Assembly (NCBI GenBank): GCA_020852055.1
Contig: JADZBP010000090.1
Coordinates: 1 to 49,994 of the forward strand
Direction of reading: 5' to 3'
DNA length: 49,994 bases
DNA from: Candidatus Latescibacterota bacterium
GTDB taxonomy: Bacteria > Latescibacterota > UBA2968 > UBA8231
Shown here: positions 1-49,994 of the stretch, one piece after another
How the letters are laid out: every line of letters starts with the position of its first letter
How positions within the stretch are numbered: the stretch's first letter is position 1
Translations under genes and position numbers: made by a program
The notes under the pieces: generated by a model
What the model was told of the DNA's origin: nothing
What the model saw: only the letters and a program-made list of their open reading frames with translations
Databases searched by the model: none

Positions 1-352
1 CCAGGCACACCGCCCCGATGCCCAGCGCCAGTTGGGCGAGCATATTGGCTCCGGCCACCAGGGGGTGGGTGGTGCGCAGCAGATTAAAGGTCTCGTAGCC
101 AAAGGCCGAAAAGGTGGTGAACCCGCCCAGGATGCCCACGAAGAAGAAGAGCTGCATTTCCGGCGAGAGTTCGATGCGGCTCTCCAGCAACCCGCCCAGG
201 AACCCGGCCAGCAGGCAACCCAGGACATTGACGCTGAGGGTGCCCGCCGGGATGCCCAACTGGCCGAACAACGACTGCATCGTCCGGCTGATCAGATAGC
301 GCCCCACCGAACCGATGAACCCGCCGCTGCCGATGAGCAGCAACCTCAACAT
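1..352 (-). CDS. crcB: Fluoride ion channel CrcB/FluC (3' end outside window)
   Basis: This is a small inner-membrane protein that exports fluoride as a dual-topology dimer. Only about the first 117 residues lie in the window; the C-terminus runs off the left edge. Visible family signatures are the N-terminal GSGGFIGSVGRYL glycine-rich helix, GTLSVNVLGC (the conserved GT..VN..G of helix 2) and GGFTTFSAFGYE (the TTFS motif that carries the central Na+ and phenylalanine-box region). The ATG at 352 is preceded by a GGAG Shine-Dalgarno. No fluoride riboswitch could be recognised in the short gap to the methyltransferase gene, which ends 22 nt upstream on the same strand, so the two may be cotranscribed. 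Confidence 0.92.
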   Translation of the reverse strand, partial: MLRLLLIGSGGFIGSVGRYLISRTMQSLFGQLGIPAGTLSVNVLGCLLAGFLGGLLESRIELSPEMQLFFFVGILGGFTTFSAFGYETFNLLRTTHPLVAGANMLAQLALGIGAVCL

Positions 353-374
353 GCCCTAATCTCCAGCAAACCCT

Positions 375-1286
375 TCACGACGGGTTCCCCCCATCGAACA
401 GGGTAGGCCCGGCCTTGCGCCGGCGGACCTTGGCCTCAGCCGCAGGGCGTTCGAGCAGGCGGCCCGCCTCGGCAAAGTACTCGGGATCGATCTCGAAACC
501 GGCGAAATCGACCCCCAGCTCGCGGCAGGCCAGGCCGGTGTGGCCCAATCCGAGGAAGGGGTCCAACACCATCCGGGTCCGTTCCACTCCGTGTAGCTGT
601 ATACAGCGGCGCGGGATCTTCACCGGGAAGGTGGCCGGGTGGGGCCGGTCGTGCTGGCGGCTGCGGATGGTCTGGTAGGGCACGAACCAGGTATTGCCCC
701 GGCAACGCCGCCCTTTGCCGCCCGCACCCCAGCGCTTCTGGTTGGATTTGTCCTGGTACTCCACCCCCACTGCCAGCCGGTCGAGTTCCACCCCGCCGCC
801 CTTGGTCAGGTGGAAGATGTACTCGTGGCAGTCGTTGACGAAGCGTTTGCTGTTGATGGGTTTGTAGTGGCCCACGGCCAGGTTCCCCGGCACCCCGGTG
901 TCGCGGCCCAGATCCTCCCGGTCCAGGGCGATGGACTTGATCCAGTGGATCACGTTCTGCAGTACAAAGTACTGGCGCAGACGGAACAAGACCTCAAAGG
1001 GAATCCAGGGGTCCGAGGGTTTGGCGCCGATATTGAGGAACACCGACCCCTGCTCGCTCAACACCCCGGATACCACCCGGCCCCACTCCTCCAGCCAGTC
1101 GAGGTACTGGTCGCGGGGCCGGCTGTCGTCGTACTGCCCGTAGCGGCTGCCGATGTTGTAGGGCGGCGAGGTAACCACCACATCGACCGATCCGGGTTGC
1201 AGGCGGCGGGCCATGCCGCCGATGCAGTCCTCGAGGTACAGGGTGGCGGTGTGTTGCCCGTAACGGCTTACCAGGGGATTCACCAT
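375..1286 (-). CDS. Beta-class DNA (adenine-N6 or cytosine-N4) methyltransferase, apparently orphan
   Basis: A 303-aa SAM-dependent DNA methyltransferase. Catalytic motif IV (TSPPYNIG, residues 39-46) lies N-terminal to the SAM-binding motif I (DPFLGLGHTG, from residue 242) followed by FEID, which is the beta-class order (IV, target recognition, I). SPPY is common in N4-cytosine and in some N6-adenine enzymes, so the modified base cannot be assigned. The frame is open much further upstream, but homology begins at the ATG at 1286. The upstream part reads antisense to the thioesterase gene and is a shadow. No restriction endonuclease gene is adjacent, so it is either an orphan regulatory methyltransferase or an unlinked half of a restriction system. 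Confidence 0.88.
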   Translation of the reverse strand: MVNPLVSRYGQHTATLYLEDCIGGMARRLQPGSVDVVVTSPPYNIGSRYGQYDDSRPRDQYLDWLEEWGRVVSGVLSEQGSVFLNIGAKPSDPWIPFEVLFRLRQYFVLQNVIHWIKSIALDREDLGRDTGVPGNLAVGHYKPINSKRFVNDCHEYIFHLTKGGGVELDRLAVGVEYQDKSNQKRWGAGGKGRRCRGNTWFVPYQTIRSRQHDRPHPATFPVKIPRRCIQLHGVERTRMVLDPFLGLGHTGLACRELGVDFAGFEIDPEYFAEAGRLLERPAAEAKVRRRKAGPTLFDGGNPS

Positions 1287-1439
1287 TTCTACCTCAACCC
1301 CGCCGCGGGTCGCGGGGACGCTGTGGCTGTTTTCGGGAGGCGGGGCGGAGATAGGTTCCGGACCCCCCGGTGGTCGAGTGGCGTGGCGGCGGCGGGCGCA
1401 TCGGCTATATTTGCTGCGACCCCAGTGGAAAGGCCGCGT

Positions 1440-1946
1440 ATGCCCGAGGAAACCAAACGCCTGAAAAAACTGACCATGTCCATCCTCATGACCCCGGACA
1501 TGGCCAATTTCGTCGGCAATGTACACGGCGGCATCATGCTCAAACTGATGGACGAGGTGGCCTATTCCTGCGCCACCCGCTACTGCGGCCACTATGTGGT
1601 CACGCTGTCGGTGGACCAGGTCCTGTTCAAGGAACCGGTTCACATCGGCGAACTGGTCACCTTCCTCGCCAATGTCAACTATACCGGCCGCACCTCGGTG
1701 GAGGTGGGGGTGAAGGTGATCGCCGAGGACATCAAGAACGGCGTCAACCGCCACGCCATCACTTGCTACATCACCATGGTGGCCCTCGACGACCAGGGCC
1801 GGCCCACCCCGGTGCCGCCCCTACCGCTCGAAACCCACGAGGACCACCGCCGGTACGAACAAGCCCAGTTGCGCCGCACCTTCCGCCAGGAGGTGCAGGA
1901 GCGCAACCGCCAGATCAAGGCCCAGGCCCCCAGCTCAGATCACTAA
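1440..1946 (+). CDS. Hotdog-fold acyl-CoA thioesterase (YciA/BACH type)
   Basis: A 168-aa cytosolic acyl-CoA hydrolase of the hotdog superfamily. The signature NVHGGIMLKLMDEVAY near residue 27 contains the catalytic Asp/Asn-containing helix (N..HGG...D) typical of YciA/acyl-CoA thioesterase 7, and VDQVLFKEPVHIGELV is the second conserved strand. The ATG at 1440 follows a GGAAAGG ribosome site; the long open frame upstream is antisense to the methyltransferase and is not coding. A TATATT at 1406-1411 could be its -10 box, but no good -35 was found. Its last 12 nt overlap convergently with the epimerase gene on the other strand. Likely role: free CoA release or removal of toxic acyl-CoAs; substrate length is unknown. 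Confidence 0.9.
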   Translation: MPEETKRLKKLTMSILMTPDMANFVGNVHGGIMLKLMDEVAYSCATRYCGHYVVTLSVDQVLFKEPVHIGELVTFLANVNYTGRTSVEVGVKVIAEDIKNGVNRHAITCYITMVALDDQGRPTPVPPLPLETHEDHRRYEQAQLRRTFRQEVQERNRQIKAQAPSSDH

Positions 1947-2894
1947 CTGCCCCGATTCGAGCAGGTACTCTACCCCCTCGGCATAGATCTGCTCCGTGGT
2001 GTAGCGGGGGGTGTAGCCCAGCCGGCGCCGGCCCTTTTCGATGCTGGAGCAGGGCGAGTGGATCACGTGGCTCTCGATGGTGCCGAAGGCCTCCTCCCCC
2101 ACCAGCGCTCGGAGCTGGGCCAGCGGCACCAGGCCGATCTTCGGCTCCCGCCCGAAGAACCCGGCCACCACCCGGCAACACCCCAGCAGCGACATCGCGT
2201 ACGGGGCCACGGCGCTGAAGCTCTCCCCCAGGGCCTGCTGACGGTGTTGCATGGCCAGACAAAAGAGCTGTGCCACATCGTCGGCGTGCACGTGGTGCAG
2301 GGTGGCAAGGCCCGTGTCGGGCAGGTACACCTTTTCGCCCCTGGCCAGCTTCCGGTAGATCTCCACCCCGTGGCGCGCCCCCTGCGGATCGATGGGCAGC
2401 CATCTGCGGCCGCAGATATGCCCCGGATGGATGAGGGTGGCGGGAAATCCCTCGCGTTGCCAGGCCCGCTGCAGTTGCACCTCGATGGCCGCCTTGTTGA
2501 TGCCGTACTCCCCGATGGGCCGGCGCGGGTGGTGTTCCTCGTACGGGGCCCGTTCCGTGGGTCCGTACGCCCAGATGGTGCCGCAGTGCAGGAAGTGGGA
2601 GATCCGCCCCCGGAAGGCGTCCATCACCACCTGATTTTCGGCGGTGGTATAACAGATCAAGTCCACCACCGCGTCGGCTTCCAGGCCCTGCAGGCGGCCT
2701 GTCCAGGTGCCGGCCTTTTCCTCGGCGCGGCGGTCGGCCACCACCCACTGCACCTGCCCCCAGCCCAGGCGCTGCTCGGCGTACTGCGGTTTGGGGGTAC
2801 GGGCGATCACGGCCACCTGGTGGCCCTCCGACAGCAGGCGCGGCACCAGGTACGAGCCGATATGGCCGGTGCCGCCGATGATCAGGACCTTCAT
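1935..2894 (-). CDS. NAD-dependent epimerase/dehydratase (extended SDR)
   Basis: A 319-aa extended short-chain dehydrogenase that should act on a nucleotide sugar or related polyol. The N-terminal GGTGHIG binds the dinucleotide, and YGINKAAIE provides the YxxxK catalytic pair. A histidine-rich LHHVHADDVA segment is typical of the epimerase fold. The ATG at 2894 has a strong GGAGGAG site 4-5 nt upstream; the frame continues much further back through mnmA in another frame, which is not coding. A TATAAC -10 candidate lies just upstream. Same-strand neighbour mnmA ends 50 nt upstream. The substrate cannot be inferred from the window. Confidence 0.88.
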   Translation of the reverse strand: MKVLIIGGTGHIGSYLVPRLLSEGHQVAVIARTPKPQYAEQRLGWGQVQWVVADRRAEEKAGTWTGRLQGLEADAVVDLICYTTAENQVVMDAFRGRISHFLHCGTIWAYGPTERAPYEEHHPRRPIGEYGINKAAIEVQLQRAWQREGFPATLIHPGHICGRRWLPIDPQGARHGVEIYRKLARGEKVYLPDTGLATLHHVHADDVAQLFCLAMQHRQQALGESFSAVAPYAMSLLGCCRVVAGFFGREPKIGLVPLAQLRALVGEEAFGTIESHVIHSPCSSIEKGRRRLGYTPRYTTEQIYAEGVEYLLESGQLVI

Positions 2895-2910
2895 CTCACT
2901 CCTCCTCTCC

Positions 2911-2939
2911 GTTATACACTCAGTGCTGGACGCCCCAAA
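2911..2939 (-). promoter_or_regulatory. Candidate sigma70 promoter for the epimerase gene
   Basis: On the minus strand TTTGGG (2934-2939), a 17-nt spacer and TATAAC (2911-2916) precede the ATG at 2894. The -10 is good and the -35 is weak. The gene may also be read through from mnmA. Confidence 0.35.
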
Positions 2940-2944
2940 GGCGC

Positions 2945-3997
2945 TCAGTTGGCGATCACCGCGCCTCCCAGGCACTCGTCCCCCTGGTAGAACACCGCAT
3001 GTTGGCCCGGGGCGATGCCCGGATCGGGGGTGTCCAGGTCCACCGCCAGCCCGCCCTCGGCCAGCGGGACGATGGTGCAGGAGGTGGTGTGGGGTCCGTG
3101 GCGCAACTTGACCTCCAGCGGCCCCGGCGCCGGGCCGGCCCCGATCCAGTGGGGCGCCTCGGTGGCAAAACCCCGGCGCCGGCGGTTCTCGGGCGCGGCC
3201 TCGTGGGCCACCCACAGGGTGTTGGTGTCGAGATCCTTGCCCACCGCGAACCAGGGCCCCCCGCCCAGGCCCAGGCCGTGGCGCTGGCCGATGGTGTGGA
3301 ACCAGAGCCCCCGGTGGGTGCCCAGCTTCTTGCCGCTCTCGCGGTCGACGATGGGGCCGGGTTTTTCCCCCAGTCGCGCCCGCACGAACTGCCGGTAATC
3401 GATCTTGCCCAGGAAACAGATGCCCTGGCTGTCCTTGCGGTCCTGGGTCGCCAGGCCGTACTGAGCGGCCAGCCGGCGCACCTGGGCCTTGGGTAACTGG
3501 CCGATGGGAAAGAGCACCCGGGCTAACTGCGCCTGGTCCAGCCACGACAGGAAATAGGTCTGGTCCTTCACCGGATCGACGGCCCGCAGCAGGCAATGTG
3601 CGTCCTGCCGCCACCCGGTGCGGGCGTAATGCCCCGAGGCCACCTGGCCGAAGCCGGCGCCCACCCGGTCGAGGAAGGCCCCGAACTTGATGCGCCGGTT
3701 GCAGTGGATATCCGGGCTGGGGGTGCGGCCGGCCCGCAGTTCGGCGAGGGCGTGCTCCACCACCCGTTCCAGGTACTCCGCCTGCAGCGGCACCACCTCC
3801 AGGGGCACCCCGACCTGGGCGCACACGGCGCGGGCATAACGAAGGTCCTCCTCCCAGGGGCAGTCCCCCAGGAAACTGAGTTCCTCCTCCAGCCACACCT
3901 TCAGGTAGAAGGCCCGCAGCGCGTGCCCTTCCTCCCGCAGCAGGTGCAGGGCCAGGGAGCTGTCCACTCCCCCCGAGAGCAGGACGGCGGTCTCCAT
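2945..3997 (-). CDS. mnmA: tRNA-uridine 2-sulfurtransferase MnmA
   Basis: A 350-aa enzyme that thiolates U34 of Lys, Glu and Gln tRNAs using ATP and a persulfide relay. The PP-loop SGGVDSS is at residues 8-14. The two catalytic cysteines are C99 (in DIHCNRRIKFG) and C194 (in DSQGICFLGK). The YFLSWLDQ region and the C-terminal beta-barrel domain are present, and the length is normal for the family. The ATG at 3997 sits one base after the stop of the upstream EamA gene (TGA at 3999-4001), so translation is probably coupled. This is a housekeeping gene in an otherwise accessory neighbourhood. Confidence 0.96.
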   Translation of the reverse strand: METAVLLSGGVDSSLALHLLREEGHALRAFYLKVWLEEELSFLGDCPWEEDLRYARAVCAQVGVPLEVVPLQAEYLERVVEHALAELRAGRTPSPDIHCNRRIKFGAFLDRVGAGFGQVASGHYARTGWRQDAHCLLRAVDPVKDQTYFLSWLDQAQLARVLFPIGQLPKAQVRRLAAQYGLATQDRKDSQGICFLGKIDYRQFVRARLGEKPGPIVDRESGKKLGTHRGLWFHTIGQRHGLGLGGGPWFAVGKDLDTNTLWVAHEAAPENRRRRGFATEAPHWIGAGPAPGPLEVKLRHGPHTTSCTIVPLAEGGLAVDLDTPDPGIAPGQHAVFYQGDECLGGAVIAN

Positions 3998-3998
3998 C

Positions 3999-4904
3999 TC
4001 AGCCGAGACCGACCATCACCAGGCCGGCAAAGATCAGCAGGGTGCCCAGCACCTTGTTGCGGGTGCTCTCCTCCTTGAGCAGCCAGACCCCCATCAGCGC
4101 CCCCACCGGGATGCTCAACTGGCGAAAGGCCGCCACGTACCCCACGTTGTCCACGTACGCCATGGAAGCGAGCACCATCCCGTAACAGGAATAGATACCC
4201 AGACCTACCAGCAGGATGGTCCGGCCCTCCCGTTGGAGTGTGGACCGCAGGGCCGCACCCTCCGCCCGGCGCTCCACCAGGCCAAAGGCCGCCAGCCAGA
4301 GGCTGACACTGGTGGACTGGAAGACCATGTAGAGCAGGGGCGCTTCCCGGTTCGAGAACGCCCCGCAACTGCGCAACTGACCCACCGCAGCGCTATCGAT
4401 CAGGGTATAGCCGGCGATGAATACCGCCCCCAGACCCGCCCAGCGGCAGCAGGCGTCCAGGTAGCGCGACCAGCGGAACTCCAGCCCCGGCCTGAAGGGC
4501 AAAATAAAACACCCGAGCAGGAGGAGGACAATGCCGCCCAGGTAGAGCGGCCCGAAGTGCTCCCCCTTGCCGCGCAGCACCTCGAAGAGGGTGATCAGCA
4601 GGGCGGGGATGGAGCGGATCAGGGGATAGGCGATGCCCAGGTCCCCGGCCCGGTACGCCCGGGCCAGGGCGACATAATAGCCGCCGTTGAAGAAACCGGT
4701 GAGGAGGGCCAATTGCCACACGGTGGCCGGCACTGCCGGCAGCCGGTCCCAGTGCCAGACCAACACCGGGGACATCAGCAGCGCCGCCGCCGTGTTGGCC
4801 AGCAGGAAGAAGGCGGTGCTGGGGCGCTGGCGTTTGCCGGCCATGTTCCACAGGGCGTGCAGCAGGGCGGCGGGCACCAGGAGCAGGACAGCGGTCAGAG
4901 ACAT
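3999..4904 (-). CDS. EamA/DMT-superfamily transporter
   Basis: A 301-aa integral membrane protein with about ten hydrophobic segments in two repeats, typical of the drug/metabolite transporter superfamily. The N-terminus (PAALLHALWNMAGKR) and the closing segment (LSIPVGALMGVWLLKEESTRNKVLGTLLI, cited here by its PVGALMG and EEST..KVLGTLLI parts) match EamA repeats with the conserved glutamate before the last helix. The ATG at 4904 opens a leftward group with mnmA and possibly the epimerase. The substrate is unknown; amino acids and small metabolites are usual for the family. Confidence 0.87.
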   Translation of the reverse strand: MSLTAVLLLVPAALLHALWNMAGKRQRPSTAFFLLANTAAALLMSPVLVWHWDRLPAVPATVWQLALLTGFFNGGYYVALARAYRAGDLGIAYPLIRSIPALLITLFEVLRGKGEHFGPLYLGGIVLLLLGCFILPFRPGLEFRWSRYLDACCRWAGLGAVFIAGYTLIDSAAVGQLRSCGAFSNREAPLLYMVFQSTSVSLWLAAFGLVERRAEGAALRSTLQREGRTILLVGLGIYSCYGMVLASMAYVDNVGYVAAFRQLSIPVGALMGVWLLKEESTRNKVLGTLLIFAGLVMVGLG

Positions 4905-4913
4905 AGAAGGTCA

Positions 4914-4942
4914 ATAATACGCACAGACCGAGCCGGGCGGAA
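4914..4942 (-). promoter_or_regulatory. Candidate promoter for the EamA-mnmA group
   Basis: On the minus strand TTCCGC (4937-4942), 17 nt, then TATTAT (4914-4919), placing transcription start only a few bases before the ATG at 4904. It lies back to back with the start of the rightward VOC gene, where TAGATT at 4970-4975 may be the opposing -10. Confidence 0.4.
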
Positions 4943-4999
4943 CTGCTGGCCCCAAATCCGCCCATACCTTAGATTCCCCCCACGAAAGGAGCCTAGCCC

Positions 5000-5395
5000 A
5001 TGGCCGAACTGAAGCTCGAGCATTTTGCCATCAACGTCGCCGAACCGGTGGCGATGGCCGACTGGTACTGCAAGAATCTGGGTATGAGTGTCTTCCGCAA
5101 AGGGGACGGCCCGGTACACATGACCTTCCTGGCCGACGCCTCGGGCCGGGTGGTGCTGGAGATCTACACCAATCCCCCCGAGCTGGTGCCCGACTACCAG
5201 TCCGTCAACCCTCTGGTGCTGCACCTGGCCTTTGCCACCGCCGACCTGCGCGCCGTACACCAGCGCCTGGTGGCCGCCGGGGCCAAGCCCATCGGCGAGA
5301 TCAGCGCCAACCCGGTTGGCGACCTGCTGGCCTTTCTCCGCGACCCCTGGGGCCTGACGGTGCAGCTGGTCCAGCGGGTCAACTCCATGCCCTGA
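5000..5395 (+). CDS. VOC-family (glyoxalase/dioxygenase fold) metalloprotein
   Basis: A 131-aa single-module vicinal-oxygen-chelate protein. Putative metal ligands at the usual four positions are H8, E54, H75 and Q122, consistent with a functional metal centre (H/E/H plus Q where E is more common). AAAGGAG precedes the ATG at 5000. It starts the long rightward cluster, 13 nt before the SDR gene. The family covers lactoylglutathione lyases, extradiol dioxygenases, epimerases and resistance proteins, so the reaction is unassigned. In this context a sugar-derived or ketoacid isomerisation is as plausible as methylglyoxal detoxification. Confidence 0.88.
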   Translation: MAELKLEHFAINVAEPVAMADWYCKNLGMSVFRKGDGPVHMTFLADASGRVVLEIYTNPPELVPDYQSVNPLVLHLAFATADLRAVHQRLVAAGAKPIGEISANPVGDLLAFLRDPWGLTVQLVQRVNSMP

Positions 5396-5408
5396 GCAAG
5401 GGGAGACC

Positions 5409-6131
5409 ATGGCGAAACGCCTGCAGGACCAGGTGGCCCTGATCGTAGGAGCCAGCAGCGGCATGGGCTTGGCCACGGCCCGCACCTTTGCCGAGGAGGG
5501 CGCGCGGCTGGCGCTGGCCGCCCGCAGCGCCGACAAACTGGGGGCCCTGGCCGCCGAGCTGGGCCCGCCGGCCCTGGCCTGCCCGGTGGACGTGGAGGAC
5601 GCCGCGGCGGTCGAGGGCGTGGTCGGGAGAGTGGTGGAGCGTTTCGGCCGCCTCGATATCCTGGTGTACACCGCCGGGACAAACATCCCCCAGCGCAGCC
5701 TCGAGGTGCTCACCCCCGAAGCCTGGGAGCGCATGATCGGGGCCAACCTCACCGGCGCCTTCTACTGCACCCGCGCCGTGCTGCCGGCGATGCGCAGCCA
5801 GCAGGCCGGGCTGATCATCTACGTCTCCAGCGCCGCGGTGCAGCGCCCCGACGTTTCGGGGGTCTCGTACCAGGCCAGCAAACACGGGGTGGTGGGCCTG
5901 GCCCACGGCACCTTCCGCGAGGAACGCGACCACGGCGTGCGGACCTGCGTCATCTTTCCGGGGCTCACCGACACCCCCCTGGTGCTCAAACGGCCCACAC
6001 CGACCCCGCCCGAGGTGATGGCCAAGGCCCTGCAACCAGGGGACGTGGCCGAAGCCTGTCTCTTTGTCGCCGCCCTGCCGCCCCGCACCTACGTGCCCGA
6101 GCTGGTGCTGATGCCGGCCGGACTGGCTTAG
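5409..6131 (+). CDS. Short-chain dehydrogenase/reductase (SDR)
   Basis: A 240-aa classical SDR using NAD(P)H. The cofactor motif GASSGMG is at 14-20, the catalytic serine at S140/S141 (YVSSAA), and Y154/K158 form the YxxxK pair (YQASK). In place of NNAG the structural motif reads YTAG. A GGGGAG site precedes the ATG. It lies between the VOC gene and the MurA-like gene with 6-13 nt gaps, so it is almost certainly cotranscribed. It probably oxidises or reduces a hydroxyl of the pathway's sugar or keto-acid intermediate; the substrate is unknown. Confidence 0.92.
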   Translation: MAKRLQDQVALIVGASSGMGLATARTFAEEGARLALAARSADKLGALAAELGPPALACPVDVEDAAAVEGVVGRVVERFGRLDILVYTAGTNIPQRSLEVLTPEAWERMIGANLTGAFYCTRAVLPAMRSQQAGLIIYVSSAAVQRPDVSGVSYQASKHGVVGLAHGTFREERDHGVRTCVIFPGLTDTPLVLKRPTPTPPEVMAKALQPGDVAEACLFVAALPPRTYVPELVLMPAGLA

Positions 6132-6137
6132 GATCCG

Positions 6138-7445
6138 GTGGTGGATACCCTCACCGTCGAAGGCGGCACCCCCCTGCGGGGCGAGGTGGAGTTGAGCGGC
6201 GCCAAGAACTCCATCACCAAGCTGATGGTGGCCTCGATGCTCACCCGGGAGCCCTGCACCTTTCACCGGGTCCCCAATATCGGCGACAGCCGCGTCACCC
6301 GCGCCATCTGCGAGTCCCTGGGCACCCGCTTCACCGACCGGCCACCCCGCACCCTGGAGGCCCACACCCCCCAGATCGAGTCCAGCGAGATCCCCCTTTC
6401 CCTGGCCAGCCATAACCGCCTGGCCATCATGACCGTAGCCCCCCTGCTGCACCGCCAGGGCCGGGCGGTGGTGCCGGCCATGGCCGGGGGCGACCGCATC
6501 GGCCCGCGGCCCGTCGATTTCCACCTCGCCGGGTACCAGGCCATGGGCGCCCAGGTCGAGGTGCGCGACCAGACCTACTACTTCCAGACCGAGGGCCTGC
6601 GCGGGGCCGATATCACCCTGCCCTTTCCCAGTGTGACCACCACCGAGAATCTGCTGATGGCCGCCACCCTGGCCCGGGGGCGCACCTTCATCCGCAACGC
6701 CGCCATCGAACCCGAGGTCATGGACCTGGTGATGTTCCTGCAGAAGATGGGGGCCATCATCGACTACAACGTCGATCGCACCCTGGTGATCGAAGGGGTG
6801 AGCCGGCTGCAGGGCGCCACCCACGAACTGATGCCCGACCGCCTGGTGGCCGCCTCTATGGGCGCGGCAGCAGTGGCGTCCGGGGGGGACGTCTTTGTGC
6901 GCGGGGCCAGGCAGGCGGATCTGGTGGCCTTCCTCAACACCCTGCGCCGGGTGGGCGGGCAGTTCGAGGTGGCGGCCGACGGCATCCGCTTCTACCGGCA
7001 GGGCCCGCTGCGCGCCATCACCCTCGAGACCAACGTGCACCCTGGCTTCATGACCGACTGGCAGCCGCCCTTCGCCATCCTGCTCACCCAGGCCGAGGGC
7101 ATGTCGGTGATCCACGAGACCGTCTTCGAGGGCCGCTTCGGCTACGTGGAGGAGTTGCAGCGTATGGGCGCCGACGTGGCCCTGTACGACACCTGCCTGG
7201 GCGGGGGCCGCTGCCGTTTTGCCGCCAGCAACTACCAGCACAGCTGTGTCATCAAGGGCCCGGCCATCCTGCGCGGGGCCGATTGCGCCATCCCCGACCT
7301 GCGGGCCGGCTTCACCTACCTGATCGCCGCCATCCTGGCCAAAGGCACCTCGACCCTCACCGGGGTCGAGCACCTGGACCGGGGCTACGAAGACCTGGCC
7401 GCCTGCCTGCAGGCCTTGGGGGCGCGCCTGAAGAGGAGTGCCTGA
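6138..7445 (+). CDS. murA: MurA-like enolpyruvyltransferase with Asp replacing the catalytic Cys
   Basis: A 435-aa enolpyruvyltransferase of the EPSP-synthase/MurA fold, with full family length. In MurA it would transfer enolpyruvate from PEP to UDP-GlcNAc. Nearly all landmark residues are present: SGAKNS (Lys22/Asn23 of E. coli), the Arg91 equivalent (R94), RPVDFH (Arg120), PGFMTD (Asp305), EGRF (Arg331), LRAG (Arg371) and DRGYE (Arg397). The Cys115 position is Asp: the loop reads GGDRIGPRP with D119. The same change in mycobacterial and chlamydial MurA leaves the enzyme active and fosfomycin-insensitive. Start is GTG at 6138 or 6141. A Cys-type murA exists at 34993-36264, so this copy is either a back-up enzyme or acts on another sugar made by the surrounding cluster. 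Confidence 0.93.
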   Translation: MVDTLTVEGGTPLRGEVELSGAKNSITKLMVASMLTREPCTFHRVPNIGDSRVTRAICESLGTRFTDRPPRTLEAHTPQIESSEIPLSLASHNRLAIMTVAPLLHRQGRAVVPAMAGGDRIGPRPVDFHLAGYQAMGAQVEVRDQTYYFQTEGLRGADITLPFPSVTTTENLLMAATLARGRTFIRNAAIEPEVMDLVMFLQKMGAIIDYNVDRTLVIEGVSRLQGATHELMPDRLVAASMGAAAVASGGDVFVRGARQADLVAFLNTLRRVGGQFEVAADGIRFYRQGPLRAITLETNVHPGFMTDWQPPFAILLTQAEGMSVIHETVFEGRFGYVEELQRMGADVALYDTCLGGGRCRFAASNYQHSCVIKGPAILRGADCAIPDLRAGFTYLIAAILAKGTSTLTGVEHLDRGYEDLAACLQALGARLKRSA

Positions 7446-7446
7446 G

Positions 7447-8313
7447 ATGCGCCTTGGTGGACCCATCTTCGAGTCCTGGGCCGACCCCGAAGGGTGGGCC
7501 GCCGCCCACCGGAAACTGGGGTACGGCGCCGCCTACTGCCCCCTGCGGCCGGGCGCCCCCGGCGAACAGATCGCCGCCTTTGCCAAAGCGGCCGGGGACG
7601 CGGGTCTGGTCATCTCCGAGGTGGGCGCCTGGAGCAACCCGGTCAGCCCGGTAGCGTCGGTGCGCCAGAGATCCATCGCCCATTGCCAGGCTTCCCTTGC
7701 CCTGGCCGACGAGATCGGCGCCCGGACCTGCGTCACCATCTCGGGGGCGCGCGGCCCTCAGGACGAGGCCAGCCTGACCTCCCCCGGCTGGGACGGGCCC
7801 CACCCGGACAACTACGCCGAGGATATCTTCGATCTGATCGTCGAGACCACCCGCCAGATCATCGACGCGGTGAAACCGCGGCGCTCCTGCTTCGCCCTAG
7901 AAACCATGCCCTGGATGTACCCCGACTCCCCCGAGAGTTACCTCGAACTGTTGCACGCCATCGACCGGCCCACCGGCTTCGGGGTACACCTCGACCCGGT
8001 CAACATGGTCAACAGCCCGCAGGTTTACTTTGCCAACACCGGGCTGCTCCGCACCTGCTTCGAGCTCCTAGGTCCCCACATCAAGAGTTGCCACGCCAAA
8101 GACATACGCCTGGCCGGCAAGCTGACTGTCCATCTGGACGAGGTCTGTCCGGGCGAGGGGGCCCTCGATTACCCGACCTACCTCGAAGAGGCGTCGCGGC
8201 TGCACCCGGACCTGCCCATCATGCTCGAACACCTCCCCACCGCCGCCGACTACGACCGGGCGGCAGCGCACCTGCGCCAGGTGGCGCGGGACCTCACCCT
8301 GGAGTGGCAATGA
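7447..8313 (+). CDS. TIM-barrel sugar-phosphate isomerase/epimerase family protein
   Basis: A 288-aa xylose-isomerase-like TIM barrel (AP endonuclease 2 family). The four predicted divalent-metal ligands are E152 (FALETMPW), D183 (VHLDPVN), H216 (SCHAKD) and E261 (MLEHL), matching the E/D/H/E set of hexulose and sugar-phosphate epimerases. The ATG at 7447 follows an AGGAG site at 7433-7437 and begins just after the MurA-like stop. The GTG at 7438 in the same frame is less likely because it lies inside the ribosome site region. Its TGA overlaps the next ATG by 4 nt. Expected to isomerise or epimerise a free or phosphorylated ketose; the exact substrate is not visible. Confidence 0.9.
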   Translation: MRLGGPIFESWADPEGWAAAHRKLGYGAAYCPLRPGAPGEQIAAFAKAAGDAGLVISEVGAWSNPVSPVASVRQRSIAHCQASLALADEIGARTCVTISGARGPQDEASLTSPGWDGPHPDNYAEDIFDLIVETTRQIIDAVKPRRSCFALETMPWMYPDSPESYLELLHAIDRPTGFGVHLDPVNMVNSPQVYFANTGLLRTCFELLGPHIKSCHAKDIRLAGKLTVHLDEVCPGEGALDYPTYLEEASRLHPDLPIMLEHLPTAADYDRAAAHLRQVARDLTLEWQ

Positions 8314-9275
8314 AACAGATCGTCTACACCGCCGCCGAGCGGGCCGAACTGCTCGACCGCGAACCCGACCAGCGCCCCCTGGCCGCCGACGAGGTCGCCG
8401 GCCCCACCCTCTTTTCCCTGATCAGTCCGGGCACCGAGCTGGCCAACTACACCGGCCTGGGCGGGCAGTTCCCCTTCCACCCCGGGTACGCCTCGGTGTT
8501 CCGCGTGGAGCAGACCGGCGCCGGGATCACCGACCTGCCGGTGGGCAGCCTGGTGTTCTGTATGGGGCCCCACGCCGCCTGGCAGCGGGCGCAGCGGCGC
8601 CACACCCTGCCCCTGCCCGCGGGCCTGGCCCCGGAGATCGCGCCTTTTGCCCGGTTGATGAGTGTGTCGATGAGCACCCTGACCACCACCCTGGCCCGGC
8701 CGCCAGCCCCGGTGTTGGTCACCGGCCTGGGACCAGTGGGCCACCTGGCCGCCCAACTCTTCGCCGCCTGCGGCTACCGGGTCACCGGCTGCGATCCAGT
8801 GGAGAGCCGGCGCCGGTTGCTGGCCGCCAAAGGCATCGAGGCCCTGGCCGAGCTGCCGGTGGACCAACCCGGATACCAGGACCTGGTCGAGCTGGTGGTG
8901 GAGTGCAGCGGCCATGAGGAAGCGGCGCTGGGGGCCTGCAAACTGGTGCGCAAACGCGGCGAGGTGGTGCTGGTGGGCGCGCCGTGGAAACAGCGCAGCG
9001 AGGCGGCGGCTCACGCCCTGCTGCACCCGGTCTTCTTCCGCTTCGTCACCCTGCGCAGCGGCTGGGAATGGGAGCTGGCCATGCACCCCACGGAGTTCCG
9101 CCCCAACAGCATCTACGGCAACATCGCCGGCGCCCTCGACTGGCTGCAGCAGGGCCGGGTGCGGGTGGATGGCATATACCAGATGGCCGCGCCGGCGCAG
9201 GCCCAGGAGGTGTTTCAGGACCTGCTCCACCGGCGGGGGGACCATCTGAGCGCGGTCTTTGCCTGGAATGCCTGA
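8310..9275 (+). CDS. Medium-chain (zinc-type alcohol) dehydrogenase-like protein
   Basis: A 321-aa medium-chain dehydrogenase/reductase. The Rossmann motif GLGPVGHLAAQ starts at residue 139, and the N-terminal catalytic half has SPGTELANYTG where Zn enzymes carry CGTD. The usual catalytic cysteine is therefore replaced by serine, as in BchC-like and other zinc-poor MDR members. There is also no structural Cys4 zinc lobe. It overlaps the upstream isomerase by 4 nt (ATGA) and the downstream lyase-like gene by 8 nt, so translation is coupled in a tight operon. It probably oxidises a sugar hydroxyl with NAD(P). Confidence 0.88.
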   Translation: MKQIVYTAAERAELLDREPDQRPLAADEVAGPTLFSLISPGTELANYTGLGGQFPFHPGYASVFRVEQTGAGITDLPVGSLVFCMGPHAAWQRAQRRHTLPLPAGLAPEIAPFARLMSVSMSTLTTTLARPPAPVLVTGLGPVGHLAAQLFAACGYRVTGCDPVESRRRLLAAKGIEALAELPVDQPGYQDLVELVVECSGHEEAALGACKLVRKRGEVVLVGAPWKQRSEAAAHALLHPVFFRFVTLRSGWEWELAMHPTEFRPNSIYGNIAGALDWLQQGRVRVDGIYQMAAPAQAQEVFQDLLHRRGDHLSAVFAWNA

Positions 9276-12200
9276 GCCCTTCTTCCCCACCGATCTGTGC
9301 GGGCCGGTGCTGCTGGTCCTTCCCGACGGCCTCGCCGAATGCGCCCGCCCCCTGCGCCAGGCCATCGCGGCGCGGGGCGGCCGGCCCGAACTACTCGAGC
9401 AGGCCGACTTCCGGCCCGGCCATTTCGCCGATTTCCAGGTGATCGCCTGCGGCCACCTGGCCAACAACGCGGCCCTGCGCCGGCTCTACACCGCCCGCCG
9501 CACTTTTGTCGACACCTTTTTCCCCGGCCCGGAGGGGTACTTCGTCAAATCCGTGCCCGATCCCTTCGGGCACCGGCGCAACTGCGTCGTGGTGGGCGCC
9601 AGCGACCAGGCCGCCTTGCCAGCGGCCATCGAGGCCCTCGCCGCCAAGGTGCTTCAGTGTCAGGGCCACCTCGACCGGGTGCATGCCCATCGCTTCTCCC
9701 ATCCACTGCCAGCCCCCCCTACCGAGGAGCAGGGCGATACCCTGGTCCGGGAGGCGCTGGCGACCTGGAACGGCGGCTGGAACGCCTCCCCCTTCCGCGA
9801 CGGGCGGCTCCGCGAATTCCTCTGGAACTTCTACCTGACCGACGATCCGGGCTGGGGCCGGCTCATCCCGCCCATCTTCGCCGGTTCGCTGCAGCCCTGG
9901 CTCGAGGAACGGCGGGCCCATCCCGAAACCTATCACTGTTTCTTCTGGCTCCACCACTATATCCAGTTGTGGGACCTGGTGGAGGACAGCCCGCTTTTCA
10001 CCGGCGCGGACCGCGCCGCCGTGGCCGGGATCTTCACCGAGCTGCTGCGGCACCTCAACGGCCTTTTCTATATGACCGAGCGGGTCAACCCGGCCGGCGA
10101 CCTGCGCCAGAACCACTCCACCTTCATCGCCCTGAGCCTGGCCGTGGGTCAGCAGTACCTGCAGCGCCGCCACGGCAATCCCGAATTCGGCTCCGCCGCC
10201 CTGACCGCCCAGCGCATCTTCGCCGGCCAGGCCTCCTCGTACAAACCCAACGACGACGCCGGGGTGGGCTACGCCTGGCTGGTGCCGCGCGAGACCCTCG
10301 ACTACCACCTGCTGCACGACGACTACCGCTACCTCGAGGAGGGCCATATCGCCCGCCTCTGCGACCTGGTGGCCCTCAGCACCGACAACATGCGCAGCGA
10401 GGTCTCCTACGGGGATACCGGCGGGTACACCCCCTGCCCGGATCGGGGCTGGGAGGGTCGCCTCTGGCCCCTGATGGCGGCCCTGTGGCACCGGGGCGAC
10501 CCCCGCCATCTGTGGCTGCTCAACTGGCTGGCCCGGGGCCGGCGGCCCGCACTGCTCGACAGCCTGGCCGGATTGTACTCGGTGGTAGAGTTTGGCGAGG
10601 AGGGGTTCCGCCTCCCCGGCTGCACCCCGCGCGAACCCGCCGACCTGCTCGGGGTCTGCGCCCTGCCCCTGCCCGAGGCCGCCCTGCGCGCGGTGACCCG
10701 GCGAACCCCGGCGGCCCATCACCCGGTACCGGGCCGGGCCTACTTCGACAAACTCTCCCTGCGCAGCAGTTTTGAAGCCCAGGACGAGTACCTGCTCCTC
10801 GAAGGGGTTGGCACCTTCTGCCACGGCCACGAGGACACCAATACCATCCTGCGCCTGACCTGGAAGAACCGCGCCTGGCTGGCCGACGGCGACTACGTGC
10901 GCGCCGCCCCCAAGTTCCACAACGCGGTGGTGGTCTGCCGGGACGGTGCGGGGGTGCACCTCTCCCCCGGCGAGGGGCTGGTGATTCCCCCCCTGGCCGC
11001 CCTCACCAGCCGGCAGGACGGCCCCCTCTTCGGGCTGGTCCAGAGCGAGGCGGCCCAGTACAACGGGCTGGACTGGCGCCGCTGCCTGTGCTGGCGCAAG
11101 GGCCGGTATATGGCGGTCATCGACCAGTTGCGCTGCCAGCTGGGCGGCACGTACGAGCTGCGCTGCCATTGGCGCCTGGTAGGGGAGGTCCGGCCCGGCG
11201 GGCAGACCCTGCGCCTGCGGCAGCAGGGCGAGGACTTCCACCTGCATCAGGCCAGCCCCGGCGCCTGGGAACTGGCGCCCGATGCCCACGAGGGCGGCCT
11301 GTGGAAGGCCTATCCTTTTGCCGATCCAGTGATCCAGGTCCTGCACCAGACCCAGGAACGGGCCCTGGCGCCCGGCGAGGACCTGGGCTTCCTCAACCTC
11401 TTCACACCCCACCCCGAGGTCCGCGTCGAACGCCTCGGCGAGTTGCTGCTGCGGGTGAAGGACGGCCAGACCACCACCCTCCTGGGCGCCGGCCCCCTGC
11501 GCCTGGGCGAGGTGCAGATCACCGGCCCGGTCTTTGCCCTCTCCCTCGACGGGGAGGTCCTCACCATCCAGGGGGCCGACCAGGTCGAGGTGCGCAGCGG
11601 GGATCGCGTGTACGCCGAATCCTTCCAGGGCGCGTACCGCACCCTCGACGCGCGCTCGCCAGTGGGACGTCAGCTGCGGCGGTTGCTGCTGGAAGAGGAA
11701 CCGATCCCCGGCCCCCGGCCCACTGCCGCGGCCCTGCCGCAGGACAGGGGCTTCCGGACCCGCTGGCAGCACCCTGTGGCAGTGACGACCGCGGCGGTCC
11801 ACGGCGAGGAGCTGGCCCTGAGCACCACCGAAGGCCTGGTGCAGAGCCGCTCCCTCGTCACCGGACAGGTGCAGTGGCAGGCCGACCTCGGGGCCCCCGC
11901 AACCTGTCTGCTGCTGGCCGACCTCGATGGCGATCGGGCCCCGGAACTGCTGGCCGGCACCGCCGACTCGCAACTGGTGCTGCTGCGCCAGGGCCAGGCG
12001 CAGTGGCGGCAGCCCCTGCGCAATATCTGGGGCCGGCCGGCCCGGGTGAACGCCCTGGCCCTGGCCGATCTGGAGGCGACGGGACAAGCCAGCGTGCTGG
12101 CCGGCACCGCCGGCTGGTACGTCAATGCCTTTGCCGCCGACGGCACCCCTCGCTGGGCCAACTGGTTCCGCTACCATCCCATCACCGCCCTGGCCGCCGC

Positions 12201-12798
12201 CGACGTGGACGGGGACGGGCGCGCCGAGGTCATGGCCGGCAATGTCTACTCCACCCCCTTGACGGTGCACAACCACGACGGCACCTTCCGCTGGTCCACC
12301 CTCGAACAGGTCGGTTCCGAGGGCAATGCCACCACCCCCAGGCGGGGCATCGGCCTCACCCACCTGTGCCTGTGGGACGCCGACGGGGACGGGGTGCGCG
12401 AGATCGCCTACGGCACTGCCGACGGCTGGCTCTACCTGGTCAAGCCCCAGGACGGGGCCGAGGTGTGGCGCTATAACCTGGTGGGGGAGGTGCGCGGGCT
12501 GGCGCTCACCGCCTCCGGTCTGGTGGCCGCGTCCGAGTTCGGCGGCCTGTACTGCTTTGGGGAGGAGGGCCAGGTGCGCTGGCGGCATCACCTGTCGCGC
12601 TGGATCCACCGGCTGGTGCTCAGCGGCGAGGTGCTGGTCGCTGAGACCAAAGCCGGCCTGCTGCGCTGCGGCACGGACGGAGGGATTACCGGTTTCCTGC
12701 CCCTCGAACAACCCAGCGCCGGTCTGTGGCCCTGCCCCGGCGGGGTGTTGCTGGCCCGGGCCGTCGGGCCCTTGTCCGCCCTCGACCTCCCTCTCTGA
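9268..12798 (+). CDS. Heparinase II/III-like protein with C-terminal FG-GAP/beta-propeller repeats
   Basis: A 1176-aa protein. Residues about 1-130 form a small alpha/beta domain recalling N-terminal domains of glycosidases. About 150-480 look like an alpha/alpha toroid. About 500-620 contain the heparinase II/III core signature HGHED (H519, H521, D523) followed by WLADGDY and HNAVVV (H551). Residues about 880-1140 hold at least three FG-GAP-like repeats (LADLDGDRAPE, AADVDGDGRAE, WDADGDGVRE), i.e. a calcium-binding beta-propeller. Such lyases cleave uronate-containing polysaccharides by beta-elimination. No signal peptide or lipobox is visible at the ATG at 9268 or in the few upstream codons, which is odd for an enzyme of this kind. 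It overlaps the dehydrogenase gene by 8 nt. Confidence 0.82.
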   Translation: MPEPFFPTDLCGPVLLVLPDGLAECARPLRQAIAARGGRPELLEQADFRPGHFADFQVIACGHLANNAALRRLYTARRTFVDTFFPGPEGYFVKSVPDPFGHRRNCVVVGASDQAALPAAIEALAAKVLQCQGHLDRVHAHRFSHPLPAPPTEEQGDTLVREALATWNGGWNASPFRDGRLREFLWNFYLTDDPGWGRLIPPIFAGSLQPWLEERRAHPETYHCFFWLHHYIQLWDLVEDSPLFTGADRAAVAGIFTELLRHLNGLFYMTERVNPAGDLRQNHSTFIALSLAVGQQYLQRRHGNPEFGSAALTAQRIFAGQASSYKPNDDAGVGYAWLVPRETLDYHLLHDDYRYLEEGHIARLCDLVALSTDNMRSEVSYGDTGGYTPCPDRGWEGRLWPLMAALWHRGDPRHLWLLNWLARGRRPALLDSLAGLYSVVEFGEEGFRLPGCTPREPADLLGVCALPLPEAALRAVTRRTPAAHHPVPGRAYFDKLSLRSSFEAQDEYLLLEGVGTFCHGHEDTNTILRLTWKNRAWLADGDYVRAAPKFHNAVVVCRDGAGVHLSPGEGLVIPPLAALTSRQDGPLFGLVQSEAAQYNGLDWRRCLCWRKGRYMAVIDQLRCQLGGTYELRCHWRLVGEVRPGGQTLRLRQQGEDFHLHQASPGAWELAPDAHEGGLWKAYPFADPVIQVLHQTQERALAPGEDLGFLNLFTPHPEVRVERLGELLLRVKDGQTTTLLGAGPLRLGEVQITGPVFALSLDGEVLTIQGADQVEVRSGDRVYAESFQGAYRTLDARSPVGRQLRRLLLEEEPIPGPRPTAAALPQDRGFRTRWQHPVAVTTAAVHGEELALSTTEGLVQSRSLVTGQVQWQADLGAPATCLLLADLDGDRAPELLAGTADSQLVLLRQGQAQWRQPLRNIWGRPARVNALALADLEATGQASVLAGTAGWYVNAFAADGTPRWANWFRYHPITALAAADVDGDGRAEVMAGNVYSTPLTVHNHDGTFRWSTLEQVGSEGNATTPRRGIGLTHLCLWDADGDGVREIAYGTADGWLYLVKPQDGAEVWRYNLVGEVRGLALTASGLVAASEFGGLYCFGEEGQVRWRHHLSRWIHRLVLSGEVLVAETKAGLLRCGTDGGITGFLPLEQPSAGLWPCPGGVLLARAVGPLSALDLPL

Positions 12799-12810
12799 GG
12801 AGCATCCTCC

Positions 12811-13644
12811 ATGCCCCAGGCAAAACCCTTTCCCGCCCTCACCCCGGCGCAGCGTCTGTACCTCGAGGTACACGGCTACGTGGTGATCGCGCGGGTGCTC
12901 AGTACCGATCAGGTGGCCCGCCTCTGCGACCGGCTCTACGCCATCGAGGCGCAGTACCGCCAGACCGGCGCCCTGCCCGGCCCCCACTGCCATCTCTCCG
13001 CCACTGCCGAGGACTTCTTCCGGGTGGACAACCTGCCCCATCTCGATCCCTGCTTCCTCGAGTACCTCACCCATCCGCGCCTGCTGGGCATGGTCGAGGA
13101 GATCACCGGGGGCAGCGTGCGCCTGGAGCAGTCCGACGCCCACATCCGCCGGCCTACCAGCCTGGAGAAGCAGCGCTACGGTTTCCACCGCGGCATGGAT
13201 GTGGCCACCGGGTACAGCAAAAACGGCCTCTTCCACGGCCCCTTCGTCAAGACCCTGACCAACCTCACCGACCTGGGTCCCGACGACGGGGGCACGGTGG
13301 TCATCGACGGCAGCCACAAGCTCGATATCGAGCCGCAGGTCCTCATCGACGCGGCCCTGGCCGACCCCCGCCTGATCCACCACGTCGAGGCCCCGGCCGG
13401 CTCGACCCTGCTCTTCTTCGAGAGCCTGATCCACTCCTCGGGCATCATCCGTTCCGGGCGCGACCGGCTGCTGATCATCGGCGGGTACACCCCGACCATG
13501 TACCAGACCTGGCGCGGCTACGAGCCCGACCCCGAATTCGCCCAGACCCAGGATGAGGCTACCCGTTCCCTCTTGACCGGGGACCAGAAATACCACTGGG
13601 AGCGCAAACTGCGCCGCCTCGCCGACCCGGTGCCGGAACCCTGA
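12811..13644 (+). CDS. Phytanoyl-CoA dioxygenase (PhyH) family protein
   Basis: A 277-aa Fe(II)/2-oxoglutarate oxygenase-like protein. The double-stranded beta-helix core is seen around GPDDGGTVVIDGSHK (156-170) and the distal histidine strand LLFFESLIHSSG (H208). The proximal metal motif is not the usual HxD: the strand reads GFHRGMD (H126, D130), an HxxxD spacing. This could be a subfamily variant or a changed metal site. A GAGGAG site precedes the ATG at 12811, 12 nt after the lyase-like gene. Oxygenases of this family hydroxylate acyl-CoAs, amino acids or natural products; the substrate here is unknown. Confidence 0.85.
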   Translation: MPQAKPFPALTPAQRLYLEVHGYVVIARVLSTDQVARLCDRLYAIEAQYRQTGALPGPHCHLSATAEDFFRVDNLPHLDPCFLEYLTHPRLLGMVEEITGGSVRLEQSDAHIRRPTSLEKQRYGFHRGMDVATGYSKNGLFHGPFVKTLTNLTDLGPDDGGTVVIDGSHKLDIEPQVLIDAALADPRLIHHVEAPAGSTLLFFESLIHSSGIIRSGRDRLLIIGGYTPTMYQTWRGYEPDPEFAQTQDEATRSLLTGDQKYHWERKLRRLADPVPEP

Positions 13645-13658
13645 CCACCGACCCGACG

Positions 13659-14675
13659 ATGAAATTGTACCTGCGCAACTACCCGCCCCCGGCCGGCATC
13701 CGGGTGCCGCCCGCCCCGATGCGCGCCCTGGTCGCCGACCTCTTTGTTCGGGCCGGCCACGAGCCCGAGGGCAGCTCCCTGCTCGCCGAGCTCCTGGTGC
13801 AGAACGACCTGCGCTGCGTCTTCAGCCACGGCACCCGCAAACTGCCCGACTACCTGCCCCTGCTGCGCCAGGGCGGCATCAATGCCCGGCCGCAGGTGCG
13901 GGTGGTGGAGGAATCCCCCACCACCGCGGTGCTGGATGGCGACGGGGGCCTGGGATACTTCCCCTGCCACCAGGGCGCCCGCCTCGCGGCGGCCAAGGCC
14001 GCCGAACACGGGGTGGGCGCGGTGACCACCCGCAACCACTTCCACTTCGGGGCCGCCGGTATCTATTCCCGCCTGGCCCTCGACCGCGACTGCATCGGCC
14101 TGGCCATCTCGGCCAACCGCTTCGACCTCTCCCCCGAGGCACTGGTGCTCAATGCTGTCTCGGTCTCGCCGCTGAGCCTCGCGGTGCCCGCCGGGAACGA
14201 GGCGCCTCTGGTGCTGGACATGGGCGCCGGACTGCTGCCCTACAGCCCCGAACTCTTCTCCCGGTTCCCGGCCACCTTCTTCAAGAGCCTGGGGTTGGGC
14301 GCGGTGTTCATGGCCCTGGGCGGGGTGCTGGCCGGCATCTGGAGACCCGAATGCCAGCACCATCCCGCTGGCTGGCTCTCCGATCAGGGCGCCTTCATCG
14401 CCGCCTTTGCCGTGGACCGTTTCATGGAGGTGGGGGAATTCAAGCGGGAGATGGACCGCTATATCGGTCAGGCCCGCGCCATGCGCCCCCTGCCGGGCAC
14501 CGAAACCGCCGAGTTGCCCGGCGGCCTCGAGTGGACCTGGGAGCGCCAGAACAGCACCCTGGGCATCCCCTACAGCGACGAACACTGCCGGCTGATCGAG
14601 CAGGTGGCGGAGGAGTTCGGCGCCGAGACCCCTTTCCCCCACTGGCAACACACCCGTTTCGGACCGACCCCATGA
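13659..14675 (+). CDS. Ldh2-family malate/lactate/ureidoglycolate-type dehydrogenase
   Basis: A 338-aa NAD(P)-dependent 2-hydroxyacid dehydrogenase of the type 2 malate/L-lactate (YlbC/DpkA) family. Family marks are FSHGTRKLPDYL (S56, H57, R60) and RNHFHFGAAGIYS (H129 in the conserved HFG.AG.Y). It also has VLDMGAG and the C-terminal GIPYSDEH. The ATG at 13659 lies 14 nt after the PhyH gene, and the stop overlaps the aldo-keto reductase start by 4 nt (ATGA). Members oxidise malate, sulfolactate, 2,3-diketogulonate or delta-piperideine carboxylate; a sugar-acid substrate fits this cluster best. Confidence 0.9.
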   Translation: MKLYLRNYPPPAGIRVPPAPMRALVADLFVRAGHEPEGSSLLAELLVQNDLRCVFSHGTRKLPDYLPLLRQGGINARPQVRVVEESPTTAVLDGDGGLGYFPCHQGARLAAAKAAEHGVGAVTTRNHFHFGAAGIYSRLALDRDCIGLAISANRFDLSPEALVLNAVSVSPLSLAVPAGNEAPLVLDMGAGLLPYSPELFSRFPATFFKSLGLGAVFMALGGVLAGIWRPECQHHPAGWLSDQGAFIAAFAVDRFMEVGEFKREMDRYIGQARAMRPLPGTETAELPGGLEWTWERQNSTLGIPYSDEHCRLIEQVAEEFGAETPFPHWQHTRFGPTP

Positions 14676-15586
14676 ACCTGCGTCCCCTCCCCCACACCGA
14701 CCTGCTGGTCTCCCCCCTCTGCCTGGGCACCATGACCTTTGGCGCCCCGGTGGGCCGCGCTCAGGCCGTCGCGCTGGTGCACCGCGCCCTGGACCTGGGG
14801 GTAAACTTCATCGATACCGCCAACATCTACGAAGGATACCGCCGGGTACCCGGCTCCGCCGGCGGGGTGGCCGAGGAGATCCTGGGCGAGGCCCTGGCGG
14901 GCCGCCGGGCCGGGGTGGTCCTGGCCACCAAGGCCGGCAATGCCGTGGGCCCCGGCCCCGAGGACCGCGGCCTGGGGGCAGCCCACCTGCGCCGCGAGTG
15001 CCGCCGCAGCCTGGAACGGCTGCGCACCGACTACCTGGATCTCTTCTACCTGCACCGGCCCGATGGCGATACCCCCCTCGAAGAGTCGGTGGCGGCCGTG
15101 GCCGACCTGATCGCCGCAGGCCACGTGCGCCACTGGGGCCTCTCGAACTTCTCCGCCATCCAGACCTCGCAGGTACTGGAGGTCTGCCGCGAGGGCGGCT
15201 GGCCCCTGCCGGTGGTCCACCAGCCCGCCTACAGCCTGCTCAACCGCCAGGCCGACGCCGACCTGCTGCCCCTCTGCCGCCGGGAAGCCCTGGCCGTGGC
15301 GCCGTACCGGGTGCTCGAAGGCGGTCTGCTGACCGGCAAGTACCAGAGCGGGGTGCCGGGCGGCTCGCGCGGCGCCGACAAACCAGATTGGATTCCGCAC
15401 CTGCAGGAGGCCGCAACCCTCGCCCGCCTGAGGGCGCTGGAGGCCGAAGCCCAGACCACCGGCCTGGCGCTTTTCGACTATACCCTGCAAACCACCGCCG
15501 CGATCCCCGGCATCACCAGCCTGGTCCTGGGCATGACCAGCATCCCCCAACTCGAAGCCGCCGCACACGCACTCGAAAGGAGCTGA
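14672..15586 (+). CDS. Aldo/keto reductase
   Basis: A 304-aa NADPH-dependent aldo/keto reductase with a complete catalytic tetrad: D48, Y53, K87 and H128 (FIDTANIYEG, LATKAG, YLHRPD). The TIM barrel is of normal length, and GLSNFS marks the cofactor-binding strand. The start at 14672 is fixed by the 4-nt overlap with the Ldh2 gene; the frame is open upstream but there it is antiparallel to no homology. Only 2 nt separate its stop from the next SDR start codon. Likely reduces or oxidises a sugar carbonyl of the pathway. Confidence 0.93.
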   Translation: MNLRPLPHTDLLVSPLCLGTMTFGAPVGRAQAVALVHRALDLGVNFIDTANIYEGYRRVPGSAGGVAEEILGEALAGRRAGVVLATKAGNAVGPGPEDRGLGAAHLRRECRRSLERLRTDYLDLFYLHRPDGDTPLEESVAAVADLIAAGHVRHWGLSNFSAIQTSQVLEVCREGGWPLPVVHQPAYSLLNRQADADLLPLCRREALAVAPYRVLEGGLLTGKYQSGVPGGSRGADKPDWIPHLQEAATLARLRALEAEAQTTGLALFDYTLQTTAAIPGITSLVLGMTSIPQLEAAAHALERS

Positions 15587-15588
15587 GC

Positions 15589-16371
15589 ATGGGTATCCTG
15601 GACAAGTTCTCCCTCAAAGGCCGCATCGCCCTGGTTTCGGGCGGAGCCGGCCCGCTCTTTGGCAGCAGCATCTCCGAGGCGCTGGCCGAAGCCGGCGCCA
15701 CCCTGATCAGCGCCTCGCGTTCCCTCGAGCGCAACGAGACCTTTGCCGAAGGCCTGCGCCGCCAGGGCTACGACGCCCACGCCCTGCAGCTGGACATCAC
15801 CAGCACCGATTCCATCGCCGAACTGCAGGCGCGGGTGCTGGAGGGTTTCGGGCGGTTGGACGTGCTGGTCAACAGCGCGGTGGTGGCGCGGGGGGGCGGT
15901 TTCGAGGAGCAGACCCCGGACTACTGGGACTTCAGCGCCCAGGGCAACATGGTGGGCCTCTTCGCCATGTGCAAGGCCTTTGTGCCCGGCATGGTGGCCC
16001 AGGGGCGGGGCTCCATCATCAACATCTCCAGCATCTACGGGGTGGTCGCCAACGACCCCTCGCTGTACGAAGGCACCGACATGAAGCAGCCCCCCGACTA
16101 TACCTTTGTCAAAGCCGGCATGATCAACTTCACCCGCTACCTGGCCAACTACTACGGCAAACGCGGCGTGCGGGCCAACTGCCTCTGCCCGGGCGGCTAC
16201 TACAACGAACAGCCCGGCCCCTTCCTCGACAACTACACCAGACGCTGCCCCATCGGGCGGATGCTGGACAACGAGGACATCAAGGGCGCGGCGGTCTTCC
16301 TCGCCTCCGATGCCTCGGCCTATATCACCGGCGCCACCCTGATGGTCGACGGGGGCTGGACCTCGCTCTGA
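15589..16371 (+). CDS. Short-chain dehydrogenase/reductase (SDR)
   Basis: A 260-aa SDR. The cofactor loop is SGGAGPLFG, the catalytic Ser lies in NISSIYG, and the YxxxK is YTFVK. The C-terminal VDGGWTSL ends the protein as in many sugar and polyol dehydrogenases. The insertion PSLYEGTDMKQPPDY before the catalytic tyrosine resembles gluconate 5-dehydrogenase-like and related sugar SDRs. AAAGGAG sits 4-9 nt before the ATG at 15589. It closes the tightly overlapping part of the cluster; a 78-nt gap with a promoter-like sequence follows. Confidence 0.9.
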   Translation: MGILDKFSLKGRIALVSGGAGPLFGSSISEALAEAGATLISASRSLERNETFAEGLRRQGYDAHALQLDITSTDSIAELQARVLEGFGRLDVLVNSAVVARGGGFEEQTPDYWDFSAQGNMVGLFAMCKAFVPGMVAQGRGSIINISSIYGVVANDPSLYEGTDMKQPPDYTFVKAGMINFTRYLANYYGKRGVRANCLCPGGYYNEQPGPFLDNYTRRCPIGRMLDNEDIKGAAVFLASDASAYITGATLMVDGGWTSL

Positions 16372-16387
16372 TCCGGGCGGCGCCGTG

Positions 16388-16416
16388 TTGCGCGGGTGCG
16401 CCATTTGCCCTAGACT
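16388..16416 (+). promoter_or_regulatory. Candidate internal sigma70 promoter
   Basis: TTGCGC (16388-16393), a 17-nt spacer and TAGACT (16411-16416) lie in the only sizeable gap inside the 5.0-18.9 kb cluster. It would drive the small ORF, esterase, RidA and PhyH genes separately from the upstream set. Confidence 0.45.
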
Positions 16417-16449
16417 CTGAAGGCAGCGGCCAACCCAGAGGACAACCCC

Positions 16450-16620
16450 GTGAACGTGCTGATCCGCGACCAAGATCTGTCTGACGAACACCTGCTTTTC
16501 ACCCATCAGATCTGCGCTGACCGGTACGCAGCCGTGGCTACCAACGACCGCCGCCAGGAAATCGCCAGGACCTACCCCGCCGGCTACTGCAGGGCTCTGC
16601 TGGCCGCGCTCAAGGCCTGA
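16450..16620 (+). CDS. 56-aa small protein of unknown function
   Basis: A short GTG-started frame (first residues MNVLIRDQDL, last ALLAALKA), preceded by CAGAGGA about 8 nt upstream and by the promoter-like sequence at 16388-16416. It fills most of the space between the SDR and esterase genes and ends 9 nt before the esterase GTG. The composition is protein-like (two cysteines, several charged residues, an amphipathic C-terminal ACRALLAALKA-like helix) with no transmembrane segment. No family is recognised. Coding is supported by position, ribosome site and spacing only. Confidence 0.5.
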   Translation: MNVLIRDQDLSDEHLLFTHQICADRYAAVATNDRRQEIARTYPAGYCRALLAALKA

Positions 16621-16629
16621 GGCGCTGCC

Positions 16630-17814
16630 GTGCCCGTGTTCCCCGACCTGCCCCTGGGCCGCCGGCCCCTCAACGATTACGGCAGCCTCGAGGCGATGAT
16701 CCGTACCCTCCGGGCCCACCAACCCCAGGATCTGCACGCCGAGCGCTGGCGCCAGGCCCACCCGCAGGGGACCTTCGCCCAATGGCAATTGCAGGCGAAG
16801 GCCTGTCTCCGCGAGGGCCTGCACTGCGAGCCCGGCCTGGTCGAGTTGCAGCCCCGGACCCTGGAGCTGCGCCCCCGCGAGGGTTTCACCCTCGAACGGG
16901 TGGAGTTCAACACCGCCCCCTGGAGCCGGGTCGAAGGCTATTTCCTGCTGCCCACCGGGGTGTCCTATCCGGTGCCGGGCCTGGTGGTCTTCCACGCCTG
17001 GGGCGGGCCCATGCTCTTCGGCAAGGACCGCATCGTCGATACCGGCCGCGACCATGCCCTGCTGGCGGCCCACCGGCAGACCTACTACAGCGGCAGGTAC
17101 CTGGCCGAGGAATTCGCGCGCCGAGGGTATGCGGTCATCGTCATCGACGCGCACCACTTCGGGTCGCGGGCACCGCGGGGGCTGGGCGCCATTCCGGCGG
17201 CGTATGATCCCTTCACCCTCGGCGACACCGAGTACCAGGCCCTCGACACCCTGGTCCGCGAGCAACTCTACCTGGGGGTGCGGCAGCTCAACTGGGCCGG
17301 CACCACCTGGGCGGGCATCAACTACTGGGACGACCGCGGCTGCGTCGATTTTCTGCGCAGCCGGCCCGAGGTGGACCCGGAGCGCCTCGGCTGCACCGGG
17401 CTCTCGGGCGGGGGCTGGCGCACCAATATACTCGCCGCCCTCGACGACCGGGTGCGGGCCTCGGTGAGTGTGGGCTGGATGACCACCGGCAACTACCAGC
17501 AGGTGTACAATGTGGCCGGCGCCATCGGCACCTTCTGCCTGCTGCCCGGGGTCTGGGATCGCCTCGATATCCCCGACCTGACCATCATGGCCGCGCCGGG
17601 CAGGCATCTGGTGGTCAGCGGCAGCGAGGACGAGTTGTTCCCGCCCGAGGCCCAGCAGGACGCCGCCCGCCAGATCCGCGCGGGGTACGCCTGGGCGGGT
17701 TGTCCCGACTATTGCGGACACTATAATCCGCCCAAGCCCCACTGCTACGACGCCCAGATCCAGGCCGAGGCCCTGGCCTGGTTCGACCTACATTTGCAGG
17801 GAGGAGGAGGATGA
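16630..17814 (+). CDS. Alpha/beta-hydrolase (acetylxylan-esterase/dienelactone-hydrolase-like)
   Basis: A 394-aa serine hydrolase of the alpha/beta fold. The nucleophile elbow is GLSGGGW with S259. The acid is probably D334 (GSEDELFP), and the histidine H371 (KPHCYD) or H364 (CGHYN). VFHAWGGPMLF supplies the oxyanion-hole strand. No signal peptide is visible, so it is predicted cytoplasmic. Start is GTG at 16630; it overlaps the RidA gene by 4 nt. Within this cluster a deacetylase/esterase acting on imported acylated sugar fragments is the simplest reading, but the family is broad. Confidence 0.85.
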   Translation: MPVFPDLPLGRRPLNDYGSLEAMIRTLRAHQPQDLHAERWRQAHPQGTFAQWQLQAKACLREGLHCEPGLVELQPRTLELRPREGFTLERVEFNTAPWSRVEGYFLLPTGVSYPVPGLVVFHAWGGPMLFGKDRIVDTGRDHALLAAHRQTYYSGRYLAEEFARRGYAVIVIDAHHFGSRAPRGLGAIPAAYDPFTLGDTEYQALDTLVREQLYLGVRQLNWAGTTWAGINYWDDRGCVDFLRSRPEVDPERLGCTGLSGGGWRTNILAALDDRVRASVSVGWMTTGNYQQVYNVAGAIGTFCLLPGVWDRLDIPDLTIMAAPGRHLVVSGSEDELFPPEAQQDAARQIRAGYAWAGCPDYCGHYNPPKPHCYDAQIQAEALAWFDLHLQGGGG

Positions 17815-18212
17815 GCAGCTTCGAGGAGATCCGGACCGGCAACGCCTCTCACCAGGGATGGCCCTATTCCGAAGCCGTGCGCGCCGGCGATTTTATCTTT
17901 GTCGCCGGCATCGGCGCCGAGGACGAGACCACCGGCCAGTTGGTGGGCCAGACCATCGAGGCGCAGACCCGTTTTGTCTTCGCCAAGATCGACCGCATCC
18001 TCGGCCATGCCGGGGCCGGCCTGCGCCAGGTGTGCCGGGTCTCGGTCCATCTGAAGGATATCCAGGACTTCCAGGCTTTCAGCGACACCTATGCCCAGAT
18101 CTTCGCCTGGGAACCCAAACCGACTCGTATCACCCATCAGTCCGGCCTCTGGCCCGGGCTCTTGATCGAGGTCGAGTGCACCGCCTACCAGCCAGCCCAG
18201 AAAGAGCCGTGA
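17811..18212 (+). CDS. RidA/YjgF/Rid-family protein
   Basis: A 133-aa Rid-superfamily protein (trimeric, active sites at subunit interfaces) that hydrolyses reactive enamine/imine intermediates to ketoacids and ammonia. The key arginine is R106 (KPTRITHQ), followed by the LIEVECTAY strand carrying the conserved acid. GGAGGAGG precedes the ATG at 17811, which overlaps the esterase stop by 4 nt. The residues after R106 are not those of canonical RidA, so it may be a pathway-specific Rid subfamily. Its stop TGA overlaps the next ATG by one base (TGATG). Confidence 0.9.
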   Translation: MSSFEEIRTGNASHQGWPYSEAVRAGDFIFVAGIGAEDETTGQLVGQTIEAQTRFVFAKIDRILGHAGAGLRQVCRVSVHLKDIQDFQAFSDTYAQIFAWEPKPTRITHQSGLWPGLLIEVECTAYQPAQKEP

Positions 18213-18931
18213 TGGACATCGATGTCGACCAGTACCGCCAGCAGGGATTCACCGTGGCGCGCAGCCTGATCCCCACCGCCGATCTGCTCCGGATCCGCAT
18301 GCGCCTGATGGACCTGCTCGAAGGCGGACACAGCTGGCCACCGGATCATTTCCAGATCCTCGACCCGACCCGCTTCCGCAACAGCAAGGGCGGGCCGGTG
18401 CCCATCGGGGTGCAGCGGCCCGCCCGCTGCGAGCAGGTCTTCCGCGACATCGCCGAGCACCCCCGGCTGGCGCAGGCCATGGGTCAGTTGCTGGGCGGGC
18501 CGGTCGAGCTGTACACCGACCAGGCGCTCATCAAAGGGCCCCAGATCAGCGGCCAGTCCTTCTACCACCAGGACTCCTATTACTGGAAGATCGCCCCGGA
18601 GAAGGGCTGCAACGCCTGGATCGCCCTCGACAAGGTGGGCGTCGAGGCCAGCGCCCTGGCGATCATGCCGGGCAGCCACCAGGGCTGGGAACTCAGCCCG
18701 CACGAGGCCTACTACGATACCCCCACCTTCCACAGCGCCAAGACCGGCCAGGCCTTCACCCGCTGGCGCATCCCGCTGACGGAGGTGGATTTCGCCGGGG
18801 AGCAGCTGCTGGCCATGGAACCAGGAGATACCGCCTTCTTCACCAACTACACCTGGCACCGCTCCGAGCCCAATAATTCCGGCACCCACAAATGCGCCTA
18901 CGCTGTCGCCTATCAGCTGAAGGGGAAATAG
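18212..18931 (+). CDS. Phytanoyl-CoA dioxygenase (PhyH) family protein, canonical metal site
   Basis: A 239-aa Fe(II)/2-oxoglutarate oxygenase. The facial triad is complete: H119 and D121 (FYHQDSYYW) and H216 (YTWHRSEPN), with K227 placed to bind 2-oxoglutarate. Unlike the other PhyH of the cluster (12811-13644) it keeps the standard HxD. It starts in a TGATG overlap with the Rid gene, so it is cotranscribed. It is the last gene of the apparent cluster; serS follows after 37 nt. Substrate unknown; hydroxylation of a small acid or sugar derivative is possible. Confidence 0.9.
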   Translation: MDIDVDQYRQQGFTVARSLIPTADLLRIRMRLMDLLEGGHSWPPDHFQILDPTRFRNSKGGPVPIGVQRPARCEQVFRDIAEHPRLAQAMGQLLGGPVELYTDQALIKGPQISGQSFYHQDSYYWKIAPEKGCNAWIALDKVGVEASALAIMPGSHQGWELSPHEAYYDTPTFHSAKTGQAFTRWRIPLTEVDFAGEQLLAMEPGDTAFFTNYTWHRSEPNNSGTHKCAYAVAYQLKGK

Positions 18932-18968
18932 CCGCCCTGCCCAACAAAAAAACACCAGAGAGCGACCC

Positions 18969-20315
18969 ATGATCGACGTCAAACTGCTCCGCACCGATCC
19001 CGAAGCCATGCGCCAGGCCATCCGCCTGCGCAAGGTCGATCCCCAGAAGGCCGACCTCGACCGCTGGCTGCAACTGGATGAGCGCCGCCGCGAACTGCAG
19101 GCCAGCATCGACAGTCTCAACACCGCCAAGAAGGAGTTGTCGCGCCTGGGCCGCACCGACCCCGAGGCCGCCCGGCAAAAAGGCCAGAAACTGCGCGAAC
19201 AAAGCCGGGCGCTCGAACAGGAGATGGACCAGCTCAGCGCCGAATGGCAGGCCATCCTCGACTGGATGCCCAACTGGCCCCACCCCGAGATGCCGCGCGG
19301 GGCCGGCGAGGAGGACAACCCGGAGGAGAAGGCCTGGATCCCAGGCAAAGGCTACCTGGACGCCGGGCATCTGGGCCACAGCGCCGCCCAGATTCCCGCC
19401 TTCCCCTGCCACGCCGACAGCGGCAACTTCACCCCCCAGGTGCACGCCGATCTGGGCGCCCGGCTGGGCATCGACACCCAGCAGGCCGGCAAGGTCTCGG
19501 GTTCGCGTTTCACCTATATCCGCGGCGACCTGGCCCTAATGCAGCACGCCCTGTCCCAGTTGCTCATCGGCGAGTTGCTGCGGCGCGGGTACGAGATGCT
19601 CATTCCCCCCCTGCTGGTGCGGGAGCCGGCCCTGTACGGCACCTCCCATTTCCCCGAGGGCCGCGCCCAGGTCTACGCCATCCAGAGCGACAACGTCGAG
19701 GACCAGACCCAACTCTTCCTGGTGGGCTCCTCGGAGCCGGCCAACTTCAGCTGTTTCGCCGGCCGCACCCTGCGCGAGGACGAATTACCCCTGCGCCTCT
19801 TTGCCTATACCCCCTGCTTCCGCTCCGAGGCCGGCTCCTGGGGCAAGGATGTCAAGGGCATCAAACGGGTGCACCAGTTCGACAAGCTGGAGATGAACTC
19901 GGTGTGCACCCCGGAGCAGTCCGAGGCCATGTATGAGGAGTTCGGCGGCATCAACGAGTGGCTGATCCAGGCGCTCGAACTGCCCTATCGCATCGTCGAC
20001 AAATGCACCGGCGATGCCGGGTACCTGGCCAGCCACCGCCAGCGCGACGTCGAGGTGTGGATGCCCGCCTCCCGCGAATACATGGAGGTGATGACCGACA
20101 CCAACACCACCGACTACCAGGCCCGTCGCCTCGAGATCCGCTACAAGGCGGCCCAGGGCGGCACCCGCTTCTGCCACACCGTCAACGACACCGGCTGCGC
20201 CATGGGCCGCATGCTCATCGCCATCGTCGAGAACTACCAGCAGCAGGACGGGGTGGTGAAGGTGCCCGGGGCCCTGCGGCCGGTGATGGGCAGAGACTAC
20301 CTGCAACCCAAATAG
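18969..20315 (+). CDS. serS: Seryl-tRNA synthetase
   Basis: A 448-aa class II aminoacyl-tRNA synthetase that charges tRNA-Ser (and tRNA-Sec). The N-terminal coiled-coil arm (about residues 30-100) binds the tRNA long variable arm. Motif 2 is FRSEAGSWGKD with VHQFDKLEM, and motif 3 is CAMGRMLIAIVENYQQ. Length and motif order are normal. The ATG at 18969 follows GAGAGCGACCC. It lies 37 nt after the PhyH gene and 7 nt before folD. This is the expected single-copy essential gene. Confidence 0.97.
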   Translation: MIDVKLLRTDPEAMRQAIRLRKVDPQKADLDRWLQLDERRRELQASIDSLNTAKKELSRLGRTDPEAARQKGQKLREQSRALEQEMDQLSAEWQAILDWMPNWPHPEMPRGAGEEDNPEEKAWIPGKGYLDAGHLGHSAAQIPAFPCHADSGNFTPQVHADLGARLGIDTQQAGKVSGSRFTYIRGDLALMQHALSQLLIGELLRRGYEMLIPPLLVREPALYGTSHFPEGRAQVYAIQSDNVEDQTQLFLVGSSEPANFSCFAGRTLREDELPLRLFAYTPCFRSEAGSWGKDVKGIKRVHQFDKLEMNSVCTPEQSEAMYEEFGGINEWLIQALELPYRIVDKCTGDAGYLASHRQRDVEVWMPASREYMEVMTDTNTTDYQARRLEIRYKAAQGGTRFCHTVNDTGCAMGRMLIAIVENYQQQDGVVKVPGALRPVMGRDYLQPK

Positions 20316-20322
20316 GAACGAT

Positions 20323-21204
20323 ATGAGTGCGAGAATTATCGACGGCAACGAAGTGGCCGCCGCCATGCGCGGGGAGATGAAGGCCCAGATCGATCAGTTA
20401 CGCCAGGCCGGCCGGCCGGTGCCCGGCCTCGCCGTGGTCCTGGTGGGCGACAACCCGGCTTCGGTCTCCTATGTGCGCGGCAAGCGCAAGGCCGCCGAGG
20501 AGGTGGGCATCCATTCGGTGGAACACCGTTTCCCCGCCGACTTCAGCCAGGCCAAGTTGGCCGAGGTCATCGCCGGCCTCAACCAGGACCCCGCCATCCA
20601 CGGCATCCTGGTGCAGCTGCCCCTGCCCGGCCACATCAGCGAGAGCGCCATCATCAACGCCATCCACCCCGACAAGGACGTGGACGGACTGCACCCGGTG
20701 AACCTGGGCCGCCTCCTGCGCCAGGAGGAGGGTTTCCTGCCCTGCACCCCGTACGGCGTGCAGCAGATGCTGGTGCGCTCCCAAATCCCGGTAGGCGGAA
20801 AACACGTGGTGGTGGTGGGCCGCAGTTCCCTGGTGGGCCGGCCCCTCGCCAATATCCTGCTACAGAAACGCGAGGGCGCCAACGCCACGGTCACCGTCTG
20901 CCATACCGGCACCCCGGATATCGGCTATTTCACCCGCCAAGCCGAGATTCTGGTAGTGGCGGCGGGCAAACCCAACGCCGTGACCGCCGACATGGTGCGC
21001 GAGGGAGCGGTGGTGATCGATGTGGGGGTCAACCGGGTGGAGGACGCCTCGCGCAAGCAGGGCTACCGCCTGGTGGGCGACGTGGATTTTGCCGCCGTGA
21101 AGGAGAAGGCCAGCGCCATCACCCCAGTGCCCGGAGGCGTGGGCCCGATGACCATCACCATGTTGCTCTACAACACCCTGTGGGCCGCCCAGCGGCGAAC
21201 CTAG
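20323..21204 (+). CDS. folD: Bifunctional methylenetetrahydrofolate dehydrogenase/cyclohydrolase FolD
   Basis: A 293-aa enzyme that oxidises 5,10-methylene-THF with NADP and hydrolyses the methenyl product. Family signatures are SVSYVRGKRKAAEEVGI (catalytic Tyr and Lys), ILVQLPLPGHI, DVDGLHPVN, the Rossmann segment VVGRSSLVGRPLA and the C-terminal TPVPGGVGPMT. It starts 7 nt after serS and should be cotranscribed. The last 4 nt overlap convergently with the PilZ-like gene. Confidence 0.97.
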   Translation: MSARIIDGNEVAAAMRGEMKAQIDQLRQAGRPVPGLAVVLVGDNPASVSYVRGKRKAAEEVGIHSVEHRFPADFSQAKLAEVIAGLNQDPAIHGILVQLPLPGHISESAIINAIHPDKDVDGLHPVNLGRLLRQEEGFLPCTPYGVQQMLVRSQIPVGGKHVVVVGRSSLVGRPLANILLQKREGANATVTVCHTGTPDIGYFTRQAEILVVAAGKPNAVTADMVREGAVVIDVGVNRVEDASRKQGYRLVGDVDFAAVKEKASAITPVPGGVGPMTITMLLYNTLWAAQRRT

Positions 21205-22685
21205 GGACGGCCGCTGGCCGGGGGCCGGCGCGAGGCCTGGTATTCGAGGTGCCCGCGCAACTGGTTCAGCTTGGCGCTGATCTGGGCGAAGTGCGGATTG
21301 TCGCGGGCCCCGCGTATCAGTTTCCAGCGCTCCAACTCGCCCGGGTCCAGCGCCGCAGCCTGTAGCTCGTAGACCAGGCGCAGCCCGTGCTGGAGCAGGC
21401 GTTTGCCGGCCCGTTCCCGCACGTGGGTCTGCACCACCTGGGCGACGAAGGGAATCTTGAAAGGCAACTCAGGCTGGAACTGTTTGAGTTCTTCGGGGAA
21501 ACGCAGGCGGGGATAGAGATTCAGATGGAGCATGGGCCGGCCCAGGGCGGCGAAGGCCCGGTCCCAACCCGGTCCCTCGTACGGGGTTCCTTCCTTCTGC
21601 TCCGCAGGGCTCGCAGGTCCCAGCAACCCCTTGAGCAGAGCGGCCTGACCCTCCACCCGCAAGCCGCCCACGCTGTAGTCGACCAGCTCCAGCTTGAGGC
21701 CTTCCTCCCCCATCAGTGGCCCGAGGGGGCGGAGCACGTCGTTCTGGATCTGGGTTTCCAGCACCTCGCAGCGGACCTGCCAGTACCCGCCATGGGCGGG
21801 AAAATAGAGCACCACCCTTTCCCCTGGGTGCAGGTTGTAGGGGTTGTCTTTGTTGGCCAGGTCGGCTTTGGCGGATTTCTTGAGGTAAAGGATATTGCGC
21901 TGCAGATCGCGCTCAAGGCCCAGCACGGTACTGGGGCCCAGTTGCAGCATCTCCTCCGTGCCACTCTGTATCTGCCGCAGGTCCTTTTTGGCCACCTTGG
22001 CCACCGTCACCAGGCGGTCCGGTGGCGCTTTCTCCTGCATCAGGGCGCGGAACACCTCGATGGCGGGCCGGGCCTCCGGCAGCTTGCCCGTCGCCGGCGC
22101 CAGTGGCACGGGCCGCAGGTCCGCCAGTTCGGCGGGCAGGGCGCCGGCCTTGGGAAACTGGCGCTGGGTGTTCTGCACAAAAACATCGAACTGCACATAC
22201 GAGGTAAGCGATACCCGCGAATCGCCGTGATTTTTGAGCACGTACCGCAGGTGTTTGCGCCTTTCCTCGCGGTTCAAGGGGCCCAGGGGCTGCAGCTTGA
22301 ACGCGGCTTTGACCTTGAAGTCGAGGGTTTCGACCAGTTCGGGCAGGAGACGGAAATGACCCAGCACCTGGCACTCGAGCTTGACCGGCGCCTGCTGGTG
22401 GAGGAACTGCAGCAGCACTGTGGCTTTGCCCCCGGTCAGCAGGGGCTGCTCTTCGGCCTTGAGTGCGTCGGGGGTGGTGATGTAGAAACACTGCCCGTCG
22501 TGGTAGAGTTGCCGGCCTCGCCTGAGGAAGAAGGTCTTGCCCAGATCGGTGGACTTCGCCCCCTCGTTCCCTGCCTGCAACAGGATCTGGGCCGAAGCCG
22601 GGTTCATTTCGGCCAGCCGCGCTGCCGCTTCCGCAGGATCGAAGGTGTCCACCTCTTTTTTAGGCGACCGGAAAAAACCCAGCAT
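21201..22685 (-). CDS. Large PilZ-like domain protein
   Basis: A 494-aa soluble protein. The C-terminal part has a PilZ-like beta-barrel feature, with ELVDYSVGGLRVEG matching the DxSxxGxx strand. A basic cluster NREERRKHLRYV lies in the middle region and resembles the RxxxR switch of c-di-GMP receptors, but it sits well before that strand, so the assignment is tentative and may involve tandem YcgR-like/PilZ modules. The N-terminal ~180 residues look like a beta-rich partner domain. No membrane segment is seen. Divergent from the mannonate-dehydratase-like gene through a short AT-rich spacer. A role in c-di-GMP-dependent motility or surface control would be expected if binding is real. Confidence 0.6.
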   Translation of the reverse strand: MLGFFRSPKKEVDTFDPAEAAARLAEMNPASAQILLQAGNEGAKSTDLGKTFFLRRGRQLYHDGQCFYITTPDALKAEEQPLLTGGKATVLLQFLHQQAPVKLECQVLGHFRLLPELVETLDFKVKAAFKLQPLGPLNREERRKHLRYVLKNHGDSRVSLTSYVQFDVFVQNTQRQFPKAGALPAELADLRPVPLAPATGKLPEARPAIEVFRALMQEKAPPDRLVTVAKVAKKDLRQIQSGTEEMLQLGPSTVLGLERDLQRNILYLKKSAKADLANKDNPYNLHPGERVVLYFPAHGGYWQVRCEVLETQIQNDVLRPLGPLMGEEGLKLELVDYSVGGLRVEGQAALLKGLLGPASPAEQKEGTPYEGPGWDRAFAALGRPMLHLNLYPRLRFPEELKQFQPELPFKIPFVAQVVQTHVRERAGKRLLQHGLRLVYELQAAALDPGELERWKLIRGARDNPHFAQISAKLNQLRGHLEYQASRRPPASGRP

Positions 22686-22712
22686 GTACCCAGCTCCGTG
22701 TCATGGTTTTCC

Positions 22713-22720
22713 TATATATA
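22713..22720. promoter_or_regulatory. TATATATA in divergent intergenic spacer
   Basis: A palindromic TATATATA, followed by a T tract, stands out in this GC-rich DNA between the divergent PilZ-like and mannonate-dehydratase-like genes. It can act as a -10 on either strand. No clear -35 boxes were found. Confidence 0.3.
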
Positions 22721-22759
22721 CGCCTTTTTTCCCCACCCCTTCAAGCGAGGAGTAACGCC

Positions 22760-23719
22760 GTGAAACTGATGGATTATCTGAGCTGGCAGGAGGTCAATTC
22801 CGAGAACCTGAACTTCTACAAGGCCATCGGGGTGGATTACCTGATGGTGCACGTGCCCGCCGCCCTGGCCGATGGCACCGACCGCACCGAGGAGTTCCGG
22901 CAGTTGAAACGCATGGTGGAGAACCACGGTCTCCAGCTCTACACCCTGCATTCGGGTGGCCTGCCTCGCGACCAGATCGTCTATGGCCGCCCGGGGCGCG
23001 AGAAACAGCTCGAGAACTGGCTCACCGTGCTGCGGGCCATCGGCAAAGCCGGGGTGCCCACCACGGCCACCACCTTCTTTGCCATCAACCACGTCCGCAC
23101 CCCCTCGGCCAAGGGGCGCGGCACCGCCGAGTACAGCACCTTCGTCTATGACGAACTGATGAAGGACCCGCCCTCCTATCCGGGCCAGGAGATCAGCGAG
23201 GCACAGATCTGGGAGAGCATCGAGTGGTTCGTCAAACGGGTGATGCCCGTCGCCGAGGAGGCCGGGGTGCGGGTCGCCCTGCACCCGGACGATCCGCCCA
23301 TCCCCGAGCCCCTGGGCGGGGCGGCCCGCATCGTCACCAGCATCCCCAATTACCAGCGCATCTTCGACCTGGCCCCCAGCCCCAGCAACGGCATGCTCTT
23401 CTGCCAGGGCTGCGTCTCGGAGATGGGTGAGGATGTTTTCCGCGCCATCCGCTATATGGCCGAACGCGACAAGATCGTCTTTGTGCACTTCCGCAATATC
23501 CGCGGCGGCGCCTACAACTTCCAGGAGGTCTTCATCGACGAAGGCCAGACGGACATGATCGCCGCGATGCAGACCTACCGGGACGCCGGGTACCGGGGCG
23601 CCTTTATGATGGACCACACCCCCGGCATCCCCCACCCCAGCGGCCATTGGGCCGGCCGGGCCTATGCCAACGGCTATATCAAGGCCCTGATCCAGATGGT
23701 GTACGGCCGCAACGCCTGA
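22760..23719 (+). CDS. Mannonate dehydratase-like (UxuA family) TIM-barrel enzyme
   Basis: A 319-aa protein of the UxuA family, which dehydrates D-mannonate to 2-keto-3-deoxygluconate in glucuronate breakdown. Family marks are ALHPDDPP (H175), MLFCQGCVSEMGEDV (C215), FVHFRNIRGG (H243) and MMDHTPG (D285), the Cys/His/Asp metal set plus the DDPP loop. It is shorter than E. coli UxuA (about 394 aa) and lacks part of the insert region, so a related sugar-acid dehydratase is possible. Start is GTG at 22760 with GAGGAG 7 nt upstream. It would link uronate chemistry to central metabolism. Confidence 0.85.
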   Translation: MKLMDYLSWQEVNSENLNFYKAIGVDYLMVHVPAALADGTDRTEEFRQLKRMVENHGLQLYTLHSGGLPRDQIVYGRPGREKQLENWLTVLRAIGKAGVPTTATTFFAINHVRTPSAKGRGTAEYSTFVYDELMKDPPSYPGQEISEAQIWESIEWFVKRVMPVAEEAGVRVALHPDDPPIPEPLGGAARIVTSIPNYQRIFDLAPSPSNGMLFCQGCVSEMGEDVFRAIRYMAERDKIVFVHFRNIRGGAYNFQEVFIDEGQTDMIAAMQTYRDAGYRGAFMMDHTPGIPHPSGHWAGRAYANGYIKALIQMVYGRNA

Positions 23720-23730
23720 TCGACAAACAG

Positions 23731-23760
23731 CCTCTCCCCGGGTCGGAGACCGGGGAGAGG
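23731..23760. terminator. Perfect 11-bp hairpin between convergent genes
   Basis: The 11-nt arm CCTCTCCCCGG (23731-23741) pairs exactly with CCGGGGAGAGG (23750-23760) around an 8-nt loop. It lies between the stops of the UxuA-like and SDR genes. No clear T tract follows on either strand, so termination may be factor-assisted. Confidence 0.6.
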
Positions 23761-23783
23761 CCCGGCCCGGCTGGGGCTGACCC

Positions 23784-24668
23784 TCAGCCGGCCTTGTGCG
23801 CCTCCATCCACGCCCGCATCGGGGCGCCGGCCTCCTCCATCTTCTGCCGCGATCCCACCGGGGCATAGGGACTCAGGTAGGTGGTGAGGCCGCCGTCCAC
23901 CACGATGTTCTGCCCGGTCACGAAACGGGACTCCTCGGCAGCCAGGTACAGGGCGCAGTAGGCGATGTCCTCGGGCATGCCCACCATCTCGAGCGCCTGG
24001 AAGTACTTGTGGTTGTCCCGCATCACCTCGCCGAAGCGCTCGAGGAACTCGGCCTGGTGTTCGGCCTTCACCTGTTTTAGGATGCTCTCCTCGTACATCT
24101 CCAACCAGATGGCTCCCGGACTGACGGTATTCACGCGGATGCGATGGGGCGCCAGTTCGGCGGCCAGGGACCGGGTGCAGCCGATGATGCCGCCCTTGGT
24201 GGCGGCGTAGACGGTGTTGAGCGGGCTGCCGTCCACCCCGTGCACCGAGGAGACATTGATGATGGACCCGCCGCCCCGCGCCTTGAGCAGGGGCACGGCA
24301 AAGTGGCACCCATGGTACATGCCGCGCAGATTGGTGTCCATCACCCGGTCGTAGTCGGCCGTCTCTACCTCGTCCACCGGCAGGCGCAACCCGATGCCGG
24401 CGTTGTTGACCAGGATGTCCAGGCCGCCGAAACGGTCCTGGGTAGCGGCCACCAGCTCCTTGACCTGCTCGGATTTGGCGACGTCCGTGGGCACGGCCAG
24501 GACCTGGCCGCCCTCGGCTTCGATCTCCTTCTTGACCTGCTCCAGCTTGGCCTCGGTGCGCGAGGCGATGGCCACCTTGGCTCCTTCGCGGGCGAAGAGC
24601 CTCGCCGTGGCCCGGCCGATACCCTGGCCACCACCGGTGACAATGGCGATTTTTCCCTGCAAGCGCAT
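23784..24668 (-). CDS. Short-chain dehydrogenase/reductase (SDR)
   Basis: A 294-aa SDR with an extended C-terminus. The cofactor motif is TGGGQGIG (11-18), then NNAG, catalytic Ser in NVSSVHG, and YAATK for the YxxxK pair; the closing VDGGLTTYLSP is typical of 3-oxoacyl/gluconate dehydrogenase-like enzymes. About 40 extra residues follow the usual end. A GGAGGA site precedes the ATG at 24668. It is convergent with the UxuA-like gene and divergent from the aminotransferase gene. The substrate is unknown. Confidence 0.9.
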   Translation of the reverse strand: MRLQGKIAIVTGGGQGIGRATARLFAREGAKVAIASRTEAKLEQVKKEIEAEGGQVLAVPTDVAKSEQVKELVAATQDRFGGLDILVNNAGIGLRLPVDEVETADYDRVMDTNLRGMYHGCHFAVPLLKARGGGSIINVSSVHGVDGSPLNTVYAATKGGIIGCTRSLAAELAPHRIRVNTVSPGAIWLEMYEESILKQVKAEHQAEFLERFGEVMRDNHKYFQALEMVGMPEDIAYCALYLAAEESRFVTGQNIVVDGGLTTYLSPYAPVGSRQKMEEAGAPMRAWMEAHKAG

Positions 24669-24686
24669 GGGGTCCTCCTCTCGATG

Positions 24687-24715
24687 TGGACCGCGTCCGT
24701 GATCGCGGCTATTCT
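24687..24715 (+). promoter_or_regulatory. Candidate promoter for the aminotransferase gene
   Basis: TGGACC (24687-24692), 17 nt, TATTCT (24710-24715), about 50 nt before the ATG at 24765. Four of six -35 bases and five of six -10 bases match consensus. Confidence 0.4.
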
Positions 24716-24764
24716 ACCAGACCCAAGCACAGAATCTAGTCCTCCTTCCACTGCGGAGCAAACC

Positions 24765-26120
24765 ATGCAACCCCAACTGCCCCCCTGCACCCACGTGCCC
24801 TCCCCGTACACCGGCCCGAGCAAAACCGAGGTGCTGGCCCTGCGGCAACACCACTGCAATCCGGCGATCTTCACCTACTACCAGGAACCCCTGATGATCG
24901 TCGAGGGCCACCTGCAGTACCTCTTCGACGAAACCGGGCGCCGGTACCTGGATCTCTTCGCCGGTATCGTCACCGTGTCCTGCGGCCACTCGCACCCGCG
25001 CGTGGTAGCGCGGGCCTGCGAGCAGCTCGGGCGGCTGCAGCACACCACCACCATCTACCTGCACCCTTTGTTCGGGGAATTCGCCCGTCAGTTGACCGCC
25101 AAACTGCCCCCCGAACTCGAGGTCGCCTACTTCACCAACAGCGGCAGCGAGGCCAACGACCTGGCCTTGACCATGGCCCGGCTCTACACCGGGCACCACG
25201 ATGTCGTCGCCCTGCGCAACGGGTACCACGGCGGCATCTCCAGCATGATGGGCGTCACCGCCCTGCATACGTGGAAGTACCCCCTGCCCCAGGGCGCCGG
25301 CGTACACCACAGCGTCTGCCCCGACCCGTACCGCAGCCCCTTTGCCGGCAGCCCGGCAGAGATTGCCCGCCTCTCGGCCGCCGACCTGGAACAGACCATC
25401 CGTTACTCCACCCCTGGCCGCATCGCCGCCTTCATCGCCGAACCCATTCAGGGGGTGGGCGGGACCACCTCCGCCCCGCCCGACTACTACCGGCTGGCCT
25501 ACGAGGTGGTGCGGCGGCACGGGGGCCTCTGTATCGCCGACGAGGTGCAGACTGGCTTCGGCCGCACCGGGGATCACTATTGGGGTTTTGAGAATTTTGG
25601 CGTCGTGCCCGATATCGTCACCATGGCCAAGGGCATCGGCAACGGCGCGCCCCTGGCCGCGGTGGTCACCCGCCGCGAGATCGCCCAGACCCTGGCCCAG
25701 CGCCTGCACTTCAACACCTTTGGCGGCAATCCGGTGAGCATGGCCCAGGGCCTGGCGGTCCTGGAGGTGATCGAGGAGGAGGGGCTGCAGGAAAACGCGC
25801 GGGTGGTGGGCGGGCACTTCAAAGCCGGTCTGGAACAGCTCCGGGCCAAACACCCCCTCGTCGGCGACGTGCGGGGCCGCGGGTTGATGCTGGGTCTGGA
25901 GTTGGTGCTCGACCGGGGCACCAAGGAACCGGCCCCCGCCCAGACCGCCTGGCTGTGGGAGTATGCCCGGCAGCAGGGGGTGCTCACCGGCAAGGGCGGC
26001 CTGCACGGCAACGTCCTGCGCCTCAAACCCCCGCTGTGTGTCACCCGCCAGGACGTGGATTTTGCGCTGGAGGTGTTCGATGGCGGCTTGGCGGAACTGG
26101 GTCGCCGGGCAATGGGCTAA
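24765..26120 (+). CDS. Class III PLP-dependent aminotransferase (AGXT2-like)
   Basis: A 451-aa fold-type I aminotransferase. The PLP lysine is K289 in TMAKGIGNGAPL. ADEVQTGFGRTG carries the Asp that contacts the pyridine nitrogen, and NSGSEANDLA the phosphate-binding turn. The start region PLMIVEGHLQYLFDETGRRYLDLFAGI is closest in pattern (cited by EGHLQYLFDE and RRYLDLF) to alanine-glyoxylate aminotransferase 2 and 3-aminoisobutyrate-pyruvate transaminases. The ATG at 24765 is taken because homology starts soon after; the frame is open further upstream across the divergent SDR. Glyoxylate as acceptor would fit the malate synthase G in the same window, but that link is inference. Confidence 0.9.
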   Translation: MQPQLPPCTHVPSPYTGPSKTEVLALRQHHCNPAIFTYYQEPLMIVEGHLQYLFDETGRRYLDLFAGIVTVSCGHSHPRVVARACEQLGRLQHTTTIYLHPLFGEFARQLTAKLPPELEVAYFTNSGSEANDLALTMARLYTGHHDVVALRNGYHGGISSMMGVTALHTWKYPLPQGAGVHHSVCPDPYRSPFAGSPAEIARLSAADLEQTIRYSTPGRIAAFIAEPIQGVGGTTSAPPDYYRLAYEVVRRHGGLCIADEVQTGFGRTGDHYWGFENFGVVPDIVTMAKGIGNGAPLAAVVTRREIAQTLAQRLHFNTFGGNPVSMAQGLAVLEVIEEEGLQENARVVGGHFKAGLEQLRAKHPLVGDVRGRGLMLGLELVLDRGTKEPAPAQTAWLWEYARQQGVLTGKGGLHGNVLRLKPPLCVTRQDVDFALEVFDGGLAELGRRAMG

Positions 26121-26132
26121 CTGGCGGGGCCC

Positions 26133-26161
26133 TTGCCCAGGTGGTGGCCGGCGGCTATTTT
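26133..26161 (+). promoter_or_regulatory. Candidate promoter for epimerase-dehydrogenase pair
   Basis: TTGCCC (26133-26138), 17 nt, TATTTT (26156-26161) in the 90-nt gap after the aminotransferase gene, about 50 nt before the ATG at 26211. Confidence 0.45.
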
Positions 26162-26210
26162 CTGCCGCCTGTCTTCTCCACTCGGCCACCTCCCAGCGAG
26201 AGAGCGACCC

Positions 26211-27032
26211 ATGCGTATCACCATCACCGGCAGCAGCGGCCTCATCGGCGGGGTGTTGATCGCCGAGTTGCACCAGCGGCACCAACTCACCGGCTACGAC
26301 CGCAACCCTCCCGCTTCCCTGCCTGCCGGGGTGCGCTTCGTGCAGGGGGACATGGAGGACCGCCAGGCCCTGGCCACCGCCCTCGCAGGGGCCGAAGGCG
26401 TGATCCACCTGGCCGCCCTCCCCTACGACCTGCCGCCCCTGCACGAGGTCTTTCGCATCAACATGCAGGGCACCTACAACGCCCTCGAACTGGCGGTGGA
26501 GGCCGGGGCTCAGTGTCTGCTTTTCGCCTCCAGCATCATGGCCTACGGCTTCGGGCAGAACGTCGATCCCCGGTACTTCCCCATCGACGAGGACCACCCG
26601 GTCCTCGCCAATATGCCCTATGGCCTGAGCAAACGCCTGGGCGAGGAGTTGTGCCGCACCTTCACCGAACGCTGCGGCATGCGCACCCACTGCTTCCGCC
26701 TGACCACCGCCGTGGCCCCCGGCCCGCGCTACCAGCGCCTGCCCTGCCGGCAACGCGAGGGCGAGGTGGGCATCTACACCTATTTCGATATCCGCGACTT
26801 TGCCCCCTTGGCTGAGGCCGCGCTGCAGGCGACCCACCTCCGCCACGAGGTTTTCCTGGTCGGCGCCGAGGACTCGGGCCACGCCGATCCCACCGCCGAG
26901 GTCATCGCCCGCTACTACCCGCAAGCCGAGTTGCTGTACCAACACCTGGAAGCCACCACCCCCTTCGTCACCTGCGCCAAGGCCCGCCGCTTGCTGGGTT
27001 TTGCGCCCCGTCTTTCGTGGAGGACCCGATGA
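26211..27032 (+). CDS. NAD-dependent epimerase/dehydratase (extended SDR)
   Basis: A 273-aa extended SDR. TGSSGLIG near the N-terminus binds NAD(P), FASSIMAYG carries the catalytic Ser/Thr, and YGLSK is the YxxxK pair. It is compact compared with UDP-sugar epimerases (about 330 aa) and resembles uronate dehydrogenase-like or small sugar dehydrogenases. The ATG at 26211 follows GAGAGAGCGACCC. Its stop overlaps the next gene by 4 nt (ATGA), so the two form one operon that probably handles a sugar or sugar acid. Confidence 0.88.
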   Translation: MRITITGSSGLIGGVLIAELHQRHQLTGYDRNPPASLPAGVRFVQGDMEDRQALATALAGAEGVIHLAALPYDLPPLHEVFRINMQGTYNALELAVEAGAQCLLFASSIMAYGFGQNVDPRYFPIDEDHPVLANMPYGLSKRLGEELCRTFTERCGMRTHCFRLTTAVAPGPRYQRLPCRQREGEVGIYTYFDIRDFAPLAEAALQATHLRHEVFLVGAEDSGHADPTAEVIARYYPQAELLYQHLEATTPFVTCAKARRLLGFAPRLSWRTR

Positions 27033-28114
27033 GCAAGAAATACCGCGTCGCCGTGGTGGGCGGAGCCGGCACCTGGGGCCGGAACTACCTGCGCGCCTAT
27101 GCCGCCCATCCCGATTGCCAGATCGTCGCCCTGGTCGACCGCGCCAAAGACCGCCGCCAGGAGTTCGCCGACCACTATGGCATCACCACGGTATTCGACG
27201 ACCTGGAGGACCTGTTGGCCCGCGAAGTGCCCGATGTGGTCTCCGTCATCCTGCCGGTGGCCGCCAACCCAGCGGCGGTGATGGCCTGCGCCCGGGCCGG
27301 GGTCAAGGCGGTTTCCTGCGAGAAACCCATCGCCGTCAGCCTGGCCGAGGCCGACGCCATGGTCGATACCTGCCGCCAGCACGGCACCGCCCTGGCCTGC
27401 GGCACCGCCCACTGGGAGGTGCATGCCCTGCTCGACACCGCCGCCTGGGTGCAGGCCGGCAACATCGGCGCGCTGAAAGCCGCCTCCATCCCCGGTGGCC
27501 TGCCCAACGAGGTCTCGGGGGGTGGCTGCGTGCAGTTGACCATGCTGCGGGCCCTGACCGGCCGCGAAGTGGAGTGGGTGGAGGGGTGGGAACTGCCGCC
27601 GGCTCCGGGCTGGAAGGTGCCCCCCGGCGGCGACGAGAGGGACGTGGATTGCCCGGCGTACGGCCGGCTCGGACTGGCCGGCGGGTTGGTCTGCCACATC
27701 CCCCAGCCCCGCGAGGTCCGCTGCCGGGTGTGGGTCGAGGGTGAGGCCGGCCAGGTCTGGCTCTCGCCGCCGTGCCCGGTGCTGATCCAGGGCCTCGGCC
27801 CCGACTCGGCGCCGGTGTACCCCGAATTCCTGCACGCCCCCGAGCCTGGCGACCTCTTCCTGCCGGTGATCGAGCGCCTCTTGCGCGCCCACGACCGGGG
27901 CGGCGAGGCTCAGTGCAGCGGCCACGACTACCGCCAGGCCCTGGAGATCGCCATCGCCCTCAAACGCTCGGCTCGCGAAGGCAACCGCCGTATCCACCTG
28001 CCCCTCGAGGACCGCTCCCAATTGATCTATCCGCACCCGTATCGGCTGCGGGGGGGCGACGTGGCCGGCTGGGCGAGCATCGGTTATACCGGGCCGCCCA
28101 AGGTGGAGGGCTGA
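27029..28114 (+). CDS. Gfo/Idh/MocA-family oxidoreductase
   Basis: A 361-aa NAD(P)-dependent sugar/inositol dehydrogenase-type protein. The N-terminal Rossmann motif is VVGGAGTWG, and the family's catalytic EKP lies at 98-100 (SCEKPIAV). The C-terminal alpha/beta domain ends with a short tail. In the central domain the His/Asp of the catalytic region are less clear than in inositol dehydrogenase. GGAGGA precedes the ATG at 27029, which overlaps the epimerase stop. Together they could oxidise a cyclic polyol or sugar in two steps. Confidence 0.88.
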   Translation: MSKKYRVAVVGGAGTWGRNYLRAYAAHPDCQIVALVDRAKDRRQEFADHYGITTVFDDLEDLLAREVPDVVSVILPVAANPAAVMACARAGVKAVSCEKPIAVSLAEADAMVDTCRQHGTALACGTAHWEVHALLDTAAWVQAGNIGALKAASIPGGLPNEVSGGGCVQLTMLRALTGREVEWVEGWELPPAPGWKVPPGGDERDVDCPAYGRLGLAGGLVCHIPQPREVRCRVWVEGEAGQVWLSPPCPVLIQGLGPDSAPVYPEFLHAPEPGDLFLPVIERLLRAHDRGGEAQCSGHDYRQALEIAIALKRSAREGNRRIHLPLEDRSQLIYPHPYRLRGGDVAGWASIGYTGPPKVEG

Positions 28115-28120
28115 GGGCTC

Positions 28121-28149
28121 TTCCCCCCGCCGGGCGGCAGCGCTATCTT
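28121..28149 (+). promoter_or_regulatory. Weak candidate promoter for glutathione peroxidase
   Basis: TTCCCC (28121-28126), 17 nt, TATCTT (28144-28149). The -10 is acceptable, the -35 poor. The predicted start falls at the base of the hairpin at 28155-28187. Confidence 0.3.
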
Positions 28150-28154
28150 GTGGC

Positions 28155-28187
28155 GGGGAGGGTCGGGCCCTTCCCTAGACCCTCCCC
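28155..28187 (+). other. Perfect 10-bp hairpin in the leader of the peroxidase gene
   Basis: GGGGAGGGTC (28155-28164) pairs with GACCCTCCCC (28178-28187) around a 13-nt loop. It lies after the TATCTT -10 candidate and 14 nt before the AAGGAG ribosome site at 28201. It lacks a T tract, so it is either a leader structure of the peroxidase mRNA or a weak terminator of the upstream operon. Confidence 0.5.
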
Positions 28188-28213
28188 CATCCATCCACGC
28201 AAGGAGTTCACCC

Positions 28214-28702
28214 ATGGCCAGCGCCCACGACTTCACCCTCGACGACATCACCGGCAAACCCCTTGCCCTCAGTAGCCTCCAGGGCAAGGTGCTGCTGGTG
28301 GTCAACGTGGCCTCGCAGTGCGGCTATACCAAGCAGTACCAGAATCTCGTCGCCCTGCACGAGCGTTATGCCAGCCGGGGGCTCCTGGTGCTTGGTTTCC
28401 CGGCCAACAACTTCGGGGCGCAGGAGCCGGGCACCAATGCCGAGGTCGCCCAGTTCTGCAGCACCAAATTCGGCGTCGCCTTCCCCATGTTCGCCAAGGT
28501 CTCGGTGAAAGGCGCCGACCAGCACCCGCTCTTCGCTTACCTGACCTCGGCGGCCAACCCGGACTTCACCGGCGACATCGAATGGAACTTCGAGAAGGCC
28601 CTCGTCGGCAAGGACGGCCGTCTGCTGCGCCGTTTTCGCAGCGCCGCCCTGCCCGACGGCCCCGAGATCACCGCCGCCGTGGAGCAAGCCCTCGCTAGCT
28701 GA
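28214..28702 (+). CDS. Glutathione peroxidase-family (thioredoxin-type) peroxidase
   Basis: A 162-aa thiol peroxidase. The peroxidatic cysteine is C36 (NVASQCGYT), with Q70 (GAQEPG), W124 and N125 (EWNFEKALV) completing the catalytic tetrad. The common FPCNQF segment reads FPANNF, so its cysteine is lost. C82 in QFCSTKF sits where the resolving cysteine of two-Cys thioredoxin-dependent GPx proteins is found, so electrons probably come from thioredoxin rather than glutathione. No signal peptide. AAGGAG lies 8 nt before the ATG. The next gene follows after 14 nt and may be cotranscribed. Confidence 0.94.
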   Translation: MASAHDFTLDDITGKPLALSSLQGKVLLVVNVASQCGYTKQYQNLVALHERYASRGLLVLGFPANNFGAQEPGTNAEVAQFCSTKFGVAFPMFAKVSVKGADQHPLFAYLTSAANPDFTGDIEWNFEKALVGKDGRLLRRFRSAALPDGPEITAAVEQALAS

Positions 28703-28716
28703 GAGGAGGTCCAGCG

Positions 28717-30006
28717 ATGGACAGTCCCGCAGTACTGGCGCTCCTCTACGGCTTGGTCGCCGGCGTCGCCCTGCCCCTGGGGTCGATCGCCGCCGGCCTG
28801 TGGCGGTTCAAGGAGCGGACCGTGGCGGCGATCACCGCCCTGGGGGCCGGGGCGCTGCTGGCGGCCCTCACCCTCGACCTGGTCAGCGAACAGCTGCACA
28901 AGGGGGAGTTCTACACCCTGGCCGTCGGCTGCCTGCTGGGCGGGTTGATCTTCGAACTGCTCAACCAGGTGGTCAACGATCACGGCGGTTTCCTGCGCAA
29001 GACCGCCACCACCTTTGCCCACCTCCGCAAACAAAAACTCCAGACCTTCAAACAACTGGCCCGCAAACTGAGCCAGGTGCCCCTCCTGCAGCAGCTGCCC
29101 CCCGAGGAGGTGCGCGCCATCCTGCCCTTTGTCACCCGGCGCTCGTACCGCAAGGGCACCACCCTGTTCCGCCAGGGGGAGCCGGGCGACAGCCTGATCA
29201 TCGTCGAACGGGGTCAGGTGGAGATTGTCGATGTGCGCGGCGGGGGCCGCATCGTGGCGACCCTGGGGGAAAACGAGGTGGTCGGCGAGATGGCCTTGCT
29301 GACGGGCGAACCGCGTTCGGCCATGGCCCTGGCAGCCACCGATCTGAAGATCTGGCTGATCCTCAAGGAGGATTTCGACCGGGTGCTCGAGACCTCGCCC
29401 CACCTGGCGGCGGCGGTCAAGGTGCTGGTGGCCGACCGGCTGGCCGACATGCAGCGGCAGCACACCATCGACCCCGAAAGGGCCGCCGCCTGGCAGGAGC
29501 GGGCGCTGCACCACCTCGACGAGCGCCACGTCATCCTCACCGCCACCGACATCAAGGAAGCGGCGGTGGTGCACAACGGAGCGCCGATGGCGATCTGGCT
29601 GGGGGCGCTGCTGGACGGCATCCCCGAATCGCTGGTCCTGGGCGCCAGCATGTTGCACGCCTCGGTAAGCACCTCGCTGATCGCCGGCATCTTCCTCTCC
29701 AACTTCCCCGAGGCGCTTTCCAGCTCGGCCGGCATGCGCGAGCAGCACCATCCCTTGGCCAAGATCCTGTGGATGTGGACCTCGCTGATGCTGGTGTCCG
29801 GGGCCGGCGCCTTCCTGGGGAATCTGCTCTTCGCCGAGGCCCCGCCCTACCTTTTCGCCCTGATCGAGGGGGTCGCCGCCGGGGCCATGCTCACCATGGT
29901 GGCCGAGACCATGTTGCCCGAGGCCTACCACAAGGGCGGCGCCGTCACCGGCCTGTCCACCCTGGTCGGCTTCCTGCTGGCGATCTTCTTCAAGACCCTG
30001 GAGTAA
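28717..30006 (+). CDS. ZIP-like metal transporter with an inserted cyclic-nucleotide-binding domain
   Basis: A 429-aa membrane protein with an unusual architecture. Residues 5-90 carry three hydrophobic helices. About 120-245 form a complete cNMP-binding (Crp-like) domain with the phosphate-binding cassette GEMALLTGEPRSA (E191, R200, S201). Residues about 290-428 carry the remaining helices. TM4 and TM5 have ZIP-type metal motifs in modified form: LLDGIPESL (D300, E304) and LSNFPEALSSS (N329, E332); a later AETMLPEAY is also ZIP-like. GAGAGGAGG precedes the ATG. It suggests divalent-cation flux gated by cAMP, c-di-AMP-like or another nucleotide. Ligand and ion are unknown. Confidence 0.82.
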   Translation: MDSPAVLALLYGLVAGVALPLGSIAAGLWRFKERTVAAITALGAGALLAALTLDLVSEQLHKGEFYTLAVGCLLGGLIFELLNQVVNDHGGFLRKTATTFAHLRKQKLQTFKQLARKLSQVPLLQQLPPEEVRAILPFVTRRSYRKGTTLFRQGEPGDSLIIVERGQVEIVDVRGGGRIVATLGENEVVGEMALLTGEPRSAMALAATDLKIWLILKEDFDRVLETSPHLAAAVKVLVADRLADMQRQHTIDPERAAAWQERALHHLDERHVILTATDIKEAAVVHNGAPMAIWLGALLDGIPESLVLGASMLHASVSTSLIAGIFLSNFPEALSSSAGMREQHHPLAKILWMWTSLMLVSGAGAFLGNLLFAEAPPYLFALIEGVAAGAMLTMVAETMLPEAYHKGGAVTGLSTLVGFLLAIFFKTLE

Positions 30007-30008
30007 GG

Positions 30009-30025
30009 GTCTCTAGATTAGAGAC
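30009..30025. terminator. Short 7-bp hairpin between convergent stops
   Basis: GTCTCTA and TAGAGAC (30009-30015 and 30019-30025) flank a 3-nt loop, just after the ZIP-like stop and overlapping the FAD-oxidoreductase stop on the other strand. No T tract; weak evidence for termination. Confidence 0.3.
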
Positions 30026-31313
30026 GGCCTTCTTTGTGGAGGAGGTCGCCGGCGATGGCGTAGGTAGTGCCGTGCATGGCGATCACCACCAGCCCGATGC
30101 CGGCGGCCAGGTACCCGCCCGCGTAGAGATTGGGGATGTCCACCGACTCGTAGTTGTGCGGGTGGGTGCGCACCTGGTGCACCTGGAAGCGGTAGTTGTC
30201 GTATTTCTCCTCTAACTGCAGCTCGGCCGGGAAACCGGTGAACAAGGAGTAGTCGGCGATGCCGCCGATCTCCTTGACCACGTGATCCACCTGCACCACC
30301 CGCTCCTCCCCCCCGGCGCTGAGCCAGACCCGGCCGTCCCCGCCTATCCGTTTCACCCGCGTGCGGTAGAGCGCCTCCAAGCGCGGGGACTTGCCTTCGA
30401 GGATCTCGGCAATACGGGTATAGTAGGGCAGCCCGTGCCGGCTGTCGCCGATCAGCTGCCAGTGCTGCTCGGGCGACTGCCGCATCACGTAGCAGACCTG
30501 ACGGCCGGCGTCGTGTAACTCGGTGGCTGCCCAATCGGCCGAGCGTCCCCCGCCCACTACCATCACCCGGTGCCGCGGGCAGTCGAGCGGGCTGTCGTAC
30601 TGGTTGGTGACAAAGGGCAGATCCTCCCCCTCCACCCCGAGGCGGCGCAGCTGGCAGCGCTGGCCGGCGGCGTAGATCAGGTACTTGCAGGTGTACTGCC
30701 GGGTGTCGCCGCTGGCCAGCGCCGTGCTGGTCAACAGGAAGCCGCGCTCGTGGGGCTCGATACGGGTCACCTTTTCCCCGGTGCGCAGGTGCTCCTCCTG
30801 GCCGAAACGGGCCGGCACCCGGTGGTAGTACTCGATCAGGTCCGTCTTGCAGATCAGCTCGTTGACATCCAAGTCCAAGCCCTGCTCTTGGGCGTACTGG
30901 GCCAGCGGGTAGAAGGCGAATTCCATCCACTGCCCCGGCGACAGGGTGAGCAGATTGCGCGGCGCCTTGTTCCAGAGCCCACCTACCGGCTCCTGGCTCA
31001 GCAGCAGGTAGTCGAGGGGTTCCCCCTGCCGGAACTCCATCGCCACCTGGGCCAGCTCCTCGAATTTCTGCCGCGGGTGGTGCAGCAGGCGGAACAGGTC
31101 GGCCGGGGCCACCCCCGCATTGACCAGTGCCGCGAAGTCCAGGCCCAACAGGCTGCCCTGGTGCGGGCCCAGGTACGCGGCCAGTTGGGCGTAGCGCTCG
31201 CTGAACATCCGGCTGCCCCGGTAGTAGGGATGCCAGCCTCCCAGGACCACGGCCAGGGCCAGGCCGGCCGGCCCGCCGCCGACGATGAGGACGGTGTGGT
31301 GTTCGGTCTTCAT
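30018..31313 (-). CDS. FAD-dependent pyridine-nucleotide oxidoreductase / FMO-like
   Basis: A 431-aa two-dinucleotide-domain flavoprotein. VLIVGGGPAGLALA near the N-terminus binds FAD, and MVVGGGRSADWAATEL in the middle binds NAD(P). The layout resembles N-hydroxylating or Baeyer-Villiger-like monooxygenases and thioredoxin-reductase-like proteins without the CxxC redox pair. The long central region and AGGYLAAGIGLVVIAMHG at the C-terminus (FAD-contacting segment) are intact. The start at 31313 overlaps the SDR stop by 4 nt (ATGA). It is the last gene of a five-gene leftward operon. Confidence 0.85.
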   Translation of the reverse strand: MKTEHHTVLIVGGGPAGLALAVVLGGWHPYYRGSRMFSERYAQLAAYLGPHQGSLLGLDFAALVNAGVAPADLFRLLHHPRQKFEELAQVAMEFRQGEPLDYLLLSQEPVGGLWNKAPRNLLTLSPGQWMEFAFYPLAQYAQEQGLDLDVNELICKTDLIEYYHRVPARFGQEEHLRTGEKVTRIEPHERGFLLTSTALASGDTRQYTCKYLIYAAGQRCQLRRLGVEGEDLPFVTNQYDSPLDCPRHRVMVVGGGRSADWAATELHDAGRQVCYVMRQSPEQHWQLIGDSRHGLPYYTRIAEILEGKSPRLEALYRTRVKRIGGDGRVWLSAGGEERVVQVDHVVKEIGGIADYSLFTGFPAELQLEEKYDNYRFQVHQVRTHPHNYESVDIPNLYAGGYLAAGIGLVVIAMHGTTYAIAGDLLHKEGRL

Positions 31314-32053
31314 CCGCGCCCGATATAGGTCTGGGTGGTGGGCAGCACGATGGCTTCGAAGACGTTCACGTGGCCCGGCAGGGTGGCCATCAATACCGCC
31401 ACCTCGGCGAGTTCCTCCACACTCATCATCGGTTCGCCCGGGTCCTCCTTCATGCCGCCCAGTTTCTCCTGCTGCCGCCGTTCCACCAGCACATTGCCCG
31501 GGTGCAGGCAACTGACCACGATGCCGTGTTCGCGGCCCTCGAGGGCCGTGGCCTGGGTCAGGCCCCAGATCCCGTGTTTCACCGCCGTATAGGGCGCCGA
31601 GTGCATGCGGGCCCGCTGGGCGGAGATGCTGCCGATATTGATGATGCGCCCCCCGCCTTGGGGTTTCATGATCTTGAAAGCCTCGCGGGTGCAGAGGAAA
31701 GCCCCGGTCAGACAGGCGGCCATCACCCGGTTCCAGGCCTCCAGGCTGAGCGACTCCACCGGCCCGCCGTCGAAGGCACCGGCGTTGTTGAACAGCACGT
31801 CCAGCCGACCGTAGTACGCCTTGGTCTTAGCGAAGAGCGCCTCCACCAGCGACTCATCCCCCACGTCCGCCGGCACGGCCAGCGCCTCGATGCCCTCGCG
31901 CCCGAACTCGGCGGCCACCTCCTCCAGTTTGGCGGCGTTGCGGGCCGAAATCACCACCTTCGCCCCCTCCTTGCCCAGACCGCGGGCGATGCCTTTGCCG
32001 ATGCCCTGATTGGCGCCGGTGACCAGGGCGACCTTGCCGCTGAGTTTTCCCAT
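31310..32053 (-). CDS. Short-chain dehydrogenase/reductase (SDR)
   Basis: A 247-aa classical SDR. The cofactor loop is TGANQGIG, the structural motif NNAG, catalytic Ser in NIGSISA, and YTAVK for YxxxK. The C-terminal part (LPTTQTYIGRG) differs from the usual VDGG ending, so the dimer interface or substrate pocket may differ. The stop overlaps the flavoprotein ATG. It lies 32 nt downstream of the possible lipoprotein gene, all leftward. Substrate unknown. Confidence 0.9.
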   Translation of the reverse strand: MGKLSGKVALVTGANQGIGKGIARGLGKEGAKVVISARNAAKLEEVAAEFGREGIEALAVPADVGDESLVEALFAKTKAYYGRLDVLFNNAGAFDGGPVESLSLEAWNRVMAACLTGAFLCTREAFKIMKPQGGGRIINIGSISAQRARMHSAPYTAVKHGIWGLTQATALEGREHGIVVSCLHPGNVLVERRQQEKLGGMKEDPGEPMMSVEELAEVAVLMATLPGHVNVFEAIVLPTTQTYIGRG

Positions 32054-32085
32054 GCTGTCCTCTTTTGTATAGGGTGAGTTGCCGG

Positions 32086-33426
32086 TCAGGGTAGGTCCTG
32101 ACGCAGGTCGAGCAGGCGGAAAGCACCCGCGGCCATCTCGAGTTCCAGCGGCCCGAGCCCAGCCCCCATCAGGGTATCGGCCAGCGCGTCGCGCACTAGC
32201 CCGGGGCGGAGTTCCAACTGCAGGCGGCGGGCCTGGTCGGGCCGGCGGTTGACGACCAGCACGTGGGTGGCCTCGCGGCCATCACCGAAGATCCCGAACT
32301 CGAGGTCGGCATCCGCCCGGCGCACCAGGGCCTGGCCGCGCAACTGGGCCGAGGGGTAAGCCCCGTGGAAATGCAACGCCTCCAGCACCTGGCCGGCCTG
32401 GCGCAACGCCTGGTTGAGCTGGCGGACGGCCGCGTACGCAGGACCTGGCTGCCCTTGCGCGTCAACCAGGCCCTGGTAGGTCCAGCGGGCCCGTACCTGC
32501 CCTGCCTCGTCGAGGATCTCCTCCACCCCGGAGCTGTAGAGGAAGTACACAATCCCCGATGCCCCCCGCGCCAGCGCCATGCCCGCCTGCACCCGCAGTT
32601 CACCTGCGGTGGGCTGCCGGTAATAGGCCTCGCCGTCCCGCCATTCGGCGTGGGCCTGGATGATGGCCTGCCAGCGGCCGTTGCGGCCCTGCAGCCTCTG
32701 GGCCACCAGGTCGTAACTCCTAGCCAGTTGGTCCAGGACCTGCTGCACCGGGGCCCCACCAGCGCCGACGCCGGTGCGGAACACATAATGCTCGTGCTGG
32801 AAGATATTGGCCGGGCCTGCGGCGGGAAAGAAGGCGGCGAGGAAATCCGCCGGGTGCCGGAAGTGGTCTAGGCGTCCCACGGCCACCGCCGGCCGGGTGT
32901 TGTCCTCCTGCCGCAGCACCTCCAGCACCGCCTGCAGGGCCGGGTAATAGCGCGGGTCGTAGTCCTCGTGGCCCACCAGGTAGGCCCAGAATCCGGCCGA
33001 CCCCGTCCAGTGCTGCCGCAGCGCCCCGACCCGCTGCCGCACCTGCCCGGCAAAGGCGGTGTCCACTTCGGCGCGGGTGGCCCAGTTGCGCAATTTATCG
33101 TACGGGGTATAACCGGGGGGTTCGTAGTACACGGGCAAGTGCAGGCCGGCGCGGTTGCAGAAGCCCATCACCAGCTCCTCGGCAGTGGCCGAATCGCGCT
33201 GGGCTCGCTGCACCCATTCGAGGGTGTTGAGGCCCAGGTCCTGGAGCAGGGCCTGGTCGGCCGGGCCGAAGCGGAACTCGTCCAGGCCGGCCGGCAACCA
33301 GACACCGATGGTCAGGGGTCCAACCAGCAAAGCCTGGGGCTGGTACTCAGTACTGGCCGTGGGTTTCCAGACCTGACAGCCCCACCACAGCAGCGCCGGC
33401 AGCCACCACCAGGTGGTCCGGCTCAT
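32086..33426 (-). CDS. Secreted or lipid-anchored TIM-barrel glycosidase-like protein
   Basis: A 446-aa protein whose N-terminus MSRTTWWWLPALLWWGCQ looks like a short signal sequence with a possible lipobox (WWGC; non-canonical because the -3 residue is Trp). The body resembles a glycoside-hydrolase TIM barrel: FWAYLVGHEDYDPRYY, FQHEHYVF, IIQAHAEWRD and GIVYFLYSSG are arranged as in family GH42/GHL-like barrels, followed by a beta-sandwich tail. A catalytic acid pair cannot be assigned. The ATG at 33426 overlaps the MazG-like stop by 4 nt. The frame continues upstream through that gene but is not coding there. Confidence 0.65.
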   Translation of the reverse strand: MSRTTWWWLPALLWWGCQVWKPTASTEYQPQALLVGPLTIGVWLPAGLDEFRFGPADQALLQDLGLNTLEWVQRAQRDSATAEELVMGFCNRAGLHLPVYYEPPGYTPYDKLRNWATRAEVDTAFAGQVRQRVGALRQHWTGSAGFWAYLVGHEDYDPRYYPALQAVLEVLRQEDNTRPAVAVGRLDHFRHPADFLAAFFPAAGPANIFQHEHYVFRTGVGAGGAPVQQVLDQLARSYDLVAQRLQGRNGRWQAIIQAHAEWRDGEAYYRQPTAGELRVQAGMALARGASGIVYFLYSSGVEEILDEAGQVRARWTYQGLVDAQGQPGPAYAAVRQLNQALRQAGQVLEALHFHGAYPSAQLRGQALVRRADADLEFGIFGDGREATHVLVVNRRPDQARRLQLELRPGLVRDALADTLMGAGLGPLELEMAAGAFRLLDLRQDLP

Positions 33427-33758
33427 CGCAGCTTGGCATTGTCGGCGTGGCGCTGCCGGTCCCGGCGGGTCTTTTTCTCCATGGCGCGGGCCATGGCCTC
33501 TTCGAGGTCCACCCCGGTCTGGTTGGCCAGGCAGATCAGGACAAAGAGCACGTCGGCCATCTCCATGCCCAGATCGGCCTGCTCGCCGGCCTTGAAGCTC
33601 TGATCCCCGTACTGGCGGGCCATCAGCCGGGCCAACTCCCCCACCTCCTCCATCAGCACCGCGGTGTTGGTCAATTCGGAGAAGTAGCGCACCCCCACGG
33701 TGCGGATCCACTCGTCCACCTCGCGCTGGTGCTGGGCCAGGGTCTTGCCCTCGCTCAT
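33423..33758 (-). CDS. MazG-like nucleotide pyrophosphohydrolase
   Basis: An 111-aa all-alpha NTP pyrophosphohydrolase of the MazG/dUTPase-like superfamily, hydrolysing NTPs or dNTPs to NMP and PPi with Mg2+. The metal-binding helices carry LMEEVGELARLM and EMADVLFVLICLAN (ExxE plus ExxD). I chose the ATG at 33758 because GAGGTG lies 6 nt upstream; another ATG at 33785 in the same frame would add nine residues but has no clear ribosome site and overlaps the DUF362 gene. Translationally coupled to the downstream lipoprotein-like gene. Confidence 0.87.
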   Translation of the reverse strand: MSEGKTLAQHQREVDEWIRTVGVRYFSELTNTAVLMEEVGELARLMARQYGDQSFKAGEQADLGMEMADVLFVLICLANQTGVDLEEAMARAMEKKTRRDRQRHADNAKLR

Positions 33759-33768
33759 GGCCAGCACC

Positions 33769-34896
33769 TCACTGGTAGTCGCCATCCACGGTCACCGGCA
33801 CCAGGGGTTGGCCGTCGGCCTGGCGCTGCTGGTTCACCTCGTCGATGCGCCAGGGCACCACCGAACCGTCGCTGCGGAAACGCCGGTAGTATCCCTTGCT
33901 GTAGCGCGAAACGGGCATGAGCACCTTGGGCGAGCGCCGCGCCCGCAGGGCGTCGGGGTCCAGCGCCTGGCCGCTGAGCAAATCCACCACCTCGATCTCT
34001 TCCACCCGGTTGGTGCCCAGGCCGCGGGCGGCGGCAAATTTCAGGTAGGGCGTGACCACCGGGTCCAAGCCCATCAAGTAGGTCACCACTGCATCCACGT
34101 GCACCTCGTTCCGGCCCAACACCGCCCAACCCAGCGGGTAGTTGCGCCCCTCGTTGAAGGCGGTGCCGTCGCGGCCCACCAACCCGTCCACCACACTCAG
34201 GCGGGGCATCTTCAGACTGCGCAGGGCGGCCACCAGGTCGCAGAGTTTGTGCAGGAAGCGGTCCTCAAAGAGGCTCAGGCCACTCTCGGTCAACCGCCAG
34301 ATGCCCTCGGCGAAGGGCTGGTCCACCTCCTGAATGTTGCACAGGTGCCGCACCGGGCTGGTGAGGATGCCCATCAGGTTCTTGATCGACAGGGTGGTGC
34401 AGCCCAGGTTGTGGCACTTGGCCAGCGGCAGGTTGAGGAAATAGCTGCACTCCATCACCTCGCGGGCGATGGGGTAGGAATCGTAGACCACCCCGCCGGG
34501 CACGGGCACCGGCCGGGTCTCCACCCCGTTGAGCACCCGCAGCGGCAGCCGGCGCTGGGCCAGCATCTCCTGGTACCCCGAGACCTCCCAGGTATGGCCG
34601 TTCTGCGGTTGTTCCCCCGACTGTCCCTCGGCCACCAGCAGGCGCTCGCGCGGCACGCCCTGGTCGATCAAGGCATCGAGCACCCCGCCGACGAAGCCGG
34701 GATGGGTGATAACCCGTTTTTCGGGTGGGAAAAGCACCGTGGCATTGGGCTTGACCAGCACCGTGCCACTGGAAGGCAGCTCCAGTTCCAGGGCGTTGAG
34801 GGCGGCGTACGCCAGGCTGCGGTACTGGGCGAAAGGGGCTTCGTCCCTGTCGATGCGGGCCTGGTAGAGGTAGACCTTGTCGGGATCGATCTGCAT
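33769..34896 (-). CDS. DUF362 domain-containing protein
   Basis: A 375-aa protein with the DUF362 pattern: TVLVKPNAT near the N-terminus, LPLAKCHNLGCTTLSIKNLMG in the middle (cited by AKCHNLG and SIKNLMG) and SVVDGLVGRDG. The family includes iron-sulfur-linked and putative phosphate-handling proteins, but no ferredoxin-type Cys4 cluster is seen here. The ATG at 34896 has GGGAGG 5 nt upstream; a start at 34935 lies between the promoter elements and is rejected. It is the first gene of the leftward operon continuing to 30018. Function unknown. Confidence 0.85.
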   Translation of the reverse strand: MQIDPDKVYLYQARIDRDEAPFAQYRSLAYAALNALELELPSSGTVLVKPNATVLFPPEKRVITHPGFVGGVLDALIDQGVPRERLLVAEGQSGEQPQNGHTWEVSGYQEMLAQRRLPLRVLNGVETRPVPVPGGVVYDSYPIAREVMECSYFLNLPLAKCHNLGCTTLSIKNLMGILTSPVRHLCNIQEVDQPFAEGIWRLTESGLSLFEDRFLHKLCDLVAALRSLKMPRLSVVDGLVGRDGTAFNEGRNYPLGWAVLGRNEVHVDAVVTYLMGLDPVVTPYLKFAAARGLGTNRVEEIEVVDLLSGQALDPDALRARRSPKVLMPVSRYSKGYYRRFRSDGSVVPWRIDEVNQQRQADGQPLVPVTVDGDYQ

Positions 34897-34924
34897 AATA
34901 ACCTCCCTGAGGGTGAATCTCTGT

Positions 34925-34952
34925 AAGGTAGCCACGGAAAAGGGGCAGTCAA
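34925..34952 (-). promoter_or_regulatory. Strong promoter of the DUF362 operon
   Basis: On the minus strand TTGACT (34947-34952), 16 nt, TACCTT (34925-34930), with start predicted about 20-25 nt before the ATG at 34896. The -35 box is inside the 3' arm of the upstream terminator hairpin. Confidence 0.6.
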
Positions 34953-34973
34953 GAGATCCTCCCGACTGCCCCT
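34938..34973 (-). terminator. Rho-independent terminator of murA
   Basis: On the minus strand the 10-nt arm AGGGGCAGTC pairs with GACTGCCCCT around a 13-nt loop, followed by a TTTT run. It begins 20 nt after the murA stop. Plus-strand arms: 34941-34950 and 34964-34973. Confidence 0.75.
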
Positions 34974-34992
34974 GCGGCGATTCGACGCTGGA

Positions 34993-36264
34993 TCAGACCC
35001 GTTCGAGGCGCGCTCCCAGACCGACGAGGCGCTCCTCGAGGAAGGCGTGGCCGCGGTCGAGCTGGTAGAGGTTGGTGATGGTGCTGGTCCCTTCGGCTGC
35101 CAGCGCCGCCAGCACCGCCGCCCCGCCGGCGCGGATGTCGAGGGCCTTGACCTTGCAGCCCTTCAGTTTGGCCGGGCCCTGCACGATCACCAACCGGTCC
35201 TTTTCGGGTGAGAGTTTGGCCCCGAAACTGCGCAGGACCTTGATATGCCCGAAGCGGTCCTCGAAGATGGTTTCGCGGATATAGCTGTCGCCCTGCGCAA
35301 CACAGGCCAGGGCGGTGATACAGGGCTGCAGATCGGTGGGGAAACCCGGATGGAAATTGGTGACCACGTTGATCGGGGAGAGCGGGCCGGGCCGGCTGAC
35401 CCGGAGCCATGGGCCATCCTCCGCCATCTCGACCCCCATCTGCTGCAGTTTGGCCTCGAAGATGCGCAGGTGGTCGCGTTGCACCCCCTCGATGGCGACC
35501 TCGCCGCCGGTGATCGCCCCGGCCATCATCAGCAGGCCGGCGTCGAGCCGGTCGTACATCACCGTGTGTTCGGCGCCGTGTAATTTCTCGACCCCGGTGA
35601 TACGCACCGTGCGGGTGCCGACGCCCTCGACCCTGGCCCCCATCTTGGCCATCAGCAGGGCAAAGTCCTCGATCTCCGGGTCCGAGGCGGCGTTCTCGAT
35701 GAGCGACTCCCCCCGCGCCAGGCTGGCGGCCATCACCAGATTCTCGACGCCCGTGTGACTGGGCACGTCGCAGTACATAAACGCCCCGCGCAGATCCGGG
35801 GCGCTGACGTCGAACCCGCCCCCGCGCAGGCCCTCGACCGCGGCGCCGAGGCGGGCGAAACCGCGGTAGTGAAAATCGACGGGCCGCGGGCCGATGGTGC
35901 AGCCGCCCACTTCCTCGATCTGCGCCTGCCGGAAACGCCCCAGGAGCGGGCCGACGAAGAGGATGGAGGCGCGCAGCCTGCCGGTCAGGTCGGCGGGCAG
36001 CCGGGGGTTGTTGATGGTGGTGGCGTCGATCACCGCCGTGCCCACGCGGGGTTCGTACTCGACCTTGGCGCCCAGCCGGCGCAGGACCTCGAGGGCCACC
36101 AGCACGTCTTTGACGGGCGGCACGCGGTGCAGGATGGTCTGGCCCTCGGCAGCCAGGACCGAGGCGGCGATCATGGGCAGAGCCGCGTTTTTGGCGCCCT
36201 GCACGCGGGCCTGGCCCTGCAGGCACACGCCGCCCTGGATATGCAGCAAAGCTTCGGTGCTCAT
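34993..36264 (-). CDS. murA: UDP-N-acetylglucosamine 1-carboxyvinyltransferase MurA (canonical Cys)
   Basis: A 423-aa enzyme that catalyses the first committed step of peptidoglycan synthesis. The catalytic cysteine is present: C122 in GGCTIGPRPVDFH. QGAKNAALP provides Lys/Asn, PGFPTDLQ the Asp base, EDRF, IRAGGA and LDRGHAF the phosphate- and sugar-contacting residues. Fosfomycin sensitivity is expected at this cysteine. The ATG at 36264 is chosen because the family N-terminus starts there; the frame is open further upstream. A strong promoter precedes it and a terminator follows, so it is monocistronic. Its Asp-type paralogue is at 6138-7445. Confidence 0.96.
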   Translation of the reverse strand: MSTEALLHIQGGVCLQGQARVQGAKNAALPMIAASVLAAEGQTILHRVPPVKDVLVALEVLRRLGAKVEYEPRVGTAVIDATTINNPRLPADLTGRLRASILFVGPLLGRFRQAQIEEVGGCTIGPRPVDFHYRGFARLGAAVEGLRGGGFDVSAPDLRGAFMYCDVPSHTGVENLVMAASLARGESLIENAASDPEIEDFALLMAKMGARVEGVGTRTVRITGVEKLHGAEHTVMYDRLDAGLLMMAGAITGGEVAIEGVQRDHLRIFEAKLQQMGVEMAEDGPWLRVSRPGPLSPINVVTNFHPGFPTDLQPCITALACVAQGDSYIRETIFEDRFGHIKVLRSFGAKLSPEKDRLVIVQGPAKLKGCKVKALDIRAGGAAVLAALAAEGTSTITNLYQLDRGHAFLEERLVGLGARLERV

Positions 36265-36335
36265 GGGGGTCACTCTGGAGTTATTGACGGGATGTAGCCC
36301 GGGGGATGGGCGTGTGCCTTGGGGCGCGCGTGCCC

Positions 36336-36364
36336 AATTTAGCATTGTTGCCTGTTTTCGTCAA
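36336..36364 (-). promoter_or_regulatory. Strong sigma70 promoter of murA
   Basis: On the minus strand TTGACG (36359-36364), exactly 17 nt, TAAATT (36336-36341). Divergent from the glutaredoxin promoter only 10 nt away, so the two -35 boxes are almost adjacent. Confidence 0.7.
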
Positions 36365-36373
36365 CCACTCCCG

Positions 36374-36401
36374 TTGACAGGGGCAGGGACGTCCATATAT
36401 T
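36374..36401 (+). promoter_or_regulatory. Strong sigma70 promoter of the glutaredoxin-like gene
   Basis: Consensus TTGACA (36374-36379), 16-nt spacer, TATATT (36396-36401), 38 nt before the ATG. Same boxes and spacing as the tRNA-Phe promoter at 37290-37317. Confidence 0.75.
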
Positions 36402-36439
36402 CTCGGCAATCCAACCACCCCAAACCAAGGAAATCCGCC

Positions 36440-36709
36440 ATGTCCGAGACCCCGATGATCGTCGCCTACCTCAAGCCCGTCTGCGGCTGGAGCAACGGCG
36501 TGCGCGAGGTACTGCGCCGCCACCAGCTTGCCTATGAGGACAAGGACATCATCAACAACCCCGCCACTTACGCCGAGATGGTGCAGAAGAGCGGCCAGCC
36601 CCTTTCCCCCTGTGTCGAGGTGAACGGCGAGATGGTCGCCGACATCAGCGGCGAGGAACTGGAGCAGTACCTGGTCACCAAAGGCTTGGTTCAGCCGGTC
36701 TCGGCCTGA
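36440..36709 (+). CDS. Glutaredoxin-like protein with CGWS centre
   Basis: An 89-aa thioredoxin-fold protein. The active-site stretch is KPVCGWSNGVREVL with C15 and Ser in place of the second cysteine, i.e. a monothiol-type C-x-x-S centre similar to the CGFS glutaredoxins. The cis-Pro strand reads PLSPCVEVNG, carrying a second cysteine beside the expected cis-proline. GE-E-EQYL ends the helix alpha4 region. Length is typical for single-domain glutaredoxin. A strong promoter precedes it and it stands alone, convergent with the GAF-like gene 3 nt away. Role probably in disulfide/glutathionyl reduction or Fe-S handling; uncertain. Confidence 0.85.
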   Translation: MSETPMIVAYLKPVCGWSNGVREVLRRHQLAYEDKDIINNPATYAEMVQKSGQPLSPCVEVNGEMVADISGEELEQYLVTKGLVQPVSA

Positions 36710-36712
36710 GCC

Positions 36713-37279
36713 TCAACCCGCCAGGATCCCCGCCAGCACCTGTCTCATACCTTCGGTCAGGCCGGGCTGCTCGTGATTGAGCGGCCCGGCTGCGGCCCCC
36801 CGCACCAGCGTCAGCGCCCCCAGCGCCGGCTCCGCCCCCCCGCCCAGCGGCAGCACATAGATGAAACCGATATTGCCCCCGGCACCCCGCTGCAGCAGCA
36901 CTTCCTGCAGGCGCGGCGGCAGGGCTCCCTCTTCGCCGGCCCGGGTCTGCCCCATCACCAGCAGGGCATTACCCTGAGCCAGGGCTCGCCCTGCCAGACT
37001 CGCGTCCGACAAGGGTTGGCCGTAGAGCGCCTCGGCAGCCAGCGCCTGCCGCACCGCAGCGGCATCGACGGCGTCCGCGCAGGCCACCCCGCCCAGCATC
37101 AGGCGGCCATCGGGGTCCACCTGGTCGAAGATGAGGATCTCGGCGGCCTCGATCTGGAGCAACAGTTCCATGCCGCGCTGCACCGCCTGTTCGGGTGGCA
37201 ACTGGCGCAGCATGGCAACCAGATGGGCGGGGATTTCCACCGGGGCGGGCATCTTGAAGGGTATGGCGTTTACAGGCAT
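36713..37279 (-). CDS. Small GAF-like domain protein
   Basis: A 188-aa soluble protein. After a proline-rich start (PFKMPAPVEIP) comes a helix and an alpha/beta core, with LLLQIEAAEILIFDQVDPDGRLMLGG and GNIGFIYVLPLGGGAEPALGALTLV (cited by EILIFDQVD and GALTLV) resembling a GAF domain's antiparallel sheet. No effector domain, membrane segment or metal motif is visible. The ATG at 37279 is chosen for the AAAGGA site 5-6 nt upstream; a start 14 codons earlier lies in the tRNA promoter. A ligand-binding or signalling adaptor role is guesswork. Confidence 0.65.
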   Translation of the reverse strand: MPVNAIPFKMPAPVEIPAHLVAMLRQLPPEQAVQRGMELLLQIEAAEILIFDQVDPDGRLMLGGVACADAVDAAAVRQALAAEALYGQPLSDASLAGRALAQGNALLVMGQTRAGEEGALPPRLQEVLLQRGAGGNIGFIYVLPLGGGAEPALGALTLVRGAAAGPLNHEQPGLTEGMRQVLAGILAG

Positions 37280-37289
37280 GGTCCTTTCC

Positions 37290-37317
37290 TTGACATCCGG
37301 CGCTAAGGCCTTATATT
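37290..37317 (+). promoter_or_regulatory. Strong sigma70 promoter of tRNA-Phe
   Basis: TTGACA (37290-37295), 16 nt, TATATT (37312-37317), 17 nt before the mature tRNA 5' end. Confidence 0.75.
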
Positions 37318-37334
37318 TCATCCCGGTTTTCGGT

Positions 37335-37410
<76 letters not shown>

Positions 37411-37425
37411 GTTCTTCACTAACAT

Positions 37426-37468
37426 AGACAGCCACCTACCTTTCGCAAGGTAAGTGGCTGTCTTTTTT
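37426..37468 (+). terminator. Rho-independent terminator of tRNA-Phe
   Basis: The outer stem AGACAGCCAC (37426-37435) pairs with GTGGCTGTCT (37454-37463). The inner stem TACCTT pairs with AAGGTA around a TCGC loop. A run of T follows to 37468. Textbook intrinsic terminator. Confidence 0.93.
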
Positions 37469-37559
37469 GTTGCCCCGTCCCGGGGTCCATTTGCGGGAGA
37501 TGCCATGGTACCCGAAGGGCCGGGGGGCACGGTTCCCCGGCAGCACCTCCGGGGGTGGC

Positions 37560-38972
37560 TCAGCTCCCGGCAGTCGGAGTCGGGCCGGCGCCTGCCGGAG
37601 CGCTGGCCGCCTCCAGCGCCAGTTCCCGCGTGCGGGTTCTGGCCACCCAGAAGTACATCGGAACCCCGATGGCGCAGATGACCGCCCCGACGACGAAACC
37701 CACCCCGTAATTCCCTCCGAACACCCGCTTGATGAGGACGCCGGAGATCTGCACCGCGATGGTGTTCACCAGCACATTGACGGCCCCGTTGCAGGTGCCG
37801 AAGGTGGCCAGATCCTCGCGCCGGACCCAGGACGCGGTGAACACGTGCTGGCCCCAGTAGGTCAGGGTGGTGGTCATGACAATCAGCACATTGGCCACGG
37901 CCAAGGCGATGGCCGGCGAGGGCGTAAAGGTCACACCCAGCACCGCGGACGAGAACGAGGCCACCGCCGAGAAGATGGACACTGTCAGCGCAGAGGTGGG
38001 GTCGAAGGCGATGATGGTGGCAAAGAGCCCCATCGTGAACCCAGCGAGGATCGCCTTGGTGGAGCCGATCTTGTCGATGGCCCAACCCACGAAGAAGACC
38101 AGGCAGGTGTTGATGATCGTGCCGTACTGCAAGATCTGGGTGCCGATATCGCCCGTGCTCATACCCATGTTCACCTGGGCCTGCAGGGGGATGTACATCG
38201 CCGACACACCGAACCCGCACACCAGGGCGTTGGCCACGAAAAGCTGCACGATCCGCTTGTCCGAGAAGCCCACGCGGATGATATGGCCGATCACCTTGAC
38301 CGGGTTGAAATCGGGCGGGGTCTCGGTGCGCAGCGGGGGTTCCTTGGAGAAGATGACCGTTGCCAGCGAGGCCACTGCCAGCACGATGGCCGCCATCAGG
38401 TACACCTCGGCGTCGCCCTTCACATCCATCAACGGCATGAGCCAGATCTGCCCCAGCCAGATCGCGATACCGCCCATAACCAGGTTCAGGCCATTAACGC
38501 GCCCCCAGTAAGGTTTTCGCGCAATGTCGTACGCGATAAACGGATAGGTGTCGTACTTGACGTTCATCGCGAAATGGAAGACGGCGAACACCAGGACGCA
38601 GGACAGGGTGGAAGCGGTATAGGGGAAGAGGATCATGCCGAAGACCGTGAAGGGTATGGACGCGGCCAGGAAGGGCAGGCGCCGGCCCGCCTTGCCCTGC
38701 CAGCGGTCGCTGAGCTGCGCCAGGAACAGGGCCAGGGGCAGGGTAAGGTACCCGCGGATGGCCATCACCCCGGAAATCTCCTCGGCGTCCAGGCCGATCT
38801 TGGCCATGTGCAGCGGCATCACAGTGTTGGCCAGGTTCACCCCCAGCGTCGCCGCTGCCCCGCCAAAGACCAGCCAGAATACGTTCCGGTAAAAGAGGCG
38901 TTTGTCGTCATAAAACGCCTTGAGTTTGGGGTTCTCTCGCTCCGCGGCCTCGAAGTCTATGCTGGCTGCCAT
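37560..38972 (-). CDS. MFS transporter (GPH/SLC45-like pattern)
   Basis: A 470-aa membrane protein with about 12 hydrophobic segments. The loop 2-3 signature reads AQLSDRWQGKAGRRLPFLA, similar to the GRR..P motif of glycoside-pentoside-hexuronide and SLC45 sugar carriers. A charged, soluble N-terminal segment of about 30 residues (ERENPKLKAFYDDKR) precedes TM1 and an Ala/Pro-rich tail ends the protein. The ATG at 38972 opens the gene. A sugar or sugar-acid cargo is likely from the signature, but not proven. An 80-nt leader with an AATATA (minus TATATT at 39060-39065) candidate -10 precedes it. Confidence 0.85.
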   Translation of the reverse strand: MAASIDFEAAERENPKLKAFYDDKRLFYRNVFWLVFGGAAATLGVNLANTVMPLHMAKIGLDAEEISGVMAIRGYLTLPLALFLAQLSDRWQGKAGRRLPFLAASIPFTVFGMILFPYTASTLSCVLVFAVFHFAMNVKYDTYPFIAYDIARKPYWGRVNGLNLVMGGIAIWLGQIWLMPLMDVKGDAEVYLMAAIVLAVASLATVIFSKEPPLRTETPPDFNPVKVIGHIIRVGFSDKRIVQLFVANALVCGFGVSAMYIPLQAQVNMGMSTGDIGTQILQYGTIINTCLVFFVGWAIDKIGSTKAILAGFTMGLFATIIAFDPTSALTVSIFSAVASFSSAVLGVTFTPSPAIALAVANVLIVMTTTLTYWGQHVFTASWVRREDLATFGTCNGAVNVLVNTIAVQISGVLIKRVFGGNYGVGFVVGAVICAIGVPMYFWVARTRTRELALEAASAPAGAGPTPTAGS

Positions 38973-39114
38973 TCAAGGACTCCTCACAGGGACACCAAAT
39001 GGGGTACAACCGACCCCAAGGGTTGGGAAAAGATGACCGCGGCGTTCCGCAGCCCGCATAATATAGCCATACCGGCACCTTCCCGGCCATTCCGGCGGGC
39101 TGGCTGGCGCAGGC

Positions 39115-39143
39115 TTGACGGAAAAGCAGACGAGGCCTACCCT
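39115..39143 (+). promoter_or_regulatory. Promoter of the TraF-like outer-membrane protein gene
   Basis: TTGACG (39115-39120), 17 nt, TACCCT (39138-39143), about 54 nt before the ATG at 39197; GGGGGA ribosome site at 39184-39189. Confidence 0.55.
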
Positions 39144-39196
39144 TTTTGCCCCTCGCGCCCGCGGGGAATCCAACGACCAAAAAGGGGGATCAGACG

Positions 39197-40744
39197 ATGC
39201 CAAGATCGAGAATAAAAAAGAACCGCGCCCTTGCTCTGACCAGCCTGTTGCTGGGGGTGCTGTCCGGCACGGGCTTTGCCCAGGACCTGTCCTTCGGCGG
39301 CGGGTACGTGGTGGTCGACGAGGTCGCCCTGCCCGACACGGCGGTGGTCGGTGAGGCAACGGGCATTCCGCAGAGCCCCAACCGGATGGATGTAAAAGCC
39401 ATCGGCATGGGCAAGACCCAGGTGGCCAACGGCGGCCAGTTCAACGCCATGATGGATAACCCGGCTCTGCTCTCGCGGAAACGTGTCTCCATCGACCTTT
39501 TCGGCATGCAGGCCAGCATCCCCCAAGCCACCCTCGACGCAGCCAAGTTCGTCAAGGATAATCAAGACCAGTTCACCGACGGCACCTTCTACAACCAGAT
39601 CAACCAGGGGTACGCGGGGTATCAGAACGCCGGGAGCATCCAGGAACGCCTCGACGCCATCGCCCTCATCAACGAGGGCCTGCGTTTCCCCAACCAACTG
39701 CTCAAGGAAACCGTGGGCAGCCAGGATGACCCCACCACCCACGGCATCAACGCCATCCCCAACATGCAGGTCCAACTAGGCCGTTGGGGCGCCACCCTGT
39801 ACAGCACCACCCAGATCGGCTTCCAGGTCTCCCCCGGCAACAGCATCGACCAACTGCTCTCGCTGCAGATCCCGCAGGACGCCGAGGACCTGAGCCCCGA
39901 GGTGCTGAAGACCCTCGGCGGGGTGGTCAGCTCGGTGTTCGAGGCCGATGGCTCCCTGGCCAGCGAGGGCCTGCCCCAGGTCTTCGCCACCACCTACCTC
40001 GACGTGGTCGGGGCGGTGGGCTACGCGCACCAGGTCAGACCGGACCTCGAGGTGGGTGCCAACCTCAAGATGCTCCACCGCCGCTTCACCACCAAGAACA
40101 TCGACGCCAACAACCTCGACAACATCCTGAGCGAAGCCGCCGACGATCTGAAGCGATCGGTTACCGGCCTGACCATGGATGTGGGGGCCCTGTACCACTA
40201 CCAGAAGACCGGCACCCGTTTCGGCCTGGCGATCCAGAACCTCGTTCCGGTGAAAAAGATCACCTCCACCGCCAGCTTCGCCTTCGTCAACTCCCAGGAA
40301 TACTACCTGACCGATGAGGCCGGAGAGGCCCAGGTCGGCTTCGTCGATCTGGACGGCAACTTCTTCCCCGACTCGCGGGGTGATACCCTGCTTTACGCCG
40401 AGACCCAGCGCATCCAGGTCCAGGCCCCGCTCCAGTTGAAGGTGCCGCTCTTGGTGAACGCCGGCGCGACCCACCCATTGCGGGACAACTGGGATCTTTC
40501 CCTCGACTGGGTGGACATGTTCGCCCAGGACGACAAGTACGACCACTACCTGGGCCGGATCCACGTGGGCACCGAGTACCGCGTACTCAAGGGCCTGCTC
40601 GCCCTGCGCGGCGGCTTTGCCGACGAGCATCCAACCCTCGGCGCCAGCCTTTCCCTCAAGATCCTGCAGGTGGATGCCGCGTACGCATACGACAACTTCA
40701 TCGGCGACAACGCCTATTTTATCCAGCTCAAGACCGGCTGGTAA
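39197..40744 (+). CDS. TraF-like outer-membrane beta-barrel protein
   Basis: A 515-aa exported protein. A clear signal peptide (basic RSRIKKNR, hydrophobic ALALTSLLLGVLSG, cleavage after GFA, mature start QDL) precedes the body. MGKTQVANGGQFNAMMDNPALLSRKR (cited by MGKTQVANGG and NPALLS) resembles the conserved start of TraF_2/PorV-type barrels, in which GM.G..VA...A...NPA occurs. Alternating-strand regions follow, and the protein ends in IQLKTGW with a C-terminal aromatic residue as in Bam-inserted barrels. A strong terminator follows. Probably a pore or conjugation-like outer-membrane protein, monocistronic; cargo unknown. Confidence 0.75.
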   Translation: MPRSRIKKNRALALTSLLLGVLSGTGFAQDLSFGGGYVVVDEVALPDTAVVGEATGIPQSPNRMDVKAIGMGKTQVANGGQFNAMMDNPALLSRKRVSIDLFGMQASIPQATLDAAKFVKDNQDQFTDGTFYNQINQGYAGYQNAGSIQERLDAIALINEGLRFPNQLLKETVGSQDDPTTHGINAIPNMQVQLGRWGATLYSTTQIGFQVSPGNSIDQLLSLQIPQDAEDLSPEVLKTLGGVVSSVFEADGSLASEGLPQVFATTYLDVVGAVGYAHQVRPDLEVGANLKMLHRRFTTKNIDANNLDNILSEAADDLKRSVTGLTMDVGALYHYQKTGTRFGLAIQNLVPVKKITSTASFAFVNSQEYYLTDEAGEAQVGFVDLDGNFFPDSRGDTLLYAETQRIQVQAPLQLKVPLLVNAGATHPLRDNWDLSLDWVDMFAQDDKYDHYLGRIHVGTEYRVLKGLLALRGGFADEHPTLGASLSLKILQVDAAYAYDNFIGDNAYFIQLKTGW

Positions 40745-40769
40745 GGACGCGCTGGTACCGCGCCCGCAG

Positions 40770-40806
40770 ACAGGCACTCCCCGCCGCGGGGGGTGCCTGT
40801 TTTTTT
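40770..40806 (+). terminator. Rho-independent terminator of the outer-membrane protein gene
   Basis: A GC-rich hairpin with the arm ACAGGCACTCCCC (40770-40782) pairing with GGGGGGTGCCTGT (40788-40800), one G-T pair, followed by seven T residues to 40806. Strong. Confidence 0.93.
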
Positions 40807-40814
40807 GCGGAAAC

Positions 40815-40985
40815 TTATGGGGCCAGGTTGGGGGTGATCGAGGTGCCGGTGAAGGGCAAGGAGAGGGTCAAGGCGCCGGTCTGGGCCGGCGGGGGGGCGA
40901 GGATGATCGGCGGGGGCCTGCTGCGGGGAAACAGAACCGTTGCGCCTGCCCGCACCAGGCAATGGGGTTTACCGCCTTTGCCCCT
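40815..40985 (-). other. In-frame open extension past the glycosidase-like stop
   Basis: The frame of the preceding gene stays open for 56 codons after its TGA (40986-40988), ending at TAA 40815-40817. The translated tail includes IILAPPPAQTGALTLSLPF and then TGTSITPNLAP, which look beta-strand-like. It may be a chance GC-rich frame, a remnant of a domain, or a readthrough tail. A GTG at 40953-40955 could also start a 46-aa protein. No ribosome site is clear. Not called as a gene. Confidence 0.25.
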
Positions 40986-42422
40986 TCACAGGCGGTATTC
41001 GACCCGCAGTTCGACCTCCTCGATGCTCAGGCCGCCAGCCAGTCCGGCCGGGCGAGCTAGCAATGCGACCTCGAGCCAGTTGCGCCCGGGCCGGGGCCGC
41101 ACCGCCTGCAACTCCAGCTCCAGTTCCAGCCCGTCGTAGGGCAGCAGCGGATCGCTGGGCCGGTGGACCCTCGGCGCCGCAGCTAGCGACTCGCCGTTGA
41201 GCCACAGGCCGAGCTGGTCAGGCCCGACCATACCCAGCACCTTCATCTTGAGAGATACCCGCCGAAGCGCCGCGGCTGCAGCCAGGTCGTCGGCGACAAA
41301 AAGCGGCAGCCGGTACCGCTGCTCCGGGTCGGCACCGGGGATGGCCAGGGGCAGCGGCGCACCGTACCCCATGGACCTGGCCTCCTCCTGCCGGCGGGTC
41401 AGGATGTACCGCTTGTCCCCCGCTCGCAACCGGGCATGGTCGCCCAGTTCCTGCAACAGACCGCGCTCCGCCTCCCCCAGGGGCCAGCTCAGGGAATGGG
41501 TATAGATGCCGGCGCACCCCTTGGCTAGGAAGTTGGCGGCGGCCCCCCGCAGGGTTGCCAGGTCGGCCAGCACCCGGTGTCCGGCCCCGGTGCTCGGGTC
41601 GCGCACCCAGGGCTGCAGACGCCCGTACACCGGCACCCCGGCCAGGGCCGCCGCCTCGCAGAGCCATTCGATGGGCATATCACCATCGAGCGGGAAATAG
41701 GGGTAGAACATCGGCAGCACCCAGTCGACAATGCCCTGTGCCAACCAGGCCCGCACGTCCATGCCGTGCCGCAGGCACATCTCTTCGGTGGGATAAACCA
41801 GCACCCCGAGCAGCGCTGGTTTGCCCTGGCGGCCGCGCAACAACGCCGCAATCCGGGCCAGGTACTCGGTCAGCACCGGCGTGTACTTGGGCCCTTCGTC
41901 GGGCGGGAAGTGCCACAGGGTGCCACCCGGCCCGGCCAGGTCCAGCTCCACCCCGTCGATGGGGTACCGGGTGGCCAGTTCCTCCACCACCGCAAAACGC
42001 GCCTCGCGCAGTTCCGCATGGCCCAGCCCTTTGCCGCCGTTGACCACCAGTTTGGCCGGGTCCACCCCCAGGTACGCCCCCATGCGCAGGCTGGCGAAGA
42101 AGTCCAGCCCGACGCGGTGCGCCTCGTCCACCTGCAGCGCCAGGATGTCGATGCCCTGTTCCTCCAGGTCGCGCAGGATACGCCAGGCCCGCCAGGCATA
42201 CCCACAGGTGAAGGGGCGCTCGTCCCGGGCCGCGTAGCGCAGGCCCGCCTCGGAGGGATAGAAGAGCCCGTTGCCGCCGTCGACGCTGTAGACGAAGGTA
42301 TCGACACTGGTGCCGGCCGCCTCGGTCACGGGCAGCAGCAACTGCTCGCGGGAAAGGGGCGGGTCGAGGGTGTAGAGGTAGAAGTGGCGGATATCGTTGA
42401 AGTAGAGGGTGCGTCGGTCCAT
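40986..42422 (-). CDS. TIM-barrel glycoside-hydrolase-like protein
   Basis: A 478-aa protein with an (alpha/beta)8 barrel of the GH10-like/GHL type. FTCGYAWRAW, LALQVDEAHRVGLDFFASLR, PIDGVELDLAG (Asp/Glu at a strand end), GIVDWVLPMFYPYFP and GIYTHSLSWPLGEAER are arranged as successive barrel strands. A C-terminal beta-sandwich (LKMKVLGMVGPDQLGLWLNGESL, cited by LGLWLNGESL) resembles a carbohydrate-binding or jelly-roll module. No signal peptide. The ATG at 42422 lies 25 nt after the amidohydrolase stop, so the two are likely cotranscribed. The substrate is unknown. Confidence 0.7.
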   Translation of the reverse strand: MDRRTLYFNDIRHFYLYTLDPPLSREQLLLPVTEAAGTSVDTFVYSVDGGNGLFYPSEAGLRYAARDERPFTCGYAWRAWRILRDLEEQGIDILALQVDEAHRVGLDFFASLRMGAYLGVDPAKLVVNGGKGLGHAELREARFAVVEELATRYPIDGVELDLAGPGGTLWHFPPDEGPKYTPVLTEYLARIAALLRGRQGKPALLGVLVYPTEEMCLRHGMDVRAWLAQGIVDWVLPMFYPYFPLDGDMPIEWLCEAAALAGVPVYGRLQPWVRDPSTGAGHRVLADLATLRGAAANFLAKGCAGIYTHSLSWPLGEAERGLLQELGDHARLRAGDKRYILTRRQEEARSMGYGAPLPLAIPGADPEQRYRLPLFVADDLAAAAALRRVSLKMKVLGMVGPDQLGLWLNGESLAAAPRVHRPSDPLLPYDGLELELELQAVRPRPGRNWLEVALLARPAGLAGGLSIEEVELRVEYRL

Positions 42423-42447
42423 GGCATCGCGCCTTTGCTTGCGGCCC

Positions 42448-43668
42448 TCAGGCCGGCGGCAGGATCAGGCCCTCCGGGTTGCGCACGCCGTAGTCCGGCT
42501 TGAGCTGCCGCCAGTCCACCCCGTTGCGGCCATTCCAGTCCCACATCACCTCGCCCCCCAGCAGGGTCAGTTCGCAGCGCAGCCGCTGCTTGCCCATCAG
42601 CTTGCCGTCGTGCACGTCGAGGAAACCGAATTCCCCCTGCATCACGTTCAGCGCGCAGACATCCGCCACCGCCCCCACACTCAGGTGCCCCAGTTCGGGG
42701 TGGCCGATCTCCCGCGCCGGATTGATGGTCGACTCGCGGATCACCTCGGCCAGGGGCAGGCCGAGGGCGAGGAACTTGGACATCACGTTGGTCATGTCCA
42801 TCATCGCGTCGTTCATACAGAGGGTGTGCAGGTCGGTGGAGATCGAGTCCGGATAGAAACCCTGTTCGATACTGGGCACGGCGTTGCGCCAGCAGAAGCT
42901 GCCGCCTCCGTGGCCCACGTCGAAGATGATGCCCCGCCGCCGCGCCTCGTAGAGATAGGGCAGCAGCTTGCCGTCGGGCCCCACCCAGGGCACATCCCCC
43001 AGGTACATATGGGTGGTGATGTCCCCGGCGCCCATCCGCTTGGTGACCAGCTCGTAATAGGGCCGTTCGCGGGGGAAAACGCCAAAATCCACCATCGAGG
43101 GTTGGCCCAGCTTGCGGCCCGCCGCCAGCATGCGATCCACCGAGGTCCAGTCCGGGGCCCAATAGTGGGCGGTCTTCATGCCGACGAGCACGTCGCCGTG
43201 TTCGCGGCCCACGGCCACGGCCCGGTCCACGTCCATGTCGTGGGTGTTCTGCTCCATCGCCAGGGAGACCATGCCCAGCCCGACGATGTTGAGGAAGGCG
43301 AATTTCCGGGTGTGGAAGCGGTCGAGGACCCGGAACCGGAAGTCCTCGAAGTTGCGCCAGCCGGCCGAGCCGGTGTCGACCATGGTGGTCACCCCGCTGC
43401 GGAAGCTGAAGCCGTCGGGCAGGATGCTGTTATCGCCGGCCCAGGCATCGCGGTGGCCGGGGGTGGCGTACATATGGGTGTGGATATCCACCAGGCCGGG
43501 CGCCAGGTACAACCCGCCCACCTCGATCACCCGTGCCGCCTGCGCGGCGGGGATGGCCGTGTCCACCGCGACGACCTTGCCCCCGGAGATGGCCACATCG
43601 CGCGGGCTGTCGATGTTGTTGAGAGGATCGATCAGGTGGCCGCCCTTCAGCAAAAGCTCGTAGTTCAT
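42448..43668 (-). CDS. Amidohydrolase/deacetylase-family metalloenzyme
   Basis: A 406-aa metal-dependent hydrolase of the dihydroorotase/D-aminoacylase type. Predicted binuclear site: H63, H65 (VDIHTHMY), carboxylated K165 (VGMKTAHY), H220 (ITTHMY), H253 (VGHGGGSF) and catalytic D279 (ISTDLHTL). The N- and C-terminal strands form the small beta-sandwich. The ATG at 43668 is chosen with GGAAGTGAGG before it; an in-frame GTG at 43674 is the alternative. Members remove acyl or carbamoyl groups; with the adjacent glycosidase-like gene a sugar-amide or N-acyl substrate is possible. Confidence 0.9.
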   Translation of the reverse strand: MNYELLLKGGHLIDPLNNIDSPRDVAISGGKVVAVDTAIPAAQAARVIEVGGLYLAPGLVDIHTHMYATPGHRDAWAGDNSILPDGFSFRSGVTTMVDTGSAGWRNFEDFRFRVLDRFHTRKFAFLNIVGLGMVSLAMEQNTHDMDVDRAVAVGREHGDVLVGMKTAHYWAPDWTSVDRMLAAGRKLGQPSMVDFGVFPRERPYYELVTKRMGAGDITTHMYLGDVPWVGPDGKLLPYLYEARRRGIIFDVGHGGGSFCWRNAVPSIEQGFYPDSISTDLHTLCMNDAMMDMTNVMSKFLALGLPLAEVIRESTINPAREIGHPELGHLSVGAVADVCALNVMQGEFGFLDVHDGKLMGKQRLRCELTLLGGEVMWDWNGRNGVDWRQLKPDYGVRNPEGLILPPA

Positions 43669-43727
43669 CCTCACTTCCTTTCCCTGGTGTGGGTGACGGT
43701 TGGCGGCTGCGGGCCGCTGCCTTTGCC

Positions 43728-43757
43728 TTGCCCGGCCCTGCGGCCGGGCCCTACCTT
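43728..43757 (+). promoter_or_regulatory. Candidate promoter giving a leaderless MFS mRNA
   Basis: TTGCCC (43728-43733), 18 nt, TACCTT (43752-43757). The predicted start falls on or next to the A of the ATG at 43764, and no ribosome site is visible upstream. Confidence 0.4.
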
Positions 43758-43763
43758 CTCTGC

Positions 43764-45116
43764 ATGAGCCAGGACCAGCCCCTCGAAAAGCCCCAGATCA
43801 ACCGCGCCCTGCGCGCTTTTGTGTTGGTATCGGGTATCTGGGGCGTCTGGGGCCAGATGATCGGCACCGGCACGGCCATGCTCAACGGTTTTGCCCTGAC
43901 CCTGGGGGCCACGGCTTCCTTCTTCGCCCTGATGACCTCCATCAACTCGCTGATGGGCTTCGCCCAGTTGCTGGCCCCGCGCATCGGCTGGCAGGTGGCC
44001 GACCACCGCCGTTTCATCCTCGCCTGCCGCGCCCTGGCCGTCTGCCTGCGCGCCTCGATCCTCTTCATCCCCCTGCTGGTGCCGCCGCGCTTCCAGTTGG
44101 CCTCCCTGGTCGCCCTGGTCGGGGCCAGCCTGGTCTGCCTGCAGGGCAGCAGTCCCTTCTACGGCAGTTGGCAGGCCACCCTGGTCCCCGAACACCTGCG
44201 CGGCCGCTTCACCAGCCGCCAGACCATCGTCGGCACCCTCACCGCCATGGCCGCCGGCCTGGCCACCGGTCGCTACCTCGACGCCTTTGCCGAGGCCGAC
44301 AAGCCGCGGGCCTTCACCTACCTCTTCGCCCTCAGCCTGGTGGTGGGCCTGGGCAGTGTGGTGGCCCTGGCCCGCGCCCCTTTTCCGCCCACCCGGCCGC
44401 AGCCGCGGGGCCGCCACCTGCAGCAGCTGCTCGAACCCTTCCGCCACCCGCCCTTCCGCCGCGCCCTCTTCTTTTACTGCGCCCTGCAATGCGTGCTGGG
44501 CCTGGCCGATCCCTTCTACAGCCTCTTCATGCTCGACCGGCTGGGGCTGAGCTACACCACGGTGTCGATCTACAACATGAGCGCCATGGCCGCTTCGGTG
44601 GTGGGGTACCGCGTCTGGGCCTACCTGGTGGACCGCCACGGCAGCCGGGCAGTGCTGCCCCTGGTCCTGGCGCCCAAGATCGCCGTGCCCCTGCTCTGGG
44701 CCGCCAACACGGCGCAGCACCACCTGCTGGTGCCGGTGGCCATGGTCCTGGACGGCTTCTTCTCGGCGGGCATCTCGGTGGCCATCACCGCCCTGCTCTA
44801 CGGCCTGCTGCCCGCCGACGAGCAGCGCCCCACCTTCATGGGCTGCTGGTCGGCGGCCCTCAACCTCTCCTACAGCGTGGCCACCTTTGGCGCCGGCCTG
44901 CTGGCCACCTGGCTGGCCGGGCCCGACCGGGTACTCTGGGGTTTCCCCCTGGGCAACCTGCAGCTGATGTTCGGCCTCTGCGCCCTGCTGCAGGTGGGTC
45001 CGCTGCTGCTGCTGCGCTCCATCGAGGCGCGCCAACACCGGGGCCCGGCCCAGATCCTCGAGGCCGAGCGCCAGCGCTGGACCCGCCTGCTGCGCCGCCG
45101 CCGCGAAAGGCGCTAA
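43764..45116 (+). CDS. MFS transporter
   Basis: A 450-aa protein with about 12 hydrophobic segments. Loop motifs [20 protein letters not shown] (cited by VPEHLRGRF) and the periplasm-facing repeats match major facilitator efflux or uptake carriers; the basic C-terminus LLRRRRERR is cytoplasmic. I take the ATG at 43764 because the preceding in-frame residues (GDGWRLRAAAFALPG) are outside the family and no ribosome site supports the earlier GTG at 43689. The last 4 nt overlap convergently with malate synthase G. Cargo unknown. Confidence 0.85.
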
Positions 45117-47308
45117 TGATTCTGCGCCTTGGCCTGACGCCGGTGGCCGTGCAGCACCCGCTCGGTGTACCCGTTCGGCTCCCGCCGCCCGGCGAAGACC
45201 AGTTCGAGGGCGGCCTGGAATTCGAGGCTGGCGGCAAGATCCGGCGCCATGTTCCGGTAATTGGGGTCGCCGGCGTTCTGCTGGTCCACCACCGCAGCCA
45301 TACGCTCAAAGGTGGCCCGCACCTGCGCCTCGCCCACCAGGCCGTGGTGCAGCCAGTTGGCGATGTGCTGGCTGGAGATGCGCAGGGTGGCGCGGTCCTC
45401 CATCAACCCCACATTGTCGATGTCGGGCACCTTCGAACAGCCGATGCCCTGGCCCACCCAGCGCACCACGTAGCCCAGAATGCCCTGGGCGTTGTTGTCG
45501 ATTTCCTTCTGGATGGCCTCGGGGGTCAGCTTGCGGTCGAGGATGGGGGGCGTCAGGATCGCCTCCAGACTGGCCCGCTGTCTGCTGGCCAGTGCGGCCA
45601 GGCGCTCGGCCACCTTCACCTGGTGGTAATGCAGGGCGTGTAACACCGCCGCCGTGGGCGAGGGCACCCAAGCGGTGGTGGCCCCGGCCCTGGGGTGCCC
45701 GATCTTCGTCTCCACCATCTCGCGCATGCGGTCGGGCATGGTCCACATGCCCTTGCCGATCTGCGCCCGGCCCACCAGCCCCGCCGCGATGCCCACATCC
45801 ACGTTCCAGTCCTCGTAGGCCGCCAGCCAGGGCTGTTTCTTGATCTCCATCTTGGGGAACATCGCCCCCAGCTCCATGCTGGTGTGGATCTCGTCCCCGG
45901 TGCGGTCGAGGAAACCGGTGTTGATGAAGACCAGGCGCTGGCCGGCAACCCGGATACACTCCACCAGGTTGATGGTGGTGCGCCGCTCCTCGTCCATGAT
46001 GCCCATCTTCAGGGTGTTGGCCGCCAGGCCCAGGGCCTGCTCCACCCGGCCGAAGAGTTCGACGGTGGACCGCACCTCCTCGGGCCCGTGCATCTTGGGT
46101 TTGACCACGTAGATGCTGCCGGTGCGGCTGTTGCGCCGCGGGCCGGTGCCCTTGAGATCGTGGATGGCCGCCAGGGTGATCACCATGGCGTCGAGGAACC
46201 CCTCGGGGATTTCTTCGCCGGCAACGGTGGTCACCGCGTCGGTGTACATGTGTATGCCCACATGCCGCACTAACATCAGACTTCGTCCGGGCAGCACCAG
46301 CGCGCTGCCGTCCGGGGTGGTGAAGGCACGGTCCGGGTTGAGCCGGCGGGCCACCTTGCGGCCGCCCTTGTCGAACTCGGCCTGCAGGTCCCCGCGCATC
46401 AGGCCGCACCAGTTGGTGTACACCCGCACCTTGTCGGCCGCATCCACCGCCGCCACCGAATCCTCGCAGTCCTGGATGGTGGTCAGCGCCGCCTCCAGCA
46501 CCACGTCCTTCACCCCGGCCCGGTGGTGCTGCCCCACGGGGTGCTGGCGGTCGATCTGCAGTTCGAGGTGCAACCCGTGGTGGCAGAGCAGCACCCCCTG
46601 CACCTGCCCGCCCTCGGCGCGGTACCCGGCCAACTGGGCCGGGTCCTGCAACTGCACCCGGCCGCCGCCGGCCACCTGGGCCACCAGCACCTGCCGGCCA
46701 CCGCGCTCCTCCAACCCGTACTGCACCACCTGGCTATGCGATGCCCCGGCCAGGGGCGCCACCTCGTCGAGCAGGGTCTCGCTGCGGGCGATGACCAGCT
46801 CGCCGCGCCGCACGTTGTAGGCCCCTCCCTTTTCTGCCCCCCCGCTCTCCGGAACCACGTCGGTGCCGTAGAGCGCGTCGTACAGGCTGCCCCAGCGGGC
46901 GTTGGCCGCATTGAGCGCGTACCGGGCATTGTCCACCGGCACCACCAGCTGCGGCCCGGCCTGCAGCGCGATCTCGGCATCGACGTTCTCGGTGGCGATA
47001 CGACAGGCCCCGTCTTCGGGAAGCAGATAACCGATCTGCTCGAGGAAGGTGCGGTACTGGGCCGCATCGAGGGGCTGGCCCTGGCGGTCCCGGTGCCACT
47101 GGTCGATCTCTTCCTGCAGGGCATCGCGCCGCTCCAACAGGGTCCGGTTCCGGGGTCCCAGGTCGCGGACGATGGCCGCCAGCGAGGCCCAGAAATGGGC
47201 CGGCTCCACCCCGGTGCCCGGCGCAATCACCTGCTCGATCAACCCGTGCAACCCGGCATCTACCTGCAGGCCACCGGCCTCGATCCTGCCCTTTGGCGAC
47301 TGGCTCAT
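45113..47308 (-). CDS. glcB: Malate synthase G
   Basis: A 731-aa enzyme condensing glyoxylate and acetyl-CoA to malate. The barrel carries [14 protein letters not shown] (catalytic Arg), [12 protein letters not shown] (Mg-binding Glu/Asp) and the C-terminal [20 protein letters not shown] (cited by [13 protein letters not shown]; catalytic base Asp). The TIM-barrel plus C-terminal plug and the 720-730 aa length are those of isoform G, not A. No isocitrate lyase gene is in view, so it may serve glycolate/glyoxylate rather than the glyoxylate shunt. Located 43 nt downstream of the protease gene, same strand. Confidence 0.95.
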
Positions 47309-47351
47309 CTTTTCCCTCTTTCGGTTTGGCCGCCAGCGGCGGCCCAGGCGT

Positions 47352-49994
47352 CTACATCACTTCGATCATTCCGAGCCAGCCGGCCGGCCCGCCGGCCTCT
47401 AGCGCCTCCCTCGCGCCCATCACCACCACCCGGCCCTCCGCCTTCACCTGGGCGAGCACCTCGCCAAAGGTGCGGAACTGCGCCGCGCCGGTGGTCAGTA
47501 CCGCGTCGCGCACCGCCTTCCGGAACCCGTCGTCCACGCCGGTGAGGTGGCGCACCATCGAGGTGAAGCCCTTGGCGTCGGGCAGCTGGTGGGCGTCCTG
47601 CTCGCCGATGGCGCCGATGATCGCCCGCTCCAGTTCCTCCGGGCTCAGCTCCAGCTGGCGCAGGAACTGGCTGGCCTGGTCGTAGTTGTTGAGGGTCTGG
47701 CGCAGGTTGGGGTCGCGGTACGAGCCAAAGGAGAACACCCCGGAGAAGGGGTCGAAACTGCAGAAGGCCCCGTACGCCCCGCCCTGCACCCGCACCCGGT
47801 CCCACAGCCAGGTATTGCGCAGGTAGCGGGAGATCACACTCACCGAGCCGTCGTACTGATAACCCAGGTCGTAGAGCCGGGCGGCCTTGCCCACGTAGTT
47901 GACCTTGGCCGGAATGATCAGGCCCTCGCTGGTGGCGCGGAAGGAGGGCTGCCAGTGGCCAGAGGCCGGCGCCCCTTCCGGCAATTCGGCGAGCAGGCCC
48001 TGCAGGCCGGCGCTGAACCCGGCCCGCTCGTCCCCGGCCAGGGTTGCGTTCACCAGCAGCCCCTGTCGGTTGAGCAGGCGGCGGCGCAACTCCAGCAGCC
48101 GGTCGCGCACCGAGGGCCAGTCGTTTTCGATCTGGCCCACCAACTGGCGCAGGAAAAGGAGATAACTGACACCCTCCATCTGTTCGAGCGCCCAGGCGGC
48201 TTCGTCGTACTGGGCCCGCAGCCGCAGGCCCACCACCCCGTGCCCGCCGGGAACCAGGCCGGCTTCCTCGGCGGCCTTTTCCTCCAGCGCCATCTGCAAC
48301 AGGCGCCCCTGGTCATCCAGCCTGGCCTCCAGCAGCACCTGGCGCAGCAGCTCGAGCAATTCCTCCGAGCGGCTGGCCATGGCCTTGCTGCGCACGATGA
48401 AGCGGGCCACGGCCTCGCGGCTGTGCCGCTGCGAGGTCACCAGCAGTTGGGGCCAGATGCCGCCGGTGCGGGCGCCGATGCGCTGGGCCAGTTGCACAAA
48501 ACTGGCCTCGCCGGTGCCCGTCTCCAACAGGGCCCGGCCAAAGAGCGGCACATAGGGCAGGAGCTCCTGGGGCAGCACCCGCAAGTCGAAGGCCAGGTCG
48601 CAGTACACGATGCCGTTGGTGAAGAGTTCGTGGTACAGCACCGGAACCCCGCCCTCCCGAGTGGCTTCGAGAGGCAGCTTCTTGACCTTGGGTTCCATGT
48701 CGGCCAGGCGCAGGCTGGGCAGGGTGGCCAGGGCCTCGGGCGGATCGGCCGCCTCCTGCCGCTGGCGCAGGCTCTCGTTCTCGGCCAGGATGCTTTCGCG
48801 CGCCGCCGGCCCCAGGCCGGCCAGGACCTGGGCCAACCTCGCCTCCTCCTCCGCTTCCTCGCGCGCCGCCAGCCCGGTGTCGGGCCGCAGCAGCACCACG
48901 GTGCGGTGCGGGTTGCCCAGCAGATGCTGGCGGATCAGCCCGCCAAAGTACTCTCTGGCCTGCTTCGCCCGCGCTTTCACCACCTCCAGCGGCGCGGCAA
49001 AAGCCAGGGGTGCCAGCGGATCGCGGTCGTAGGTCCAGGAGGTGAGGCTGCGCAACATCAGGATCAGTCCGCGCGGGTAGGAACCGGTGTTGTTCTCGCG
49101 CAGGCCAAACTCGACGGTGTTGAGGGCCGCGGCGATCTCCCCCTCCTCGATACCCTCCTGCTCCAGTCTTTCGAGCACCGCGAGCACCAGGTCCGGCACC
49201 GCCTGCTCCTTGCCCACCTGCACCCCTTTGAGGCCGGTGGAGAAGAAGAGTTGGCGCAGATCCCCCTCCATGCTCCCCCCGATCAGGTCCTCCCCCAGTC
49301 CCGAATCGATCAGCGCCTTGCGCAGGGGCGAGGCCGGGGTGCCGATCAAGGCGTGGGCCAGGATCTGCAGCCCCATCTCGGTCTCGAGGTCGAGGTTATC
49401 GGCCAGCAACCAGTTGATGGCCACCATGCTCTTGCCCTCGTGCTCCTGGCCGGCGGCATACGGGAAGGTGTGAGACCGGGGCGCGGCAAAGGCAGGCTGG
49501 GGCGGGATCTGGGCCGGCGGGGTATCGGCGGCAAAAGGCGCGAGATACTCCTCCAACAACAACAAACGGCGCTCCGGGTCGTCGTCGCCGGCAAAAAAGA
49601 TGAAGGCGTTGCCCGGATGGTAGTAGCGCCGGTGGAAGGCGGAGAACTGCTCGAAGGTGAGGGCCGGGATATGGCGGGGATTGCCCCCTGAATCGAGGCC
49701 GTAGGGGGTGTCGGGGAAGAGGGTTTCCTGCACGTGTTTGTAGAGCACCGAATCCGGTGAGGAATACGCCCCCTTCATCTCGTTGAAGACCACCCCCTTG
49801 TAGGTGAGCGGCCCTGCGGGCGAGGCCAGTTCGTAATGCCAGCCCTCCTGTTCGAGCACCTGCGGAGTCAGGCGCGGATAGAACACTGCGTCCAGGTACA
49901 CGTCGATGAGGTTGTAGAAATCCTGGACGTTCTGGCTGGCCACCGGATAACAGGTGCGGTCCGGGTAGGTGAAGGCGTTGAGAAAGGTCTTGAG
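47352..49994 (-). CDS. PreP/Cym1-like M16C metallopeptidase (5' end outside window)
   Basis: The last 880 codons of a large inverzincin-type peptidase, open to the right edge. The stretch [20 protein letters not shown] at the edge is the conserved KTF-NA-TYPD-T-YP segment of presequence proteases, which comes about 30-40 residues after the HXXEH zinc motif, so that motif lies just outside. The M16C-associated linker region and the C-terminal half follow. Bacterial homologues degrade short peptides such as signal or transit peptides. The internal ATG at 49943 is not the real start. The malate synthase gene follows 43 nt downstream. Confidence 0.92.

What the first reader, a model, noticed from the sequence alone, without database searches (positions are those of the whole stretch)
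6138..7445. MurA paralogue with Asp at the catalytic-Cys position, embedded in a catabolic cluster
Seen: D119 replaces the Cys115 equivalent (GGDRIG), while every other landmark residue (SGAKNS, Arg91/120/331/371/397, Asp305 equivalents) is kept. A second, Cys-bearing murA sits at 34993-36264 with its own promoter and terminator. Known: Asp at this place in mycobacterial and chlamydial MurA keeps activity and gives fosfomycin insensitivity. Inference: either an insensitive back-up, or an enolpyruvyl transfer to a different UDP-sugar as part of the cluster's chemistry. The gene is flanked by SDR, isomerase and MDR genes with tiny gaps, which suggests a pathway role.
Basis: partly seen in the sequence, partly recalled or inferred. 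Interest (0 to 1): 0.65.

Follow-up and report, generated by a model that had tools for sequence, protein, structure and literature searches.

The report
Spare, probably fosfomycin-proof MurA copy
The gene is an ordinary second copy of the enzyme that starts bacterial cell-wall synthesis, with a well-known change in its active site that should make it insensitive to the antibiotic fosfomycin, and it appears to sit among sugar-metabolism genes by genomic accident rather than as part of a new pathway.

Summary
In detail: window 6138-7445 (+) encodes a complete MurA with Asp119 at the Cys115 position and every other catalytic and UDP-GlcNAc landmark kept. A second, Cys-type MurA lies at 34993-36264, on the minus strand. 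The first gene is not odd. It falls in an all-Asp subclade of a broad MurA clade (Anaerolineae, Ktedonobacteria, Patescibacteria, Ignavibacteria, Chlamydiota), where Cys and Asp have switched repeatedly. Its 66%-identical relative is the only MurA of a complete Anaerolineales chromosome that also has murB and Mur ligases, so this type works as a genuine peptidoglycan MurA. Linkage to the SDR, isomerase and MDR genes is seen only inside the genus, where unrelated mnmA-side genes are equally collinear. Outside the genus, orthologues sit beside oligopeptide ABC-transporter genes or a VanW/peptidoglycan-binding protein. The isomerase-MDR pair exists without MurA in two genomes of the same family. 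Best reading: an accessory, probably horizontally acquired, fosfomycin-insensitive MurA under purifying selection (dN/dS 0.13-0.18), co-located with a catabolic cluster. The new-pathway idea is not supported. Activity and drug insensitivity are inferred from published Asp-type MurAs and were not measured here.

The parts
6138..7445 (+). Asp-type MurA (UDP-GlcNAc 1-carboxyvinyltransferase), accessory copy; D119 at the Cys115 position; start may be the second GTG at 6141
34993..36264 (-). Cys-type MurA (GGCTIG), the family-wide vertical copy
5000..5395 (+). VOC/glyoxalase-superfamily protein; no NCBIfam fosfomycin-resistance (Fos) family among its hits
5409..6131 (+). short-chain dehydrogenase (adh_short)
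7447..8313 (+). xylose-isomerase-like TIM-barrel protein (start inferred from homologues)
8310..9275 (+). zinc-type MDR dehydrogenase
9259..12798 (+). large protein with C-terminal FG-GAP/PQQ-like beta-propeller; the N-terminal ~800 aa has no Pfam hit
12811..13644 (+). PhyH-family dioxygenase
13659..14675 (+). Ldh_2-family dehydrogenase

Best explanation
6138-7445 encodes a genuine MurA: it transfers enolpyruvate from PEP to the 3'-OH of UDP-GlcNAc. Asp119 takes the place of Cys115, so fosfomycin has no thiol to alkylate. It is an accessory copy beside the family-wide Cys-type MurA (34993-36264). It belongs to a mobile or sporadically kept Asp-type lineage nearest to Chloroflexota MurAs, and lies inside a catabolic gene run only in this genus. 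Shown: sequence, family, residues, tree, purifying selection, sole-MurA relatives, lack of wider linkage. Inferred: activity, substrate, fosfomycin insensitivity, horizontal origin, and that co-location is incidental.
For: TIGR01072 464 bits against a cut-off of 392.7, higher than the Cys copy's 438.9. Catalytic and UDP-GlcNAc contacts kept. AF2 model pLDDT 94.6; best PDB matches are all MurA, TM 0.93 to C. difficile MurA C116S and C116D, with E. cloacae C115D also listed. Tree: supported all-Asp subclade (100/99) inside a MurA clade. The complete Anaerolineales chromosome G060 (CP075367.1) has one MurA, the P1-type at 66%, plus murB and Mur ligases; G061 and G062 also have one MurA over the cut-off. 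dN/dS 0.13-0.18, near the Cys copy's 0.10-0.13. Orthologues outside the genus have other neighbours; the isomerase-MDR pair occurs without MurA in G008 and G012, with PhyH next in G008. Published: Cys115Asp E. coli MurA is fully active and fosfomycin-insensitive, and M. tuberculosis, C. trachomatis and B. burgdorferi MurA carry Asp (PMC4790336); E. faecium Cys119Asp makes the drug inactive in assays (PMC5652432).
Against: No activity measured. The Gly164 position (E. coli numbering) is Thr and Lys160 is Phe, but the Anaerolineae sole MurAs of the same subclade carry the same kind of changes (Thr/Ser and Tyr/Phe). The position between SDR and isomerase genes is kept in all four congeners, which would also fit a genus-specific pathway role.
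Confidence: 0.88

Rival explanations
1. The enzyme was recruited by the cluster in this genus and transfers enolpyruvate to a different UDP-sugar made or handled by the SDR, isomerase and MDR enzymes.
For: Same position between SDR and isomerase genes in the window and four congeners; tiny gaps suggest co-transcription.
Against: Synteny in congeners extends to the unrelated mnmA and EamA side, so it is not specific. No linkage outside the genus. The isomerase-MDR pair runs without MurA in G008 and G012. UDP-GlcNAc pocket kept. Related type is the sole MurA of a genome with the peptidoglycan precursor genes.
Confidence: 0.04
2. It is a self-protection MurA in a producer of fosfomycin or a related phosphonate.
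For: Asp MurA is insensitive by precedent; a VOC-fold gene lies two genes upstream.
Against: No PEP mutase above the TIGR02320 cut-off in the genome or its relatives; the VOC protein has no Fos family among its NCBIfam hits. The MAG is about 92% complete, so absence is not final.
Confidence: 0.04
3. It is the main MurA and the Cys-type copy (long stem branch, His and Asp substitutions at the Val163 and Glu188 positions) is the specialised one.
For: The Asp copy scores higher against TIGR01072; the Cys type has a stem branch of 1.2-1.5.
Against: The Cys type is the only MurA found in most genomes of the family, while the Asp copy is in 9 of 47 genomes of the class.
Confidence: 0.04

Closest known systems
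Asp-type MurA (C. trachomatis, M. tuberculosis, B. burgdorferi; PMC4790336)
   Same: Asp replaces Cys115, other catalytic residues kept; the Chlamydiota MurAs fall in the same broad clade
   Different: Here it is a second copy in a genome with a Cys-type MurA; activity not measured
P1-type MurA of Anaerolineae (L036 = CP075367.1, L037)
   Same: 66% identical, same Asp, same subclade, same Cys-Cys-Arg-His insert
   Different: There it is the only MurA and lies next to a VanW/PG_binding_4 protein
MurA/MurZ duplications of low-GC Gram-positive bacteria (own knowledge)
   Same: Two MurA copies in one genome
   Different: Not the same duplication: the NF009470 equivalog model scores 326 bits, below its 552 cut-off
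NikO (enolpyruvyltransferase of nikkomycin synthesis)
   Same: Same fold; a MurA relative with another acceptor (acceptor from own knowledge)
   Different: Far weaker match: 92 bits against 261 for MurA, 24% identity in the fold comparison

Membership tests
MurA (TIGR01072 equivalog) | Score above the curated equivalog cut-off over the full length | tested here: met
   464 bits, cut-off 392.7, residues 3-433
MurA (TIGR01072 equivalog) | Catalytic Lys22, Asn23, Arg91, Arg120, Asp305, Arg331, Arg371, Arg397 and UDP-GlcNAc contacts | tested here: met
   All kept (K23, N24, R94, R124, D307, R333, R389, R415); only side positions vary, e.g. G164T, K160F
MurA (TIGR01072 equivalog) | Cys or Asp at position 115 | tested here: met
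   Asp119; Asp in 12 of 12 subclade rows
MurA (TIGR01072 equivalog) | Enolpyruvyl transfer from PEP to UDP-GlcNAc | not testable with these tools
   Needs enzyme assay; indirect support from sole-MurA relatives
Fosfomycin-insensitive MurA | Lack of inactivation by fosfomycin | not testable with these tools
   Predicted from Asp119 and published Asp MurAs
MurZ-type equivalog (NF009470) | Score above its cut-off | tested here: not met
   326 bits, cut-off 552
EPSP synthase (TIGR01356) | Score above its cut-off | tested here: not met
   63 bits, cut-off 287
Pathway-specific enolpyruvyl transferase of a conserved cluster | Gene linkage conserved beyond close relatives | tested here: not met
   Linkage only in the genus; other neighbours elsewhere; partial cluster without MurA in G008 and G012

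The most novel reading that the evidence does not exclude
In this genus the extra MurA has been taken into the SDR-isomerase-MDR operon and makes a 3-O-enolpyruvyl (then lactyl-like) derivative of a UDP-sugar other than GlcNAc; the linkage is too young to be seen outside the genus.
Probability: 0.04. Interest if true: 0.6.

Novelty: new member of a known kind. Interest (0 to 1): 0.18.

Why it matters
It adds an environmental lineage to the known cases of probably fosfomycin-insensitive MurA. It also shows that the Cys/Asp choice at this site has switched several times across phyla, so Asp at this position alone is not a sign of a new function. If the pathway reading were true it would be a new enolpyruvyl-sugar chemistry, but the evidence points away from that.

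Tried and rejected
Fosfomycin-resistance VOC enzyme upstream: NCBIfam gives only weak generic VOC hits. Phosphonate producer self-protection: no PEP mutase over the cut-off. MurZ, EPSPS and NikO assignment: scores far below MurA. Literature search for a named paralogous Asp-MurA in these phyla gave nothing specific. The host phylum was not identified: MnmA identity to the named Latescibacterota and Anaerolineales genomes (38-42%) is no higher than to other phyla.

Full report
Observation. The ORF 6138-7445 (+) is real, intact and correctly placed. It is a full-length MurA by the curated equivalog model: 464 bits against 392.7. Position 119, aligned with E. coli Cys115, is Asp in a GGDRIG loop. 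The other catalytic and substrate residues are kept: K23, N24, R94, R124, P125, D127, H129, S165, V166, D307, V329, F330, R333, D387, R389, R415 (against E. coli MurA fetched). The second copy at 34993-36264 is on the minus strand, carries GGCTIG, and is 39% identical to the first. A weak promoter-like site precedes it; the scan found no terminator. The four congeneric genomes carry both copies, with D119 kept at 90-92% identity, which rules out an assembly or sequencing accident.

Selection. Pairwise dN/dS of the Asp copy in the genus is 0.13-0.18, close to the Cys copy (0.10-0.13) and lower than the large neighbour gene (0.27-0.33). It is under purifying selection, so it is a working gene.

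Phylogeny. In a 122-row tree and a careful 63-row tree the Asp copy sits in a supported all-Asp subclade: Anaerolineae, own genus, G009, G010 and G015 of the same family, G036 of the same class, one Latescibacterota MAG. Its likely sister group is the Ktedonobacteria (91/81). This lies in a broad MurA clade with Chlamydiota, Patescibacteria, Ignavibacteria and Actinomycetota. At least 8 Cys/Asp changes are needed over the larger tree and 5 over the smaller. In the class, only 9 of 47 genomes hold this type, while the Cys type is found through most of the host's family, so horizontal gain or repeated loss is likely (inference). A further MurA lineage of the class (L028 type, GGDRIGRRR) also has Asp and is the best MurA hit in the sampled f3 and f4 genomes read. 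Asp at this site is therefore common even among near relatives.

Function of relatives. The complete Anaerolineales chromosome CP075367.1 (G060) has one MurA, the 66%-identical Asp-type relative, and also one murB and five Mur-ligase-domain genes. Its neighbour is a VanW/PG_binding_4 protein, and L037 likewise has one close by. G061 and the Latescibacterota genome G062 also have a single MurA over the cut-off, of this type. In G009, G010 and G015 the orthologue lies next to an oligopeptide-type ABC transporter (SBP_bac_5, BPD_transp, oligo_HPY), and in G015 it is followed by a Glycos_transf_4 gene. This fits a peptidoglycan enzyme rather than a catabolic one.

Linkage. In the genus the order Glyox-SDR-MurA-isomerase-MDR-(large propeller protein)-PhyH-Ldh_2-SDR is kept where contigs reach, but so is the divergent mnmA/EamA side, so the synteny is general. 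Outside the genus no orthologue keeps these neighbours. Isomerase and MDR homologues occur in other genomes without MurA beside them; in G008 amidohydrolase-isomerase-MDR-PhyH form a tight run, and G012 has the same isomerase-MDR pair. In G009, mnmA and the glyoxalase homologue are neighbours on one contig while MurA is on another. The cluster genes do not need MurA and MurA does not need the cluster.

Structure. An AlphaFold model from a 57-row alignment has mean pLDDT 94.6 and pTM 0.93. The 43 best PDB matches are all MurA, including C. difficile C116D and E. cloacae C115D; NikO comes after at 24% identity and EPSPS later.

Mechanism. By precedent, Asp at this site supports catalysis and cannot be alkylated by fosfomycin: E. 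coli C115D is fully active and insensitive, and M. tuberculosis, C. trachomatis and B. burgdorferi, which carry Asp enzymes, are intrinsically resistant (PMC4790336); E. faecium C119D likewise (PMC5652432); Cys/Asp variation within Chlamydiales is noted in PMC5527614. The best explanation is an accessory, intrinsically fosfomycin-insensitive MurA. Catalysis and insensitivity are inferred, not shown here.

Verdict. Observation confirmed with minor corrections; back-up reading supported; pathway reading not supported. New member of a known kind, low interest.

Noticed in passing
window 6138-7445 (residues 353-368) and 88 clade rows: The broad MurA clade carries a ~15-residue insert with C353, C359, R360 and H368 invariant in 89 of 89 rows, absent from E. 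coli MurA and the Cys-type copy; it may bind a metal. Rows were partly retrieved by peptide patterns (HPGFMTDW, NYQHSCVI among them), so some of the invariance, above all of H368 and the W308 motif, may be selected for.
   Followed up: partly
L028, L032, L034, L035, L122 and relatives: Another MurA lineage of the same class has Asp (GGDRIGRRR) and is the best MurA hit in the f3 and f4 genomes read, so these bacteria may be intrinsically fosfomycin-insensitive.
   Followed up: partly
window 34993-36264: The Cys-type MurA family has unusual residues in the substrate loop (PSHTG where most have PSVGA; Asp at the Glu188 position) and a very long stem branch.
   Followed up: no
window 14672-15586: An aldo/keto reductase gene present in the window's cluster is missing between Ldh_2 and SDR in three congeners.
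   Followed up: no
window 37335-37410: tRNA-Phe (GAA) gene; the minus-strand ORF 37318-38220 reads through it and is unlikely to be a gene.
   Followed up: partly
window 9259-12798: The first ~800 residues of the 1179-aa cluster protein have no Pfam match; only the C-terminal propeller is recognised.
   Followed up: no

What the first reader, a model, noticed from the sequence alone, without database searches (positions are those of the whole stretch)
28717..30006. ZIP-like transporter interrupted by a cyclic-nucleotide-binding domain
Seen: three N-terminal helices, a complete cNMP domain with GEMALLTGEPRSA, then the remaining helices with DGIPES and NFPEA motifs in ZIP TM4/TM5 positions. The insertion occupies the variable loop between helices 3 and 4, where ZIPs carry a His-rich loop. 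Inference: nucleotide-gated divalent-metal transport. It sits 14 nt downstream of a thiol peroxidase, hinting at a redox-metal connection.
Basis: partly seen in the sequence, partly recalled or inferred. Interest (0 to 1): 0.6.

Follow-up and report, generated by a model that had tools for sequence, protein, structure and literature searches.

The report
Metal transporter with built-in nucleotide sensor
A bacterial membrane transporter of the zinc/iron (ZIP) kind carries, inside the loop that joins its fixed and moving halves, a domain of the sort that binds the messenger cAMP, which suggests that the cell's messenger level directly switches metal uptake.

Summary
The 429-aa frame at 28717-30006 is a divergent 8-helix ZIP transporter split between helices 3 and 4 by a cyclic-nucleotide-binding domain (CNBD; Pfam E 3.6e-23). 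Pfam's ZIP model scores below its cut-off, but a profile of helices 4-8 finds only BbZIP in the PDB (E 1.8e-11 to 5.2e-11) and puts DGIPES and NFPEA on its metal-binding motifs. It is not an assembly accident: full-length fusions with the same loop length (189-195 residues) occur in at least 8 genomes outside the window's phylum. In 15 of 15 single-CNBD fusions the two classic cNMP-contacting residues (Glu191, Arg200) are invariant, although only 6 of 129 CNBD columns are. The metal-site Asp300 and Glu332 are also invariant. A clade around Thiomicrorhabdus has two CNBDs in the same loop and has lost these residues (Glu 0 of 26 domains, Arg 1 of 26). BbZIP's helix 3-4 loop joins scaffold to moving elevator and holds a zinc-sensing brake. 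Best explanation: the CNBD replaces that brake with a cNMP switch. Gating, ligand and metal are untested. The redox link rests on a glutathione-peroxidase-family neighbour found only within the genus. Verdict: a real, new variant of a known kind.

The parts
28717..30006 (+). ZIP-CNBD fusion gene, 429 aa
28732..28977 (+). TM1-TM3 (residues about 6-27, 34-56, 64-87); Asp54 at a position that is Asp/Glu in all 28 fusions and 3 ZIP-only relatives
   Evidence: hydropathy; site table; boundaries approximate
28984..29070 (+). GGFLRK motif at the end of TM3 and long basic linker helix (residues 90-118)
   Evidence: alignment; helix in model; 8 K/R and 1 D/E in residues 88-122
29068..29454 (+). cyclic-nucleotide-binding domain with its C-terminal helix (residues 118-246; Pfam core 141-226)
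29284..29325 (+). phosphate-binding cassette GEMALLTGEPRSAM (190-203), Glu191 and Arg200 invariant
29455..29577 (+). post-CNBD linker (247-287) with invariant Trp259, leading into TM4
29578..29649 (+). TM4 (about 288-311) with DGIPES (300-305), aligned to BbZIP His177-Asn178-x-x-Glu181
29668..29730 (+). TM5 (about 318-338) with SNFPEA (328-333), aligned to BbZIP Gln207-Asp208-x-x-Glu211
29758..30000 (+). TM6-TM8 (about 348-370, 378-400, 408-428); Ser361 at BbZIP Glu240, Glu397 at BbZIP His275
   Evidence: residue match read from the alignment
28214..28702 (+). glutathione-peroxidase-family gene 14 nt upstream, probably the same operon
   Evidence: PF00255 E 2.2e-38; conserved in the two other loci of the genus examined

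Best explanation
A ZIP-family divalent-metal importer under direct allosteric control by a cyclic mononucleotide, most likely cAMP. The CNBD sits in the cytoplasmic loop between TM3 (fixed scaffold half in BbZIP) and TM4 (moving elevator half, carrying metal ligands), taking the place of the zinc-sensing brake loop of ordinary ZIPs. Proposed mechanism: the empty CNBD and its rigid linker helices hold TM4 relative to TM3; nucleotide binding at Glu191/Arg200 folds the C-terminal lid helix, which runs on through the Trp259 linker into TM4 and frees or locks the elevator stroke. I favour nucleotide relieving inhibition, about 60:40. Shown: the architecture, its conservation, and invariance of cNMP contacts and of the core metal residues. 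Inferred: binding, gating and its sign, the metal (an oxygen-rich site without His suggests Mn2+, Fe2+ or Mg2+ as readily as Zn2+), and import direction.
For: CNBD E 3.6e-23. A partly confident model of the segment (mean pLDDT 69.8) matches cAMP/cGMP-binding domains in the PDB, best E 1.6e-11. ZIP fold: profile to BbZIP, E 1.8e-11 to 5.2e-11; ZIP-only relatives to E. coli ZupT, probability 96%, E 3.9e-9; tblastn to annotated 'ZIP family zinc transporter' genes. Glu191 and Arg200 kept in 15 of 15 single-CNBD fusions while only 6 of 129 CNBD columns are invariant and median pairwise CNBD identity is 36%; L180 and L181 also keep both (read by eye). Loop length 189-195 in 15 of 15. Asp300 and Glu332 in 28 of 28 fusions, Glu304 in 26 of 28. 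Eight class III cyclase matches in the genome. In BbZIP TM3 and TM4 belong to different moving halves and L(3,4) is a zinc-sensing inhibitory loop (PMC9873690 passages; PMC10256678 passages and Discussion).
Against: No binding or transport data. Pfam ZIP is below its curated cut-off for the window and for all relatives scanned, and the ZIP-only profile A3 found nothing in the PDB. Several BbZIP metal ligands are changed (His177 to Asp, Asn178 to Gly, Asp208 to Asn, Glu240 to Ser), so BbZIP's second metal site looks lost. The Thiomicrorhabdus-order clade keeps the architecture without nucleotide contacts, so the loop domain can serve without cNMP. The full-length structure prediction failed (mean pLDDT 49.7).
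Confidence: 0.6

Rival explanations
1. A working ZIP transporter whose CNBD binds no cNMP (or another ligand such as c-di-GMP) and acts as a structural, dimerising or differently sensing cytoplasmic domain.
For: In the Thiomicrorhabdus-order clade 26 CNBDs in 13 proteins keep Glu in 0 and Arg in 1, yet the two-CNBD architecture is retained in 14 of 62 species, one with an internal stop.
Against: Both contacts are invariant in all 15 single-CNBD fusions, the window included, amid 36% median identity. On the tree of the membrane part the two-CNBD clade lies among single-CNBD rows (97/96), so its state looks derived.
Confidence: 0.2
2. A metal-sensing receptor or transport-dead protein: the membrane part binds metal but does not carry it, and the CNBD is its output or input.
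For: Metal-site residues are substituted against BbZIP, and Glu304 is Gly in 2 of 28 fusions (L019, L074).
Against: No effector domain is attached. The membrane part keeps all 8 helices and its conserved carboxylates, and ZIP-only relatives with the same DGxPES and N-x-P-E motifs exist as stand-alone proteins.
Confidence: 0.12
3. The gene pair is a redox-metal operon: the transporter supplies Mn2+ or Fe2+ for defence against peroxide together with the GPx.
For: GPx lies 14 nt upstream in the window and is next door in L001 and L003. Three of 12 annotated plasmid loci of ZIP-only relatives lie next to methionine sulfoxide reductase genes (all loci).
Against: No GPx in 16 of 16 fusion loci from elsewhere, several cut by contig ends. 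Their neighbours look unrelated (read by eye). L161 and L166 are sister rows, so they are one case rather than two.
Confidence: 0.2
4. Assembly or gene-calling artefact: two genes run together.
For: The window comes from a fragmented genome (333 contigs), and one close relative (L003/L018) has a broken frame.
Against: The same joined frame is seen in many genomes, among them a named isolate record (Thiomicrorhabdus) and near-complete genomes, with fixed loop length and purifying selection.
Confidence: 0.01

Closest known systems
BbZIP (Bordetella bronchiseptica ZIP; PDB 5tsa, 8j1m, 8ght, 7z6m, 6pgi)
   Same: Helices 4-8 align over 134 positions (E 1.8e-11 to 5.2e-11), including the P-E cores of TM4 and TM5. 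L(3,4) is the regulatory loop in BbZIP and the site of the CNBD here.
   Different: BbZIP's loop carries a zinc sensor (DXXXPHXH). Here a CNBD sits there and no such motif is seen in the window sequence (read by eye). Ligands changed: His177 to Asp300, Asn178 to Gly301, Asp208 to Asn329, Glu240 to Ser361.
Uninterrupted ZIP-only relatives (e.g. Deinococcus taeanensis WP_225523609.1, Rhizobium sp. BG4 WP_203431459.1)
   Same: About 39-51% identity over TM4-8 in the listed ZIP hits; same motifs in L059, L060 and L075 (DG[IV]PES, NVPEG).
   Different: Loop of 13-17 residues in L059, L060 and L075 instead of 189-195; no CNBD.
SLC9C1 (sperm Na+/H+ exchanger)
   Same: A solute carrier with a CNBD whose transport is shifted by cAMP (PMC6052114, abstract).
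   Different: Other transporter fold; it also has a voltage sensor; not a metal carrier and no homology claimed in the membrane part.
Prokaryotic CNBD-gated channels (MloK1/Mll3241, SthK)
   Same: Homologous CNBD: SthK E 3.1e-11, MloK1 CNBD from E 7.1e-13; structural match.
   Different: K+ channels with a C-terminal CNBD (recalled), not one inserted in a carrier loop.
CNNM metal transporters with a CNBH domain
   Same: A metal transporter with a cNMP-binding-fold domain; very weak Pfam echo for relative L180 (E 0.1, below cut-off).
   Different: Different membrane domain; that CNBH domains do not bind cNMP is recalled, not tested here.

Membership tests
ZIP (Zrt/Irt-like) metal transporters | Significant profile match to the family | tested here: inconclusive
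   Pfam PF02535 16.9 bits against a cut-off of 35.1 and no ZIP model in NCBIfam; but the profile of TM4-8 matches only BbZIP in the PDB, E 1.8e-11 to 5.2e-11, and relatives reach 34.6 and 31.9 bits
ZIP (Zrt/Irt-like) metal transporters | Eight core TM helices with a long cytoplasmic loop between TM3 and TM4 | tested here: met
   Hydropathy and charge, helices of the low-confidence model, loop position in the alignment with ZIP-only relatives
ZIP (Zrt/Irt-like) metal transporters | Conserved metal ligands of TM4 and TM5 (xxPE motifs) | tested here: inconclusive
   P-E cores kept: Glu304 in 26 of 28 and Glu332 in 28 of 28 fusions. His177 is Asp in all 28, and Asn178, Asp208 and Glu240 are replaced in the window
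ZIP (Zrt/Irt-like) metal transporters | Transport of a divalent metal | not testable with these tools
   needs uptake assay
cNMP-binding domain proteins | CNBD fold and profile | tested here: met
   PF00027 81.8 bits over the 27.5 cut-off; Foldseek matches
cNMP-binding domain proteins | Phosphate-binding cassette with Glu and Arg contacts | tested here: met
   Glu191 and Arg200 align with CRP's cassette Glu and Arg in the profile alignment; a direct BLASTP of window against CRP was not informative
cNMP-binding domain proteins | Measured cNMP binding | not testable with these tools
   needs ligand-binding assay

The most novel reading that the evidence does not exclude
A family of metal transporters gated directly by a cyclic nucleotide, in which a second-messenger sensor has replaced the metal-sensing brake at the scaffold-elevator joint, so that the cell's signalling state, not only its metal level, sets metal uptake. 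In one clade the sensor was duplicated and became blind to nucleotides, taking a new signal.
Probability: 0.45. Interest if true: 0.75.

Novelty: new variant of a known kind. Interest (0 to 1): 0.62.

Why it matters
Metal uptake in bacteria is usually described as controlled by metal-responsive transcription and by metal feedback on the carrier (general knowledge). A cNMP switch placed between the two moving halves of an elevator carrier would link second-messenger signalling straight to metal entry, and would offer a natural, ligand-controlled ZIP in which the gating of the elevator can be tested. In five full-text searches of the held library whose terms paired ZIP or transporters with cyclic nucleotides or cNMP I found no paper describing a ZIP with a CNBD. 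I judged from listings only, and subscription papers are mostly missing, so this is not proof of absence. CNBDs on MFS carriers and on SLC9C1 are in print.

Tried and rejected
Artefact of assembly: rejected. Plasmid spread of the fusion: of 291 plasmid records with a match none covers 80% of the protein. Viral contigs: 45 pattern stretches, none a relative. ZIP membership by whole-fusion profile against ZupT failed (probability 12.8%, only an internal-repeat echo); the ZIP-only profile A3 found nothing in the PDB, while A2 (TM4-8 of fusions and relatives) did. A direct BLASTP against CRP was useless. The full-length structure model was too poor to use (mean pLDDT 49.7), so no fold search was run on it. 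GPx as a conserved partner: rejected beyond the genus. One origin of the fusion: 27 of 28 fusions form one branch (92/88, not starred); including the long-branched L074 is not rejected (p 0.373), so a second origin is neither shown nor excluded.

Full report
What is there. The frame 28717-30006 (+) encodes 429 residues. Pfam finds a cNMP-binding domain at 141-226 (E 3.6e-23) and a sub-threshold ZIP match at 278-421 (16.9 bits, cut-off 35.1). Hydropathy gives three hydrophobic segments before and five after the domain. Residues 88-122, just after TM3, hold 8 Lys/Arg and 1 Asp/Glu, in line with a cytoplasmic loop. The gene 14 nt upstream is a glutathione-peroxidase-family protein (PF00255, E 2.2e-38).

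Is the membrane part a ZIP? Pfam alone does not settle it, so three further tests were made. A profile of helices 4-8 (9 sequences, A2) against all PDB chains finds five distinct sequences at E up to 10, all BbZIP, at 1.8e-11 to 5.2e-11, and aligns DGIPES and SNFPEA with BbZIP's TM4 and TM5 motifs. Uninterrupted relatives compare with E. coli ZupT at 96% probability, E 3.9e-9 over 217 columns. tblastn on plasmids gives 291 records; of the 20 listed, 19 match within residues 254-429 and 10 of these are annotated as ZIP transporters, while one (H15, E 8e-8) spans 141-354 and carries other annotations. Against: a profile of three uninterrupted relatives alone found nothing in the PDB, the whole-fusion profile did not align properly with ZupT, and NCBIfam has no ZIP match. 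I conclude a divergent ZIP clade.

Metal site. BbZIP's eight binuclear-centre residues are M99, H177, N178, E181, Q207, D208, E211 and E240 (PMC9873690, passages). From the alignment the window has D300, G301, E304, S328, N329, E332 and S361 in place of the last seven (S361 read by eye; M99 could not be aligned). Over 28 fusions: Asp300 28, Glu332 28, Glu304 26 (Gly in L019 and L074), Asn329 27. Position 54 (TM2) is Asp or Glu in 28 of 28. So BbZIP's second metal site is probably gone and the first is oxygen-rich with no His. That Mn2+, Fe2+ or Mg2+ may be carried as well as or instead of Zn2+ is inference.

The nucleotide site. Profile alignment of the CNBD in all fusions and CRP: Glu191 and Arg200 align with the Glu and Arg of CRP's phosphate-binding cassette, and both are kept in 15 of 15 single-CNBD fusions. 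Only 6 of 129 CNBD columns are invariant among these 15 (G166, G190, E191, R200, F220, R241), with median pairwise identity 36%. That the two columns whose role is known from CRP and PKA (recalled) are both among the six would happen by chance with probability about 0.002 if all columns were alike. Two further fusions found later, L180 and L181, also keep both (read by eye). A model of residues 100-286 (mean pLDDT 69.8) matches cAMP- and cGMP-binding domains, best E 1.6e-11, with 627 PDB matches at E up to 0.001. The window's own genome has 8 class III cyclase matches over the cut-off, so a cNMP supply is plausible.

How widespread. In 64 genomes of the phylum: 6 intact full-length fusions (G000, G054, G006, G018, G027, G028), one cut by a contig end (G055), one with a broken frame (G053) and a 53-residue end piece (G056). 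Records L001-L003 name the group as Candidatus Latescibacterota/Handelsmanbacteria. In 386 genomes drawn as relatives, which include phylum members, 8 outside the phylum have it full length: G178, G131, G312, G301, G231, G279, G245 and G419, from 7 families; at most 4 candidates a genome were scored, so this is a lower bound. In the order of Thiomicrorhabdus, 14 of 62 genomes have a two-CNBD form, one with an internal stop. In 369 Gammaproteobacteria 2 have a fusion; in 349 Pseudomonadota only the centre genome itself. In two small phyla, 1 of 9 and 3 of 7. A search of the same 386 genomes with TM4-8 alone gives 18 matches at 159 bits or more, then a 53-residue contig-end fragment of the same family (79.6 bits, G056), then ordinary ZIPs at 61 bits and below. 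Of the 18, 16 lie in fusions or fusion fragments and 2 (G234, G370) are uninterrupted ZIPs. In the window's genome the fusion is the only match of this search, and PF02535 finds no ZIP at E 0.001.

Geometry and history. From the end of the GGxxRK motif to 12 residues before DGIPES the loop measures 189-195 residues in 15 of 15 single-CNBD fusions, 371-394 in 13 of 13 two-CNBD fusions and 13-17 in 3 of 3 uninterrupted relatives. A fixed length over such divergence speaks for a mechanically coupled domain rather than a loose passenger. On a tree of the membrane part (50 rows, 250 columns) 27 of 28 fusions form one branch (92/88). The two-CNBD clade (100/100) lies among single-CNBD rows inside a starred group of 20 (97/96), and phylum members are scattered among rows from other phyla, which suggests transfer or old paralogy. 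L074 is a long branch of unsure place. Between the window and L001 dN/dS is 0.136 overall and 0.136 in linker plus CNBD. In the two-CNBD clade Glu is kept in 0 of 26 and Arg in 1 of 26 domains, so nucleotide sensing was probably lost there.

How it most likely works. In BbZIP TM4 and TM5 belong to the moving domain and TM3 and TM7 to the scaffold (PMC9873690, passages), and loop L(3,4) is a zinc sensor that folds back and inhibits uptake; mutating its histidines raises zinc accumulation (PMC10256678, passages and Discussion). Here the CNBD is inserted in exactly that loop, its C-terminal lid helix running through a short linker with invariant Trp259 into TM4, which bears metal ligands. Hence the proposal that nucleotide binding controls the elevator stroke. 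The architecture and the conservation are shown; binding, gating and its sign, the metal and the direction are inferred.

Neighbourhood. The GPx gene is next door in the window and in L001 and L003, all one genus, and absent from 16 of 16 fusion loci from elsewhere, some of them short. Among 13 plasmid loci of ZIP-only relatives fetched, one without annotation (L167) and one without an annotated gene at the match (L168), 3 of the 12 annotated ones lie next to msrA or msrB (L161, L162, L166). A redox theme is possible but not established.

Literature. Six searches were made. CNBDs on MFS carriers are mentioned in a review (PMC10710835, passages) and SLC9C1 is a cAMP-modulated exchanger (PMC6052114, outline with abstract). 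No listing showed a ZIP-CNBD protein. Verdict: real and conserved, a new variant of a known kind, with function inferred.

Noticed in passing
L004 (4995-6833), L035-L046: ZIP fusions with two CNBDs in tandem in the same loop, in the order of Thiomicrorhabdus; all have lost the cassette Glu and all but one domain (L044, second CNBD) the Arg, so what they sense is unknown.
   Followed up: partly
L175 (1468-3108): A 547-aa protein with an N-terminal CNBD followed by a sodium/calcium-exchanger membrane domain (PF01699, E 8.1e-13). Similar matches in frames of 346-564 aa occur in 5 other genomes of that phylum. Another possible cNMP-controlled cation carrier.
   Followed up: partly
L161, L162, L166: Uninterrupted ZIP relatives on plasmids lie next to methionine sulfoxide reductase genes (msrA/msrB); the Acinetobacter one (L161) also lies beside an aminoglycoside resistance gene.
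   Followed up: partly
L003 5001-6288 and L018 (same contig): Fusion gene of a close relative with a broken frame around residues 200-284: sequencing error or decay; not resolved.
   Followed up: no
L019, L074: Two fusions in which the TM4 metal-ligand Glu (304) is Gly; L074 is also a long branch that may be a separate fusion event.
   Followed up: partly
L009 (G000:C49:35894-36334) and many genomes: CNBD matches inside very long open frames (about 1000-1500 aa) recur across the phylum; their partner domains were not examined.
   Followed up: no
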